64,000 nucleotides of DNA from Hellea sp. (GCA_028224375.1 JAOIVW010000009.1:1-64000); one strand, 5' to 3'; shown: positions 1 through 64,000, counted from the first letter of the stretch. Program-made: numbers and translations. Notes: generated from the sequence alone by a model not told the origin.

Positions 1-258
1 GCCGATGCCGATTTGATATCGCAAAAGAATAGAACCTACGCGCCGGGGGCCATCACGATTAAACAAGGCAACACCGTCAAAATCATCAATGATGATATTT
101 TCCTGCATCATGCTTTTGTTGACAGCCCGAATATGAAGTTTGATTCCGGGTCACAGAAAAAAGGCACTATCGTAGAAATCGCCTTCAAAGAACGCGGCAT
201 TTATGACGTATTATGCGCCATCCACCCCAAGATGAAACTCGAAGTCACGGTTGAGTAA
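1..258 (+). CDS. Cupredoxin/plastocyanin-like protein, 5' end cut by window edge
   Basis: Open frame continues upstream of base 1 (ADADLISQKN...); cupredoxin-like pattern with HHAFVDSP and C-terminal YDVLCAIHPKMKLEVTVE (Cys-x2-His-x2-Met). Confidence 0.75.
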   Translation, partial: ADADLISQKNRTYAPGAITIKQGNTVKIINDDIFLHHAFVDSPNMKFDSGSQKKGTIVEIAFKERGIYDVLCAIHPKMKLEVTVE

Positions 259-463
259 ACCCAAGGGCTTAACCGGCCCCGCTACCGATAATCGCAAGTG
301 ATCTGCTGGGCCACGTCAACATAGTCTGTAGAATAGCTCACAGTCTCATCACGCTCGCTCTCAAAATTTAACCGTTTTGTGATTTGTCTTTTAGGGTAAC
401 CTTCAATATTTGCACATGCTAAGGACTGCTTACGCAGCTTTAAACATAAACAAGGTTATCATT

Positions 464-904
464 ATGAAACATCGTAAGTCTATTTTCATGTTAGGTTTTG
501 CTCTAGCTTTTACGGCGCCAATGATCGCAGCGCCTGCTTATGCGCAATCATCAGCCACAGCAGATAAGGTCGCGGCGGACCAGAACCAACCCTTCTTCAA
601 CTCAAAATATAGCATCAAAGGCACTTGGTCTTTAAGCCAGCGTAACGGAAAAACATACATTGATTTTTCGGATGACTTTAAGACTAAAAACGGACCTGAT
701 TTGAAAGTGTTTCTGTCTCCAACATCTGAGGATGATGTGAGCGGGAAAAATGCAGTCCAAGGCTCACTCCTTCTTGGTAGATTGAGAGACAATAAAGGAC
801 AGCAAGAATATTTAATTCCAAGCGGCACAGACCTGTCTAAATATAAAACGGTCCTCGTGCACTGCGAAGCCTATTCTGTCCTCTGGGGCGGCGGAAAACT
901 TTAA
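464..904 (+). CDS. DM13-domain secreted protein
   Basis: ATG at 464 (MKHRKSIFMLGF...) gives a signal peptide ending AYAQ; the body (GTWSLSQRNGKTYIDFSDDFKTKNGPDLKVFLSP...VLVHCEAYSVLWGGGKL) resembles DM13 domains. Confidence 0.75.
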   Translation: MKHRKSIFMLGFALAFTAPMIAAPAYAQSSATADKVAADQNQPFFNSKYSIKGTWSLSQRNGKTYIDFSDDFKTKNGPDLKVFLSPTSEDDVSGKNAVQGSLLLGRLRDNKGQQEYLIPSGTDLSKYKTVLVHCEAYSVLWGGGKL

Positions 905-1002
905 TCGCGGCCTGAACGACTATACTATATGATTTGACCCCTTTGCAGAGTCTTGCAATGGGGTCTTTCAGCTTTAAAATATATATATCTGAGGGGATTA
1001 TT

Positions 1003-1521
1003 ATGACTTTATATTTTCGCGGCATAGCTACACTTGCAAGCATAGCCGTATTATCGCTGACGGCGTGCTCACAAAATACAACAGCGCCTGCAGCCGATAC
1101 CGCCACAAAAAAAGTAGCAGAAAAAATACCGGAAACAGCGCAGGAAACCGTTCAAATCGCGACTCAAGGCAATAGCGAGTTTGAGTATATGTTTATGGAT
1201 AAATTTGAGCCAAAATTTAGCGAATTTGTCGGACTTGTACCCGGCGAGAGTTTTGATGACTCCAAGCCTAAAATAGATGCCGTTTTTACGGCCTATGATG
1301 GTCATGCCGAACCTCTGGCTATCCGCATGGAGCAAGACGTGGTCGAAGCGGGCTGGACACAAGTTCTGGTCACGCAAGACGGCCTGATGGACGGCACAGT
1401 CGCGGGTCAACAATTATTAGCCATATATGATGAAAATGGCGAACTAGTGTCCCATGGCATGCGCATTAAATGCCATAAGGATGACAGCGTATCTGAGTGG
1501 CAGAACACCGCTTGCGAATAA
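1003..1521 (+). CDS. Hypothetical lipoprotein
   Basis: ATG at 1003 (MTLYFRGIATLASIAVLSLTACSQ) with a clear LTAC lipobox. Confidence 0.65.
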   Translation: MTLYFRGIATLASIAVLSLTACSQNTTAPAADTATKKVAEKIPETAQETVQIATQGNSEFEYMFMDKFEPKFSEFVGLVPGESFDDSKPKIDAVFTAYDGHAEPLAIRMEQDVVEAGWTQVLVTQDGLMDGTVAGQQLLAIYDENGELVSHGMRIKCHKDDSVSEWQNTACE

Positions 1522-1543
1522 TTCGCGCGGCCCTGCCCTAACG

Positions 1544-1846
1544 TCATTGGCGACTATTGATAAGCCCGAAAGACTCACGCCCCACACGGTGCCACAGCGC
1601 ATCCCCAACCGCGCCCAAAGCCATGGTCAGTGAGAAAACCTTGCTGATACTCTGCACAGAAAACGGAGTCTCTGCATCCCCTGCCGAGAAGCAATCCCTT
1701 GCGGGGTCAGCAATCGCGATTCCAGAATGCTCTGAAGAAATACTCGCCAATGAAGGAATATAGTCAGCCACTTTGCCGCGCTCACTTTCCTAAGCCATGT
1801 CATGGGTGATTTCATCAACAATAGTTTGTAAATCAATAGAAGGCAT
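1544..1846 (-). pseudogene. glsA: Truncated glutaminase remnant
   Basis: Reverse strand reads [99 protein letters not shown]. Matches the glutaminase N-terminus ([18 protein letters not shown]) but has an in-frame TAG and ends after about 100 codons. Confidence 0.85.
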
Positions 1847-2094
1847 TTGAAAGTCTTTGCGAGGTCAAGTTAGGCTAAATTGACTTTACGAAAAGCCGAT
1901 TCATTGCAAGTATCCTAGCTGTGTTGTTGACAAATGCTCCTTCCTCCATTGACTAATGTTAAGATATCTCATCTGATTTAAACTCAAATAAATGAGTTTA
2001 TGATGCGTTTATTAACATATACACCAATTAAATCTTGACTGGACTTATCTCATAAGTTGTGCTTCATAAGTATCAATTTAATGGAGGGCGCGTT

Positions 2095-2379
2095 ATGGCA
2101 ATAGTGAAAGTTGTATTCACACGAAAAGAAAGTTCTGGACTGAAACAATCTGTTATTCGCGTAGGGTCTGAATATTTAAAATTCAATGCAAATGATGAAG
2201 CTGAGTTAAAACTTGATGAGAAAGTTATTCATCTTGTTCGTTGGTATATGTTAGGAAATCCTAGTTCTACACTTTCCCTCATATATGAATATACTGGCAA
2301 AAAGAAAACTGCTTTTGAATCTAAAATCCCTTCTAACCGCAGTAGAAAAACGGATTTTACAATTATTGAGCTAGACTGA
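2095..2379 (+). CDS. Hypothetical protein, first gene of an AT-rich two-gene unit
   Basis: ATG at 2095 after a GGAGGG-type RBS (atggagggcgcgttATG); the stop overlaps the next gene's start (TGATGAG). Confidence 0.6.
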   Translation: MAIVKVVFTRKESSGLKQSVIRVGSEYLKFNANDEAELKLDEKVIHLVRWYMLGNPSSTLSLIYEYTGKKKTAFESKIPSNRSRKTDFTIIELD

Positions 2380-3464
2380 TGAGAAAGTCACTTATCACCC
2401 TAATCTTCGTCCAAACTTATCTTTTTTTAGCATTAGATGCAGTAGCTCAATCTACTCCAGAAAACCCTTTTGGAATTACTCCCGACATCAGTCAATCTGG
2501 AGGTTTTTTCGGCTCCGGATTGCAAGTTGAAGCTAGCAAGGGCAGTTCCGATATTAAAGCAAATATTGGTTTTGACTTTGAAAATCCGGAAACCATTGAG
2601 AAAACCGTTTTTTCACTAATTGGTTCCACTTCTTTAAAGAAAAATGATGATCGTACCGACTTCATCACAGACAATGGCCTGCCGAGCGATTACTCCATCG
2701 GAGGTGAAATATCACACATATTTACAAATTTTCAGGATAATTTTGATGCAGACGCCGAGATTGCTAGAATTTTGAAATCCGCGCGTGATGAATGCAAAGT
2801 TCAATTTCCTAGCGAAAAAGTCAAGTGTTCAAAATTAACTGGCGGTGACCTTTTAGAATCCCGATTTTCAGGTCTAACTACAAGTCGCGAAAAACAACTT
2901 TTGACAACAAACCCAAACCTTGTAAATTTTACTAATGCAAATTTTTACTTGGTATCTTTTTCAGGAAAAATAGGAGAAGAAACTCAAAAGTATAGAAATT
3001 CAATGACTTTTGAGGAAATCGTGGAAAATAAAACACCTTATTCACTTTCTGCATCTTTAGGACTAGCACCTAGTGCTAGTGCTGTATCTTATTACGCCGG
3101 AGTATCCCACGAAATTTCTTACAAGGCAGATGACAAGAGAATTTTATGTAATTCTGAAACACCTATAGAATGCTTCAACTCTTCTTTTGCAGAGCCTGAA
3201 AAGAAAAAAGAATCTACTGTTTATGGTCTATTTAGAATCCAAAAGAGTGTTTCTATAGGACGTCAAGAGTTTCCAATTGGAATAGAGGCAAAAATTGCTT
3301 ATGACTTTAATAACAAAGTTCTTGGAACTGAAGTCCCAGTATATTTTTCTATCAACAAAGAAGGAGATTTAATTGGTGGAGTAAGATTCCGGTGGGACGA
3401 TGACGACGATCCGGATATATCTTTAGGTGTCTTTATTGGGAAGAAATTCAACCTATTTAACTAA
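2379..3464 (+). CDS. Hypothetical secreted or outer-membrane protein
   Basis: 361 aa with N-terminal signal peptide (MRKSLITLIFVQTYLFLALDAVAQS); the C-terminus alternates like beta strands and ends in aromatic strands (ISLGVFIGKKFNLFN). Confidence 0.6.
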   Translation: MRKSLITLIFVQTYLFLALDAVAQSTPENPFGITPDISQSGGFFGSGLQVEASKGSSDIKANIGFDFENPETIEKTVFSLIGSTSLKKNDDRTDFITDNGLPSDYSIGGEISHIFTNFQDNFDADAEIARILKSARDECKVQFPSEKVKCSKLTGGDLLESRFSGLTTSREKQLLTTNPNLVNFTNANFYLVSFSGKIGEETQKYRNSMTFEEIVENKTPYSLSASLGLAPSASAVSYYAGVSHEISYKADDKRILCNSETPIECFNSSFAEPEKKKESTVYGLFRIQKSVSIGRQEFPIGIEAKIAYDFNNKVLGTEVPVYFSINKEGDLIGGVRFRWDDDDDPDISLGVFIGKKFNLFN

Positions 3465-3660
3465 CCCATAAATTATATTTCACTCGTAAAATCTGTTCGA
3501 AGTAAAAATTTAAATACATCGTGGTGTGAATATGCTAGTTTTTTGAATAATAACTATTGTGGAGACATAAATTTTATTTGTCTTTACTTACTAAACAACC
3601 CTCCCCCATTGCCCTGCGCCCTGATAAGCCTTATCTTAGAGGGCCGACTCAGAGTTATTT

Positions 3661-6600
3661 ATGCAGATCAAACGTCATTATACCACTTCGGGCGATAGCC
3701 CCTATGCCGCTTTAGCCTTTGCTAAGGTGACAAGTGAGGTGCGCGATTTTAATGGCGAGGCCATATCTGAGGCGATTGAATTTGACGCGCCTGAAAACTG
3801 GTCGCAGGTTGCCTGTGATATTCTCGCGCAGAAATATTTCCGCCGTGCAGGTGTCGCGTCTAACCTCAAAGCCGTCAAAGAGGACGGCGTCCCTGATTGG
3901 CTGCGCCGCCACGAACCTGATGACAGTAAGCCCAAAAAGGGCAAGAAGCTCTTTAAGCTTGGCGGCGAGACAGATGCACGTCAGGTCTTTGACCGTCTGG
4001 CGGGCTGCTGGACCTATTGGGGCTGGAAGGGCGGTTATTTTAACGCCGAGTCTGATGCCCGCGCATTTTATGATGAGATGCGCTTCATGCTCGCCTCGCA
4101 AATCGCAGCACCTAATTCTCCGCAATGGTTTAACACAGGTCTTAACTGGGCTTATGGCATAAACGGGCCCGCCCAAGGGCACAGCTTTGTGGATTATGAG
4201 ACTGGCGAAGTTCACGCCTCCACCAGCGCCTATGAACATCCACAGCCCCATGCTTGTTTTATTCAATCGACCAAAGATGACCTGCTCGCTGAAGGCGGGA
4301 TTATGGACCTTTGGACGCGTGAAGCACGGCTATTTAAATATGGCTCAGGCACAGGCTCAAACTTTTCTAATATTCGCGGGTCGGGCGAACCGCTTTCAGG
4401 CGGCGGCGTGTCGTCTGGCCTGATGAGTTTCCTCAAAGTCGGTGATGTCTCTGCGGGCGCGATTAAATCAGGCGGTACAACGCGCCGCGCCGCCAAAATG
4501 GTGATTGTCGATATTGATCATCCTGATGTGGAAACCTTCATCGATTGGAAAACCAGCGAAGAGATGAAAGTCGCCGCATTGGTCGCGGGGTCCAAAGTCC
4601 TTAAACGCCGCCTCAATGCTATTCTGAAAGCCTGCATCAATTGCTCAGGCACCGAAGAAGAATGTTTTGATGTGCAGGAAAATGCGGCCCTAAAACGCGA
4701 GATTAAAGCCGCCCGCCGCGACGGCGTGCCTGACGGCGCAATACAGCGCACATTGCATCTGGCCCGCCAAGGTATCGATGTTATCGAAGTGCCTGAACTG
4801 GATGCCGATTGGGACAGCGAAGCTTATTCCACCGTTTCAGGCCAAAATGCCAATAACACAGTGCGCGTTACCGACGCCTTCCTAGAGGCCGTCAAAAATG
4901 ACGAGACATGGGACCTCATCCGCCGCACAGATGGCGCGGTAGCCAAAAACGTCCGCGCGCGTGACCTCTGGCACAAAGTCGCGAAATCCGCCTGGTCTTC
5001 AGCCGATCCGGGCGTGCAATATCATGACACGATTAATGCGTGGAATACCTGTTCTGAGAGCGGGCCCATTACAGGCTCAAACCCCTGTTCAGAATATATG
5101 TTCTTGGACGACACGGCTTGTAACCTCGCCTCGCTCAACCTGATTAAATTCCGCACGGAAGATAATCAATTTGACGTGAAAGCTTTTGAACATGCCTCGC
5201 GTCTTTGGACAATCGTGCTCGAAATATCTGTAATGATGGCGCAATTCCCGTCCAAAGAAATTGCTAAACGCTCTTATGAGTTTCGCACACTTGGTCTCGG
5301 CTATGCCAATTTAGGCGGACTTCTTATGTCTTGCGGCTATGCTTATGACAGCACAGAAGGCCGCGCGGCGGCAGGCGCGATTACCGCTATGTTGACAGGC
5401 ACGGCCTATGTTACCTCTGCCGAGATGGCCAAGTCCATGGGCGCCTTCCCGCTCTATAAAGACAATGCCGCGCCGATGATGCGGGTGATACACAACCATC
5501 GCCGCGCCGCTGAAGGGCGCGTGGCCTATGACGCGCTGTCCTATCAACCCATGCCGCTTAACCGCAGTGAGTGTCCTTTTGACGGCATTTCCCAGCGCGC
5601 CGTGGGCCTTTGGAAACGCGCACAGAAACTTGGCTCTGAAACAGGCTTTCGCAACGCCCAAGTCTCTGTCATCGCTCCGACAGGCACAATTGGCTTGCTG
5701 ATGGATTGCGACACAACCGGGATTGAGCCTGACTTTGCTTTGGTCAAATTTAAAAAACTCGCAGGCGGTGGACACTTTAAAATTATTAACCGCTCCGTCC
5801 CGCGCGCGCTTTCCGCACTGGGCTATTCCGAAAAGCAAGCCAAAGACATTATCACATATGCTTTGGGTCACGGCACGCTTAAGGGCGCAGAGGGCGTAAA
5901 TCACGCACGGCTGAAAGAACGCGGCTTTAGCGCTCTTGAGCTTGGCCTCGTTGAATCCGCCCTGCCCGAAGCCTTTGATATTCGCTATGTCTTTAGCCGC
6001 TGGACATTAGGTGATGATTTTTGCCGTGACGGATTAGGCCTGACAGAAGAACAGCTTACGACACATGGCTCTGACCTTTTGCCTGTGCTGGGCTTTTCGG
6101 CTGAGGATATCAACGCCGCTAACGTCTATTGCTCCGGCGCGATGTCGCTAGAAGGCGCGCCGCATTTGGCCGCCGAGCACTTACCCGTTTTCGATTGCGC
6201 CACGCCATGCGGACGTATCGGCACGCGCGCGCTCAGTTCTGAGTCGCATATTTTAATGATGGCCGCCGCGCAGCCCTTTATCTCGGGCGCGATTTCCAAA
6301 ACGGTCAATATGCCTGCCGCCGCAACGATTGATGAATGCGCTGATATATATGAGCAAGCGCACCGCTTGGGACTTAAAGCCATTGCGCTCTATCGCGACG
6401 GCTCGAAACTCTCGCAGCCGCTCAACTCCGCCGTCTTTAGTGATGCCGACCTTGATGAGCTTGAAGACGCCATCGAAAAACCCGCCGCGCAACGCGCCGC
6501 CGCAGGGGCCGAACGTATCGTCGAGAAAATTATCGAGCGCGTAATTGAGAAACCCATCCACCGTGAACGCCTGCCTGACCGCCGCACGGGTTATATCCAG

Positions 6601-7335
6601 AAAGCCTCAGTCGGGGGCCATAAGGTCTATCTGCATACAGGTGAATTTGAAGATGGTAGCCTTGGCGAAATTTTTATCGACATGCATAAAGAAGGCGCAG
6701 CTTTCCGAAGCTTGATGAATAACTTTGCCATCGCCATTTCTATTGGCCTTCAATATGGCGTGCCGCTCGAAGAATTTGTCGAAGCCTATACTTTCACCCG
6801 CTTTGAACCTAATGGGCCCGTCCAAGGCAATGACCGGATTAAATTCGCCAATTCTATTTTGGATTATATCTTCCGCGAGCTTGGGATCTCCTATCTCGGC
6901 TGGGATGATCTGGCCCATGTCGACCCCAATAGCGGCGCAGGCGATCAGCTTGGCCTCGGCGCAGCAGAACGTCATACAAGCGCCGAAGCTACGGATGAAC
7001 AGCTGACCCTGCCTGGCTATTCCAAAGGCTTTAACCGCGACGGCGGCAGTGATGATAATATCGTCCCCTTCGCGGCCCCGCCCAAGGCTGATAATGATGA
7101 TCCTATGGCCCTTGAGCTAGATAAGGAAGTCTTGGATGTGGATGTCGAACTGACAGATATTCAAAAATCTGGAACATCAGGCAGCTCTATGGCTGCCGCG
7201 CCTAGCGCCGCACAAAACGCCCGCTTCCAAGGCTATACAGGCGACCCCTGCCCGGAATGCGGTCATTTCACGCTGATAAGAAACGGCACTTGCCAAAAAT
7301 GCGATAGCTGCGGCACGACAACGGGGTGTTCATAG
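3661..7335 (+). CDS. nrdJ: Adenosylcobalamin-dependent (class II) ribonucleoside-diphosphate reductase
   Basis: 1224 aa; [61 protein letters not shown]-terminal CPECG...[14 protein letters not shown]. Confidence 0.95.
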
Positions 7336-7441
7336 GTCCTGCCCGAAGCTGTGACCAAATTACCACGTTACTGTTATTTAAGCTTACATTACAGGGATTT
7401 TAATCGTCTAATCGGGTGTAAATCTGTATGTGGGTGACGAT

Positions 7442-8359
7442 ATGATTAGGGATATCAGCATAAAAGCCGCGCTCTCTGCGCTTGCAATGACTGCTTTTGC
7501 TATGCCTGCCTTTGCGCAATCTCCAATACGTGTGGATACGCGCATACACTCTTCTTCGGGCTCTTGCTCTCAATGTGATTTGTCCAATAAGCGGATGAAC
7601 GGAATGAAGCTTAAAAATGCTAATTTTTCAGGCGCTCTTTTTAATAACTCGAATCTCTCCGGTGGTAACTTTGACGGGTCTAACCTGACAGGCAGCCATT
7701 TTCGTAAAGCGTTGCTTTATGGTGTTGAGGGCCAGAATGTAAATATGAACGGCGCGAACCTTCAGGACGCGACATTGACTGAAGCTAAGCTAGACCAATC
7801 TTTATTTATCGGGACAAATTTCCGTCGCGCGGACCTGACCCGCGGAGACTTTAAAGATGGCGATTTTCGTAAAACATCATTCCAGCGCGCCACGGCGACA
7901 GAAGCTAACTTCCAAAACGGTAATTTCACCAACGCTAAGCTAGATGATATCAACTTACACAAAGCCAATTTAGATGGCGGTCACTTTAACGGCGTGACGT
8001 TTGGCAATGCCATATTGCTCGACGCGACAATGATGGCGACAGATATTTCTGATGCCGATTTGTCCATGACACAAGGCCTCAAGCAAGACCAACTCAATGC
8101 GGCGTGCGGGAATATGAATACGCGTCTGCCCTATGATTTGTCTGTACCTTATTGCGAAGGCACTTTGGCGGCGGAGATGACACATGATCATGACAAGCTT
8201 GATCCAGAAACGACAAAAGCGGTGAAGCACATTGAGCGCGCCATTACAGATGTCGAAGACATTCTGAAAGCCACGCCCGCCAGTGACCGGGCGCTGCGCC
8301 GGAAGCTGCAAGGTGTTCACTCTGACTTGGTGCATTCTAAACGCATGATTGAGCGTTAA
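7442..8359 (+). CDS. Secreted pentapeptide-repeat protein
   Basis: Signal peptide (MIRDISIKAALSALAMTAFAMPAFAQ) then many A(N/D)LXX-type repeats (NANFSGALFNNSNLSGGNFDGSNLTG...). Confidence 0.85.
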   Translation: MIRDISIKAALSALAMTAFAMPAFAQSPIRVDTRIHSSSGSCSQCDLSNKRMNGMKLKNANFSGALFNNSNLSGGNFDGSNLTGSHFRKALLYGVEGQNVNMNGANLQDATLTEAKLDQSLFIGTNFRRADLTRGDFKDGDFRKTSFQRATATEANFQNGNFTNAKLDDINLHKANLDGGHFNGVTFGNAILLDATMMATDISDADLSMTQGLKQDQLNAACGNMNTRLPYDLSVPYCEGTLAAEMTHDHDKLDPETTKAVKHIERAITDVEDILKATPASDRALRRKLQGVHSDLVHSKRMIER

Positions 8360-8395
8360 AAAAAGGGCCCTTTGAGGCCCTTTTATTTTACTTTT
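8360..8395. terminator. Bidirectional intrinsic terminator between pentapeptide gene and aspS
   Basis: aaaaaaGGGCCctttgaGGCCCttttatttt: GC stem flanked by A-run and T-run, between convergent genes. Confidence 0.8.
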
Positions 8396-8399
8396 AAAT

Positions 8400-10232
8400 T
8401 TAATCCTTGGGCGCGGGCGGCACCAATTTCAGGTGTAGCTCTTTCAGCTGTTTATTATCCACCTCCGCAGGCGCATTCATCATCAAGTCTTGAGCCTGTC
8501 CGTTCATGGGGAAGAGGATAACGTCGCGGATTGTGTTCGTGCCCGCAAGGAGCATAACAATACGGTCAACGCCCGGGGCAATACCGCCATGGGGCGGCGC
8601 GCCAAATTTAAAGGCGTTAATCATGCCTGCGAATTTATCCTCGACCACTTCGGGGCCATAACCGGCGATATCAAACGCTTTATACATAACGTCAGCTTTG
8701 TGGTTTCGGATAGCGCCTGAGGACAGCTCGACGCCGTTACAGACAATGTCATATTGATAGGCGAGGATGTCGAGTTTCTTCTCGTCTGTATCAGCCTCTT
8801 CCAAAACCTGCATGGCGGTTTTACCTGCGGGGGCTTGCGGCATTGAGAAGGGGTTATGCGAGAAGTCGATTTTCTTATTATCTTCATCCCACTCATACAT
8901 TGGGTAATCCACAACCCAGCAAAATTTAAATGTACCTTCGGGAATGAGGTCCAGGTCCGCCGCGACTTTGTTCCGCGCCGCGCCTGCGAGTTTATAAGCA
9001 TCGTTCTTTTTGCCCGCAGAGAAGAAGACACCGTCCCCTGCCCCAAGGTCCATTTTTTCGAGCAATGATTTCAGCAAGTCAGGATCAAAGTTTTTAAGCG
9101 CGGGGTCTTGAGACACAACCGCGCCGTCTTCTTCGCGTAGGCGGGCATAGCCGAGGCCCGGCGCCTGCATTTCTTTCTTGGCCCATTTGTCGAGGCTATC
9201 GAAGAATTTGCGAGACTGGCTATCCGTTGCGCCCGGCGCAGGAATGGCAATGACTTTACCGCCGCCGCCTGTAATTTTGGCGAAAATGCCAAAGCCTGTC
9301 TTGCTCTCATCCTTAAAAAACTCAGACACATCGGTCAGCTCAAAGGGTATACGCAAGTCAGGTTTGTCCGAGCCATATTTTTCTATCGACTCTTTATAAG
9401 GAATGCGCGGGAATGGTGTTTCAACTTCGCGGCCATCCGCGAACTCTTCAAACACGCCCGCCATGACAGGTTCAATCGCTTGGAAGACGTCTTCTTGGGT
9501 GACAAAACTCATCTCGATATCGAGCTGATAAAACTCACCGGGGGAGCGGTCCGCGCGCGCATCTTCATCGCGGAAACAGGGCGCGATTTGGAAGTAGCGG
9601 TCAAAGCCCGCCACCATAAGCAACTGCTTAAATTGCTGCGGCGCTTGCGGGAGAGCGTAAAACTTACCGGGGTTTAGGCGGCTCGGCACAAGGAAATCCC
9701 GCGCCCCTTCAGGCGAGCTCGCCGTAAGGATAGGTGTTTGAAATTCTGTAAAGCCTTGGGCAATCATACGGCTGCGCAGTGAGTTAATCACTTGGCCGCG
9801 CAGGATGATATTCTTGTGCAAAGTCTCTCGGCGTAAATCTAGATAACGATGCTTGAGACGGATTTCTTCAGGATAGTCTTGCTCGCCAAAGACAGGAAGC
9901 GGGAGGGGCGCGGCGGCGCTCTCGATAATGGCTTCATCGGCGCGAAGCTCAACCTCACCAGTCGGTATTTCAGGATTGATGGCTTCTGCGTCGCGCTCAA
10001 GCAATTCACCTGTCACGGTGATAACGGACTCGCTCGTGCAGCGTTTTAGGTCTTCATAAAATGACGCCGTTGGATAGACAACAACTTGGCTGATGCCGTA
10101 ATGGTCGCGCAAATCGATAAAGAGCGCATTGGCATGTTCGCGTTTGCGGTGCACCCAGCCTGATAATTTGACGGTTTCGCCAACGTTAGATTTGCGTAAT
10201 TCTCCACAAGTGTGGCTGCGGTAAGCGTGCAT
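8400..10232 (-). CDS. aspS: Aspartyl-tRNA synthetase
   Basis: [13 protein letters not shown]...; class II aaRS motifs [48 protein letters not shown] and [13 protein letters not shown]. Confidence 0.95.
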
Positions 10233-10502
10233 GAGACTCTCCATCATTTCCGCAGATTGGATAAACGGTCCAGCGCGGGTTTAACACGGTTGATGTAAGA
10301 GGCGGGGATTAGCGGATGGCGGGGGGAAGTCAAGTGGGAGGCGCGGATGATAGTGGCCTCAAAATGACAGCATTTTTGGTTCTAAGTAAAAGTGAACGGC
10401 TCATGAATAAAAGTTTCAGAAAATGTTCAATCGTGATACGTATCACAGACATCAAGGGGACGGGGTGTACTGTTCTCTCTAATTATTAGATGGAGACTTA
10501 AA

Positions 10503-10973
10503 ATGAATATCAAAACTATCGCCTTAATCAGCACAGCCTTTTCACTCTTTGCCGTGGAAGCCTACGCACATGTCAATCATGACACCGCTGCACCTTCGAA
10601 TTTACCCGCAGCTATTGAAGCCAATCAGAACATTGTGCCTTCGAGTTCACTGTTAGACGTAAAAATCTATGCACAAGCTAACCACAACACAACACGTTCA
10701 AATAGGAAGAAAGGCGGAATCGTTGCGCCGGCTGACACGGGCACGCCCGACGTTGAGGTTGAGACAACATCGTCGTCTCAAGAAACAACTGGACACGTCA
10801 CGCTCGTCAGACGGGCAGACCCAAGCGGCGGCGATACCGCCACAGGATGCGTTATGCTCGACCGCTCGCCTGATGAAAATTGTGATGGCGTAGCTGATGA
10901 CGCGGTACCCACCAAAATAGATGATAGACGGACAATAAGAAGAAGACCTGAACCCAGACAACAAAGACGGTAA
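10503..10973 (+). CDS. Hypothetical secreted protein
   Basis: Signal peptide MNIKTIALISTAFSLFAVEAYAH; no recognisable domain. Confidence 0.5.
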   Translation: MNIKTIALISTAFSLFAVEAYAHVNHDTAAPSNLPAAIEANQNIVPSSSLLDVKIYAQANHNTTRSNRKKGGIVAPADTGTPDVEVETTSSSQETTGHVTLVRRADPSGGDTATGCVMLDRSPDENCDGVADDAVPTKIDDRRTIRRRPEPRQQRR

Positions 10974-11058
10974 GGATCGTCTGTAACATGAGCCTCGGAG
11001 ATAAACCGGGGTTCATAGTTGGCTTCAACGCGCCTCTTAACTTGGGGTGCGTTGGCAA

Positions 11059-11103
11059 TAAAAAAACCGCCCACCACGCAGAGAGAGAAAGCGTAGCAGG
11101 CGG
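11059..11103 (-). terminator. Intrinsic terminator of the pspA-yiaAB operon
   Basis: Reverse strand CCGCCtgctaCGC...GCGtggtgGGCGGttttttt. Confidence 0.75.
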
Positions 11104-11139
11104 CCAGTTGGCTGGGGGAGCCGAGTTTAAATATTTGAC

Positions 11140-11403
11140 TTAGCTCGTATGAGCATACTCCTGTAGGAGCCTGTCTTGTTTTGCCATTTCGATCTTTGTG
11201 CTGACATCGCCTTGGACGCGTAGATCGTGGAGCGTTTTGACAAGGGTGACCAGCGAGCCTGAGAGGAAGATTATTCCCATCCCGACATAGCCTTTCGTCG
11301 CCAGATTAATCGGCATGAGGAAGAGTGACATACCGAGCATGGCATAAGCCACGCCAACGCAAATATAATTATAAGTTATCCAAGTTTGTGAATGTCCGAG
11401 CAT
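11140..11403 (-). CDS. Small inner-membrane protein, YiaAB two-helix-like
   Basis: Two hydrophobic helices with the YiaA/YiaB-like pattern (VGVAYAMLGMSLFLMP...KGYVGMGIIFLSGSLVTLVKTLHDLR). Confidence 0.6.
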   Translation of the reverse strand: MLGHSQTWITYNYICVGVAYAMLGMSLFLMPINLATKGYVGMGIIFLSGSLVTLVKTLHDLRVQGDVSTKIEMAKQDRLLQEYAHTS

Positions 11404-11436
11404 AATAATCTCCTGTTCGAATTTAAGTTAAAGTTT

Positions 11437-12141
11437 TTAAGCTGTTTTAGCTTTTTTGGATTTCGGGGTTTCCGCTTTTAAGCGCTCTAAAATATCACTG
11501 GCTTTCACCTTGCCATTGTCACCAAAGCCTTCTTCGGCCAAACGGTTCATCACGCTATCGCCGGAGAGGTCGGCTTCGATTTCTTCGAGCGCTTCAATCG
11601 CGTCAACCGGGTCAGGGCTGCCGAGCAAACGCTTGAGCACGGCCTCGCCTTCGGCAATGGCGCTATGGGCTGAGATATCGCCTTTAATATAGGCAACAGC
11701 CCTACGCTCGGATTCTATGGATTTGGCCGTGATGAGACCTTGGCGCAAGTCAATCAGTTGGCGGTGCGTTTTTTCAATCGCCAGGCGCATACGTTCAGCT
11801 TTTTCATTAGAGCCGAGAAGGCTGCGCTCTCGCACATTACGCTCATTTTCCAGCTGCGCCAAAAGCGCGGCAGCATCATGGGCGAGCCCTTCTTTTCCGG
11901 CCGCCAAGGCTTTACGGGTGCGGTCTTCCAAGTCGGCCATGCGCTTTTCCAGAACTTCCAATGCGCGGCTTTCCGATTTCGAGCGGGTGATGAGGCTGGC
12001 CAGTCCCCGCTTAGCCATGGCGTGTCCCACCTCGGCCTCGCGAATTTTCTGTTCGATAATAATCGCCGCATGGGCTGTTTCCAGCTCTTGTTCGGCGCGG
12101 GCGGCCCGCCCTAAAAATATCGTCCGTAATGTTTTAAGCAT
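11437..12141 (-). CDS. pspA: PspA/IM30 family protein
   Basis: MLKTLRTIFLGRAARAEQELETAHAAIIIEQKIREAE... long coiled coil typical of PspA; SPDPVDAIEALEEIEADLSGDSVMNRLAEEGFG tail. Confidence 0.85.
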   Translation of the reverse strand: MLKTLRTIFLGRAARAEQELETAHAAIIIEQKIREAEVGHAMAKRGLASLITRSKSESRALEVLEKRMADLEDRTRKALAAGKEGLAHDAAALLAQLENERNVRERSLLGSNEKAERMRLAIEKTHRQLIDLRQGLITAKSIESERRAVAYIKGDISAHSAIAEGEAVLKRLLGSPDPVDAIEALEEIEADLSGDSVMNRLAEEGFGDNGKVKASDILERLKAETPKSKKAKTA

Positions 12142-12157
12142 CGTCAATTCCCTTTCA

Positions 12158-12226
12158 TGAACAACGTTCACAAATAAAATAGACAGATAAATGAACATTG
12201 TTCAAGTAAAAAATGAACGTTGTTCA
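12158..12226. promoter_or_regulatory. Three TGAAC-N3-GTTCA operators between pspA and tetR
   Basis: tgaacaacgttca (12158-12170), tgaacattgttca (12192-12204), tgaacgttgttca (12214-12226). Confidence 0.8.
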
Positions 12227-12316
12227 TTAAAAAATGTATGCTATAGAAAAGCGATAAGAGTTTCAGTGACTTAACTCGGGCTGAAAGAGCCATATTTTTT
12301 ACAAAAAGGCGTCGTA

Positions 12317-13015
12317 ATGGCCCCAAATGAGATCATCAGCCCCGCCGACAAAATGGCTTTAAGGGCTAAACAGGCCGATATACCGGCCTCTGGCGAGTCA
12401 AAAACGGCAGGGCGTAAACGCTTTGAACCTGAAATGCGCGAGCATGTCATCAAAGCCGCGACCCGCGCGATTGAGGCTAAAGGGCTTGAGGGTTTGAAAG
12501 CGCGGCCCATTGCACAGCGCGCCGGTATTTCCGTTGGCTCTATCTATAATCTCTTTGGTGATTTGGACGAGCTGACCCGCGTTATTAATGGCCGCACCTA
12601 TGACGCGCTCTACGAGATTGAGCGCAGCGCCTTGGAACAAGCTAGGGAAGCCGGGAAAACTTCGCGCGAGCAAATGATGGATCTGGCCGCCGCCTATCTG
12701 GATTTTGTCGAAACGCATCAAGCCATCTGGCTCGCCTGTCTCGCCTTTAACCGCAATCAAACAGACCTGCCACCGCAATGGTATCTGGATAAAGAGCAAG
12801 CCTTGTTCCGCATTATCGAAGACGCCATCGCCACCTTCCCAGGAGCGCAAGAACTCGAAGCCCGCCAGAATAATGCGCGCGCCCTCTGGGCCTCCATCCA
12901 CGGCATCGTAACCGTCGCCGTCGCCGACGGGTTCCTCATGCAACCCATCGCCAATGTCTGGACACAGATACAGATTATTGTGAATGCGGTGGCCGGGTCA
13001 TTGGAGGGGGAGTGA
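12317..13015 (+). CDS. TetR/AcrR family transcriptional regulator
   Basis: N-terminal HTH (HVIKAATRAIEAKGLEGLKARPIAQRAGISVGSIYNLFGDLDELTRVIN); divergent from pspA. Confidence 0.9.
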   Translation: MAPNEIISPADKMALRAKQADIPASGESKTAGRKRFEPEMREHVIKAATRAIEAKGLEGLKARPIAQRAGISVGSIYNLFGDLDELTRVINGRTYDALYEIERSALEQAREAGKTSREQMMDLAAAYLDFVETHQAIWLACLAFNRNQTDLPPQWYLDKEQALFRIIEDAIATFPGAQELEARQNNARALWASIHGIVTVAVADGFLMQPIANVWTQIQIIVNAVAGSLEGE

Positions 13016-13048
13016 TAAACTAATCTCCCGCTTTAAAAACCGCTACTT

Positions 13049-13106
13049 CTCCTCATCCTGAGGAGTTGTTTATTCCGAAGGAATCAACGACGTCTCGAAG
13101 GATTGG
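13049..13106. repeat. REP-like repeat, left copy flanking the GIY-YIG gene
   Basis: ctcctcatcctgaggag...cgtctcgaaggattgg; inverted relative to 13437-13494. Confidence 0.85.
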
Positions 13107-13112
13107 CTGCGT

Positions 13113-13421
13113 TCATCGCTTATCTCGCGTCGGTCCTCGTTTTGAAAGTCGTGGCAAGGCATCGTAATCCCCTCGGATAAGCGCTTCTTTCTTAATACGG
13201 CTCCAGCCCTTTATAGACCGTTCTGCCTCAATGGCATCCACGGCCAAATGGTAAGATTCAGCCCAGACTAATATCACCGAGCGTCTGCGACGCGTATAAG
13301 CCTTAGGGTAGACACCCAAATTATGCTCATCCACCCGTGTTTGAATATCCTCGCCACGATAGGTTCCTGTGTAGTAACGCCCATCAGCGCATAGTAATAT
13401 GTAGACCCAAGTTGGACGCAT
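13113..13421 (-). CDS. GIY-YIG nuclease family protein
   Basis: MRPTWVYILLCADGRYYTGTYRGEDIQTRVDEHN... YxL-x10-YTG GIY-YIG core, C-terminal R.E..IKGWSR.KK.ALI motif. Confidence 0.9.
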   Translation of the reverse strand: MRPTWVYILLCADGRYYTGTYRGEDIQTRVDEHNLGVYPKAYTRRRRSVILVWAESYHLAVDAIEAERSIKGWSRIKKEALIRGDYDALPRLSKRGPTRDKR

Positions 13422-13436
13422 AGTTCATACTAGCTA

Positions 13437-13494
13437 CCAATCCTTCGAGACGCCATCCAATCCCACGGATTGGAAAGCTCCTCAGGATGAGGGG
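13437..13494. repeat. REP-like repeat, right copy flanking the GIY-YIG gene
   Basis: ccaatccttcgagacg...ctcctcaggatgagg; ends identical to the reverse complement of the left copy, inner hairpin differs. Confidence 0.85.
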
Positions 13495-13527
13495 ATGGGG
13501 ATAGGGGATACCTGTTTCATCCCCGTC

Positions 13528-13550
13528 ATTACAAGGCTTGTCCTTGTAAT
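13528..13550. repeat. Perfect short hairpin
   Basis: ATTACAAGG-cttgt-CCTTGTAAT, 9-bp stem with 5-nt loop. Confidence 0.7.
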
Positions 13551-13676
13551 CCATTTCCCACCCATTTCACCCATCTACCTTGGTCTTATATGGAAACAGC
13601 CGGAGATAAGGTGAGTTTACCTCAGCGCGGCATTGCGGCGGGTTGATGCATGGCTCAGGGTAGGTAGAGTGACTGC

Positions 13677-14093
13677 GTGAACGACACATTAGATACCACC
13701 CCCATCTTCCTATTCGACGGACATTGCGTGCTGTGCTCTCGTGGGGTGCATTATGTTTTGCGGCATGAGACATCTCCCGATACGCATTTTGTGGCTATCC
13801 TTTCCGCAGAAGGGCGAGCGCTCGCCGCGCAACATAATATCGACCCTGAAAACCCGCAAAGCTTTCTTTGGATTGAGGGTGACAAGGCCCTGCCCGCCTC
13901 TGACGGCGTTCTCGCATTACTCCGCCATGTCGGCGGGCCTGCCTCTGTGTTTCGTCTCGGTAAAATCCTGCCACGCCCCTTGCGCGATTGGATGTATTAC
14001 GCAGTGGCCAAGAGACGTTATAAAGTCTTTGGCCGTACCGAGGCCTGTTACCTCCCCACCCCGGAAAATCGCCACAGATTTGTGCTGACTTAG
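13677..14093 (+). CDS. DCC-family (DUF393) thiol-disulfide oxidoreductase-like protein
   Basis: FLFDGHCVLCSRGVHYVLRHE; RYKVFGRTEACYLPT; GTG start. Confidence 0.85.
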   Translation: MNDTLDTTPIFLFDGHCVLCSRGVHYVLRHETSPDTHFVAILSAEGRALAAQHNIDPENPQSFLWIEGDKALPASDGVLALLRHVGGPASVFRLGKILPRPLRDWMYYAVAKRRYKVFGRTEACYLPTPENRHRFVLT

Positions 14094-14176
14094 TAAGGCG
14101 ACTCGCTTAGATGTTGACCAAGCCCATCACGGGTTGGGTTGGCGGGCGGCAACCCGTAAACAAAAATGAGGGACTC

Positions 14177-15517
14177 ATGTTAAGCTTATTTGAAATTGCC
14201 GCGCTTTTGCTCGTGCTATCGGCCATCCTGTCATGGCTGAACCGGGCTTATATTAAGCTTCCTCACACTATCGGACTTTTGGTGATGGCCCTTATCGCCT
14301 CCTTTGGCATCATCGCATTGGAGGCTTTAGTCCCCAGCTTACAAGTCTATGAGACCTTGTCGGGCGCGATCGGCCAGATTGACTTTAATGAGACTTTGAT
14401 GAAGGGCATGCTTGGTTTCCTGCTTTTTGCAGGCGCGCTGCATGTTGATTTCAGTAAATTACGCGACGCGAAATGGGCGATTGGCTCAATGGCGACGTTC
14501 GGCGTTATCCTCTCGACCTTTATTGTCGGTACTGGCTTTTACTTTATCGCCAAGCTTCTGGGCGTGCAGCTTCCCTTTATCTGGGCGCTTGTCTTTGGCT
14601 CGCTCATCAGCCCGACTGACCCCGTGGCTGTGCTCTCTATTCTTAAATCCGTTAAAATGCCGAAAAGCCTTGAAGCTAAAATCGCGGGCGAGAGCCTGTT
14701 TAATGACGGCGTGGGCGTAGTTGTCTTTACAATCGTTGTCGCCATTGCGGTCGGCTCGACAGGCGATCAAGCCTGGATGCAAACCATCATGCTCGCAGGT
14801 CCGGCTGAGGCTGCAGGCGGTGGGCATAGCAGCGCCATAACCGTGTTCAGCGTGGCAGAGCTCTTTATTGTAGATGCGATTGGCGGGGCTATCCTCGGCG
14901 GGATTGCGGGATGGATTGCCTACCGCATGATGGCCAAAATTGACGAACATGCGATTGAAATTTTAATCAGCCTCGCGGTTGTCGCGGGCACCTATGCGCT
15001 CGCCCAGCGCATTAATATTTTGGGGCATCACCTCTCCGGCCCCATCGCCGTTGTTGTGGCAGGGCTGATGATTGGCAATAAAGGCGCGAGCTTTGCGATG
15101 AGTGAGCATACCAAAGGCGCCCTCTTTGGCTTTTGGGAAATGATTGATGAGATTTTGAACTCTGTTCTGTTCCTGCTGATTGGTCTCGAGCTTTTAGTCC
15201 TCGGCCTCGTCCCGCAATATGCTTGGGCCGGATTAATTGCAATTCCGCTTGTTTTGGGTGCCCGTCTCTGCGCGGTTTTCGTGCCGATGAAAGTGATTGG
15301 CACGTTTAAGAACTTTACCAAAGGCGCAATTCCTGTGCTGACATGGGGCGGTGTGCGCGGCGGCATTTCTGTGGCGCTCGCCCTCTCTTTGCCCGAAAAT
15401 GAATATAAACCCCTTATTCTCACGGCAACCTACTGTGTGGTCGTCTTCTCAATCATCGTGCAAGGCCTAACAGTTAAGAATGTGGTGCAAAAATACGTCA
15501 CCCCAGAGCTAAAATAA
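14177..15517 (+). CDS. CPA1-type sodium:proton antiporter
   Basis: About 12 hydrophobic segments; LVFGSLISPTDPVAVLSILK, AGESLFNDGVGVVVFT, WGGVRGGISVALALSLP. Confidence 0.9.
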   Translation: MLSLFEIAALLLVLSAILSWLNRAYIKLPHTIGLLVMALIASFGIIALEALVPSLQVYETLSGAIGQIDFNETLMKGMLGFLLFAGALHVDFSKLRDAKWAIGSMATFGVILSTFIVGTGFYFIAKLLGVQLPFIWALVFGSLISPTDPVAVLSILKSVKMPKSLEAKIAGESLFNDGVGVVVFTIVVAIAVGSTGDQAWMQTIMLAGPAEAAGGGHSSAITVFSVAELFIVDAIGGAILGGIAGWIAYRMMAKIDEHAIEILISLAVVAGTYALAQRINILGHHLSGPIAVVVAGLMIGNKGASFAMSEHTKGALFGFWEMIDEILNSVLFLLIGLELLVLGLVPQYAWAGLIAIPLVLGARLCAVFVPMKVIGTFKNFTKGAIPVLTWGGVRGGISVALALSLPENEYKPLILTATYCVVVFSIIVQGLTVKNVVQKYVTPELK

Positions 15518-15533
15518 ACGATAACTGTCAAAA

Positions 15534-15548
15534 GTGTTATATAATCAC
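15534..15548. promoter_or_regulatory. Possible Zur/Fur-family box upstream of the small His-containing protein and TonB receptor
   Basis: gtgTTATATAAtcac imperfect dyad, 36 bp before the ORF at 15585; resemblance to alphaproteobacterial Zur boxes is from memory. Confidence 0.3.
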
Positions 15549-15584
15549 CTAAGCTGTATTGACCTTTTCAGATAATCTATTCAT

Positions 15585-15896
15585 GTGAGCGCTGTGAAAG
15601 AGCTATTTTCATATCGTTGGCTAGTCGGCGCCTTTATTGCGCTCTTCTTTGCTATGCAAAGCTATGGCGCCGCTCACGCGAGTGCTTATGGCGACGCGCC
15701 GCATGACCATGATGGTGTAGCCTGTTCGGTCACGGTTGTTTCAAATGACCATATCGCTATTACGCCGCCACCGCCTGTCACGCCGCTGATAACCTCAGAT
15801 AGCGTAGAGACCGTTTATCCTGATTTTACTTCCGTAACTTACCTGAGACCACAGGGCCGCGCACCGCCGCCCCGAGGACCACCTGCTTCCAATTAA
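15585..15896 (+). CDS. Small secreted or membrane-anchored protein upstream of TonB receptor
   Basis: Hydrophobic N-terminus, then ASAYGDAPHDHDGVACSVTVV and Pro-rich tail; GTG start. Confidence 0.5.
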   Translation: MSAVKELFSYRWLVGAFIALFFAMQSYGAAHASAYGDAPHDHDGVACSVTVVSNDHIAITPPPPVTPLITSDSVETVYPDFTSVTYLRPQGRAPPPRGPPASN

Positions 15897-15961
15897 CTGA
15901 CCTCCTATCTCTTGCTGTGTTTTTACGCGGCTAATTTTGTTTGTTAAATTGGAATACCTTC

Positions 15962-18025
15962 ATGAATACCTATTTTTTGCGCGGCGCATCAGCTGCAACC
16001 CTTCTTATCTCTGTGTCCACATCTGCCTTCGCCCAAGACGGTCATCTGTTGGACGAAATCATTGTCACGGGCTCGCCTTTGGTACGCTCCGTTGACGAAG
16101 CCATCACCGGCGTTTCCGTCCTATCGGGCGAAGAATTGTCGGAACGCTTAGCCGGCACTATCGGCGAGACCCTTAAATCCGAACCCGGCGTCTCCTCCAC
16201 CTTTTTTGGCGCAGGCGCTTCGCGGCCCATTATTCGCGGCCAAGGCGGAGACCGCGTGCGTGTACTGACCAATGGCATTGGATCCATTGATGCTTCTTCA
16301 GCCTCTCCTGACCACGCCGTTGCCGCCGAACCCGCACAAGCCGAACGTATCGAAGTTGTGCGCGGCGCGGCAATTTTGCGGTATGGCTCTTCAGGCTCTG
16401 GCGGGATTGTCAATGTCATAGACGGACGTATTCCCAGCGAAAAGCCTGACGACGGCTTAGACGGCGCTGTTCGCATTGGCGCAAGCTCAGTGGATAGTGG
16501 GCGCGAAGCTGCGGGCTCGCTTGATTTCGGCGCAGGAAATATTGTGTTTCATCTGGACGGCACATTTAAAGAAACTGACGATTACAAAATTCCTGGCTTT
16601 GCCGAGAGCGCTGTTCTCCGAGACCTTGAAGCCGCAGAAGATGGCGGTGAGGGCGGCGACGAAGATGAAGCGCGCGACCTGCTTGAAAACTCGGCAACTA
16701 AAACAACCGGAATTACAGGCGGTGTATCTTATGTAGGCGACCGCGGATTTTTTGGCATCGCCTATCATAGAACAGACTCAGATTATGGCATCCCTGGAGG
16801 TCATGAAGAAGGCGAAGAAGAGGAAGGCGGCTTCGGCGAAGAAGAGGAAGAAGGCGAAGAGCAAGTCACAATCGACCTAAACCAAGATCGTATTGATGTG
16901 AATGGCGCCTTGGAATTGGACGGCTTCATTGAAAAAGTACAATTTTTCGGCGGTTATGCAAATTACGAACATACAGAATTTGAAGCCCCCGGCGAGCCCG
17001 GCACCGTTTTCACCAATGAAGGCTTTGAAGGTCGCTTCGAAGCTATACAAGAAGAACGCGGCGGATGGACAGCTGCTCACGGCGTACAATATCGGTACCG
17101 CGATTTTGCCGCCATTGGGGATGAAGCCTTTGTCCCGCCGACGACGACTGAGCAAATTGGTATCTATACCTTCCATGAAGTAGAATTGGGTGAAATCCAC
17201 CTTGAAGGTGCGGGACGCTATGAAAATACGTCTCAAGATAATAGCGTGACAGATGAAACCATTGACTTTGACCTGTTCAGTATTTCGGCCGGCGGTGACT
17301 ACCATCTCTCTGACGCTCTGCGCATTGGCGGGACGGTTTACCGCACAGAGCGGGCACCAACCACGGAGGAGCTCTTTTCTAACGGGCCGCATTTGGCAAC
17401 GAGTCAATTTGAAATCGGCGACGCTGATTTGGGCAAAGAAACGGCTACTGGCATTGAAGGGGCTATCCGTTACCGCGCAGACGGGCATTACCTAACCCTG
17501 AATAGCTACTACACAGACTACGATGACTTTATTTTCGAACGGGCTACAGGCGAAGTCGAAGACGGGCTTGATGTCTCCCAGTTCACAGGCATAGATGCCA
17601 CCTTTAGAGGATTTGAAGTTCAAGCTGGCGCGGATTTAGCCGAGATTGGAAACTTTACCTTAAAAGGGGACTCCTTGGCCGAATATGTACGGGCCAAAAC
17701 GGATACCGGAGACCTTCCCCGTATTCCGCCATTTTCTGTCTTAACAGGTCTTGAAGCGGAAAGTGATCGTTATACCTTCCGCGCGGAAGTTGAATACACC
17801 GCAGAGCAAAACAAAATCGAGACATTTGAGCTCCCGACAGATGATTTTGCGCTCGTCAATCTCTTTGCAACATGGCGGGCCCCTGCGGGCACTCAAGATG
17901 TTAGATTAAGTGTATCCGTTTTAAATCTACTGGATGATGATGCGCGCCAGCATACATCATTCCTAAAAGACACTGTGCCGCTACCGGGCAGAAATTTCCG
18001 GTTTAATATGTCGACTAAATTTTAA
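15962..18025 (+). CDS. TonB-dependent receptor, ZnuD-like (putative metal uptake)
   Basis: Signal peptide, plug domain (SGEELSERLAGTIGETLKSEPGVSSTFFGAGASRPIIRGQGGDRVRVLTNG), C-terminal beta strand NFRFNMSTKF; acidic loops EEGEEEEGGFGEEEEEGEE. Confidence 0.85.
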   Translation: MNTYFLRGASAATLLISVSTSAFAQDGHLLDEIIVTGSPLVRSVDEAITGVSVLSGEELSERLAGTIGETLKSEPGVSSTFFGAGASRPIIRGQGGDRVRVLTNGIGSIDASSASPDHAVAAEPAQAERIEVVRGAAILRYGSSGSGGIVNVIDGRIPSEKPDDGLDGAVRIGASSVDSGREAAGSLDFGAGNIVFHLDGTFKETDDYKIPGFAESAVLRDLEAAEDGGEGGDEDEARDLLENSATKTTGITGGVSYVGDRGFFGIAYHRTDSDYGIPGGHEEGEEEEGGFGEEEEEGEEQVTIDLNQDRIDVNGALELDGFIEKVQFFGGYANYEHTEFEAPGEPGTVFTNEGFEGRFEAIQEERGGWTAAHGVQYRYRDFAAIGDEAFVPPTTTEQIGIYTFHEVELGEIHLEGAGRYENTSQDNSVTDETIDFDLFSISAGGDYHLSDALRIGGTVYRTERAPTTEELFSNGPHLATSQFEIGDADLGKETATGIEGAIRYRADGHYLTLNSYYTDYDDFIFERATGEVEDGLDVSQFTGIDATFRGFEVQAGADLAEIGNFTLKGDSLAEYVRAKTDTGDLPRIPPFSVLTGLEAESDRYTFRAEVEYTAEQNKIETFELPTDDFALVNLFATWRAPAGTQDVRLSVSVLNLLDDDARQHTSFLKDTVPLPGRNFRFNMSTKF

Positions 18026-18996
18026 AGCCGTAAACTAACAGCTTCTGCGGCGGCCAGTCCTGAGAGATACGCTCCCTCAACTCGGCCGCCCAGACACCAA
18101 TCCCCGCAGGCTGCCAGGCCGAGTGCGGGGTCATATAACGTCCCCTGCTCTGGCGATTTAGAAACTGACGCATAAAGCCAGCGGTGCAGACTGAGGTGAG
18201 GCGCTTTAGAGACATCTATGCTGCATAAAGCACTTGCTGACGCTTCCATCTGAGCTTGCACCCATGCTCTGTCAGCTTCGGCATGCTCATTTGACCAGTC
18301 AGGCGCAGCGTGAACCATGAGAGTTGTGACGGACTCATTTCGATTAGGTTTGGCGCTGTTGACGGCAAGCCAAGCATTGACATCATTATTGACGCGCAAT
18401 GTGTCCCAGCCAAAATCATGATGACCGACCCAGCCAACCATCAGCGCGAAACAAGCCTCCATTTTTGTAGCTTTCAGCGCTGCCATGCAGCTAAACTCGT
18501 TCGGCAATAAATCAATGGCCTGCACAGAAGGCACAGCGCAAATTATGTAATCAAAGCCGCCCTCCTCTTGGCCGTCTTCAAACGCCAATGTCCATTTCTT
18601 GTTATCTCTTTTCAGTTTCGAAACTCTGGCCCCTAAGGAAATACCTAGACCCTCAGCCATAGCCTTCGGCCAGCTATTCATACGCGGCGTGCCGACAAAC
18701 CGGTCACCGCCCGTATCTGCCGTCATCTCGCCGTCTTTTTTATAGACAGCGCGGCCTTGCCACGGGGCCACGACGCCTTGCTCTATCGCGGCTTCAACGG
18801 CATTTTGAAAACGTGGGTCACGCGCCGTGAAATATTGCGCGCCGTGGTCAAATTCGTAATCCCCCGCATAGCGCGTGGACATACGCCCGCCCACACCACG
18901 AGATTTATCAAACAGCATGACCTGCGCAACGTGTCTGAGCTGATGCGCCGCTGTCAATCCTGACAGTCCTGCGCCGATAATCGCAATTTTAAACAT
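18022..18996 (-). CDS. FAD-dependent oxidoreductase (renalase-like NAD(P)-binding)
   Basis: MFKIAIIGAGLSGLTAAHQL Rossmann motif; VMLFDKSRGVGGRMSTR; FDHGAQYFTARDPRF. Confidence 0.85.
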   Translation of the reverse strand: MFKIAIIGAGLSGLTAAHQLRHVAQVMLFDKSRGVGGRMSTRYAGDYEFDHGAQYFTARDPRFQNAVEAAIEQGVVAPWQGRAVYKKDGEMTADTGGDRFVGTPRMNSWPKAMAEGLGISLGARVSKLKRDNKKWTLAFEDGQEEGGFDYIICAVPSVQAIDLLPNEFSCMAALKATKMEACFALMVGWVGHHDFGWDTLRVNNDVNAWLAVNSAKPNRNESVTTLMVHAAPDWSNEHAEADRAWVQAQMEASASALCSIDVSKAPHLSLHRWLYASVSKSPEQGTLYDPALGLAACGDWCLGGRVEGAYLSGLAAAEAVSLRL

Positions 18997-19101
18997 ACAC
19001 CGCATTATCCTGTTCTATGATGAGCCTCTGCGATATGAAGTTTTACCGCTCTGCACAAGTCATCTGCCTAGGATTTAAGAGAACGGGAGTAATGCAAACT
19101 C

Positions 19102-19129
19102 ATTGGTATGACCAATTATATCAATTGGT
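19102..19129. promoter_or_regulatory. GntR/FadR-subfamily type operator
   Basis: ATTGGT-atg-ACCAATT-atatc-AATTGGT nested dyads; further AATTGGT half-site at 19157-19163. Confidence 0.55.
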
Positions 19130-19339
19130 CTATATGTCGGTATACAATTACTTGTTAATTGGTTTTATCCTCTGGATTCAGGACAAAATCTAAGCTAGGT
19201 GTCTTTTTGAAACGGCGGCTTATCCATACATGTTCAAATTACGAACACTATGTGACGAGTTTGCACGGCTAAGGACTATATTTTTACTTTGTGATTTCAC
19301 GAAAATAAGAACATGACAGCCTTTCGAAATTAGAAGGAT

Positions 19340-20356
19340 ATGACTGTGACAACTAAAATAGCAATTAACGGATTTGGACGTATCGGGCGGAATATTTTGC
19401 GCGCCCTCGAGGAGAGCGGACGCGATGACATGCAGGTCGTTGCCATTAATGATTTGTCCTCGACCGATAACCTGGCTCACTTGTTAAAATATGATTCCGT
19501 GCATGGACGTTTTGGCGGCACTGTTAGCAACACGGAAACGTCGATCAATATTGGTAAAGGCGATATCCAAGTCACCTCTATTCGTAATCTCGAAGATCAG
19601 AACTGGGCGGATAATGATGTTGATATTGTTATGGAATGTACGGGCATATTTACAGACCGCGACGCCGCAGCGAAACATTTAGACGCCGGCGCAAAACGCG
19701 TTTTGGTATCTGCGCCCGGTAAAGATGCTGAGAAAACGATTGTTTACGGCGTCAACCACGACACCCTGACCAAAGATGACCTTGTTGTCTCTAATGCCTC
19801 TTGCACGACAAATTCCCTCGCCCCTGTTGCGAAAGTTTTGCATGATTCTTTTGGTATTGAGAACGGCTTCATGACAACCATTCATGCCTATACGGGCGAT
19901 CAGCCCACGCTCGATACTATTCACCGCAAGGATTATAACCGTGGACGCGCAGCGGCCATGTCGATGATACCGACATCAACAGGCGCGGCCAAAGCCATTG
20001 GCCTGGTTATCCCTGAGCTTAACGGCAAATTGGACGGCAAAGCCATTCGCGTGCCCACACCCAATGTCTCCGTAGTTGACCTAGTTGTGAATACGACAAA
20101 ATCTACCGATGCCGAGGCTGTGAACGCGGCCATACGCGCGGCGTCTAATGGAGCTTTGAAAAATATCATGCAGCTTATTGACGATAAGACCGTCTCGATT
20201 GACTTTAATCATGACCCGCATAGTTCAAGCGTTATGAGCGAAGAAACGGTCGTCATGGACGGCAACATGGTCCGCGTATTGTGCTGGTATGATAATGAGT
20301 GGGGTTTTTCTAACCGGATGCTCGACACTGCTGCCGCAATGGCAAAATTCCTTTAG
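19340..20356 (+). CDS. gap: Glyceraldehyde-3-phosphate dehydrogenase
   Basis: KIAINGFGRIGRNILRAL, SNASCTTNSLAPVAKVL, HAYTGDQ, WYDNEWGFSNRM. Confidence 0.95.
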   Translation: MTVTTKIAINGFGRIGRNILRALEESGRDDMQVVAINDLSSTDNLAHLLKYDSVHGRFGGTVSNTETSINIGKGDIQVTSIRNLEDQNWADNDVDIVMECTGIFTDRDAAAKHLDAGAKRVLVSAPGKDAEKTIVYGVNHDTLTKDDLVVSNASCTTNSLAPVAKVLHDSFGIENGFMTTIHAYTGDQPTLDTIHRKDYNRGRAAAMSMIPTSTGAAKAIGLVIPELNGKLDGKAIRVPTPNVSVVDLVVNTTKSTDAEAVNAAIRAASNGALKNIMQLIDDKTVSIDFNHDPHSSSVMSEETVVMDGNMVRVLCWYDNEWGFSNRMLDTAAAMAKFL

Positions 20357-20392
20357 ATTTTTTTGGAAATTCCCTTTTGGGAGGAGACTAAC

Positions 20393-23227
20393 ATCGCCCG
20401 CAAATCCACAGCTGCCGAGCTTCACAAGCGTCTTCAAGCACAATTAAAAGAGCATCAGAGCCGTAAGGTCTCTGACCCGCAATCCAATGCGGTCAAATTG
20501 CTGGCCTATGACATTTCCAAAGATGTTGAAGACCGGGCCGTAGCCTTTCGTGATATCGAAGCCTTAGTCAAAACAATCTCGGATGATGCCGCTATTGAGC
20601 GCGCCCGCCGCCTGCGTGAACGCGCCAATATTCGCAGCCTCCGCGCCATGGACAAAACCATCACGGACATCGCCGCCAAGGAAGCTGCAAAAGGATTTAA
20701 GTCTTTCAAGGCCTGGGCAGAATTACCGGGATTAGGCATTGTCTTGACCGCGCATCCGACCTTCTCACTGTCTCGCGATATTCGCGATTGTTTAGGCCGC
20801 ATAGCTTCCGCAGAAGACGGCGAGTATAAGAGCGAAATCAGCGAGCTTAAAACCTATCCCTATCTGCCAAAACGCGCACCCACCCTCAAAGAAGAACATG
20901 AGGACACGCAAGACGCGCTCTCCCGCATACAAATCGCGCTGAACGGTATAAATGCCAAAATTCTTGATACGGCGCGGAAAAACTTCCCTGATAAATGGGC
21001 GAGCCTGACCCCTCACCTCGTCGATGCTTATAGCTGGGTTGGCTATGATATTGACGGCCGCACAGACATTACATGGGGTGATGCTCTGCGTCTGCGCCTT
21101 CAGGAAAAGCGTGACCAATTACTGCGTTACAAACATTCCGCTCAAACCATTCAAGGCAAGGGTAAAGTCGACGCCAAGGGCGAAGCGGCGATGGACAAGC
21201 TGATTGATAAATTATCCGATGCCCATGAAAGCGCCGAACGCGACCTTATTCTTTTCGAAAAAGATATCACCGACCCTGAAAACCTTGTCGCGGCGGCGAA
21301 CAACCTCACGCGAAGCTCCACGCGCCGCTTCCTAAACCTTAAACCCGCAATGCCGCTGATCAAAAAAGCGATTGCCTGCGCAAAATCAGATGTCGTTATC
21401 AAAGACCTTATTTGTCTGCGCGCGCAAATGGTGGCCTTTGGCCTGGGCACTGCGCGGATACATTTCCGCCTTAATAATCGCCATGTTGTTTCGGCGATGA
21501 AATCAACCTTCGGCATGGATGAGAAATCATCTGACAACCGCACCATGTTGATGAAGGCCTCAATGCTGACAAAGAATGTCAAAGCTCAGCCCGTCAACTT
21601 TGCCTCTCTCGCGCTCGAAAAATCTACCGCCCATGAGAAGATGATCCTTACCGCACAAATCCATAAATATATTGATGACGCAACGCCTATCCGCCTGTTA
21701 ATTGCGGAGACCGAAGATAGCCTCACGCCGCTCGGCATGCTTTATCTCGCGCGCCTTTACGGACTTGAAAAACATCTTGATATCTCGCCACTTTTTGAGA
21801 CCGCAGATGCGCTTAATAATGGTGGCCGTATCATCGGTAAAATGCTGAGCAATGAGGTTTACCGCGACTATATTAAAGATCGCGGCGTCTTTGCCATCCA
21901 GACAGGGTTTTCAGATGCCGGCCGCTTTATGGGCCAAATTCCAGCGACCCTTGCCATTGAACGCCTGCAATCTCATTTCGCGGCGCAGATGGAAAAATAC
22001 GGCATGAAAGATGTCGTCTCGCTTGTCTTTAATACGCACGGCGAAGGCCTTGGGCGCGGCGGTCACCCCGGCACCGTGGTTGATCGCGTCAATTATGTCA
22101 TGAGCCCTTGGGCCGTGCATCAATTTGAAAAGCGCGGCATGCCGCTTTGCCACGAGACCAGTTTCCAAGGCGGTGACGGCTTTATGTGGTTTCAAACGGA
22201 CACGCTCGCCCGCGCCACTGTCGGCTCTTTGATTGAAGCGCGATACGCCGATAAATCCGAATCTGATGATGATGTGTTCTATGAGGAAAATGACTTCTCT
22301 TGGGATGTATTCCGCACCATCGCCTCTGAGCAAGACAGCCTTTACAATGACCAAAATTACGTCGGCTTGCTCGGCGGCTTTGGACAAAATATGCTCATCC
22401 CGACAGGCTCTCGCGCGGCGAAGCGCGCCAAGTCAGGCAGTGATATGTTTAACCCGCGCCAACTCCGCGCCATTCCGCATAATGCGATTTTGCAGCAATT
22501 TGGAACACCCGCAAATATCTTTTACGGTGTAGGCCGCGCCGCCGCGATTGACCCTGAAAAGTTTATCGCCCATTTCCAAAATTCAGCCCGTGCCAAATCT
22601 ATCTTCACGCTAGTTATTCGCTCTATGGAGCGCTCTAACCTATCTATCCTAACCGCCTATGGCCGTCTTTTTGATCCAGGGTTTTGGGTTAGCCGCGGTC
22701 TATCAGGTAATGAGCCGCGCCTAGCGCATAAGAGCCTTATCGTGGCCAATACGCTTATGGCTCTGCCGTGGCGCTCACAAATTATGGACCTGGCAAACCG
22801 CCTTCGGATGGATGTTTACGACTCAGTGCGTTTCTTTGAGGCCTGTGACTGCGGCGCGAAATTTGACAATATCGAAACGCTGGAAATCCTGCATTCACTT
22901 CGCCTCGCCGTGGTCATGAAGATGATGATTATCGCCGCCGAATTACCGGCGATTGGCGAGGAAGGCACTTCGCAAATGAATGTGCTGCAAAAACTACAAA
23001 CCTTCCAAATCGACAGCATCGTCTCTGATCTTCAGCTCCAATATCCCGCAACGCGCGCAGCGCTTGAGTGGACTGAAAAACTGCAAGAGAAGACAGACAA
23101 ACATGTGGCCCCATCAGGCGGTTTCCCGCATATTAGCGAGACCATCATTAAACCGCTAGAACGCGCAAGAGACTTAACGCGGCAAATTACCATAGCGATA
23201 ACGCACCATTATGATGCCTTTGGTTAG
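20393..23227 (+). CDS. ppc: Phosphoenolpyruvate carboxylase, divergent
   Basis: LTAHPTFSLSRDIRD, QTGFSDAGRFMG, FNTHGEGLGRGGHPG, GSRAAKRAKSG, C-terminal Gly. Start uncertain: ORF opens at TTG 20363, RBS gggaggag sits 7 nt before ATC at 20393. Confidence 0.8.
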   Translation: MARKSTAAELHKRLQAQLKEHQSRKVSDPQSNAVKLLAYDISKDVEDRAVAFRDIEALVKTISDDAAIERARRLRERANIRSLRAMDKTITDIAAKEAAKGFKSFKAWAELPGLGIVLTAHPTFSLSRDIRDCLGRIASAEDGEYKSEISELKTYPYLPKRAPTLKEEHEDTQDALSRIQIALNGINAKILDTARKNFPDKWASLTPHLVDAYSWVGYDIDGRTDITWGDALRLRLQEKRDQLLRYKHSAQTIQGKGKVDAKGEAAMDKLIDKLSDAHESAERDLILFEKDITDPENLVAAANNLTRSSTRRFLNLKPAMPLIKKAIACAKSDVVIKDLICLRAQMVAFGLGTARIHFRLNNRHVVSAMKSTFGMDEKSSDNRTMLMKASMLTKNVKAQPVNFASLALEKSTAHEKMILTAQIHKYIDDATPIRLLIAETEDSLTPLGMLYLARLYGLEKHLDISPLFETADALNNGGRIIGKMLSNEVYRDYIKDRGVFAIQTGFSDAGRFMGQIPATLAIERLQSHFAAQMEKYGMKDVVSLVFNTHGEGLGRGGHPGTVVDRVNYVMSPWAVHQFEKRGMPLCHETSFQGGDGFMWFQTDTLARATVGSLIEARYADKSESDDDVFYEENDFSWDVFRTIASEQDSLYNDQNYVGLLGGFGQNMLIPTGSRAAKRAKSGSDMFNPRQLRAIPHNAILQQFGTPANIFYGVGRAAAIDPEKFIAHFQNSARAKSIFTLVIRSMERSNLSILTAYGRLFDPGFWVSRGLSGNEPRLAHKSLIVANTLMALPWRSQIMDLANRLRMDVYDSVRFFEACDCGAKFDNIETLEILHSLRLAVVMKMMIIAAELPAIGEEGTSQMNVLQKLQTFQIDSIVSDLQLQYPATRAALEWTEKLQEKTDKHVAPSGGFPHISETIIKPLERARDLTRQITIAITHHYDAFG

Positions 23228-23341
23228 TTTGTGGCTTTGAGCTCCGCTCAAAACACAAACACCATTACACATAAAAAATCAAAAGCCTCAAAAAACACCC
23301 ACTCTTAGGGTGTTCTTTTGAGACTTTAGTTATGTGTAATG
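23228..23341. terminator. Tandem hairpins downstream of ppc
   Basis: GTTTGTGgcTTTGAGctccgCTCAAAACACAAAC, then CATTACACATA...AAACACCCactcttaGGGTGTTctttt...TATGTGTAATG. Confidence 0.65.
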
Positions 23342-23670
23342 ACGATTCGACAACTCCGCTGCCCCTCCCAAAAACCACGCTCAAAAACCAACTCCACACT
23401 GAACTTTGGGGGGTGAGTCACCGTAATACACTACCCTTATGGTTAACAATATGTGTATCAAAAGATTAAGCGGTTTACCCATTTCCTAGGTATACCCCCC
23501 AGAGCCTCTCTTGGATTCTCCCCAACGCTTTATTTAGGAGAGGCTCGCCCCATTTACCAAAATTAAAACGATTGTCTCGCGTCATACTAAGGCGGAAGAA
23601 TATTAATGCCGCGACGTATTGCTGTCAAAGCAATCTACGAGAGGTTTAGCTTTTCGCGTTAGGCCAGAGA

Positions 23671-24342
23671 TTAAATCCCAACAACCCTCTGCACGACCTT
23701 TGGCAGCCAGCCTTGCATCTTAAGCGGTCCTTGCGTCATGACTAGGCAAATGCAGTCCTCGCCCTCATCAATATGCGGACTGTGGATTTCTGTTTCGTCT
23801 TCAATGTGCAGGTCGCCGCGCTTAAAGCACTTATCGCCAATCGTGTAGCTGCCTGTCAGGATGAGCGTCCACTCTTCGCCGTTATGGCTATGTTCGGGCA
23901 TTTTCATCCCGCCTTTAGCTTTGAGAAGATAGAGTCGTTCGCCGTCTTTCGTGCGACGATCTCCGAGGACATCATGAACGGCTACGCCAGGCACCATTGA
24001 TTTCCACTGCAAGTCATTGAGGCCATGACCGAGCGCGTGGCGCAGACTCTTAGGTGCCAAGCTTTTTGTATGTAAGGGTTCAGCGGGAGGTTGATTATCA
24101 TTTTGCTCTGGCAGTGCGGCCAGTGCATTTCCCATGAAAAGCGGGGATAAAGCTTTGGAGCCGCCTATCTCCATCATAGATGCCGCTAAGAGTTCCTGAA
24201 AAGTCACACGCTGGGCAACGCGCTCTGATATCTCGCTTTGGCACGCCACCATGATGTGCTTAGCAGGACTGAGTTTTCCAGCGGCGTAATCAGCGATGAT
24301 ATCTTCATCCATGATAACGTTATTTTGGGCCTTCGAAGTCAT
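23671..24342 (-). CDS. chrR: ChrR-type cupin anti-sigma factor
   Basis: DEDIIADYAAGKLSP... N-terminal ASD and C-terminal cupin MPEHSHNGEEWTLILTGSYTIGDKCFKRGDLHIEDETEIHSPHID; overlaps the sigma gene. Confidence 0.85.
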   Translation of the reverse strand: MTSKAQNNVIMDEDIIADYAAGKLSPAKHIMVACQSEISERVAQRVTFQELLAASMMEIGGSKALSPLFMGNALAALPEQNDNQPPAEPLHTKSLAPKSLRHALGHGLNDLQWKSMVPGVAVHDVLGDRRTKDGERLYLLKAKGGMKMPEHSHNGEEWTLILTGSYTIGDKCFKRGDLHIEDETEIHSPHIDEGEDCICLVMTQGPLKMQGWLPKVVQRVVGI

Positions 24343-25025
24343 TACATTTGGCTCACATGCTTGGCCATATTCGCCTGAAGCGTTTGTATGGCGCTACGAA
24401 TACGCGTTTTGACAGTACCGAGGGGCAAGCCTGTTTCGGCAGCAATTTCTTTATGTGTTTTATATTCCATATAGGCCATGCGGATGGCTTTTTGCTGTGT
24501 TGGCGTCAGGCGAGAAATTTGCTCTTGCAGTATTTCGGAATTTTCCAGTGCCATAAAATTGGCCTCTGCTGAAGGCACTTCGTCATCAGCAATAATTTTC
24601 ATGAGCTCTGGATCGCGCACATCCATGCGGCCATGCTTGCGCTGATGGTCAATCCAGCGGTTGCGGGTCATGCGGTAGACCCATGTCGCAAAACTGGCTT
24701 TTACCGGGTCAAAACTAGCCGCCTTCGTCCAGACCTTTATCATCACATCTTGAACAATGTCCTCGGCTGTACCGTTCCCGACGCCGCGCGCCATCAGCCA
24801 ACCTTTGAGCTTAGGGCCGTAAATTTCAAAGAGGTCAGACAGTGCGCGGGCATCTTGTTTTCCGGCAATAGACGCAAGCCACAATGCATCACGTTTAGCC
24901 GCACTTAAGCTCTTAGGAGACGCTTTGCGCCCACGTTTAAATGCTGGGTTTGAGCCTTTAGCAGGCATTGACGTGGCGACAGCGAGATCTCTTCCATATG
25001 CCATGTGTAATTTATCCTTAAACAT
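24342..25025 (-). CDS. rpoE: ECF RNA polymerase sigma factor (RpoE, ECF11-like)
   Basis: Region 2 AEDIVQDVMIKVWTKAASFDPVKASFATWVYRMTRNRWIDHQRK; region 4 LTPTQQKAIRMAYMEYKTHKEIAAETGLPLGTVKTRIRSA. Confidence 0.9.
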   Translation of the reverse strand: MFKDKLHMAYGRDLAVATSMPAKGSNPAFKRGRKASPKSLSAAKRDALWLASIAGKQDARALSDLFEIYGPKLKGWLMARGVGNGTAEDIVQDVMIKVWTKAASFDPVKASFATWVYRMTRNRWIDHQRKHGRMDVRDPELMKIIADDEVPSAEANFMALENSEILQEQISRLTPTQQKAIRMAYMEYKTHKEIAAETGLPLGTVKTRIRSAIQTLQANMAKHVSQM

Positions 25026-25191
25026 CGTCTTGCAGTGATGTGCATTTAACGAACGCCCGACATTGATAAAGGTTCTCGGATTTTATGAAATTAAAGCGCT
25101 TTCCATCATCTGAGGCCCTGCTCCTGACTTAAGACGTGACAAGGCCCAAGATACTCTTGACTCTCTACACTTCATTTCCTATATTTCTGTT

Positions 25192-25770
25192 ATGACAGAA
25201 ATAACTAAAAATACAGACATGGCGAAACTAGACGACTTGCCCGAAGCCGTGCAGCGCTTTATTCTTCATTGGGGGGATATGGGCACGACATGGGGCGTCA
25301 ACCGCACCGTCGCGCAGATACACGCGCTTCTCTTTATTATGGAACAGCCGCTCAATGCCGAGCAGATTACGGACTGTCTTGGTGTGGCCCGGTCTAATGT
25401 GTCTAACTCCTTGAAAGAACTCTTAGGCTTTAAAACAATCCGCCGCGTGCCTGTGGCGGGGGATCGCCGCGATTATTTCACTGCCGAAACCGATGTCTGG
25501 GAAGTGGCCAAACGTATCGCCGCTGTGCGCAAAGCACGCGAGATTGACCCCGCGCTTGAGACCCTCACCTACTGCCTGAAGGTCGCTGAGGGCGATAAGG
25601 GCGTCAGCGACGAGCAGCGCAAACGGCTGCAAGACATGCAGGATTTCACCGCGACAATGGACCGTTGGTACGGGCAGATGCAGACCTTACCAACCTCGAC
25701 ACTGACAAAGCTCATAGGCATGGGAGACCGCGTTGTGGGGCTCTTAAATATAGGCAGAAAGAAAAATTAG
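25192..25770 (+). CDS. GbsR/MarR family transcriptional regulator
   Basis: [70 protein letters not shown]. Confidence 0.85.
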
Positions 25771-25796
25771 ACGCCCCGATAATTAAGGAGGGGAAA

Positions 25797-26486
25797 ATGG
25801 TAGAATTTAAATTTGAACATCAAGACTTTGAATGCCCTGAAGCGCTAAATGATCGCGCGCTGAATGATAACAGCCTTGGCGATATACGTTTTCGCAAACT
25901 CCTCGGCGCTAAGCAATGGAACGCCCTGCCCCCGGCGGTCCGCGCACGTTTTAGCAAACGCGTCAAAGGCGGCGACAGCACCGTCTATCGGGGTTATATT
26001 GTCAAAACGCAGATGAACCGCGCAGGACGTCTCTTTGCAAATGCCTGCCGCCTCATCGGCGCGCCTCTCCTGCTCGACACGCATAATGCAGAGGCTGCGG
26101 CCATCGTCACCGTCACTGAGGATGCCGATTATCAGGGCCAGTTTTGGAGCCGCCAATATAACAGCCCGCATGGCTTCCCGCAGGTCATCCAAAGCAGTAA
26201 GCAATTTAGCGGCCCGACGGGCTTGGAGGAATATATCGGCTACGGTATCGGCATGACATTGCGCCTCGCCGTCGAAGACGAAGCCCTCGCCTTTTACAGT
26301 GACCGCTACTTCCTGCGCATGAGGGGCAAACGTATTCTTCTGCCAAAATGGGTCAGCAAGCTCGCCCTGCGCGTCGGCCACGCCGACCACGGAGACGGCT
26401 GGTTCGAATTTAGTTTGGACCTAGAACATCCGTGGTTTGGGAAGCTAATGGATCAACGGGCGATGTTTCGGGATGATGCATCATGA
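25797..26486 (+). CDS. DUF4166 domain-containing protein
   Basis: Internal ATG 25797 after aggagg [82 protein letters not shown]. Confidence 0.75.
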
Positions 26487-27376
26487 GAGACATAACTGAC
26501 CGTGTTATCGACAGCCCGCAAACTAATTGCGCGCAAGGGGTTGTAAAATGGAGCCCTGTAAAGTCGCTCTGGTTTAGCACTATGGCCCTGGGTTGGCTCG
26601 TTGGCGGATCGCTGTTTTTCTCTTGGGGCGCCGTTGCTATATTTTTCGTGCTTTGCGCCATCATTCTCTGCGGAGGCCATTCGCTGGGTATGCACCGTAA
26701 GCTCATCCATGACAGTTTTGACTGCCCCAAATGGCTTGAGCGCCTCGGCGTTTATCTCGGCACGCTGGTGGGGCTTGGCGGGCCTTTTACGATGATGCGC
26801 ACCCATGACATGCGCGACTGGGCCCAGAGACAAGAAAGCTGCCACGATTTCTTTTCTCATGGCTCGTCCATTATGAAAGATTTTTGGTGGCAAGTGCATT
26901 GCAAATTACACTTAGACAGCAGTCCTGGTTTTGCGTTCCCCTCAAAGCTAACCCAAGATCGTTTCATGATTTGGCTACAGCGCACAGCGATGTTGCAACA
27001 AATACCTTTAGCTATCGGGCTTTACCTTTTAGGTGGATGGGGATTCGTGTTTTGGGGGATATGCGGCCGCGTCACGGCCTCTATCTTCGGGCATTGGCTG
27101 GTTGGCTATTTTGCCCATAATCAAGGACACCAAGATTGGATAGTCGACGGCGCAGCCGTGCAAGGGCACAATGTGCGTTGGTGCGGATTAATTACCTTCG
27201 GCGAATGTTGGCACAATAATCACCACGCTTTTCCGGAAAGTGCGCAGCTCGGTGTTTATAAAGGACAATCAGATCCAGGATGGTGGGTGCTCAAAGCCTT
27301 TGAAAAACTCGGACTCGTCTCAAACCTAAAACGCCCGCATGACCTGAGCCTGCGGGCGGAATTACGGCGGGTATAA
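26483..27376 (+). CDS. Fatty acid desaturase-like membrane protein
   Basis: [13 protein letters not shown] box, [23 protein letters not shown] box. Confidence 0.85.
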
Positions 27377-27378
27377 AC

Positions 27379-27879
27379 CTAGTTCTTAAAGACAGCAGGA
27401 CGGATGTTGTCTGTGATGTCTTTGGCGTCATAGACATTGGGATCCTGACTTCCACTTGATTGCAGGATTATTTCGATAGATTCTCTTACTTTTGAGCCTT
27501 CTACGGCGCGGGCAACATCGCCAACGCCGAGACCTACATTCACATTACTATAACTACCGCCGCGGCGGCCAAAGTTTCCACCGCCAACACCAATACTGCT
27601 GGAGATCGGTGCGGGTCCACCATTACCGGAAATATTACCACCCACGACTTTGAAATGCGTGTAACCTTCTGCCAGCGTAATCTCTGCAGCGCGCAGAAGC
27701 GCAAAATCTCGTGCCTCGGCCTCTGTACGGCCCGTATAAGACACACGGAAGCGATCATTTTGTATCTTCTGATTTTGAAAACCCGTTGAGTTTCCATCTG
27801 AGGGGCCATAAGCTGAAGGGCCACTGGCGCAGGCGGTGAGAGCAAGAGCTGCACATGCCGATATGATAAGGTGTTTCAT
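27379..27879 (-). CDS. CC0125/CC1285-type lipoprotein
   Basis: MKHLIISACAALALTACASGPSAYGPSDG lipobox; FRVSYTGRTEAEARDFALLRAAEITLAEGYTHFKVV. Confidence 0.75.
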   Translation of the reverse strand: MKHLIISACAALALTACASGPSAYGPSDGNSTGFQNQKIQNDRFRVSYTGRTEAEARDFALLRAAEITLAEGYTHFKVVGGNISGNGGPAPISSSIGVGGGNFGRRGGSYSNVNVGLGVGDVARAVEGSKVRESIEIILQSSGSQDPNVYDAKDITDNIRPAVFKN

Positions 27880-28005
27880 GTCAAACTCCGATAATGTCAA
27901 AAAAAGCTATATATCATCCATATAAGAACACAAAATAGCTTTCACACCCTTTTTACAGCCCTTGAAACACTTGTTCATTTGCCGTTCAGACACTATAAAA
28001 CTCCC

Positions 28006-28398
28006 ATGTTTACTCATCAGGACGTTTTGACACCCTTGGCTTTGACTGTGATTATCGATCACAAAGTCAGAAACCCTGAGATGACCGAGTTTTGCCGCCA
28101 AGCTGCTGGGTTAATTGAGCTGTTTGATTTGTCGCCCATGTCCGAAGCTAATTTATTGGCGTGGTATGAAAAAAATCATGATGAATTAACCGAAAAACTC
28201 TCGGGAAAACGCAGAAACACTATGATACTGCGCGCCCTGACTCGGTTCAAAGAGCAGGTTCATATTGAAAATATTTATGACGCTATGCTCGCTATCTCCA
28301 TCAGTGACAAAGAATATGTCAAAGAGGAATCAGAGCTTATCCGCTCCGCCGCCTCTATCTGGGGCTTTTCGCGCCCACCTTTTAAGGTTACTCGCTAA
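28006..28398 (+). CDS. TerB-like (tellurite resistance fold) protein, tentative
   Basis: All-helical; YDAMLAISISDKEYVKEESELIRSAASIWGFS resembles TerB C-terminal half. Confidence 0.45.
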   Translation: MFTHQDVLTPLALTVIIDHKVRNPEMTEFCRQAAGLIELFDLSPMSEANLLAWYEKNHDELTEKLSGKRRNTMILRALTRFKEQVHIENIYDAMLAISISDKEYVKEESELIRSAASIWGFSRPPFKVTR

Positions 28399-28403
28399 AA
28401 GTT

Positions 28404-30263
28404 CTAGGAAGCTTCCAAAGCGTCCATGCGGCGGGATTCTTTCTTGCGCTCATGCTCTAGCAAGTAACGCTTACGGATGCGGATAGACTCAGGCGTGACT
28501 TCGACCAATTCATCATCATTGATAAATTCTAAGCCATATTCCAAGGTCACAGGAATGGGCGTGGTCAAGACAACAGCTTCGTCAGTCCCGCTGGCACGCA
28601 CATTAGTCAGCTGTTTGCCTTTAAGCACATTGACGACAAGGTCATTATCGCGCGCATTAATGCCGACAATCATGCCTTCATAAACTTCTTCGGCGTGGCC
28701 AATAAACATCTTGCCGCGGTCCTGGAGATTCCACAGCGCAAAGCCTGCGGCCTTACCGTCGCCTTTGGAAATCAGCACACCTTTTTGGCGGCGGCCAATG
28801 CCGGCCTTTGTACGAGGCTTATAGGCATCAAAATTGTGATAGAGCAGACCTGTGCCTGAGGTCAGAGTTAAAAATTCAGAGCGGAAACCAATCAGGCCGC
28901 GTGTCGGAATTTCATAATCCAGGCGCACACGTCCCTGCCCGTCCGGCAGCATATCTTTGAGCTGGCCTTTACGCTCGCCAAGCTTTTCCATGATAGAGCC
29001 TTGATGGTCGGCTTCAACGTCAACCGTCAGGGCTTCGTAAGGCTCGCAGAGAACACCGTCGATTTCTTTATTGATGACCTGCGGGCGTGAAATGGCGAGT
29101 TCGAACCCTTCGCGGCGCATATTTTCAATCAGGATGGAAAGATGAAGTTCACCCCGGCCAGAGACGCGAAACTTATCCGCTTCTTCCAGCTGCTCAACAC
29201 GCAAAGCGACATTGTGTATTAGCTCTTTCTGGAGACGATCATGAATGTTCCGCGAGGTGACATATTTACCCTCGCGCCCCGCAAACGGGCTGTCATTGAC
29301 TTGGAATGTCATAGAGATGGTCGGCTCATCCACAGAGAGCGGCGGCAAGGCCTCAACATGACCTGGATTACAAATCGTATCGGAGATGCCCAGCTTATCA
29401 ATGCCGGTAAAGCAGCAAATATCCCCCGCAGAGACTTCATCCATTTCAACACGCTCAAGCCCCATGAAACCATAGAGCAGAAGCACTTTGGCTTTGCGCT
29501 CTGTGCCGTCCGGCTGCGCGACGATAACTTGTGAATTGCGCTTCATGACGCCCCGCACAACACGGCCAATACCGATAACGCCTGTATAGCTGCTATAATC
29601 TAGGGCTGAGACTTGCATTTGCAGCGCCCCCTCAGGGTCAACATCCGGAACAGGGGCATGCTGGACGATGGCTTCAAAGAGCGGCGTCATATCCTCGCCA
29701 ATGGTATCAACAGTTTGGGAGGCCCAACCATTAAGCGCAGAGGCATAGACAACGGGAAAATCAAGCTGCTCATCCGTGGCGCCCAGACGGTCAAACAAAT
29801 CAAAGGTCTGGTCTACCGCCCAATCAGGCCGCGCGCCCGTCCGGTCTACTTTATTGACAACAACGATGGGCTTAAGGCCTTGGGCCAAAGCTTTGCGAGT
29901 TACGAATGTGGTTTGCGGCATAGGGCCCTCGACGGCGTCCACCAGCAAGACAACAGAATCGACCATAGAGAGCACGCGCTCGACCTCGCCGCCAAAATCC
30001 GCGTGACCCGGTGTATCGACAATATTAATCCGCCAATCCGTGCCCTCATTTTTGTCCTTCCAGCGAATGGCTGTGTTCTTAGCCAAAATCGTAATGCCGC
30101 GCTCTTTTTCGATGTCATTACTGTCCATCACGCGCTCTTCACGCTCCCCGCGCTCATCCAGCGTTCCGGACTGGCGCAGCAGCTTATCAACAAGCGTGGT
30201 TTTACCGTGGTCAACGTGAGCCACAATCGCCACATTACGAAGGGTTTGAATAGAGTCAGTCAT
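28404..30263 (-). CDS. typA: Translational GTPase TypA/BipA
   Basis: [58 protein letters not shown]-terminal TypA region. Confidence 0.95.
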
Positions 30264-30458
30264 AGCGGAAAGTCCGAGCTTTTACATGTTGGCGTGGCAC
30301 TAGCGGATAAGCGCCAAAAGGCAAGGATTAGTTTCAGTGTGGGGAACGGTATGTGGGATGTGACGGGTCGACAGAAGATACAGGGCGAGAGGGTTTAGGT
30401 GCGCAAAGAAGGCCGCTCGCACTCTTGTTACGCCCTGATGCGCATGGTACGAATTTCT

Positions 30459-30938
30459 ATGTTTGGGTTTAAGAAAAAACAATGTTCAGTTTGCCAAACT
30501 ACGGGCGTCATAAATGTCGGTAAACCTTTGGGCTATTTGTGCGAAATGCACATGCTTGATACTTACAAAGCCAAATTTCTTGCCCATCGAGGCCGAAAAA
30601 TAATCATCCCTCCGACAGCCCCTGATAAGCACACATCTTATCAGTTTGAAACGATTGAATCTCTCAAATCATATGGATTGAATCCAGATGATGTAGCACC
30701 CGTAACAAAGCGTTTTTCAGAATTACCAAAGTCTGAGTGTTATGTGATGCAGTCTGAATATAAAACTCAGGATTTTCTAAATATTGATGTGTTTGAGGCT
30801 GCAAATTGGAAACAAAAAATGCCTAATGATGCGGCTATATTTATTCTTTCTGCATTAGGCGCATACATGAACTCAAATGGCATAGCATTACCACCAGACG
30901 GGGATGAAGATATTGTCTTTTATCCTTTGCAGAGTTGA
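30459..30938 (+). CDS. Hypothetical protein with N-terminal Cys-rich (zinc-ribbon-like) motif
   Basis: MFGFKKKQCSVCQTTGVINVGKPLGYLCEMHML; AT-richer than neighbours. Confidence 0.5.
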   Translation: MFGFKKKQCSVCQTTGVINVGKPLGYLCEMHMLDTYKAKFLAHRGRKIIIPPTAPDKHTSYQFETIESLKSYGLNPDDVAPVTKRFSELPKSECYVMQSEYKTQDFLNIDVFEAANWKQKMPNDAAIFILSALGAYMNSNGIALPPDGDEDIVFYPLQS

Positions 30939-31099
30939 GGTCTTTCAAAGCGCGTTTAAGTTACTGAGCCAAAGCGGCCAAAATCTGAGCGTCCTAAAAT
31001 TCACTCCATAACAGCCGTTGGTAATGTTTACTGATAAGGCAGCATGAGTCCAAAATAGAAGCTCATTTAGCTTCGTTAATGGTTCGAATGAGACTTTTT

Positions 31100-32164
31100 T
31101 TAATCGAGCACTGTATCGGTACTGACAATTTCCACGTCATGCATTTGATCCAGATAGGCTTCTTGGTAAGGCTTATGCGAGGAACCGACAATTGAAAGGA
31201 CGCGTCCGCCGGGCTGAGTTGTTGCCGCAGTCATAATAAGTGACACCATGCGCAAATTTCGCGCCTCCCAGCCCATAGTATATTTGCGGCCATAGGCTTC
31301 GGGCTGGTCATCATTCATGGTTCGCTTAAAGTCGCAGCTCATTCGGGTGCGTTGCCACGCTTTGCTGTTTTCGACCCGATACGCGCCAATAATATCACCT
31401 CCGGTAAGTTTGGCGTCTGAATCGTTAACATGCGCTTGGCAGGGGTCGCCTTCGCCCGGCCAAAGCTCGGAAACCCGGGCGCCATAGGCGGTGTCATCGG
31501 CCTTGCTATCCAGCCAAGAGCCATGGTCATCAGCATAAAAAACACGCTCTAGACCCCGCCGCGCCGCGAGCTTGGCTGCGATAGAGTAACTCTCATTTAA
31601 TCGTTGGCTAGCCCTCGCCATCAGATCGACGGATTTTGGGCCAAGGCCGTCACCCTCGACACGGTCTTCAGGACCGAGCCTGAGCCATTGCACCAGTGCT
31701 GACTCCGGCTCTCCGCTCGCAATAAAAGCAGCCGCAAGTGAGCGGCGTTGTGCCGCTGTTGGCTGATCCGGCCAGTCCAGCAAAGCTTTACGGGCTTGAT
31801 AACTGCCCTCAACAACCGTCAGGCCAGACTCCTCAAGATAAGGCGCGCTATCGAAACAATAACTATCCATGTAACCGTCATGCTCAAGCGGGTAAGCACG
31901 CACGCGTTGACACGTCATACCAGAAGAGGCCTCAATCGTAATAACGTCAGGCGCATAGGCTTCCAAACGCGCTAAAAGAGGCTCCAAGTCCTCCAAAGAG
32001 AGGTCACCTTTATAATTGGAGAGATGAGACGTTCCTAAGACCATGACCTGTGTAGGCGGAACCGTCAGTGCGGGGTCCACACCGCTAAAATTCAGGGAAG
32101 TGTTGTTATCATTACAAGATGCCAGAATTGCAGCCATTGCAAGTAGTCCCAATAAACGTTTCAT
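31100..32164 (-). CDS. Lipoprotein of the DUF5694/TraB-like family
   Basis: MKRLLGLLAMAAILASCNDNN lipobox; VMVLGTSHLSNYKGDLSLEDLEPLLARLEAYAPDVITIEASSGMTC; SIVGSSHKPYQEAYL. Confidence 0.7.
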   Translation of the reverse strand: MKRLLGLLAMAAILASCNDNNTSLNFSGVDPALTVPPTQVMVLGTSHLSNYKGDLSLEDLEPLLARLEAYAPDVITIEASSGMTCQRVRAYPLEHDGYMDSYCFDSAPYLEESGLTVVEGSYQARKALLDWPDQPTAAQRRSLAAAFIASGEPESALVQWLRLGPEDRVEGDGLGPKSVDLMARASQRLNESYSIAAKLAARRGLERVFYADDHGSWLDSKADDTAYGARVSELWPGEGDPCQAHVNDSDAKLTGGDIIGAYRVENSKAWQRTRMSCDFKRTMNDDQPEAYGRKYTMGWEARNLRMVSLIMTAATTQPGGRVLSIVGSSHKPYQEAYLDQMHDVEIVSTDTVLD

Positions 32165-32431
32165 TGATAGATCCTAAAATTTGATAGTCACTTTTTTATT
32201 GTCCTACATCTAAGACGTTGCAAGACAGTATTTTGGATGCATGAAGAATGCGATGTGCGCAGATTTTATCTATTTTAATAACATTGACGCCGAGAGACCT
32301 TCGTTGAGATGTGTCCGTTATCAGTCCAATAGAATGTTCTATAACTTCAAAGCCGCATCTTCAAAGCCCTTGCTTTTATCCGGTTTCAAGCCTCATAAAG
32401 GGAACGGAGGAACGACGGAGACGAGACCTAA

Positions 32432-33640
32432 ATGGCAAGACTTATAAAAAAGATCTTTAAGTGGCTCGGGCTCGGTTTGCTTTTAGGCGTTTTTCTTATT
32501 TTTGCTCTGCCATGGTTTCCTGTAATAACAGATACGCTATCTCGCAAAAAACAGATTAATTATCTCACTAAAAACAGCGTGGCCCTCGATTTATCTAAAG
32601 CCGATGGCGGGTTTGCTTTTGACGATGATTTTTATTCAAACCAACTCTTCATGCTGGGCGAGATGCATGGTTATGCGCGCGTACAGGATCTGGACTTGGC
32701 GCTCTTAACGCATTTAAATGAGCGCTTAGGCGTGCATTACTATATGGCGGAAATCGATCCTGCTACAGCAATGATATTTAATTATGCTCTGCGCACGGGC
32801 GATGATGAGGCACTCCTAAAGGTCTTTGATATATGGTATAAAGAACGCCAATCCCAATGGGGAAATATAAACTTTCTAGAGAAACTGCGCTCAATAAGAG
32901 ACTTAAACGCCACCTTACCTGAAGCGCAGAAAATAAGCTTTATTGGTGTAGACGGACCACCAAAAGAAAAATTCATAGTGCTCGCGCAATCTCTTCCAGC
33001 GTCAGAAAAAAGCCCCGCTGATACAGTCAATCAAGAGCTGCTAAAGGCGAGCTTGGCACGCAGCGACAGCGCAGGCCGCTACGCTCATATTATAAACAAT
33101 GTTGGTCTCATGAAGGAGGCTATGCCTGACACAAAGTTTTACGGCCTTTGGGGGATATCCCACATTCAAAAAGTTGGCATCAATGGCTTCACAAGCCTTT
33201 CATCTTTCCTCAATAAGGGCACCGATAAAATTCCTCCCGCTTTTGAAAATAGTGTCGCAACGATACACACGTTATGCGTCGCAGACTGCTCGAACATGAT
33301 GATTTCCGGTATTTTACCTGGAGTACCAAAGCCAGAAAATGGAGAGCCTTTTACTGAGATTCCAATGTCATTCGACAACACTTATCTCTTCAGAACACGG
33401 GGCATTGGCGCAGCTAAATCCGTCATGGGCAACACACCCAATATGCTTTTTGACATGAATAACCCCGGCTCACCTTATATGGAGGGCTCAGCTTTGGTTG
33501 GCAGTACAGGTTATATGTCCATGATAAGGAATTACCATATAGACGGTGCTGCCGCAGAAAATTTTGACGCGCTGATATTGATGAACGGATCATTGGCGTT
33601 GCAACCGATTGAGGGAAAGTCCTTTATATTCGCGAAGTAA
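32432..33640 (+). CDS. Membrane-anchored EreA/ChaN-like superfamily protein, tentative
   Basis: N-terminal TM; LFMLGEMHGYARVQDLDLALLTHLNERLGVHYYMAEIDPATAM. Confidence 0.55.
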   Translation: MARLIKKIFKWLGLGLLLGVFLIFALPWFPVITDTLSRKKQINYLTKNSVALDLSKADGGFAFDDDFYSNQLFMLGEMHGYARVQDLDLALLTHLNERLGVHYYMAEIDPATAMIFNYALRTGDDEALLKVFDIWYKERQSQWGNINFLEKLRSIRDLNATLPEAQKISFIGVDGPPKEKFIVLAQSLPASEKSPADTVNQELLKASLARSDSAGRYAHIINNVGLMKEAMPDTKFYGLWGISHIQKVGINGFTSLSSFLNKGTDKIPPAFENSVATIHTLCVADCSNMMISGILPGVPKPENGEPFTEIPMSFDNTYLFRTRGIGAAKSVMGNTPNMLFDMNNPGSPYMEGSALVGSTGYMSMIRNYHIDGAAAENFDALILMNGSLALQPIEGKSFIFAK

Positions 33641-33801
33641 GTTATCTCTTAGCCTCTCAACCCAGCGCAGTTAGCTAAAAGCACATCAAGTCACCTTACG
33701 TCCATTTGGCTTGGAGGCTTCACTTGCCGCCATATGGCTCTAAAGCCCTTGCAATTATCTACCGCTAAGCCGCATAAAGCATTCCAAACAAAGGACTCCC
33801 T

Positions 33802-36414
33802 ATGCGCACTGAAACAGCCCCGACCGTCACTAAGCTTTCCGACTACACGCCGCCTAATTTTAAAATTGAGAGCGTTTATCTGGATTTTGCGTTGGAGCCT
33901 AAAAAGACGGTTGTTAAGAGCACGCTGAAAATTTCGCGTGTCGCGGCTGGACCATTAACGCTGGACGGCGATGAGATTGACTTGAAATCTGTCAAAATTG
34001 ACGGACGGGATCTTAAACGCAGTGAATATAAACTGACCCAAACACATCTTATCTTGGCCGATGTGCCCGATAACTTCACGCTAGAGATTGAAAATACTTG
34101 CAACCCCGCCGCCAACTCAACTCTAATGGGGCTTTATGTGTCGGGCGGACGGTTTTGCACCCAATGCGAGGCCGAAGGGTTTCGCCGCATCACCTTTTAT
34201 CCTGACCGGCCGGATGTACTCTCGGTCTTTAAAGTCAGAATCACGGGCGATAAAGCGCAATATCCTTACCTGCTCGCCAATGGGAACATGGTTGAGAGCG
34301 GCGACCTATCAGGCGGCAAACATTTCGCCGTCTGGGAAGACCCCTTCCCTAAACCTGCCTATCTCTTCGCGCTTGTCGCAGGGCAGTTCGATATTTTGGA
34401 AGACAGTTTCACTACCATGAGCGGACGGGACATTCCGCTGACCATTTATGTTGATCCTGGTGATGCGAGCCGCGCGGAATATGCCATGGACGCGCTGAAA
34501 CGCTCTATGAAATGGGATGAAGAGGCTTTTGGCCGTGAATATGATCTTGACCGTTTTATGATCGTCGCTGTGCGTGATTTTAACTTTGGCGCGATGGAAA
34601 ATAAGGGACTGAACGTTTTCAACTCCGCGCTGCTCTTGGCTGATGCTGAGAGCGCAACGGATATGAATTTTGAGCGCATAGAATCTGTTGTCGCCCATGA
34701 ATATTTTCATAACTGGACGGGCAACCGCATCACCTGCCGAGATTGGTTTCAGCTGTGTCTAAAAGAAGGTTTTACAGTGTTCCGCGATCAGGAATTTTCA
34801 GCTGATCAACGCGGAGCCTCCGTAAAGCGGATTAAAGATGTTGTGGCTCTACGCGGGCGGCAATTCCCTGAAGATGCCGGCCCTCTCGCCCATCCCGTTA
34901 GGCCTAACCAATTTGTCAAAATCGATAATTTCTACACGGCGACAATTTATGAAAAAGGCGCAGAGCTTATCCGTATGCTCAAGACGATTTTGGGCGCAGA
35001 GGAATTTCGCAAAGGCTGCGATCATTATTTTGAAACGCTAGACGGCACAGCCGCCACGATTGAACAATTTATCGCCAGCTTTGAAACGTCCTCCGGTAAA
35101 GACCTGTCGCAATTTATGCGCTGGTATGAACAAGCTGGGACACCCCATATTCGCGTGACTCGCTCGCGGGGATTAGACGCGCAAGTCAGCGCGGATGTCA
35201 TTACATTTGAGCAAAAGACACCGCCAACGCCAGGTCAAAAAACGAAACAACCTGTCGTGCTTCCTATCAAGTGGCAAGCCATTGGCGATGACGGCCCCAT
35301 AGGTGAGCCGCAATTAACCGTGCTGGATAGTGAAAAAACCACCGTGTCTCTTCCGCTTTCAAGCAAAGATTACAGCCTTTCTATACTTCAAGATTTTTCC
35401 GCCCCTGCCATTCTTCACAGCAATCAAACCTCTGAAGATGCGCTGCGGCTCATGGCTCATGACCCCAACGCCTTTAATCGCTGGGAAGCCGGGCAAGCTT
35501 TGGCCCGTCAACTGATGGGCGGCCTGACCAAAGCTATTGAAAGCGGCAAAATACCTGCGCCGGATACGGCCTTGCGCGGTTATGTACGGGCTTTGAAGGA
35601 CACGCTATTGGATAATAACTTTGACAATAATTTCAAAGCTCTAGCCTTAACGATACCGTCCAATACTGACGTCATTCAAAGTTTAAAACAAGCTGATCCA
35701 ATCGCCGTAAGCTTGGCCGGACAGTGGCTCAACCGCGCGGTTGCTGACGAAGCTCAGAGCGAGCTTATCAGCACATATCACGCCCTGAAAGATGACGGAC
35801 CGTTTAACCCTGACGCCGAAGCCGCAGGTCGCCGAGCCCTTAAAAACCGCTGCTTGGCTCTGCTTGCCGCGCGCCAAGATGCTGTGGCCGCCCCGCTCGC
35901 CATTTCGCAATTCAACACCGCCACCAATATGACGGATGAGCTCTCGGCGCTGCTGACGCTGGATAAGCTAGGCGGTCGCCGCGTCGATCAATCCATGGAA
36001 GACTTTTATCTCAAATGGAAAAAGAACCCGTTAGTCATTGATAAGTGGTTTGCCGTTCAAGCCGGACGTAACCATCCTGAGGGCGTGGAGGCCATCCGCA
36101 AATTGACAGAGCATGAGGCTTATGATCCGCGCAATCCCAATCGTGTGCGGGCCCTTGTCGGCGGATTTGCGATGAGCAACCAACATCTCTTCCATCATAT
36201 TAGCGGCGCAGGCTATGATTTCTTCACCGCGCAAGTTTTGGATATGGATAGCCGCAACCCGTCCGTGGCCGCACGTTTATTGGGGGTTTATGAAATCTGG
36301 CGCAAACTGGATACAGAACGCCAAGATCTAATCAAAGCCCAATTGCGGCATGTGATAAAATCCAAGCCCTCTAAAAACGTGCTTGAAATCGCGACAAAGA
36401 CGCTCGGAGACTAA
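33802..36414 (+). CDS. pepN: Aminopeptidase N (M1 family)
   Basis: GAMENKGLNVFN, VVAHEYFHNWTGNRITCRDWFQLCLKEGFTVFRDQEFS. Confidence 0.95.
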   Translation: MRTETAPTVTKLSDYTPPNFKIESVYLDFALEPKKTVVKSTLKISRVAAGPLTLDGDEIDLKSVKIDGRDLKRSEYKLTQTHLILADVPDNFTLEIENTCNPAANSTLMGLYVSGGRFCTQCEAEGFRRITFYPDRPDVLSVFKVRITGDKAQYPYLLANGNMVESGDLSGGKHFAVWEDPFPKPAYLFALVAGQFDILEDSFTTMSGRDIPLTIYVDPGDASRAEYAMDALKRSMKWDEEAFGREYDLDRFMIVAVRDFNFGAMENKGLNVFNSALLLADAESATDMNFERIESVVAHEYFHNWTGNRITCRDWFQLCLKEGFTVFRDQEFSADQRGASVKRIKDVVALRGRQFPEDAGPLAHPVRPNQFVKIDNFYTATIYEKGAELIRMLKTILGAEEFRKGCDHYFETLDGTAATIEQFIASFETSSGKDLSQFMRWYEQAGTPHIRVTRSRGLDAQVSADVITFEQKTPPTPGQKTKQPVVLPIKWQAIGDDGPIGEPQLTVLDSEKTTVSLPLSSKDYSLSILQDFSAPAILHSNQTSEDALRLMAHDPNAFNRWEAGQALARQLMGGLTKAIESGKIPAPDTALRGYVRALKDTLLDNNFDNNFKALALTIPSNTDVIQSLKQADPIAVSLAGQWLNRAVADEAQSELISTYHALKDDGPFNPDAEAAGRRALKNRCLALLAARQDAVAAPLAISQFNTATNMTDELSALLTLDKLGGRRVDQSMEDFYLKWKKNPLVIDKWFAVQAGRNHPEGVEAIRKLTEHEAYDPRNPNRVRALVGGFAMSNQHLFHHISGAGYDFFTAQVLDMDSRNPSVAARLLGVYEIWRKLDTERQDLIKAQLRHVIKSKPSKNVLEIATKTLGD

Positions 36415-36470
36415 TCTGCGTTAACTATCCAGGATAACGCTATATTCACTCTCTGGTGCTATTGGGCATC

Positions 36471-37196
36471 ATGGTAGATATTCTCACAGCTGACGGGTTC
36501 CGCACGCATATTTCTGAACAGAGACATTCAGTCATGCGTCAACCTATTGTCGATTTAAAAAGCGGGCACATCCATCACTATGAATGGCTGGTGCGTTTTG
36601 ACCATGACGGCGAGATTGAAGGTGTTTTGCGCCCTGCAGAACTCTCAGGTGTTATCAGAGATTTGGACTTATCGATGCTGGCGCAAGCCATCCTCGTTTT
36701 AAACGCCGACCCCTTGGGTGTTGGCATTGCGATTAATCTCTCCGGAGCTTCAGTTGATAAAAAGGCTTTTAAGGGATCGGTCTTGGCCTGCCTGACAGCC
36801 CTGGAAGCCTCCCCGACGAAACTTATTATCGAACTAACTGAGAGCTGGGATATGTATGATCTCGCTTTGGCTGAAAGCTTACTCAGCGAGCTGAAAACAC
36901 GCGGGCATCCCGTTTGTTTGGATGATGTCGGCGCAGGGGCGGCTTCTATTCGCTACCTTCGGGCTCTGCCTGCCAATTGGATCAAAATCGACGGCGGATT
37001 TGTGGCGGCCGCCTTAAATTCTTCGCGAGATCGCGCAATTTTAAGGGCCCTTTTATCGCTTCGTGAGGCTTTGGATGTGCGCTTTATCGCAGAAGGCGTC
37101 GAAACAGAGGAACTCAAGCAATTCGTGACCGAATTAGGCTTTGACGCCGCGCAAGGATACGCAATCGGGAAACCAGAGCCTGAAACACGCATTTAA
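36471..37196 (+). CDS. EAL-domain protein (c-di-GMP phosphodiesterase family)
   Basis: HYEWLVRF (ExLxR), AINLSG, IELTESWD, CLDDVGAG, WIKIDGGFV, FIAEGVET, QGYAIGKPEP. Confidence 0.9.
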   Translation: MVDILTADGFRTHISEQRHSVMRQPIVDLKSGHIHHYEWLVRFDHDGEIEGVLRPAELSGVIRDLDLSMLAQAILVLNADPLGVGIAINLSGASVDKKAFKGSVLACLTALEASPTKLIIELTESWDMYDLALAESLLSELKTRGHPVCLDDVGAGAASIRYLRALPANWIKIDGGFVAAALNSSRDRAILRALLSLREALDVRFIAEGVETEELKQFVTELGFDAAQGYAIGKPEPETRI

Positions 37197-37307
37197 TGCC
37201 TATTTTCTGCAGATTTAAATCTAATATTAACCACGTTTTGTTCGACTTAGAGAACGAAGCATTTTACCCAATTATAAGGGTGATTCGACGAGGGTTCAGA
37301 GGATAAC

Positions 37308-40133
37308 GTGCGTACAGGTTCAGTTAACAAAAACATGCCTGCGGCAGCGCCTGAGGGCCAAGGGCCTAAAACCGCCATTCCGCGCGGCGTAAACCCGCCC
37401 AACGTAGGCGCACACGCCCCGCCCCAAGCCCACGCTTCATTTGAAACAATTCCGCGCCGACCTGCGCAGAACTTTTCCAAAAAACTTAGTGCTTTATCCG
37501 AAAGTGTCTCCCAATCCTCCGTCAAAGGGTTGCTGTTAAGCTCACTGGCCTTTTTCACGCTTTTTCTGATTTTGGCGTCCACAAAACTCTATAACGACCA
37601 TCAGCGCTATAAAAGCACCGAGACAGCCAGCTACCAATCCGAAGTCGTCAGTAAGGCTAAAAATGCAGCCCGGGCCATCGACAGCGAACTTGCTTGGATG
37701 GACACGGCGCTTTCATTGAACGGGTCACCCCAGCAAATTATCAATTTCGTCGCGCGCGGACAACAAACCTCAGCTGCCGCTCTGATTGATGCGTCCGGCA
37801 CCGTAATGGCGTCCACAAATGGTGCAGGTGAAGACCTCGCAAAGATCAGCCGTAGTAACTTCGCCAAAGGCGCTATAAAACTTTCCTCGCTTATCGCCAA
37901 AGACGGCTCAGGGCTTGTTACGCCTGTCATCACACGCCGAATAGGCGACAGCTATTTAGTTGTTGGCCTTTACCCTGGAAGCTTAACGGGCGACTCGTCC
38001 TCAAACCTTGCCATTGTCCAAGAAGGCGGACGCGTGATTGACGGCCCTCGAAGCTTGGGCACATTAGGCGTGCAAAGCTTTTTTGACCTGACGCCCAAGA
38101 AACTTGAATCTATCGCCAAGTCCACGTCGATTAGCAATATCGACGCGCATGAAATAAATAACGAAAATGTCTGGCTCGTCTCTGCCCGTATCCCTAATTC
38201 TCGTCTGAGTGTTATTGAAACTGCGCCTCGCGGCCTTTCGCCGGATCTAAAAAATAATATGATACTCTTCGGCCTTCTCTTTGCCGGAACGGCATGGCTC
38301 GTCTGGGTTTTGCTACGCAATATGATGCAACAAATCCAAGCCTTGAAGGACAAAAAAGCTGAAGACGAAGTCTCGCAGCAGCGCTACCGCGCCGCGATTG
38401 AAGGCTCTCGCGGCGGTGTCTGGGAACTTAATGTCACCAGTAACCAGGCCTTCATTAGCCATTCTCTCGCCGGACTTTTGGGATTACCGCAAAAAGAGCA
38501 TAACTTATCTATGCCGCAGTTTTTGGGCTTGTTCAGCCCCAATGATCGCGAAAAACTTTTATCGACTGTGCGCAGGGCTCACGTAAACGGTCAATTTGAT
38601 ATTGATGTTGCCGCAGCTCATCTGCCCATTTCATTAGCCTGCCGCGGCCGTCCGTCTGTGCGGGGTTCTGACCAGGCCAAAGTTGTCATCGGCGTGGCGT
38701 TAGACGTGACCGAAATGCGCGGCGCGCAAACGCGTCTTCAAGCCGCGGAAGCCCGTCTCTTTGACGCCCTGCGGTCCATGAATGATAGTTTTGTCATTTG
38801 GGACCAATTGGACCGTCTTGTGCTCTGGAATAATAAGTTTGAAGATTTCTTTGGCTTTGAGCCAGGCAATCTCAAACAAGGGCTTGATTACGCGACAGTA
38901 GAATACCACGCTGGGAATGCTATTATGGATACGATGCCTTTACGGGATGCAGGCGGTGTCGAAATTCAGCTCAATGACGGACGTTGGATCCGCTATCTGG
39001 AAACACAAACAGCAGATGGCGGCCGCGTCTCAATCGGGACAGAAGTTACCGCTATTCGTACTCGTGAGCACCAGTTGCAAACCAACCAAGACGCCCTTCA
39101 AAAAACCATTACTGTTCTGAGAAAGTCTCAAGTCCGTATTGTGGAGCTTGCTGAAAATTACGAACAGGAAAAAATCAGAGCCGAGCAGGCCAGCCAATCT
39201 AAATCTGAATTTCTAGCAAATATGAGCCATGAACTGAGAACACCGCTTAATGCGATTAATGGGTTCTCTGACATCATGAAGAAAGAACTGTTCGGTCCGC
39301 TTGGCGACCCGCGTTACTCAGAATATGTTAATGACATCCTCTTCTCAGGCCAACACTTGCTCTCGCTTATCAATGATATTCTTGACATGTCTAAGATTGA
39401 AGCCGGTAAGATGACCCTAAATTCAGAAGTCTTGCAAATGGACGATATGATTTCACAAGTCATTCGGATTGTTCGCGGCCGTGCCGAAGAGAACCGGCTC
39501 AAGCTTCTTTATGAAGAAAGCGCGATGCCTGAAATCGAAGCAGACCCGCGTGCGGTCAAACAAATCCTACTGAACCTGACAACCAATGCCATTAAGTTTA
39601 CACCTGAAGGTGGATTGGTGCGAGTGTCTGTAGAGCCTAATTCTGCAGGCCTGATTATTCGCGTCTCTGACACGGGTATTGGCATATCGCAGGAAGACAT
39701 TGAACGCCTTGCACAGCCGTTTGAACAAATCGACAGTCAGCATTCCCGTCAGCACGAAGGGACGGGCCTTGGGCTTGCGCTATCTAAATCCTTGGTTGAA
39801 CTACATGGCGGTAACTTCACAATTGAATCTGTTGTCGGCCAAGGCACCACCGTTATGTTCACCTTGCCAAATCGTCCGGCTGAGAAGAAGACCGCAGCAG
39901 GCGATGACAATGTCGTCGGCAATGAAATTACGCGCTTGGCTAAGGATATCGCTGATGTCTTGGGAGAACAGGAAGTTGGGAGTGTCAAAGCGCCAACTGC
40001 TGCACCTACACCGCCGCCGCCAGCGAATTTTGTGCCGCATCCGATTCCGCAAGCTCCTGCGAAATCTCCACCTATGGCGCCTAGCGCGCCGCAGCCCTAT
40101 AGTCCGCCAAGCCAGAAAAACCCTGCCGCCTAA
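37308..40133 (+). CDS. PAS-containing hybrid-less sensor histidine kinase, PleC/PdhS-like
   Basis: FLANMSHELRTPLNAINGFSDIMKKELFGPLGDPRYSEYVNDILFSGQHLLSLINDILDMSKIEAGKM; HATPase DTGIGISQEDIERLAQPFEQIDSQHSRQHEGTGLGLALSKSLVELHGG; Pro-rich tail. Confidence 0.9.
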   Translation: MRTGSVNKNMPAAAPEGQGPKTAIPRGVNPPNVGAHAPPQAHASFETIPRRPAQNFSKKLSALSESVSQSSVKGLLLSSLAFFTLFLILASTKLYNDHQRYKSTETASYQSEVVSKAKNAARAIDSELAWMDTALSLNGSPQQIINFVARGQQTSAAALIDASGTVMASTNGAGEDLAKISRSNFAKGAIKLSSLIAKDGSGLVTPVITRRIGDSYLVVGLYPGSLTGDSSSNLAIVQEGGRVIDGPRSLGTLGVQSFFDLTPKKLESIAKSTSISNIDAHEINNENVWLVSARIPNSRLSVIETAPRGLSPDLKNNMILFGLLFAGTAWLVWVLLRNMMQQIQALKDKKAEDEVSQQRYRAAIEGSRGGVWELNVTSNQAFISHSLAGLLGLPQKEHNLSMPQFLGLFSPNDREKLLSTVRRAHVNGQFDIDVAAAHLPISLACRGRPSVRGSDQAKVVIGVALDVTEMRGAQTRLQAAEARLFDALRSMNDSFVIWDQLDRLVLWNNKFEDFFGFEPGNLKQGLDYATVEYHAGNAIMDTMPLRDAGGVEIQLNDGRWIRYLETQTADGGRVSIGTEVTAIRTREHQLQTNQDALQKTITVLRKSQVRIVELAENYEQEKIRAEQASQSKSEFLANMSHELRTPLNAINGFSDIMKKELFGPLGDPRYSEYVNDILFSGQHLLSLINDILDMSKIEAGKMTLNSEVLQMDDMISQVIRIVRGRAEENRLKLLYEESAMPEIEADPRAVKQILLNLTTNAIKFTPEGGLVRVSVEPNSAGLIIRVSDTGIGISQEDIERLAQPFEQIDSQHSRQHEGTGLGLALSKSLVELHGGNFTIESVVGQGTTVMFTLPNRPAEKKTAAGDDNVVGNEITRLAKDIADVLGEQEVGSVKAPTAAPTPPPPANFVPHPIPQAPAKSPPMAPSAPQPYSPPSQKNPAA

Positions 40134-40139
40134 AACGCT

Positions 40140-41591
40140 CTAGTGTTTAAAGTTTTTGCGGCGAGGTAGGACTAAGGTTGCCTTGAGGCCCGGGCTTTCA
40201 TCTGTTGTCCCAAGGCCCGTTCCCATAACAAAATCGGCACGGTGCAAATCCGCTACCGCGTCAACAAGCGCCAAACCCAAACCACTCCCTGGTAAGGTCC
40301 GGCTCTTATCCAACCTTACAAAGCGTTCTTTAACGCGCTCTCTGTCAGAGGGCGGAATGCCGGGGCCGTCATCAATAATAGAGATTTCCGTTTGCCCCAC
40401 TTTATTTTTACAAATCTCTAAGTGAATTTTGCCACCTTTAGGCGTATATTTAATTGCGTTCTCAATCAGGTTTGAGACGGCTTGAGAGAGCAGCCCTCGA
40501 TCGGCCAAGACCATAATCCCGCTCTCAATATCGCTTGTAAAGGTTAGGCCTGCATCCTCACAGGCCGGCTCATAAAGCTCTGCTAAATCATCAAGCATGG
40601 GCTTAGGATCAACATCCGTCAGCAGCTCTCGCCGTTCACCGGCTTCCAGCCGCGCAATACGCAGCACGCCATCAAATGTCTGCAGCAGCTCGCTAGCATC
40701 TTCTGCCGCGGAAAACAAAGTATCCGCTTCAGCCGTGTCCCCTAAATCCAAAGCCGCGCTTTCAAGGCGCGTGCGAAGACGCGTCAGAGGCGTGCGTAGG
40801 TCATGCGCGACACTGTCGCCCGCATAACGCATCGCCTTCATGAGGCGGTCAATATGGTCAAGCATAGCGTTTAGATGCTCTGCTAATAAATCCATTTCAT
40901 CTTCGGAGTGGTTGCGCGGGGCGCGGCGTTCCAGATTGCCTGAGCGCACATCATCTGCGAGCTTATTGAAAGCTTCAACACGGCGTGTGAACCGGCGCGA
41001 AACATAAAAGCTGGAGATTAGACCTAGCACAAGAGCGATGGCTGATGACAATAGAATAGCATTTCGAACGCGCACACCTATGCGCATTGTGGCTTCAACA
41101 TCCCGGCCAACAACCAAGATTGCCGCAATGCCGTTCTCGGTACGAATAGGTCCCACTAATGCGCGGGCACGGCGATCTTGTAAGTCCTCCTCATCACTTT
41201 CAGGATTACTATAAACGAAGGGAACTTTAGTAAATTGATCAGGTTGAAGTCCTGTCACTAAAGGCAGCTGGTCCCCTTCCTTAGTAACATTTTGGGAGGT
41301 CAAATTACCAATCGTGATGATGTCATTTACTAGACCATAGAGCCCCTCACCCGAAGCGGTGCGAATAGTCACTTCGCGCTCAACGGCAAGAAAACCTTGT
41401 TCATCGAATATCTTTTGAAATTCTGAGTGTTCTGTTTCGACTAGGCGGTCAATACGCCGAAGCTCAGACGTCACAGTCGCATAATAAACTGATGCGGCCA
41501 CGATCATAAGGGAGGCCGCAAACAGAAATGCGCCCAACAGAGATAATCTGAAGAGCGTATTCCTCGAAAGTTTTTTAAGGGCCTCAATCAT
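40140..41591 (-). CDS. Sensor histidine kinase
   Basis: HAMP, SVAHDLRTPLTRLRTRLE, NLIENAIKYTPKGGKIHLEI, DDGPGIPPSDRERVKERFVRLDKSRTLPGSGLGLALV. Confidence 0.9.
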   Translation of the reverse strand: MIEALKKLSRNTLFRLSLLGAFLFAASLMIVAASVYYATVTSELRRIDRLVETEHSEFQKIFDEQGFLAVEREVTIRTASGEGLYGLVNDIITIGNLTSQNVTKEGDQLPLVTGLQPDQFTKVPFVYSNPESDEEDLQDRRARALVGPIRTENGIAAILVVGRDVEATMRIGVRVRNAILLSSAIALVLGLISSFYVSRRFTRRVEAFNKLADDVRSGNLERRAPRNHSEDEMDLLAEHLNAMLDHIDRLMKAMRYAGDSVAHDLRTPLTRLRTRLESAALDLGDTAEADTLFSAAEDASELLQTFDGVLRIARLEAGERRELLTDVDPKPMLDDLAELYEPACEDAGLTFTSDIESGIMVLADRGLLSQAVSNLIENAIKYTPKGGKIHLEICKNKVGQTEISIIDDGPGIPPSDRERVKERFVRLDKSRTLPGSGLGLALVDAVADLHRADFVMGTGLGTTDESPGLKATLVLPRRKNFKH

Positions 41592-41631
41592 CGGGTAAGA
41601 GACTTAGAACTGCCCATGAAACCTTACAAGC

Positions 41632-42303
41632 CTAAACCTGCAAGCGATAACCCGCGCCGCGAACGGTGTGTAGCAAAGGCTCATCAAAATCTTTGTCAAT
41701 CTTCCCGCGCAAGCGAGAGATGTGGACATCGATAACATTTGTCTGGGGGTCAAAGTGATAGTCCCAGACTTTTTCAAGCAACATCGTACGGGTCACAACC
41801 CGTCCGGCATTACGCATCAAGCATTCCAACAGACGAAACTCGCGCGGCTGTAGTAAAACTTTTTGTCCAGAACGGCGCACTGTACGGGCCAGCAAATCCA
41901 TCTCCAGATCGCCGACTTTCAGCTTCGTCACAGCAGCGGTGGGGTCAGAGCGGCGGCCAATGGCTTCTACGCGGGCTAATAATTCCGTGAAGGAATAAGG
42001 CTTGGCCAAATAATCATCTCCGCCGGCACGCAGACCTTCAACACGGTGATCGACTTCGCCAAGCGCGGATAAAATCAGCACAGGCGTCGCATCGCCGTCT
42101 TCGCGTAAATCGCCTAATAATTCGAGGCCGTCACGCTTGGGCAGCATACGGTCAAGGATGAGCGCGTCATAATCTGCCGCGCGTGCCATTTCGAGGCCGA
42201 GGTCACCGTCAGGCGCTAGGTCAACAACATGCCCTGCCTCCATCAAGCCTTTGCGGACATATTCTGCCGCGACTTCGTCATCTTCAACAACTAATATTCT
42301 CAT
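41632..42303 (-). CDS. OmpR-family response regulator
   Basis: MRILVVEDDEVAAEYVRKGL...LILDRMLPKRDGLELL; winged-helix C-terminus. Confidence 0.95.
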   Translation of the reverse strand: MRILVVEDDEVAAEYVRKGLMEAGHVVDLAPDGDLGLEMARAADYDALILDRMLPKRDGLELLGDLREDGDATPVLILSALGEVDHRVEGLRAGGDDYLAKPYSFTELLARVEAIGRRSDPTAAVTKLKVGDLEMDLLARTVRRSGQKVLLQPREFRLLECLMRNAGRVVTRTMLLEKVWDYHFDPQTNVIDVHISRLRGKIDKDFDEPLLHTVRGAGYRLQV

Positions 42304-42342
42304 TTAAGTCTCCTAGAGATCCCCATCCCATTTTGATTTATT

Positions 42343-43902
42343 TTATAATGGCAGAACCATAAAGGTCTCCTGCCCGTCTTTTAGCCGCACGTTCATAACG
42401 AGCGAATTTTGTTCCGCGATGCGTGCATTGAGCACAACGGATTTTAAAGAATCCACTTCGGCCATTGGCGTACCATCCGCATCTAAAATAACCATGCCCG
42501 TTGAGAAACCGCCTTGCTCTGCGCCGCTGCCAGGCGTTACAGATTCGACATAAATGCCGACTTGATCAGGGCGCATCCCAATAGCGTTGCGAAATTCTGA
42601 TGAAAGATCTAATACCTGCAAGCCCGTATCAATATTGATTTTGGGTCCTGTACGCTTTGGTTCAGGGGGCGGCAAACCTTGCGCAATCGCATTGGCGCGT
42701 TCGATTTGCTCTTTATCAGGGCGCTCGCCCATAGAGACTTCAAGCTCATAAGTCTGCTCTTCGCGCTCATAAATCATTTTTGCAACATCGCCCGGACGCA
42801 GCGCGCCGATGGCGCGGGTCGCTTCGACAGAATTGCGCACGGCTTGACCGTTAATGTTCAAAATAATATCATCAACTTGCAGGCCATAGATTTCCGCAGG
42901 ACTCCCAGGGACGACATTATTGACGGTGGCACCGGATTTATAGATACCAGGGCGATTTTCCAGTTCAAAAGTGGCCGTGCGAAGACCTGCGCCGAGGTAG
43001 CCGCGAATAACTTTTCCGTCTTGCCGAATTTGTGAAATAACACCGCGAACAGTCTTTTGCGGAATAACAAAAGCAATACCCACACTCGCCCCTGTTGGCG
43101 AGTAAATCGCCGAGTTCACGCCAACAACATTGCCGTTTAAGTCAAAGAGCGGGCCGCCGGAATTACCGCGATTAATTGTGGCATCCGTCTGAATATAATC
43201 AACATAAGACCCGCTATCGACGCGCTTACGGCCAATGGCAGAGATTACGCCCAGACTGGTGGATTGGCCAATGCCAAAGGGATTACCGATGGCGACAACC
43301 CAATCACCGATGCGGGACGGCGCGCCGTCATGAAAATTCACATGGGGAATAGTTTTAGTCGTTTCGAGGCGTAGCAGAGCTAAATCGGTTTCTTCATCTG
43401 TTCCGATGATACTGGCTGGAAATTTTTCGCCATTATTGAACTCAATCTCGATATTCGTGCCGCCATCAATAACATGATAATTTGTCACGACCTCTTTCGT
43501 CGCGGAAATAACAAAGCCTGAGCCTTGTCCTTCTGTTGTAGTTTCGCCGCTATCTGTCGTGACAATGATGTTGACGACGGAAGGACTAACTTGGTCCACC
43601 AGGTCCGCAATCGAGGGAAGTGCGCTGACTGGCATATCATACAGATTAGTCGGCGCACTTTTGGGCGCAGAAGTTGCACCCTGAGGCGCAAGGGTTGCGC
43701 CCTCAGGAACGGGCATCGTCATGACGGGGGCTGGCAATTGCTCTACAGGCGGCTGCTGCGCTGTGACAGGAACATCATTGATGGTCGGGATGGTTTGCGC
43801 ATAGGCTGGAAGGCTGAAAGCTGTAGCTAACAGGGCGGCAGTTTTAAAAATGGTCTTAGTCTTATGGGACACATATTCTCCAACGTAAGGCAGTTGTCGC
43901 AA
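42343..43902 (-). CDS. DegP/DegQ-like periplasmic serine protease with two PDZ domains
   Basis: GSGFVISATKEVVTNYHVIDGG, TDLALLRLE, INRGNSGGPLFDLNGNVVGVN, PDZ regions. Confidence 0.95.
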   Translation of the reverse strand: MRQLPYVGEYVSHKTKTIFKTAALLATAFSLPAYAQTIPTINDVPVTAQQPPVEQLPAPVMTMPVPEGATLAPQGATSAPKSAPTNLYDMPVSALPSIADLVDQVSPSVVNIIVTTDSGETTTEGQGSGFVISATKEVVTNYHVIDGGTNIEIEFNNGEKFPASIIGTDEETDLALLRLETTKTIPHVNFHDGAPSRIGDWVVAIGNPFGIGQSTSLGVISAIGRKRVDSGSYVDYIQTDATINRGNSGGPLFDLNGNVVGVNSAIYSPTGASVGIAFVIPQKTVRGVISQIRQDGKVIRGYLGAGLRTATFELENRPGIYKSGATVNNVVPGSPAEIYGLQVDDIILNINGQAVRNSVEATRAIGALRPGDVAKMIYEREEQTYELEVSMGERPDKEQIERANAIAQGLPPPEPKRTGPKINIDTGLQVLDLSSEFRNAIGMRPDQVGIYVESVTPGSGAEQGGFSTGMVILDADGTPMAEVDSLKSVVLNARIAEQNSLVMNVRLKDGQETFMVLPL

Positions 43903-43958
43903 ACCGCATGTAACCTAATTCTGTCCAAAACATGACAAGCCTGTCATAATTGAGCTCG

Positions 43959-44603
43959 TTACTGTGTTTTTGTGAAAATAAGCATCCGATTTTCTTTTGG
44001 CATCACAATACGAGCCTCATGAGTAAACCCTGCATCACTAAATATATGTTTAACGTCGTCTAAATTTCGCACGCCCCATGACGGATTTCGGCTCTTAAGT
44101 GAGACATCAAAGCCGAGATTGGACTCCGCCGTATCCTCACCTTCTTTAAACGGGCCGTAGAGAATAAATGTTGCGCCGACTTTTAAGAGGTTCCCTGCAC
44201 CCGCAGCCAAGCCCGTCGCCGCCTCCCAAGGCGCAATATGGATCATATTCGCGCAATATATCACGTCATATTCGCCGATATTATCAGCCCAACTTGCCTG
44301 AGATGTATCAATGTCTAAAGACTTTAACATGCGCCCGCCGCAATCCTTCGCCCAATCATTCTGGCTGGCACGGCTATCGGCATCCGGGTCGGAGGTCTGC
44401 CAGGTAATATCAGGCCGAAGCGTGCAAATATGCGCCCCGTGCTCTCCAGAGCCCGAAGCAATCTCAAGCACCCTCGCCCCGTCTGGCAGATAGGCCATCA
44501 TCGCGTCAGCAATTGGGGCTTTGTTACGGCCCGCCGTCGGCGAGAACAGCCTTGCGCCGCTTTGCGTTCTGTCTTCCAAATGGATGGGATCTTTACCGCT
44601 CAT
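43959..44603 (-). CDS. DUF938 family SAM-dependent methyltransferase
   Basis: RLFSPTAGRNKAPIADAMMAYLPDGARVLEIASGSGEHGAHICTLRPDITWQTSDPD; YCANMIHIAPWEAATGL. Confidence 0.9.
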   Translation of the reverse strand: MSGKDPIHLEDRTQSGARLFSPTAGRNKAPIADAMMAYLPDGARVLEIASGSGEHGAHICTLRPDITWQTSDPDADSRASQNDWAKDCGGRMLKSLDIDTSQASWADNIGEYDVIYCANMIHIAPWEAATGLAAGAGNLLKVGATFILYGPFKEGEDTAESNLGFDVSLKSRNPSWGVRNLDDVKHIFSDAGFTHEARIVMPKENRMLIFTKTQ

Positions 44604-44604
44604 A

Positions 44605-45999
44605 TCAAAGCCGCCTTGGTAAGGTGAGTGTCACTTTCAGCCCGCCCATATCAGAGCGGCCCAGCTCAACAGAGCCTTTATAAGCGGTAGCTAAATCGCT
44701 GACAATCGCCAGGCCAAAACCGCTGCCGGGCGTGGCTTCATCCAGCCTTGCGCCGCGTTTAATCGCTTCGCCATATTGGTCTTCGGGCATACCGGGCCCG
44801 TCATCACTGACCGTGACAAGGAAGCTACTTTCATCCTCAGGGTTGACCGAAGAGCTGACCTCTAAGGATGTCTTCGTCCATTTACAGCCATTATCCATGA
44901 GGTTACCGGCCATCTCTTCCAAATCCCGCTTCTCGCCGCGAAACACAAGGCCGGGCATGAAATCAATATCAAAATCTATATTTTTGCGGCCATAGATACG
45001 CGATAATGTCCGCGCTAAACCGTCCAGCGTTTCCGTCACTTCCGTCGAGACACCAATGGACTGACCGCGGGCCGCAGCACGGGCGCGGCGCAGATGGTGG
45101 TCCACTTGTTGCTTCATAGTTTCTGTCTGGCGCGAGACGATTTCAGAGGGTGTTTTTTTACTGGCCTCCGCTTCATTTTGCAGAACGGCTAAAGGCGTTT
45201 TAAGCGCATGCGCCAAATTTCCGACATGGGTTCGCGCGCGCTCCACGACATCTTTGTTATGAGATATCAAAGAGTTAAGCTCAGTGGCCAAAGGCTGAAT
45301 TTCCCTTGGATAGACCCCATCAACCTGCCCCGCGCGCCCCTCGCGCACATCAGCCACACGATCTCTCAAGTCAAATAATGGTTTAAGTCCCGAACGTACT
45401 TGCGTGACAACAGCGATAATTAAGCCTAATGAAATCAATAACATAAGCCCCAAGGCCGTCAAAGCAAAGCTGATAACAGAGCGGCTAGCGGCGCGGCTAT
45501 CAGCTCCCGCTACGACAACGACCGGGGCATTCATATTCGGCAGGATGACCTGACGTGCGACAAGGCGCAAAGTTTCATTCTCGTCGGGGCCCGCGCTACG
45601 GGTGCGAATTTCTTCGCCTTGCTGGCTTTGTAATTTGGCAACGGCATCAGGCGGTAACACCAAAGTGGATTCCAATAATGAGCGTGAGGCTGAAATGGGC
45701 GTGATAGTGCCATCATCACTCAGAAAGCCGAGTAGCCAATACCGGCCCGATAAGGCGCGTTGATAGCGCGGGTCGAGCGGTTCACGTGTGAGCGTTAGTG
45801 AGCCGTCCTGAACTTCCGCCGTCGCAATCAAAGCCGTCACGGCGCTCACAAGAGGGTCATCAAAACTGCGATATGTGGTATTGCGGTAGAGCCAGGTCAG
45901 CGTCAAAGCTGTTACCAGCAGTAGCGGCAAGGCCCAGATAACGGCGCTGCGGACGAGCCGCAGAACAAGAGATTGATTTTTTTGCGGCCCCTCAGCCAC
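44605..45999 (-). CDS. Sensor histidine kinase
   Basis: VGNLAHALKTPLAVLQNEAE; HATPase DDGPGMPEDQYGEAIKRGARLDEATPGSGFGLAIVSDLA. Confidence 0.9.
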   Translation of the reverse strand: MAEGPQKNQSLVLRLVRSAVIWALPLLLVTALTLTWLYRNTTYRSFDDPLVSAVTALIATAEVQDGSLTLTREPLDPRYQRALSGRYWLLGFLSDDGTITPISASRSLLESTLVLPPDAVAKLQSQQGEEIRTRSAGPDENETLRLVARQVILPNMNAPVVVVAGADSRAASRSVISFALTALGLMLLISLGLIIAVVTQVRSGLKPLFDLRDRVADVREGRAGQVDGVYPREIQPLATELNSLISHNKDVVERARTHVGNLAHALKTPLAVLQNEAEASKKTPSEIVSRQTETMKQQVDHHLRRARAAARGQSIGVSTEVTETLDGLARTLSRIYGRKNIDFDIDFMPGLVFRGEKRDLEEMAGNLMDNGCKWTKTSLEVSSSVNPEDESSFLVTVSDDGPGMPEDQYGEAIKRGARLDEATPGSGFGLAIVSDLATAYKGSVELGRSDMGGLKVTLTLPRRL

Positions 46000-46695
46000 T
46001 TACTTGGCTTTGGCGTCGCCGGATGCAGAGGAATCAGCAGGATCAACGAGGCGGTAACCTAATCCCCGCACAGTTTCGATACGATCCGTACCAATTTTGC
46101 GGCGTAGACGTCCGACAAAGACTTCAATCGTATTTGAATCGCGATCAAAATCCTGATCATAAATATGCTCGACCAGTTCTGTGCGCGAGATAACACGGCC
46201 GCGATGCGTCGCCATATAAGAGAGCAGACGGAATTCATGTGACGTCAGCTTAATCGACATGCCGTCGACAAATGCCCGTGCGGAGCGGTTATCAACGGAT
46301 AAATCTCCAACATCGATGGTATCCGTTGTGTGACCGGCGGCGCGGCGCAGCACGGCGCGCAAACGGGCCATGAGTTCTTCGGTGTGAAAGGGCTTGGTCA
46401 GATAATCATCGGCGCCCGCATCAAATCCAGCAACTTTTTCGCTCCATTGGTCTCTGGCCGTTAAGACTACAACTGGGAATTTTTTGCCGTCAGCCCGCCA
46501 TTTTTGCAAAACGCTGACGCCGTCAATAATCGGCAGCCCTAAATCCAGGACAACCGCGTCATAGGGCTCAGTGTCACCCAAGTGATGGCCTTCTTCACCG
46601 TCAGAGGCGACGTCAACGGCGTAGCCGACATCTTTCAAGGCATCCTTAAGCTGGCGGGCAAGGTCCGCATCATCTTCGACTACTAATATTCGCAT
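46000..46695 (-). CDS. OmpR-family response regulator
   Basis: MRILVVEDDADLARQLKDALKDVGYAV; VVLDLGLPIIDGVSVL; winged helix. Confidence 0.95.
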   Translation of the reverse strand: MRILVVEDDADLARQLKDALKDVGYAVDVASDGEEGHHLGDTEPYDAVVLDLGLPIIDGVSVLQKWRADGKKFPVVVLTARDQWSEKVAGFDAGADDYLTKPFHTEELMARLRAVLRRAAGHTTDTIDVGDLSVDNRSARAFVDGMSIKLTSHEFRLLSYMATHRGRVISRTELVEHIYDQDFDRDSNTIEVFVGRLRRKIGTDRIETVRGLGYRLVDPADSSASGDAKAK

Positions 46696-46729
46696 AAAGC
46701 CCTCTAGAGCAAATCAGGTTAGGACTTAA

Positions 46730-47074
46730 CTATTTGACACGTCCTGTGGTCGCGTCAATCAAAACATCAACAACGCGGCCATCTTTACGGATAACACGCA
46801 CACGATAGGTGTTTCCGTTGCGAGAAATGTCGACAACTTCACCGCCGCCAGCGCGTTTGCGGGCAATGGATTTAGCTTCAGAGGCTGAGATCTTACGCTG
46901 AGCCCAACGCGGCAGAGTCTGCGGCGAGGGTGCAAAACGCGTATCAATGCGCTGAGACTGCACTTTTTGAGGCTGATGCTTCCACTTCGCAGGTTTGGCA
47001 TTAGCAGGCATAGCTGCCGCACTGGCCAGCAAAATGGCCGTTAGGCCCAAAGCGATATGTCTACGGTTCTTCAT
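46730..47074 (-). CDS. PepSY-domain secreted protein
   Basis: Signal peptide; KISASEAKSIARKRAGGGEVVDISRNGNTYRVRVIRKDGRVVDVLIDATTGRV. Confidence 0.8.
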   Translation of the reverse strand: MKNRRHIALGLTAILLASAAAMPANAKPAKWKHQPQKVQSQRIDTRFAPSPQTLPRWAQRKISASEAKSIARKRAGGGEVVDISRNGNTYRVRVIRKDGRVVDVLIDATTGRVK

Positions 47075-47153
47075 AATACGCTACCCCTAGCCTGTGTCCC
47101 CTGAACACAATCTGAATGTAATCTTCAATCCACGTTAAGGTCTTAATTATGAG

Positions 47154-48083
47154 TTAAATCAAGTCCTTACGGGGGTCAAAATCTACATTTTCACCCGACT
47201 CTGCCCACTCTGTTAGAGTAGCGGCATCACCATCGGCCAAAATGACCTGCAAAGTGACGATTAAATCACCGCCCGCGATTCCTTTTCCCTTAAGCCGCAT
47301 CTTATTCCCGCTATTGGCCCCAGCGGGTATTTTCAGCTCCACCTCACCGCCTGGCAAAGGCACGCTGACTTTGCCGCCCAAAACTGCTTCTTTAAGAGAA
47401 ATAGGCAATGTCAGGCGCAGTTTTTTACCCTCACGGGTGATGTTTTTATGCGGTTTTATGGAGATTTCGACCTTGGCATCGCCTTTAGGCCCGCCATTTA
47501 CGCCTGGTTTGCCTTTGCCAATAACGCGCAAGACCTGTCCGTCTTCGACGCCTTTGGGGATTTTAACGGTTAATCCGCCCGTCAGCTTTTTCGTCCCGCC
47601 CGTAATCGCATCGACAAATGGCAGGGTAGCTTTATAGCGAATATCAGCGCCCTTTTGGGCCGGTCTGCGACGTTGTTGGTTCATACCGCCTTGCATCCCG
47701 CCCATATTCATCCCGAAAAGCGAGGAAAACAACTCGGCCATGTCATCCTGACCACCCATTGAGGCGCGGCGACCTTGACCGCCCATGCCGCCCATACCGC
47801 CAAATCCGGTGCCGAAAGGACTGCGCCCGCCGCCAAAACCACCTGCGAATGGGTTTTGCTGTTGCCCCGAACTATCGACCTGCCCGCTATCATAGCGCTT
47901 TTTCATGTCTTTATCAGACAGCAGCGAATAAGCGGCAGAAATTTCCTTAAACCGCTCTTGGGATTTGGGGTCTTTATTAACGTCAGGGTGATATTTCTTG
48001 GCAAGACCCCGATAGGCTTTGCGAATCTCAGCCTCGCTCGCAGACCGCGCCACGCCCAGTAATTTATAAGGATCCTTCGCCAT
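47154..48083 (-). CDS. DnaJ-domain co-chaperone (CbpA-like)
   Basis: DPYKLLGVARSASEAEIRKAYRGLAKKYHPDVNKD; Gly/Met-rich linker; C-terminal DnaJ substrate domain. Confidence 0.9.
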   Translation of the reverse strand: MAKDPYKLLGVARSASEAEIRKAYRGLAKKYHPDVNKDPKSQERFKEISAAYSLLSDKDMKKRYDSGQVDSSGQQQNPFAGGFGGGRSPFGTGFGGMGGMGGQGRRASMGGQDDMAELFSSLFGMNMGGMQGGMNQQRRRPAQKGADIRYKATLPFVDAITGGTKKLTGGLTVKIPKGVEDGQVLRVIGKGKPGVNGGPKGDAKVEISIKPHKNITREGKKLRLTLPISLKEAVLGGKVSVPLPGGEVELKIPAGANSGNKMRLKGKGIAGGDLIVTLQVILADGDAATLTEWAESGENVDFDPRKDLI

Positions 48084-48121
48084 GCGTAGTATTTAAGGGG
48101 GAATTGGTGAGGTGCAAGGGG

Positions 48122-51100
48122 CTAGAGCGACAGAGTTACATGCGCGCCCCATCCATAGGCGCGAGATGCTTGGGCGATTGTAACCGTGTCGGCGTTTTGG
48201 AGGTCCTGCAGGCTGAGGCTCGGCGCGGTTGTTTCATATTCCGCAATGAGAGTGCCGCCTGAGAGTAGCTGCACGCGATAGCGCTCTTCTTCCTCCCCCA
48301 AAGGCACATCTAATCCCGCCCAGCTATCCCCGCCTATGCGCGTGCGGCGTGTCCAACTTATCTGCGTTTGGCCGTCATTTTCGGTGATTTTGACGTGAAC
48401 GGGGCTTAGCGGGCGCAGATGGGTGGCTTGGTAGAGGTGGTGTAGCGTATCGCCCTCGCGGCCAGCGGCTATGGCCGTTATCGGGACGGTCTCGCCTATT
48501 GCGCTCTCGGCTAAGAGCAAGTCGTCCCACCCCGCGCCTAGCCAGACGAGTCTTGCGCCTGACGACAAGGTCGCGGGTATATCTGCGTCAGAGCCGTCTT
48601 GCCCGCGCAGTAATTTTGATAACCGATAAGTTGAGGGCGCGATGAGTTCAGCTTCTGCAGCTTGGAACACTTCCCACCCTGTGGGCGTCTCAAGTGCGAA
48701 CTGATTTCCGCCGTCATATATCGCTTTATCCGATAGCGAGGAGAGCGGCGCATTGGGCAGGAAAACATCTATCACATTGGCGTAGTCCCAACGCCCTATT
48801 GGAGCTGCGGGCAAGTCCATGAGCAAGGCGCCGATGCGCGCGGGCGAGCCTAAGGTCACGCTATTTGACGGCCCTGAAATTTCAGTAACCGCAAATGGGT
48901 CAAGCCCTGCGCCGACAAGCGGGCCGTCATATTCGCCTGGAATATTAAGCGCGAAAACCACAGGCTTAGCCGCCCATGTGGCGGGCCGTGTTTCCTCTGG
49001 CGAGGCCCCGCGATTTGGCAGCGCGTCTCTGTCTCCTGTCAATCGCGCCTGCACGCGTTGCGTGGTCAAACCTTCCAACGTTTCGACCTGCCACACATCC
49101 TCATTTTCGGGTAAGGAGATGAGATCGCCAACCTCTAGATTTAGACTCGCGCCAGAGAGCTGGAAACTTAGCGTGCAGTCACTTTCAAGTCGCCGCGTCA
49201 ACACCCGGTCTGCGGTTAATTTGGCAAAGCTGCGGTCCATCACTATCGCTGCATTTACATCTAAAATACGCACCGTTTCCGCGAGCTTATCACGGGCGGC
49301 TGCGAGGCCTAATTGATAGTCATTTCCGGCGTCGATAAAATGCAAACGCGCATCTTTCAACCTGTCTTCAGGACTGTCTTTTATCTCTTCAATTGAAACG
49401 GATAAATCCCCGACAATATCCTCAGTGGTCAAAGCCAAATGCGCCTCTGTCCCGTCGCTTAAAAATCGTAGACCCTGCGCCGTGTCCATCACGGAAAAAC
49501 CGTAAACCAAAGAGAGCGGCGTGAGGGCGGCGCGGCCGGTCATCGGGCGGTCAATATGATAGCCTTGGACGAGGCCCGTGACCTTAGAGACATCCACGGT
49601 TTTGAGCCCGCTTTGCGCACAGATATCTTCAACCACATCTGCCAGTGGAACGAGCCCCATTCGCCCCGTCAGCCAATGTCCTCTTTGCCAATTTTCGCCA
49701 TCCGACCAGACGCTATCTCGTGCAGGGAAATCGGGAAAAGGCCGCGCATCCCAAGCCCAAAGATTGATCATATCCAGGTCAATCATTTTGCCGTTATTAA
49801 GCAATGAGGATGGGTTGTTATTCGAGCTGTCTGACCAGTAATCTATAAAGGCCTCCAGATAACGCCGCTGGATAAGGTCATCACGTGAACCTTCTGAAAA
49901 ATATGGATAATTTGACTGTCCTGATTTCGCGTCATAGAAAACATTAGGTTGGTTCGCGCCCTTATCTATAGCGGGACACCCAATCTCCATCAGCCATATC
50001 GGCTTGCTTTCTGGCGTCCAATTTGTGGGCGCATTTACCTCTACACTGCCGCGCCGATTATAATGCGGCTGGCTCCACCAATTGCGCAAATCTTTATAGC
50101 GAAAGACCCAAGCTTTATTCACCTCGCCATCTGTAATGGGGCTACGGATTTGGGCATCTCTATCGGCCTCAGACGCATAGAAATAATCATAGCCCTCCCC
50201 GCCTTCCATGCCGCTTTTAAGATAGCCTAAATCATAAATATTTTCTGCTAATTGAGCATCAAAATCTATGTTCCCTTCCCGCCAATCGGAGAGCGGAAAA
50301 TAGGCATCAATCCCGACGGCGTCTATTGCATTTGAACTCCATAATAGATCGAGATGGAAACTCACATCTTCGCTTCCATCTTGCGGATGATGGCCGAAAT
50401 ATTCCGTCCAATCCGCCGCATAAGTGAGCGCGGTTTGCGGCCCGACCACGGCCTTAACATCTGCCGCTAATTGAACAAGTTTTTGAACGGCCGGATAGCT
50501 ATTAGTCGCGCCGCGTAATGTCGTGAGTTCGACCATCTCAGAGCCAATGGCGAAGCGGTCAACGCCGCCTGAAACTTTCGCAAGTTTTGCGTAATGCAAA
50601 ATGAAACGGCGATAGGAAAACTCATCCGCGCCTGTATAGTTCGGCACTCCATTTTCAATACCAAAATCAGAGCCCTGCGCAGTGCCAAAGAAGCTATTTA
50701 ATTGCGTAATAATTCCGCCCGTATTCTCAGCGGATTGTGGATAACAGGTGATACGCCCGCGCCATGGAAAGGCCTCTTGCTCACTCCCGCCATAAGGGTC
50801 AGGCAATCCATTTCCGCTCGGAATATCCATCAAAATAAACGGGTAAAGCGTAACCTGATATCCGCGAGATTTGAGGCTCGCTATGGCTTGCAGAATAGAC
50901 TCGTCTGATGGCGTGCCGCCATAATTCGGACGCCCGTCTTCGCTCTGGCTAACGAGATAAGCGCTCCCTCGTGTCACGCCGCTCACCCGCCATGTTACCA
51001 CTGGCGTGATGCGGGTTTTAGTCTCCACGCCAGGCTTTATCTCGCAATCACCGCAGCGCAAATCCGTCCCGAACCACGCCGTGATAATGGAGACATTTTT

Positions 51101-51886
51101 AACATTGGGAAGCTGGCTTTCGAGCTGATCTAAGGCCAGTTCAATATCAGCCTGCCCCGACAGATTATTCATATTGATAGGCCGCGCGGATGTCGGGGTG
51201 GGCGTCTCCTCAACTACCTGCGTCGCATAAGCAAATTCACCGCTAGCGGGGAGCAAGTTCACGCCTCGCACCATATTTTCCAGGCGCGGCGTATCATTAA
51301 GCGCAAGCGGCACGCGAATGACTTCCGCATTAATTTGCGGCAAGCGCGCGCCATATTCATCCAGCGGAAAGTCTTCAAAGACGAGGTAAGCTGTCCCGCG
51401 AAAACTTGGCACATCTGAACCTTCAATTGCGTTGATAATCGGGTCAGGCAGTTGATCTTCAGTCCCTTTATAGACCCGCAGGTCCAAAGCTGCGCTCTGA
51501 AGCGGCGCGCCATTGGCCCATAAGCGGTCCACGCCCAGGATTTCGCCTTCGCAAAGCCCAATAGCAAAACTGATACTATAGCTGTAATTACGCTGGGTCG
51601 GCCCGCCGCCTTTTCCGCTTTGCACAGACTCTTCGCTAACCGTTTCGCGGATGCGTGAGGCCCAAATCACCTGCCCCGCCAGCCTGATTCGCCCATAAAC
51701 CCGCGCCATAGGGGCCCCGTCGCGTGATGTTTGCAGATGAAAGCTGTCTAAACGCGGGCCTTCAAAGACTCGAGTGTCAAAAGCATTGGAAATCGCGCTA
51801 TTGGCATAGGCGAGCGCGGCATTAGTGCCAATTTGCACGGCGCTATTACCCAAAAACTGCGCTCCCGCGACAAGAAGTGTGCTCAT
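48122..51886 (-). CDS. GTA host-specificity/tail fibre-like protein (RcGTA gp15 type)
   Basis: 1254 aa with TIM-barrel region (FHLDLLWSSNAIDAVGIDAYFPLSDWREG..., NTGGIITQLNSFFG); C-terminal RLSKLLRGQDGSDA; downstream of gp14 as in RcGTA. Confidence 0.9.
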   Translation of the reverse strand: MSTLLVAGAQFLGNSAVQIGTNAALAYANSAISNAFDTRVFEGPRLDSFHLQTSRDGAPMARVYGRIRLAGQVIWASRIRETVSEESVQSGKGGGPTQRNYSYSISFAIGLCEGEILGVDRLWANGAPLQSAALDLRVYKGTEDQLPDPIINAIEGSDVPSFRGTAYLVFEDFPLDEYGARLPQINAEVIRVPLALNDTPRLENMVRGVNLLPASGEFAYATQVVEETPTPTSARPINMNNLSGQADIELALDQLESQLPNVKNVSIITAWFGTDLRCGDCEIKPGVETKTRITPVVTWRVSGVTRGSAYLVSQSEDGRPNYGGTPSDESILQAIASLKSRGYQVTLYPFILMDIPSGNGLPDPYGGSEQEAFPWRGRITCYPQSAENTGGIITQLNSFFGTAQGSDFGIENGVPNYTGADEFSYRRFILHYAKLAKVSGGVDRFAIGSEMVELTTLRGATNSYPAVQKLVQLAADVKAVVGPQTALTYAADWTEYFGHHPQDGSEDVSFHLDLLWSSNAIDAVGIDAYFPLSDWREGNIDFDAQLAENIYDLGYLKSGMEGGEGYDYFYASEADRDAQIRSPITDGEVNKAWVFRYKDLRNWWSQPHYNRRGSVEVNAPTNWTPESKPIWLMEIGCPAIDKGANQPNVFYDAKSGQSNYPYFSEGSRDDLIQRRYLEAFIDYWSDSSNNNPSSLLNNGKMIDLDMINLWAWDARPFPDFPARDSVWSDGENWQRGHWLTGRMGLVPLADVVEDICAQSGLKTVDVSKVTGLVQGYHIDRPMTGRAALTPLSLVYGFSVMDTAQGLRFLSDGTEAHLALTTEDIVGDLSVSIEEIKDSPEDRLKDARLHFIDAGNDYQLGLAAARDKLAETVRILDVNAAIVMDRSFAKLTADRVLTRRLESDCTLSFQLSGASLNLEVGDLISLPENEDVWQVETLEGLTTQRVQARLTGDRDALPNRGASPEETRPATWAAKPVVFALNIPGEYDGPLVGAGLDPFAVTEISGPSNSVTLGSPARIGALLMDLPAAPIGRWDYANVIDVFLPNAPLSSLSDKAIYDGGNQFALETPTGWEVFQAAEAELIAPSTYRLSKLLRGQDGSDADIPATLSSGARLVWLGAGWDDLLLAESAIGETVPITAIAAGREGDTLHHLYQATHLRPLSPVHVKITENDGQTQISWTRRTRIGGDSWAGLDVPLGEEEERYRVQLLSGGTLIAEYETTAPSLSLQDLQNADTVTIAQASRAYGWGAHVTLSL

Positions 51887-52347
51887 TTAGGTCTCCCAAA
51901 AGAGGCAGGGGTGGCTGGAAAGGAGAAAGAAAAGGCATGGCGGCGCGTCCAATAGGGCACGAGGTAACTCTCCACCACGGCGCGGCCCCAATAGGCGTGA
52001 ATGATGCGGTCAGGCGCGCTGAGGATGGCGATATGTTTACACGGCACGCTGGGCGCCATGCGAAAGAGCAGCACATCACCGGGCTGCGCGGCTTCATCGG
52101 GTACAGGTGTCAGGCAGTTTCGCGCCGCTTCCAATAAAGTTTCCTGCCCCAAGCTTTCGGCCCAATCGGGCGTGTAAGGCGGAACGGCCATCGGTTCTTC
52201 CCCGTACAGCTCTCGCCAGATGCCGCGAATAAGGCCAAGGCAGTCACAGCCCGCCCCTTTGACACTGGCTTGATGTTGGTAAGGCGTGTTGATCCAGTCC
52301 TTTGCTAAAGAGACGATACGCTCACGCGGGATATGTAGCTGGTTCAT
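51883..52347 (-). CDS. GTA NlpC/P60 peptidase (gp14 type)
   Basis: IVSLAKDWINTPYQHQASVKGAGCDCLGLIRGIWRELYGEEP; HIAILSAPDRIIHAYWGRAVVES. Confidence 0.9.
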   Translation of the reverse strand: MNQLHIPRERIVSLAKDWINTPYQHQASVKGAGCDCLGLIRGIWRELYGEEPMAVPPYTPDWAESLGQETLLEAARNCLTPVPDEAAQPGDVLLFRMAPSVPCKHIAILSAPDRIIHAYWGRAVVESYLVPYWTRRHAFSFSFPATPASFGRPK

Positions 52348-53003
52348 GAATAGCGCGAGCTCCCATCTCGGCGCTCGCCAATTTGCGGCGCGGCTTGGAG
52401 CGCGTCATCGCCAAGCAAAAAGGGAAAGCCGCGATAGTTGATGACATTGTCAAATTGATCGCGGCAGGCAGCAAGCGTGTTGGGGCATGTCGTGCCTTCG
52501 GGAAAGCCGGCGAGGTCTAAGCCGCAGCGGGCATCGCCAAATTCAGCATCGCAAATTTTCGAAAAAACGCGTCCGACAGAGCGGCCCAAAAGAACCGACT
52601 CGCCTACCCATTCAGCCTCAAAGGCCTCGCCCTTCTGGCGGATGGTTCCAAGCCGTCCTTTAGCAATTGCGGCACGCTGAGAGGTGTCCGCCCAATTGAC
52701 ACGGAAGCTTTCAATCACAGCCTGCTCATAGAGCCCAGCTTTGATATCCTCCGCTGAAATTCTATCGCTGATGAGCGCGCCTTGCACGCTGCCATTATCC
52801 GTTGAAAAACCAAGGCGGCGATCCATCTCGCTGGGCGTCAACCCAGAAGAAGCTTCGTAATTAATTCCATCTATTTGCAAATCGCGGTCATGATCTGTGA
52901 AGCCAAAAACCTGTGCGTCTTGCCGCGTTATTTTCCACAGCCATGCGAGCGTTGTCACGCGGTTTTCTAAATGGCTTTGCAATTCAGGCGAAAGATTACG
53001 CAT
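52344..53003 (-). CDS. GTA gp13-type protein (DUF2163)
   Basis: MRNLSPELQSHLENRVTTLAWLWKITRQDAQVFGFTDHDRDLQIDGINYEASSGLTPSEM. Confidence 0.9.
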   Translation of the reverse strand: MRNLSPELQSHLENRVTTLAWLWKITRQDAQVFGFTDHDRDLQIDGINYEASSGLTPSEMDRRLGFSTDNGSVQGALISDRISAEDIKAGLYEQAVIESFRVNWADTSQRAAIAKGRLGTIRQKGEAFEAEWVGESVLLGRSVGRVFSKICDAEFGDARCGLDLAGFPEGTTCPNTLAACRDQFDNVINYRGFPFLLGDDALQAAPQIGERRDGSSRYS

Positions 53004-53634
53004 GATCCAACACCTCAATCAGAGGAATATTTATCACCTGCCCCGCACCAAAGGCTTCGAGTGAAACGTCGAGCTGATCTATATCAAAACGCACAGGCAC
53101 ATCAAATTCAAAGCCGCAGCTTATGACGCTATCCTGCGGCGGCGGAACAGAAAATTCAACCTCGCCAGAAAGCTCATCAACGGTGAACTCAGAGGCCAAA
53201 ATTTCAACGCCGTTCAAGGCGCATTTCACCGTGCCAGAAACAGGTTTCGTAATCGGCCTTTCATAGGCTCCTGCCGCATCGACATAGGATTTTATAAGCT
53301 TGAATGTTGTCGCCGTCCCATCACCAGTTCCAATGATTTGGTCGGTTGGCGCAGGTACATCATCAGGCTTACAGCTCTTAAAGTCTAAGGGGTCTCGAAA
53401 ACGAAAACTATGCAATTGACCAAATCGCGCTTCAAAAAAGGCAATTAAATCATGGAGTTTACCTAATGTCTTTACACCTGCGCCCGCATTATAACGGCGG
53501 CGAGAGTGGGCGTGCGGGGAATTACGGTGCTCCATGCCGCTGGCTAAGGCGGTGATGTCGGTGCGCCGCGAAGGCCCGCCGCTTGCGCCAAAGGCTAGGG
53601 AGACAGGGAAGCGCACATTGTGAAAATCAGGCAT
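52996..53634 (-). CDS. GTA gp12-type protein (DUF2460)
   Basis: MPDFHNVRFPVSLAFGASGGPSRRTDITALASGMEHRNSPHAHSRRRYNAGAG...KLHDLIAFFEARFGQLHSFRFRDPLDFKS. Confidence 0.9.
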   Translation of the reverse strand: MPDFHNVRFPVSLAFGASGGPSRRTDITALASGMEHRNSPHAHSRRRYNAGAGVKTLGKLHDLIAFFEARFGQLHSFRFRDPLDFKSCKPDDVPAPTDQIIGTGDGTATTFKLIKSYVDAAGAYERPITKPVSGTVKCALNGVEILASEFTVDELSGEVEFSVPPPQDSVISCGFEFDVPVRFDIDQLDVSLEAFGAGQVINIPLIEVLDHA

Positions 53635-53644
53635 AGATATCTTT

Positions 53645-54052
53645 TTAAATATAGCGCTGGCCGTCCGCGACAGCGCGGGCAACAGCACTTGAAATTTGGC
53701 CTTGGGATTTTGTAAAACTTTGCGCATCCGTCAGGCCAGACACGCTCATATTAACAGTGACGGCCGGCTTGGAATTTGCCCCCGTAATTACTTTTCCCAA
53801 ACCGCCTATCGCTTGTTGTAAGGGCCCGGTGAACAGCTCCGTGATAGCAAGCCGCGCAAGGTCACGCGCCACGGATTCGGCAAGGCTGCTAAAGGAGAGC
53901 TCACCCGATTTAGCCGCGCGCTCTAAGGCTAATGATATTCGCTCGCCCGCAAATTCAAAGGCTTTGGCAACATCATCGGCGGCGACGATAGCGGGGCCAT
54001 TGGCGAAGTCTTGAAGCGCTTGCGCGGCGTCATCTGAACTGTTCATAATCAT
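53645..54052 (-). CDS. GTA gp11-type tail tape measure-like protein, short
   Basis: SLAESVARDLARLAITELFTGPLQQAIGGL; position between gp12 and gp10 genes. Confidence 0.75.
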   Translation of the reverse strand: MIMNSSDDAAQALQDFANGPAIVAADDVAKAFEFAGERISLALERAAKSGELSFSSLAESVARDLARLAITELFTGPLQQAIGGLGKVITGANSKPAVTVNMSVSGLTDAQSFTKSQGQISSAVARAVADGQRYI

Positions 54053-54239
54053 CTTCCAATTTAATTGGATCTGCTTTGCGCATGGCGAGAGGCGCGGAAG
54101 CTTGCGTCAGGGCAAACCAATCTATCAGGCTCATATTCCAAAACTCGGAAGGCGATAAACCGAGCTGCATTACCGCAATTTTCAGCCAGGCTTCAAAGGG
54201 CCAATCGGGTCTATCCGTCATGTGAAAAGGCCTCTTCAA
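54030..54239 (-). CDS. GTA tail assembly chaperone-like protein
   Basis: DRPDWPFEAWLKIAVMQLGLSPSEFWNMSLIDWFALTQ; overlaps both neighbours. Confidence 0.75.
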   Translation of the reverse strand: MKRPFHMTDRPDWPFEAWLKIAVMQLGLSPSEFWNMSLIDWFALTQASAPLAMRKADPIKLEDDYEQFR

Positions 54240-54519
54240 AGAGCTTACAGATGAGCGGCAGAGCCTGCCTCACTTCATCCTCCGAGGCGGTTGCTGCTGG
54301 CCTGGTGAGCGCGCCCTCGGAGGGGAGACAAGGCTGCATCACACAGGCCAGCAGCACACGTCCGTCAGCCGCAGTTAATTCGCGCAAGCGAGCCGAAAGC
54401 TCATGCGGGCCGCGGACTGACAGACGTGATTGGATATCGGCCAGAGCGCCCATAGTCAGGCGAAGGCCATAAGGTTTGCCGTTAATGAGGACGCGCTGAT
54501 CGCCGCGCTGAAATGCCAT
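54211..54519 (-). CDS. GTA gp10-type protein
   Basis: GDQRVLINGKPYGLRLTMGALADIQSRLSVRGPHELSARLREL. Confidence 0.8.
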   Translation of the reverse strand: MAFQRGDQRVLINGKPYGLRLTMGALADIQSRLSVRGPHELSARLRELTAADGRVLLACVMQPCLPSEGALTRPAATASEDEVRQALPLICKLFEEAFSHDG

Positions 54520-54929
54520 TATATCGCGCTAAAGCTCGGCGCGCCTGCCGACATCAAGGTCAACTCATAGCTCGCCTCGCCTTGATAGGTGCCCGCATAA
54601 GATAAAGACGTCAGCAGAAACGGGCCTTCAACAATACCGAAATCAGGAATGATAAAACGATAAGTCTCAACCGATTGCTCGAAGAAGGCTGTCCGCGCCA
54701 AGGCGTCCGACTCCGTATCGCGAAACACCCCCGCCCCGCTTATCTCGGCGGATTTTACCCCTGCCCCTGGCAAAAGCTCTTTCCAGCCTTGGGCGGAGTC
54801 CGTGTTGGTAATATCCACCGCTTGGGCGTTGAGGCGAAAGGCTTTGCTGCGCAGTCCTGCTAAGGTCACAAATTCATCAGCGCTGTTTTTGATTTTGACG
54901 AGCATATCTCGTCCGTTTTGGGCCGCCAT
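54519..54929 (-). CDS. GTA major tail protein (gp9 type)
   Basis: MAAQNGRDMLVKIKNSADEFVTLAGLRSKAFRLNAQAVDITNTDSAQGWKELLPGAGVKSAEISGAGVF. Confidence 0.9.
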   Translation of the reverse strand: MAAQNGRDMLVKIKNSADEFVTLAGLRSKAFRLNAQAVDITNTDSAQGWKELLPGAGVKSAEISGAGVFRDTESDALARTAFFEQSVETYRFIIPDFGIVEGPFLLTSLSYAGTYQGEASYELTLMSAGAPSFSAI

Positions 54930-55354
54930 TAGAGCGCCTCCTCAGTATCGGTTGTCAGGGAAAATCGAATAAGCCCGTGCAGGGTCAATCCGTCTGGCGC
55001 GCGGAAAATATCTGTATAAGTGACTTGGGCGCGCACAAGGGTCACAGCCGTCAGCGTCATTGCGCCGTTTTCCAGCGCCTCTGTTACGGCTTTTAAAACC
55101 TCCATAACCTCAGCGCGTCCGCCATAGCGTGACCAAATATGAAGCGTGAGCGTATGGGTATTAATCACCGCCCCGTCCCCGCTCCTATCTTCGCTGCGCA
55201 TCGGGCCGTAAGTTAGATAAGGAAAGACCGGATCTTCGGGCGGGCTGTCATAGAGGCGCGGCGGCTCACCAAGCACGGCTTGAACCCCGCTATGAGCCGC
55301 TAAAAGGCTATGCAAGGCTTTGGAGATTTCAATGGCCGCGTGAATATCGCTCAT
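54929..55354 (-). CDS. GTA gp8-type protein (DUF3168)
   Basis: ALHSLLAAHSGVQAVLGEPPRLYDSPPEDPVFPYLTYG...HTLTLHIWSRYGGRAEVMEVLKAV. Confidence 0.9.
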   Translation of the reverse strand: MSDIHAAIEISKALHSLLAAHSGVQAVLGEPPRLYDSPPEDPVFPYLTYGPMRSEDRSGDGAVINTHTLTLHIWSRYGGRAEVMEVLKAVTEALENGAMTLTAVTLVRAQVTYTDIFRAPDGLTLHGLIRFSLTTDTEEAL

Positions 55355-55668
55355 TGCTGTTCCTCCTCACACATCAGGTGCAAACGCTCGCCGCGCGTAT
55401 CGGGATCAGACGCAGCAATGACGCGCAAAAGACGCGACCCCCACATGAGCCGCGCCCGCTCAGGAAAATCGGTGCGATAGCGTATCGTCACGCGGTAGGT
55501 CTGGGTAATTGCGAGGCGTCCGTTTTCCCGCTTTTCAGTATAGTTTTTAGGCTCAACAGCCGCCCAGAGCAGGCGTTTGAACTGCCACGAGATACTGACC
55601 CCGCCTTGCGCGTCCGGCGTCTCGACAGGCTCGTATAGTCCCAGACGCGAGCGAAGCTGCCCAATCAT
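55351..55668 (-). CDS. GTA head-tail adaptor (gp7 type)
   Basis: MIGQLRSRLGLYEPVETPDAQGGVSISWQFKRLLWAAVEP...YRVTIRYRTDFPERARLMW. Confidence 0.9.
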   Translation of the reverse strand: MIGQLRSRLGLYEPVETPDAQGGVSISWQFKRLLWAAVEPKNYTEKRENGRLAITQTYRVTIRYRTDFPERARLMWGSRLLRVIAASDPDTRGERLHLMCEEEQQ

Positions 55669-56228
55669 AGCCGCACCGTGCGGTAAGGCATGAGCAGCGC
55701 ATCGACAAGCATAGGCACAGGCCGCTTAAGCGCCGCGTCGCGATGCTCATAATGCTGCGCCAATAAGAGCAGCACGGCTTGGCGAAGCTGCATCGGCACG
55801 TCTTCGGGCGCGGCCCCATAGCCTGCATCAAATTCCGCAATAATCGCCGCAGGGTCAGCGGCATAATCTGAAAACAAATCCCGCCTGCGCACTTCAATAC
55901 TGACGGGCTGAGCGCGGGTATTGATATAGACCTCGCTTTTAGGAATTTCAGTCTCCACTCCCGCGCCGTCAATCAGAGCGAGTTTATGGACGAATTTGAC
56001 GGGGCTATGATTAATATGAAATCGCCCCGTACAGGTCTTGGCTGAGCTATAAGCACGGCGGCGCGTGATCAGCGATGTTCGCGCGATGAATTCAACCCGC
56101 TCCCGCGCAGTTTTTATGAGGTCTGTAATCAGCGCGTCTTCATGGTCATGATCAATGCGCAGAAACTCTTTAGCGGCGGCGAGCGCGATCGGCTCAATCG
56201 GCGACGCGGTTACGTCTGTGATACTCAT
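55665..56228 (-). CDS. GTA head-tail connector (gp6 type)
   Basis: MSITDVTASPIEPIALAAAKEFLRIDHDHEDALITDLIKTARERVEFIARTSLI. Confidence 0.9.
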   Translation of the reverse strand: MSITDVTASPIEPIALAAAKEFLRIDHDHEDALITDLIKTARERVEFIARTSLITRRRAYSSAKTCTGRFHINHSPVKFVHKLALIDGAGVETEIPKSEVYINTRAQPVSIEVRRRDLFSDYAADPAAIIAEFDAGYGAAPEDVPMQLRQAVLLLLAQHYEHRDAALKRPVPMLVDALLMPYRTVRL

Positions 56229-56287
56229 TTTAAGGTCCTTTCCCTCCAATAAAAAAGGCCGCCCTGATGGCGACCTTGCTCTCTAAT

Positions 56288-56428
56288 ATCCTCCCCCGTT
56301 TACGGGGGAGGTGCGCCGCGAATGCGGGGCGGAGGGGGGAGCGACAAGAAACTGGGTTCAGTTCTGCTTTGCTCCCCCCATCCCCCGCCATATGGCGGGT
56401 ACTTCCCCCGCTTGCGGGGGAAGGGATT
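56288..56428. repeat. Inverted pair of REP-like GC palindromes (BIME-like) in the GTA operon
   Basis: tcctcccccgtttacgggggaggtgcgccgc...ggaggggggag and its diverged reverse complement ctccccccatcccccgccatatggcgggtacttcccccgcttgcgggggaaggga. Confidence 0.85.
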
Positions 56429-57642
56429 TACGAAACGCTCGTCTTGAGCAGTTTAATCGCGTTGAAATCCTGCATACCGCCGCCGACGCGTTTGGTGGTG
56501 TAGAACAGCACGTAGGGCTTGGCGGAATAAGGATCGCGCAGCACGCGCACGCCTTGGCGATCGACAATCAGGTAGCCTCGGCGGAAATCGCCAAAGCCCA
56601 TCACCGCGCCTTCACTGGCCAGATCAGGCATGTCTTCGACTTCGGTGACGCCGTAGCCTAGCAGGGTCGAGGGCTGCCCGGCTTCGGCGGCGGGTTGCCA
56701 AATGTAATTCCCATCCGCGTCTTTGAACTTACGAATTTCGCTCAGCGTGCGGCGGTTCATGATAAAGGCGCTGCCCGCGCGGTACCGCGTTTCAGGCGCG
56801 TAAATCAGGTTCATTATTGCGTCAATCGGCGCGTCGGCATCAAAGCCGCCCGCCGTACCCGTGGCGACATAGCCCAGGTTACCCCAGCTATGAGCGCTAT
56901 CTGCGACTTGGGTATAATCCAGAAGGCCGCGCGGTTTATTCACGCCGTCCCCCGCCGCAAAAGCCGCGGTTTCTTGTGCGGCGAAAACATCGCGCACTTC
57001 ATCAGCCAGCCATTGATCAACATCAGCCACGCCGTCATCGAGCAAAGTCTGGGTTGCGGCTGGCATGGCGTAAAGCTCGCCAGTGGGAAATTCGAGCAGT
57101 TCTAATTGCGGCGCATCGGTTTCAATCCGCGCCTCTGTTTCGCCGGCCCAGCCTGAGGCCGCGCTGCCCGCAGAAACAGGCTTTTTGAAATAACCCGCTC
57201 CGACACGGCGCACGGTGGCTAACCGGCGAAAGGGTGAGGCGTCGAGTAGAGCGCGGTCAATGCGGCTCTCTGTTTCTGCCGGGGCGACATAGCCGCCTTC
57301 GGCATCGACGGAAGAGGATAATGATTTGCCTTCGAGAGAGGCCAGCTCTGAGCCGTCCCCTGTGCGAATATAAGAGGACCAGGCGGATTTGGCTTCGGGA
57401 TTGACCGCCTCGCCGCCAATAGCAGGGCGACTGCCAAGAATGGCGAGGTTTTCAATTTGCTTGGATTGGGTATCTAGCGCGGCATTGATGCGGTCAACTT
57501 TATCGGTGAGCAATCCGTCACCTTGCTTTTGTTCTAGCGCATTCAGACGCTCATCATTGGCGTCTTTAAAGGCTTGGAAGGTGGAGGCGAAATCAAGCTG
57601 CGCCGCTTTCATCTCTTTGGTTTCAGTCTGTAATTCACTCAT
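56428..57642 (-). CDS. GTA HK97-fold major capsid protein (gp5 type)
   Basis: AWSSYIRTGD...SSVDAEGGYVAPAETESRIDRALLDASPFRRLATVRRVGAGYFKKPV...; capsid C-terminal fold motifs. Confidence 0.95.
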   Translation of the reverse strand: MSELQTETKEMKAAQLDFASTFQAFKDANDERLNALEQKQGDGLLTDKVDRINAALDTQSKQIENLAILGSRPAIGGEAVNPEAKSAWSSYIRTGDGSELASLEGKSLSSSVDAEGGYVAPAETESRIDRALLDASPFRRLATVRRVGAGYFKKPVSAGSAASGWAGETEARIETDAPQLELLEFPTGELYAMPAATQTLLDDGVADVDQWLADEVRDVFAAQETAAFAAGDGVNKPRGLLDYTQVADSAHSWGNLGYVATGTAGGFDADAPIDAIMNLIYAPETRYRAGSAFIMNRRTLSEIRKFKDADGNYIWQPAAEAGQPSTLLGYGVTEVEDMPDLASEGAVMGFGDFRRGYLIVDRQGVRVLRDPYSAKPYVLFYTTKRVGGGMQDFNAIKLLKTSVS

Positions 57643-58118
57643 GCGAGTTTCCTTTTTTCATGTTCAATGTCTAGGTTATCAATTTGGGTAATCCGCGCGC
57701 TGCGCAGCATCGGGAAGGCGACAACGGAGACCTCCCACAAATCCAGTTCAAGTAAGTTGCGCCCGCCGCCATTTCGGCGAGTGGCGCGTTTGGCGCGGTA
57801 TCCAATGGATAGGCCAGATAATGCGCCTTCGCGGATAAGACGCGCCGTGCGGTTAGTTTTGGTATTTCCGCCAATCAGACGCCCCGACACGAATAGCCCT
57901 GTGCGGTCTTCGAAGAGGCGATCCCAGACGCCAATGGGCTCGGTGGTTTCATGGCCAAAGAGCATGGGAATACGTTCAGATGTTTCCCTTGGCATTGACA
58001 GCAAGCTGGCCGCAAAAGCGCCGCGCTGCACAATATCGCCTGACATATCCACTTGCCCAAACAGGCTCGCATAGCCGGAGATGCGTAGCTCGGAGGCGCC
58101 ATATTCTAAGGCCCTCAT
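57639..58118 (-). CDS. GTA prohead protease (gp4 type)
   Basis: ISGYASLFGQVDMSGDIVQRGAFAASL...PMLFGHETTEPIGVWD...GLSIGYRAKRATRR. Confidence 0.9.
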   Translation of the reverse strand: MRALEYGASELRISGYASLFGQVDMSGDIVQRGAFAASLLSMPRETSERIPMLFGHETTEPIGVWDRLFEDRTGLFVSGRLIGGNTKTNRTARLIREGALSGLSIGYRAKRATRRNGGGRNLLELDLWEVSVVAFPMLRSARITQIDNLDIEHEKRKLA

Positions 58119-58351
58119 CTATCTAACTTGCGTTCTATGCGGGTTAGACTTTGTGTCATCACCGTGGTTTGACCTTCGACCCGCGCGAGGCGCTGCGCGA
58201 CTCCGGGCGCCATCGCCATTTGCGCCTCTAACGTTTTTATCCTTGCCTCGGCCGCGCCGGCCCAGATTAATGCGCTGGCTGTTTGTAACATCACAGACAG
58301 CATCAAGCCGTAGGTAACGGTGCGGTCAAAGCTGAGTAATTTCTCGCTCAT
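58115..58351 (-). CDS. Small GTA-cluster protein between portal and protease
   Basis: 78 aa, TM helix plus coiled coil, overlaps both neighbours by 4 bp. Confidence 0.75.
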   Translation of the reverse strand: MSEKLLSFDRTVTYGLMLSVMLQTASALIWAGAAEARIKTLEAQMAMAPGVAQRLARVEGQTTVMTQSLTRIERKLDR

Positions 58352-59541
58352 GTGGGGCCTCCATTTTGCTGGGCTAGCCCCGCCATATCGCGGCGCTCTT
58401 CATCGGTGAGAAAACTCGCCTCGCCCAATCGTTTCCATAAACGTCCTCGCTCTTCGGAAAGCGCCGGCACAGAATCCAAATCCGCCGTGATACGTAAGTC
58501 CTCGCCGAAGAAAGGTTGCAACCAGTCTTCCATCCCGCGCGCGGTTTTGCGCACGAGCGGGATGATTGTCTGCCGCCAAAAGGCTTGGTTGGCCTCTTTG
58601 TAATTAGCGTAAGTATTATCGCCCGGAATACCGAGCAGCATGGGCGGCACGCCAAAGGCCAGCGCAATTTCTCGCGCGGCTTCTCGGCGGGCTTCGATGA
58701 AATCCATATCGGACGGCGTCAGGCTCATGGCTTTCCAATCCAGCCCGCCTTCCAGCACCATAGGCCGCCCCGCATGACGCGCGCCGCTATGTTGACCTTC
58801 CAACTCTAATTTAAGGCGGTCAAAGGCATCGTCTGATAATCGCTCTGCCCCCTCACCGCCTTTGTAAATCAAAGCCCCGCTAGGCCGCGCAGAATTATCG
58901 AGCAGCGCCTTGGCCCAGCGCCCGCCTTCATTATGCACATCCACAGCTTGGGCGGCGGCCTCAAGAGGCGAAAAACCGTAAGAGTCAGAGGCTGGATGAA
59001 AGAGCCGCATATGATGCACAGCAGAGCGGCCCGAAGCGGCATCGCGGCGAAAGCGGCGTTTATAACCGCCAGCTTCATAGTCATAACCGCTGGGCCATCC
59101 ATCTCGTCCCGTGACGACGGAAACACGGTCGGGGCGTAGCGCGTAAAGCGCAGACGGCACGCCATCGACTAAGGCCGCCTCCATATAGGCATTACCGCCG
59201 ACTTGCAGATAGCCGTAAAAGCTTTCCATCACTTCGGCGGCTGAGGTCATAGGATTGCCGCGGGACAAGAACGTCTCCGCAGGGTCGCCCGCTTCGCAAT
59301 TATTACCACGGCGAACACATAGAGGCACGGAGGCCGCGGCCTCTGAAATCAGGCGCACACAGCGATAGACAATGGCGTTTTTCTGATACCCCTCTCGCAC
59401 CAAGCCGCCGTAATCACGCGGCGTCCAAGAGGCGCGAGAGCCAAGCGACAAAGCTATTAGAGGTGGCCGCGCAGATTTGCTCTCAGGCACGGGCGCAGGT
59501 TTTGAAGCAAGACCAAAGGCCCCGCGAAACAGGTTTTTCAT
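58348..59541 (-). CDS. GTA portal protein (gp3 type)
   Basis: GYQKNAIVYRCVRLISEAAASVPLCV...FHPASDSYGFSPLEAAAQAVDVHNEGGRWAKALLDNSARPSG...GDNTYANYKEANQAFWRQTIIPL. Confidence 0.95.
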   Translation of the reverse strand: MKNLFRGAFGLASKPAPVPESKSARPPLIALSLGSRASWTPRDYGGLVREGYQKNAIVYRCVRLISEAAASVPLCVRRGNNCEAGDPAETFLSRGNPMTSAAEVMESFYGYLQVGGNAYMEAALVDGVPSALYALRPDRVSVVTGRDGWPSGYDYEAGGYKRRFRRDAASGRSAVHHMRLFHPASDSYGFSPLEAAAQAVDVHNEGGRWAKALLDNSARPSGALIYKGGEGAERLSDDAFDRLKLELEGQHSGARHAGRPMVLEGGLDWKAMSLTPSDMDFIEARREAAREIALAFGVPPMLLGIPGDNTYANYKEANQAFWRQTIIPLVRKTARGMEDWLQPFFGEDLRITADLDSVPALSEERGRLWKRLGEASFLTDEERRDMAGLAQQNGGPT

Positions 59542-59663
59542 ATAAAAATCTTAAAATGGACAGGAGCGCAAAAGCTCAGAGTTTCAACAACACCCCGTTA
59601 TAGCACAGCCCTGCCTAGCCAAGGAAACATCTCTGAATTTTTATGATAAGGGGCTGAAATATA

Positions 59664-59681
59664 ATAGGAATAATTTCCTAT
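59664..59681. promoter_or_regulatory. Candidate operator between portal and araC-type genes
   Basis: ATAGGAA-taat-TTCCTAT, perfect 7-bp inverted repeat in a 205-bp divergent intergenic region. Confidence 0.45.
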
Positions 59682-59746
59682 ATATGAGGATTGAGTTTTA
59701 TTAGATTAAAATTTCCCATACCTAAAAAAGCTGATAAGCATTCTTA

Positions 59747-60526
59747 ATGACAAGTTTATCAGATATTGTCGGTGAAAAAATTGTGATCGTGCCTGCGGCG
59801 CCAGATGGTCGATTGCGCCGCAGTGACGTCAAGATGTTTGAGGTTTTGTTTCAACACTTACTAGACGTGTATTTTTACGTTAAAGATAATGATGGCAACT
59901 GGATAAGTTGTAATGCATGCTGTCTGGAAATCCTAAATTTTTCGCAAGTGTCCGACGTGATTGGCAAGAATGAGGATGACTTTTTTCCGTATAAAATTGC
60001 TCTCGAAATTCGGCGGGAAGATCGAAACATTCTCGCATATGGTCAAAGCGTCTTAAACCGGATTGAAATCATTCCTAACGCTTTTGGCGATCTCATGTGG
60101 GTTCAAACGAATAAGCTTCCGATTTACGATATGAATGGGAATGTCATAGGTATTATAGGCGTCACCCGACCCATTTCCAATATGGAGGATTTGCCGCAAG
60201 AGTTTGAGCTTTTCAGCGAAACAGTCGCGTTTATTCGGGCTAATTTGGCGAATACAATCAAAGTGACAGACTTGGCCAATGTCATGAAATTATCAGAAAA
60301 TCAGTTCCGGCGTAAATTTAAGCAAGAGTTCGGAGTCACGCCCCAACAATTTGTTTTGCGCGCCCGTCTACAGGCCGCAGGGCATTTGCTGCGCAGCGGC
60401 ACTGAGCCTATCGCTATTATTGCCTTAGAGAGCGGTTTTTCCGATCAGAGCTATTTTACAAGACAATTTAAGCAGTTTTTTGGCGAAACGCCTTTGCAAT
60501 ATCGTCGGCGCTGGATCAATAATTGA
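59747..60526 (+). CDS. PAS-domain AraC-family transcriptional regulator
   Basis: PAS: LLDVYFYVKDNDGNWISCNACCLEILNF...DFFPYKIALEIRREDRNIL; AraC HTH: TIKVTDLANVMKLSENQFRRKFKQEFGVTPQQFVLRARLQAAGHLLR...ESGFSDQSYFTRQFKQFFGETPLQYRR. Confidence 0.9.
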   Translation: MTSLSDIVGEKIVIVPAAPDGRLRRSDVKMFEVLFQHLLDVYFYVKDNDGNWISCNACCLEILNFSQVSDVIGKNEDDFFPYKIALEIRREDRNILAYGQSVLNRIEIIPNAFGDLMWVQTNKLPIYDMNGNVIGIIGVTRPISNMEDLPQEFELFSETVAFIRANLANTIKVTDLANVMKLSENQFRRKFKQEFGVTPQQFVLRARLQAAGHLLRSGTEPIAIIALESGFSDQSYFTRQFKQFFGETPLQYRRRWINN

Positions 60527-60668
60527 TAAGCTACATGGTGGAATAGTTATAAAATTAACCCCATTCCTTCTATCTCATGAGGTCGATACGTGTAGTTTGG
60601 TGTAACTTGCCCCCAAGCAACTAGAAATGCCCCAGAAAACTCAAACAAGTCTATTGGGCTTGTCAAAG

Positions 60669-60708
60669 CCTCATTGCAATCATATCCCACACTATGATTG
60701 TAATGAGG
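60669..60708. terminator. Long hairpin between convergent genes, likely terminator
   Basis: CCTCATTGCAATCATA-tcccacac-TATGATTGTAATGAGG, 15/16 paired, followed by tgtttt. Confidence 0.6.
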
Positions 60709-60805
60709 TGTTTTGATAAACGGGTTAGGGAGTCCTAAATCTTAATCTAAAATACATTGAAAAGCGCCCGCGTCACGCCGCCCTGAAGCGTCTTAAACTT
60801 GACCC

Positions 60806-61204
60806 CTACACCGCAAGTGCAATTGAGGGTTTGGTATATGTCCACTCTTTAGGTTCAACTTTAGCCTGTCTACCCTGCGCAGGGAGCGGCGTGTCCGACA
60901 TGGTCCATTTCATAATCATAGTGAGGATTTCGCTTTTATTGGCGAGACTATCCAGGTTCTTGCGCAAATCTTTGATACTTGTGTCAAAGTGAACGGAGCT
61001 TGTTTGTCTGTCTATCTTGGACTTATTTATTGTCAGCCAATCAACCGCAAAGCTATCCGTGAGCATTATGTTGGGCGCAAATTTATCCCGCAAATCATGC
61101 GCTGCCTGTTTAAAGGTCGACAGCTCGTCCCGTCGTTCCATCTTTTTTGACGCCACCATCACAGCCAATAATGTGATGACGTCAGTCCAATTTTGAGCGC
61201 GCAT
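60806..61204 (-). CDS. Hypothetical protein
   Basis: ATG at 61204 (MRAQNWTDVITLLAVMVASKKMERRDELSTF...) preceded by GGGAG; helical, no known domain. Confidence 0.5.
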   Translation of the reverse strand: MRAQNWTDVITLLAVMVASKKMERRDELSTFKQAAHDLRDKFAPNIMLTDSFAVDWLTINKSKIDRQTSSVHFDTSIKDLRKNLDSLANKSEILTMIMKWTMSDTPLPAQGRQAKVEPKEWTYTKPSIALAV

Positions 61205-61399
61205 AATAATCTCCCATATGTGACCGCGCGGCTTGCTCGGACATCTTACTCCCATAAGGCCAGCCCAAACGCACAACGCGCATATTCTCTATGGAGGATA
61301 CCACCTGAACGGAGTCTACAGCCAAAGACCCATCCCGTTAACGTCTATTCATTATAAATACCGATCAAAAAACCGATATGCGCTTGCGCGCCGCCTTAT

Positions 61400-61825
61400 T
61401 TAAGCGGCTGAAAACAAGCTTTGTGTCGCTGAGCGGTTGCCCAGCAATGACCTGGCAAGGCCGTAATTCTTTTTTAAGGCTTTGCGCATGGTCTCATCCC
61501 CTATCATAGAGGCAATTGTTATCGCGCCGCGGTAAGCTTCGACGGCATGCTCTAGAGCATCTGTATCATGATTGGCGCGGCCAAGCTTTAGCAGCGTGTC
61601 CCCTAAGGATTGCTGCACTTCAGCATTTTCGCGGGGCATATGATCAATGGAATAAAGCTCTTGAGCGGAGCGCAAAGCATTGACGGCCTGAATGAGAGGC
61701 TGCGTGTCACCGGTCTGCGAGGCGAGAGTCACCATGTGACCCGCCAATTCACGATTTAACTTCGCCAATTCATTATTTGTTTTTTTTAAATTACGTTCCA
61801 AATCAAGCTTCTTCATTTCTAACAC
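61400..61825 (-). CDS. Hypothetical helical/TPR-like protein
   Basis: N-terminal coiled coil, then TPR-like repeats (LIQAVNALRSAQELYS..., DALEHAVEAYRGAITIASM). Confidence 0.55.
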   Translation of the reverse strand: MLEMKKLDLERNLKKTNNELAKLNRELAGHMVTLASQTGDTQPLIQAVNALRSAQELYSIDHMPRENAEVQQSLGDTLLKLGRANHDTDALEHAVEAYRGAITIASMIGDETMRKALKKNYGLARSLLGNRSATQSLFSAA

Positions 61826-61882
61826 AGTTGCGCTCCCACACGATTACGTTCGTAATTTTGGCAGTTTACAGTTAATGTGAAG

Positions 61883-62395
61883 TTAAATTGCAGACTCTAA
61901 ACGCGCAAAAATGCGCTCTGCAGCTTGAGCGAAATCTGCCCGTGTGCGCACGCGAATAAGCGGCAAGCCCGACGCCTCAAAGATACCGTCTTTCAAGGCA
62001 TCCGCCTCCATCGCAGCTTTATTATGACTGCTCCCGTCCAGCTCTATCGCCGCAATGGGCGCGCCATATTTATCGGTTATAAGATAGTCGACATGGCGGG
62101 ATTTAACGCGGCCGCGCAAAGCCCATTTCGCCTGCCCTTTAATATTGCGCTTAACGCGTAGAATATCCTCGAGCCGGACTTTACCGTGAAGGTGATAGTC
62201 TTGCGGGAGGGCCCGGCGTAATGCGGCAAAGAACTCACGTTCGGATGTGTTGACGAATAAAGACTCAACACGTTCAAAACAGGCATAGACCCGCGCGTCA
62301 GAGGCTTGCGTTTTGGGCGGTGTGAACCCTTTGGACCGAAAGGATAAGAGGCAAAGCCCGCTTATGACCACGATGATGAAAACCATTTCTAACAT
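61883..62395 (-). CDS. DUF2726 domain protein with N-terminal TM helix
   Basis: VDYLITDKYGAPIAAIELDGSSHNKAAMEADALKDGIFEASGLPLIRVRTRADF. Confidence 0.8.
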   Translation of the reverse strand: MLEMVFIIVVISGLCLLSFRSKGFTPPKTQASDARVYACFERVESLFVNTSEREFFAALRRALPQDYHLHGKVRLEDILRVKRNIKGQAKWALRGRVKSRHVDYLITDKYGAPIAAIELDGSSHNKAAMEADALKDGIFEASGLPLIRVRTRADFAQAAERIFARLESAI

Positions 62396-62423
62396 GCCCC
62401 ATAATAGAACATATCATGAACAA

Positions 62424-63788
62424 TTACAATTGCCTTATACGCGGCGTAGCCCGAGATTTCAGCATTAATTCGGTCACGGCCCAGACTAGGGCGTCCGCTC
62501 TGTCCGGGCTATGGTTTGAAGCTTTGGTGCCCATCGCCGCAAGCTCATCTTCGAGCGGCATAAAGCGGCCGCAATGCGCCACCCGGCCTTGCTCATAAAG
62601 CAGCGCCACAGGTTCAGCGCGTATGGCCTTGCTGCGACTGGCATAGACATTGCGCACGGGCATGGACGGGTCGAGCATGTTTAAAACAGAGCTGACCAGT
62701 TCCCCGCCCTGATTAGTTTCTGCTACGATGTAATCTGCCTCCCAGCCTCTCGCGAGGGACAGCGCCGCTTTGGCCCATCCTTCGGGCGAGCGGCCTTGGA
62801 CGGTGCCGTCATGCAGGATGAAGGCTTTGGCCTTGCGCCCCTCCCCGCGCAGCCCTGCAACGATTAGCCCGCAGGCATCAGAATTTGCGCCCGAGGTCAC
62901 AGGCGGATCAATGGCGAGAATAATCCGCTCGCAATCGGGCCGCTCATCGGTGTAAGCCGCCTCCAACATGGAGCGTGTCCAAAGCGCGCCGTCAAGGTCT
63001 TCAATATATTCACCGCTGAGTTCCTGCCGCCCCAGCCGCGTGCCGCCATAGGCTTCCTCCATCGCCGAGAGAAATGTCGGCGCGAGATTATCTTCATTAT
63101 CAGCCGTGCTGCCGCGCGAGATTAAAAGCCCTTTGGCAGCTAATAATTTTTTAAGCGCAGGCACAGGCTTGGGTGTTGTTGTCAACACAAGCTGCGGATT
63201 GGTGCCAAGGCGCAGCGCTAAACGTAGATTGGAAAGCGTCTGTTCAGGATAGGTCCAAGCGCAGAACTCATCCGCCCAAGCGGCGTCAAATTGCGGCCCG
63301 CGCAAACCGTCAGGATCTTCTGCCGTAAACACATGCCCCACCGCGCCGTTTGGCCACTTTAATTGTCGGCGGCTAGGAGAAAAATGCGGTCGCTCTGATT
63401 GATAGCCAATATTCCTAAGCCCGCTCTCGCCTTCAATCATGACCTCACGCGCATCATGAAAGGTCGGGGCGACGAGTGCGATGCGGGATTTGCCATGAAC
63501 CGTCACTTGCTCGCGTATCCATTCCGCGCCTGTGCGGGTTTTCCCTGAGCCTCGTCCGCCCAATAATAACCACATCAGCCAATCATCGCTGGCCGGGATT
63601 TGATGGGGCCGCGCGTAAATCTCCCAAAGCTTCTTAACATCCGCAAGCTTAGTGCTCGGTGTCAGGCGCTTTAGATAGTCTTCCGGCGTTTGGCCCCGCC
63701 GCTCCAATTCCTCTCGGAGATAGGAGACGGATAAGCTCTCGCTTAAGACGGTCCCGGTCTTCGGGCATAAGCGGGGGGAGGTCTTCAT
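62424..63788 (-). CDS. GTA terminase large subunit (gp2 type); start uncertain
   Basis: WLMWLLLGGRGSGKTRTGAEWIREQV Walker A; AWADEFCAWTYPEQTLSNLRLALRLGTNPQLVLTTTPKP; C-terminal nuclease. Confidence 0.95.
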   Translation of the reverse strand: MKTSPRLCPKTGTVLSESLSVSYLREELERRGQTPEDYLKRLTPSTKLADVKKLWEIYARPHQIPASDDWLMWLLLGGRGSGKTRTGAEWIREQVTVHGKSRIALVAPTFHDAREVMIEGESGLRNIGYQSERPHFSPSRRQLKWPNGAVGHVFTAEDPDGLRGPQFDAAWADEFCAWTYPEQTLSNLRLALRLGTNPQLVLTTTPKPVPALKKLLAAKGLLISRGSTADNEDNLAPTFLSAMEEAYGGTRLGRQELSGEYIEDLDGALWTRSMLEAAYTDERPDCERIILAIDPPVTSGANSDACGLIVAGLRGEGRKAKAFILHDGTVQGRSPEGWAKAALSLARGWEADYIVAETNQGGELVSSVLNMLDPSMPVRNVYASRSKAIRAEPVALLYEQGRVAHCGRFMPLEDELAAMGTKASNHSPDRADALVWAVTELMLKSRATPRIRQL

Positions 63789-63999
63789 AGCGGGAGTATT
63801 TCTGTGATGTTTGGGTCTCTTCTTGGCGTTGATTATGAAGTTCCAAAGCATGTATGGCTTTTAGCTGTAGGATAAAGGCGCGCGCACATTGCTCCATATT
63901 GGACAGTTCAAGTTCGGCTTCAGTGTCAGCCAATCTGCCTGTCTCAGTCATCAGCCGCGCGGCGGCATGAGTCAGCACGTCAGGGGAAAGGAATGTCAT
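63649..63999 (-). CDS. Probable GTA small terminase-like protein (gp1 type)
   Basis: Immediately upstream of and overlapping TerL; helical, LKRELIRLL; may extend beyond the window. Confidence 0.55.
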   Translation of the reverse strand: MTFLSPDVLTHAAARLMTETGRLADTEAELELSNMEQCARAFILQLKAIHALELHNQRQEETQTSQKYSRYEDLPPLMPEDRDRLKRELIRLLSPRGIGAAGPNAGRLSKAPDTEH

Positions 64000-64000
64000 A

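Follow-up and report, generated by a model that had tools for sequence, protein, structure and literature searches.

A conserved DUF2726-TPR141 gene pair, later insertions and a promoter-like element before portal in the terL-portal gap of a GTA cluster in Hellea and its relatives

In the RcGTA of Rhodobacter capsulatus, the genes for the large terminase (terL) and the portal protein are adjacent. In a genome of Hellea sp. they are not, and this raises the question of what the intervening DNA is, how it came to be there and whether it separates the expression of the terminase from that of the capsid and tail genes. The DNA analysed, referred to here as the window, is a stretch of 64,000 nt (GCA_028224375.1 JAOIVW010000009.1:1-64000), and the gap shown is positions 59,542 to 62,423. 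The explanation favoured in this study, with a probability of roughly 70%, is that the gap combines a conserved gene pair, the boundary between two co-regulated transcription units and cargo. The locus bears on the wider question of why GTAs are maintained at all: in the clade described here, marine bacteria related to Caulobacter, a non-phage gene has been built in between the packaging and the particle genes clade-wide.

ORF listing and profile searches gave a terL-portal gap of 2,882 bp. A preliminary description of the locus had reported about 2.9 kb with a plus-strand PAS-AraC gene and three minus-strand genes, and the ORFs and Pfam matches confirm this; the minus-strand genes are X156, TPR141 and DUF2726 (Table 1). 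That description also treated 62424-63999 as one gp1/TerL unit. TerL is present there, but a separate gp1-like ORF overlaps it, so that the region contains two ORFs rather than a single one. The true start of TerL is probably further inside its ORF, and that of X156 is probably near 61204. The contig (G000:C69, 106,864 bp) runs on past the window end, where gafZ and then gafY lie directly upstream of gp1, and these two genes are likely to be the GTA regulators. Among named organisms, its nearest relatives are Hellea MAGs and H. balneolensis DSM 19091. By its genes the cluster is RcGTA-like, in that TerL, portal, protease, capsid and gp6-gp15 are colinear and homologous across Caulobacterales. 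Both it and RcGTA have terL and portal-to-gp15 in the same order, whereas the adjacency of terL and portal is replaced by the gap in the window genome.

Table 1. Features of the terL-portal gap and its surroundings in the window genome
Feature	Position	Strand	Basis
gp1-like ORF, 116 aa, first GTA gene	63649..63999	-	ORF; homologues in relatives precede TerL
Large terminase TerL	62424..63851	-	Pfam Terminase_6N/6C, E 4e-28/3e-20
DUF2726 gene	61883..62395	-	PF10881, E 4e-25
TPR141, TPR-like, 141 aa	61400..61825	-	Synteny; predicted structure; omega
X156, orphan ORF, 156 aa	60806..61276	-	Match of 60-68% in L076/L077
Stem-loop, 17-bp stem, terminator-like on + strand, between PAS-AraC and X156	60668..60709		dG -30 kcal/mol, z -6.0
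PAS_4 + AraC-type regulator gene (PAS_4 + AraC HTH)	59747..60526	+	Pfam
Portal-upstream conserved region	59598..59698	-	79% identity with G304
Putative portal promoter GAGATGTTTCC-N20-TATAAC	59597..59633	-	Element search upstream of portal
Portal protein	58348..59541	-	PF04860, E 7e-80; TIGR01537
Other GTA head/tail genes, gp3-like to gp15	48122..58351	-	ORFs; colinear homologues in relatives
gafZ (DUF6456)	L115 1043-1783, beyond window end		PF20057, E 5e-28
gafY (Bac_DnaA_C; DnaA-domain IV HTH)	L115 1777-2178, beyond window end		PF08299, E 4e-14

The locus was compared in about 60 relatives. The search for portal covered 299 genomes of the order, and that for TerL covered 137 genomes of the family, 110 of which have terL. 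Adjacency of terL and portal, at distances of 24-775 bp, is retained within the family by genera g2, g3, g5, g7, g8 and g13. The two genes are apart in genera g1, g4, g9, g11, g12, g14 and g55, always with TPR141 and often with DUF2726 between them. Genus g10 has a gap of 2.9-3.9 kb filled by unrelated genes. The order terL-DUF2726-TPR141-portal is fixed in at least six genera of a Hellea/Robiginitomaculum/Algimonas/Litorimonas clade, with terL, DUF2726 and TPR141 co-oriented and spaced by 28-57 bp, and TPR141 is found in every intact GTA of that clade. When a tree of TerL, portal, capsid and protease was built, all 32 TPR141-bearing GTAs fell into one clade (32 of 48 tips, UFBoot 100, branch 0.27), which is most simply explained if TPR141 was gained once. 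Profile searches found strong TPR141 matches in 53 of the 137 family genomes, in 8 genera and with one copy each, and only weak generic TPR matches in other families of the order. Strong DUF2726 matches were found in 32 of the 137; judged by its distribution, DUF2726 was lost several or many times in GTA-bearing lineages of the clade and so is not essential.

The preliminary description had offered two readings of the block, a lineage-specific insertion or a functional module, and had proposed synteny in relatives as the way to decide. Both readings hold, each for different genes. DUF2726 and TPR141 are an ancestral conserved module fixed between terL and portal across the clade, whereas X156 and PAS-AraC are lineage-specific insertions, and PAS-AraC is not conserved at GTA loci. 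By the comparison with relatives, the gap is a composite of three layers and not one module.

The DUF2726 protein scores 88.6 bits against PF10881 (cut-off 24.7) and begins with a helix of the membrane-anchor type. An alignment of 27 sequences has invariant E52, K72, R74, E76, D77, D103, E118 and D120, of which E52, D103, E118 and D120 are candidate catalytic residues. Its AF2 model (pLDDT 92) has PD-(D/E)XK nucleases as best fold matches in the PDB, including VRR_NUC and an archaeal Holliday junction resolvase, at E>0.1, which is not significant. The PF10881 match places it with the DUF2726, DUF559 and MTES_1575 families of PD-(D/E)XK nuclease-like proteins in Pfam, and the invariant acidic and basic residues and the fold matches would fit a PD-(D/E)XK nuclease-like protein that may have nuclease activity. 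It differs from those families in its fused N-terminal membrane helix and its tie to a GTA locus. TPR141 is predicted to be all-helical, with five helices (AF2, pLDDT 85), and its fold matches are TPR and designed helical repeats at E>=0.01. Against the Pfam TPR profiles it gave only matches below cut-off, to TPR_8 and TPR-S, and the family has an invariant stretch A-Y-R-x-A-I-T-x-A-S. The model is consistent with a small TPR-like adaptor. Neither protein has a match in PADLOC or NCBIfam, and a defence role for the gap proteins was dropped because PADLOC gave no match.

If the pair belonged to the particle, it should be asked what happens to it when the GTA is lost. In genus g15, which is represented mostly by MAGs and in which the genome-wide portal search covered one genome (G282), terL and gafZ were found in 0 of 10 genomes, TPR141 in 9 of 10 and an adjoining DUF2726 in 4 of 10. 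G318 has the order PBP gene, CxxCxxCC gene, DUF2726, TPR141. These PBP and CxxCxxCC genes also sit just upstream of gp1 or terL in g11, g14, g55 and g3, so that the G318 locus is a GTA site from which the GTA genes on either side are gone. A similar arrangement is seen in G078, where the PBP and CxxCxxCC genes are followed by TPR141 and then dnaJ, and portal-gp15 and terL are gone. The type strain H. balneolensis DSM 19091 (G153; L075/L126) has lost portal to gp14 and keeps gafZ, terL, DUF2726, TPR141, gp15 and dnaJ; the space of the lost genes is filled by betaine-transporter-like and other genes. In G024, TPR141 is intact and the structural GTA genes are fragmentary. The profile search did not find TPR141 in the GTA-less Hellea MAGs G272, G302 and G305.

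Under a codon model, the omega of TPR141 is 0.040 in the GTA-less g15 compared with 0.056-0.099 in GTA-bearing groups, which indicates that constraint on this gene is undiminished without the GTA. The corresponding values for DUF2726 are 0.098 in g15 and 0.096-0.127 in GTA-bearing groups. For comparison, omega is 0.068-0.088 for capsid and portal, 0.068-0.127 for capsid, portal and TerL together, and 0.127 for X156 (n=3). Because purifying selection on TPR141 persists after GTA loss, TPR141 probably does a job for the cell that is independent of the particle.

These results bear on the idea that the pair is a dedicated part of the GTA, acting for instance in headful cutting or particle assembly, and that it lingers in GTA-less genomes because it decays slowly. 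The position of the pair in the terL unit of the clade's intact GTAs, co-oriented and closely spaced, is what such components would have. Additionally, a gene of another nuclease family, the Vsr-like DUF559, occupies the terL-portal gap on the same strand in G208 (L071) and on the opposite strand in the Caulobacter-like genomes L163-L167, where the gap has no DUF2726 or TPR141. These genomes carry only 2-4 DUF559 genes each, and since DUF559 genes fill this slot in them, a small nuclease-like gene beside terL has arisen more than once. However, TerL retains its own nuclease domain, and slow decay fits poorly with an omega in g15 that is no weaker than in GTA-bearing groups after terL and gafZ were lost throughout the genus, or with the retention of TPR141 in G078, G024 and G153 despite a lost or broken GTA. 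The dedicated-component reading is thus considered unlikely. It is doubtful, and a longer shot again, that TPR141, with or without DUF2726, has a cell-side GTA function, such as handling incoming GTA DNA or protecting the cell from GTA-linked lysis or damage. Producers would then express it alongside the packaging genes, non-producing relatives that still encounter particles would retain it, and the GTA would be split into a 'DNA handling' and a 'particle' unit whose promoters match.

The remaining genes of the gap have a different history from the pair. Extra DNA of more than 450 bp beyond DUF2726 and TPR141 was found at the terL-portal junction in 9 of 30 clade loci compared with 2 of 265 at all other GTA junctions, so that insertions are biased to this junction. 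The cargo there includes a transposase-like ORF, cytochrome c peroxidase-like, NYN-domain-like and DUF262-like genes and relatives of X156, all recognised by eye except those of X156. X156 itself was found in two Hellea relatives (60-68%), and a remote relative, an ORF with 30% identity to X156, lies in the terL-portal gap of G328 (L093). The bias, which extends to transposase and metabolic genes, would fit a gap that collects DNA neutrally between two ancient halves of the GTA, with none of its four genes of any consequence. For X156 and PAS-AraC such neutrality is possible. For TPR141 and DUF2726 it is contradicted by omega values of about 0.04-0.13 over a large divergence and by an order fixed in at least six genera, and as an account of the whole gap it is very hard to credit.

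PAS-AraC had been described as the block's own regulator, and on that reading its PAS domain would sense a signal and the protein would then drive portal-gp15 apart from the terminase. The gene encodes a complete PAS_4 + AraC protein and is divergent from portal over a 205-bp intergenic region with a palindrome. However, it occurs at no other GTA locus examined and, at E<=1e-40, in none of the 298 other genomes of the order sample; its two orthologues (73-75%) adjoin unrelated genes at non-GTA loci, sugar-transporter-like in G328 and thiamine-synthesis-like in G329. The 102 bp upstream of portal are 79% identical to those of G304, which has other cargo and no PAS-AraC, and both the promoter-like element and the palindrome (ATAGGAA-TAAT-TTCCTAT, at 59650-59690) in this region are present in G304. 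The palindrome was for that reason rejected as an AraC operator, and PAS-AraC, solitary here among GTA loci, was rejected as a GTA regulator in the main reading. With gafY and gafZ already next to gp1, the claim of an own regulator is not supported, and such a role for PAS-AraC is unlikely to the point of being nearly dismissed. PAS-AraC is seen as a recent insertion and a bystander. The gene is AT-rich (GC 0.38-0.45). Arms of 14 nt that are 93% complementary flank it (59701-59714 and 60737-60750) and may be element ends or chance. Each orthologue is followed by a similar ORF of 128-130 aa (L091 6194-6586, L092 5539-5925) that is missing in the window. The stem-loop next to PAS-AraC was considered as a repeated element and rejected, as the window holds no other copy.

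If PAS-AraC does not control the portal genes, the DNA upstream of portal may still do so. A -35/-10-like element of the pattern [AT]TCC-N17..21-(TATA-like), in short ATCC-N17..21-TATA, is enriched upstream of portal (27 of 35 loci; shuffle mean 4.1, max 10) and of gp1 (12 of 19; shuffle mean 1.5, max 6), although in both cases the shuffle ignores the shared ancestry of the upstream regions. It is at background level upstream of TPR141, DUF2726, gp3-like, protease, capsid, gp6, gp9, gp12 and dnaJ, the last three being small sets. A strict form occurs upstream of portal in 18 of 35 loci compared with 0.15 by shuffling, and upstream of none of seven other genes. The portal element is absent before portal in 7 of 7 GTAs outside the clade, and within the 35 loci the relaxed form is missing in 7. 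Alignment of the portal-upstream regions gave GAGATxxATCC-N18-GTAGAT in g9, GAGAATGATCC-N20-TATAAA in g4 and an identical layout in g1. Upstream of gp1 the -10 is poorly conserved, including in the window's own genome, where GAGATNNNTCC was not found before gp1 and the gp1 form is AATCC. Enrichment of an inverted repeat between -35 and -10, the arrangement of the GafZ site in C. crescentus, is only slight (mean arm 4.2 vs 3.5). The Caulobacter sigma-73 promoter (TTGNNN-N9..14-GCTANAWC) was also tried; since only the window and G304 match it before portal, the clade-wide element replaced it. In the window genome, a 12-mer AAACTCAATCCT is present upstream of both gp1 (L115 1002-1041, contig 64001-64040) and portal (window 59690-59710).

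The distribution of the element suggests two transcription units with promoters of one class. Since a second promoter would serve portal-gp15, the GTA probably consists of the units gp1-terL-DUF2726-TPR141 and portal-gp15. This bears on the earlier proposal that the block uncouples the terminase from capsid and tail expression. Separate promoters for the two sets of genes are plausible given the clade-specific portal element, but because the same kind of element precedes gp1, co-regulation is more likely than uncoupling.

The system closest to this arrangement is the CcGTA of C. crescentus, in which gtaT-gtaQ-gtaS-gtaP is the gene order and a terminator, terGTA, lies in the terL-portal slot and is read through with GafZ (PMC11150451). 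Since gtaQ-gtaS and the terminator hold this slot in Caulobacter, the terL-portal split itself is already known. Both clusters have RcGTA-like genes and gafY/gafZ, and in both the interval from the large terminase to portal carries non-core genes and a regulatory feature, which is putative in the window genome. In the CcGTA promoter, a GafZ palindrome separates the -35 AATCAT from the -10 TATCTTT (PMC11150451); the -35 of the clade element is similar, whereas its palindrome shows only slight enrichment. For CcGTA a single promoter (PgtaT) with antitermination is described (PMC11150451), in contrast to the Hellea-type clade with its promoter-like element before portal, and gafYZ adjoin gp1 in the window genome.

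The Caulobacter case suggests an alternative, in which a single transcript is made by GafZ antitermination from the gp1 promoter through the gap to gp15 and the portal element is no promoter. Transcription in CcGTA does start at PgtaT and pass terGTA, the terminator immediately behind gtaT, and gtaQ and gtaS then precede gtaP (PMC11150451); gafZ, found in 102 of the 137 family genomes, is present in the clade's GTA-bearing genomes. Against it stand the specific, conserved -35/-10-like element that precedes portal in this clade alone and, in the window genome, the opposing gene and the strong stem-loop that read-through would have to pass. This alternative is held to be improbable while keeping an appreciable chance of being right.

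The composite explanation can then be set out as a sequence of events. In the clade ancestor, two host-type genes, for a membrane-anchored nuclease-like DUF2726 protein and the TPR141 adaptor, would have become fixed between terL and portal, after which a second GTA-type promoter would have served portal-gp15. Both unit promoters, with their common -35/-10 architecture, would probably be turned on jointly by GafY/GafZ, and TPR141 would serve the cell independently of the particle. The DNA from TPR141 (or terL) to the portal promoter would tolerate insertions, and in the window genome X156 and PAS-AraC would have landed there and left the portal promoter intact.

For a non-phage gene that runs against the other genes of its GTA cluster there is a precedent in CCNA_02873, an antisense cargo gene of the CcGTA cluster with a GTA-independent function, zeocin resistance (PMC9632790), though PAS-AraC differs from it in position and protein. 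The literature searched yielded nothing on DUF2726 in GTAs, and to the extent of that literature the pairing of DUF2726 with TPR141, the persistence of this pair once the GTA is lost and the occurrence of like promoter-like elements before gp1 and portal are new. Because selection on TPR141 outlasts the particle, comparison within the clade offers a clean way to tell genes of the GTA locus that serve the cell from those that serve the particle, and from the matching elements two co-regulated transcription units are predicted.

One further observation concerns the small gp3-like gene downstream of portal (window 58118-58351; L062 2827-3039), which is 87% identical to the copy in G252 of genus g4. 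Its neighbours portal and protease are 61-69% identical, and the gp3-like copies of most other relatives about 45-65%. Recombination between GTA loci is a possible source of this high identity.
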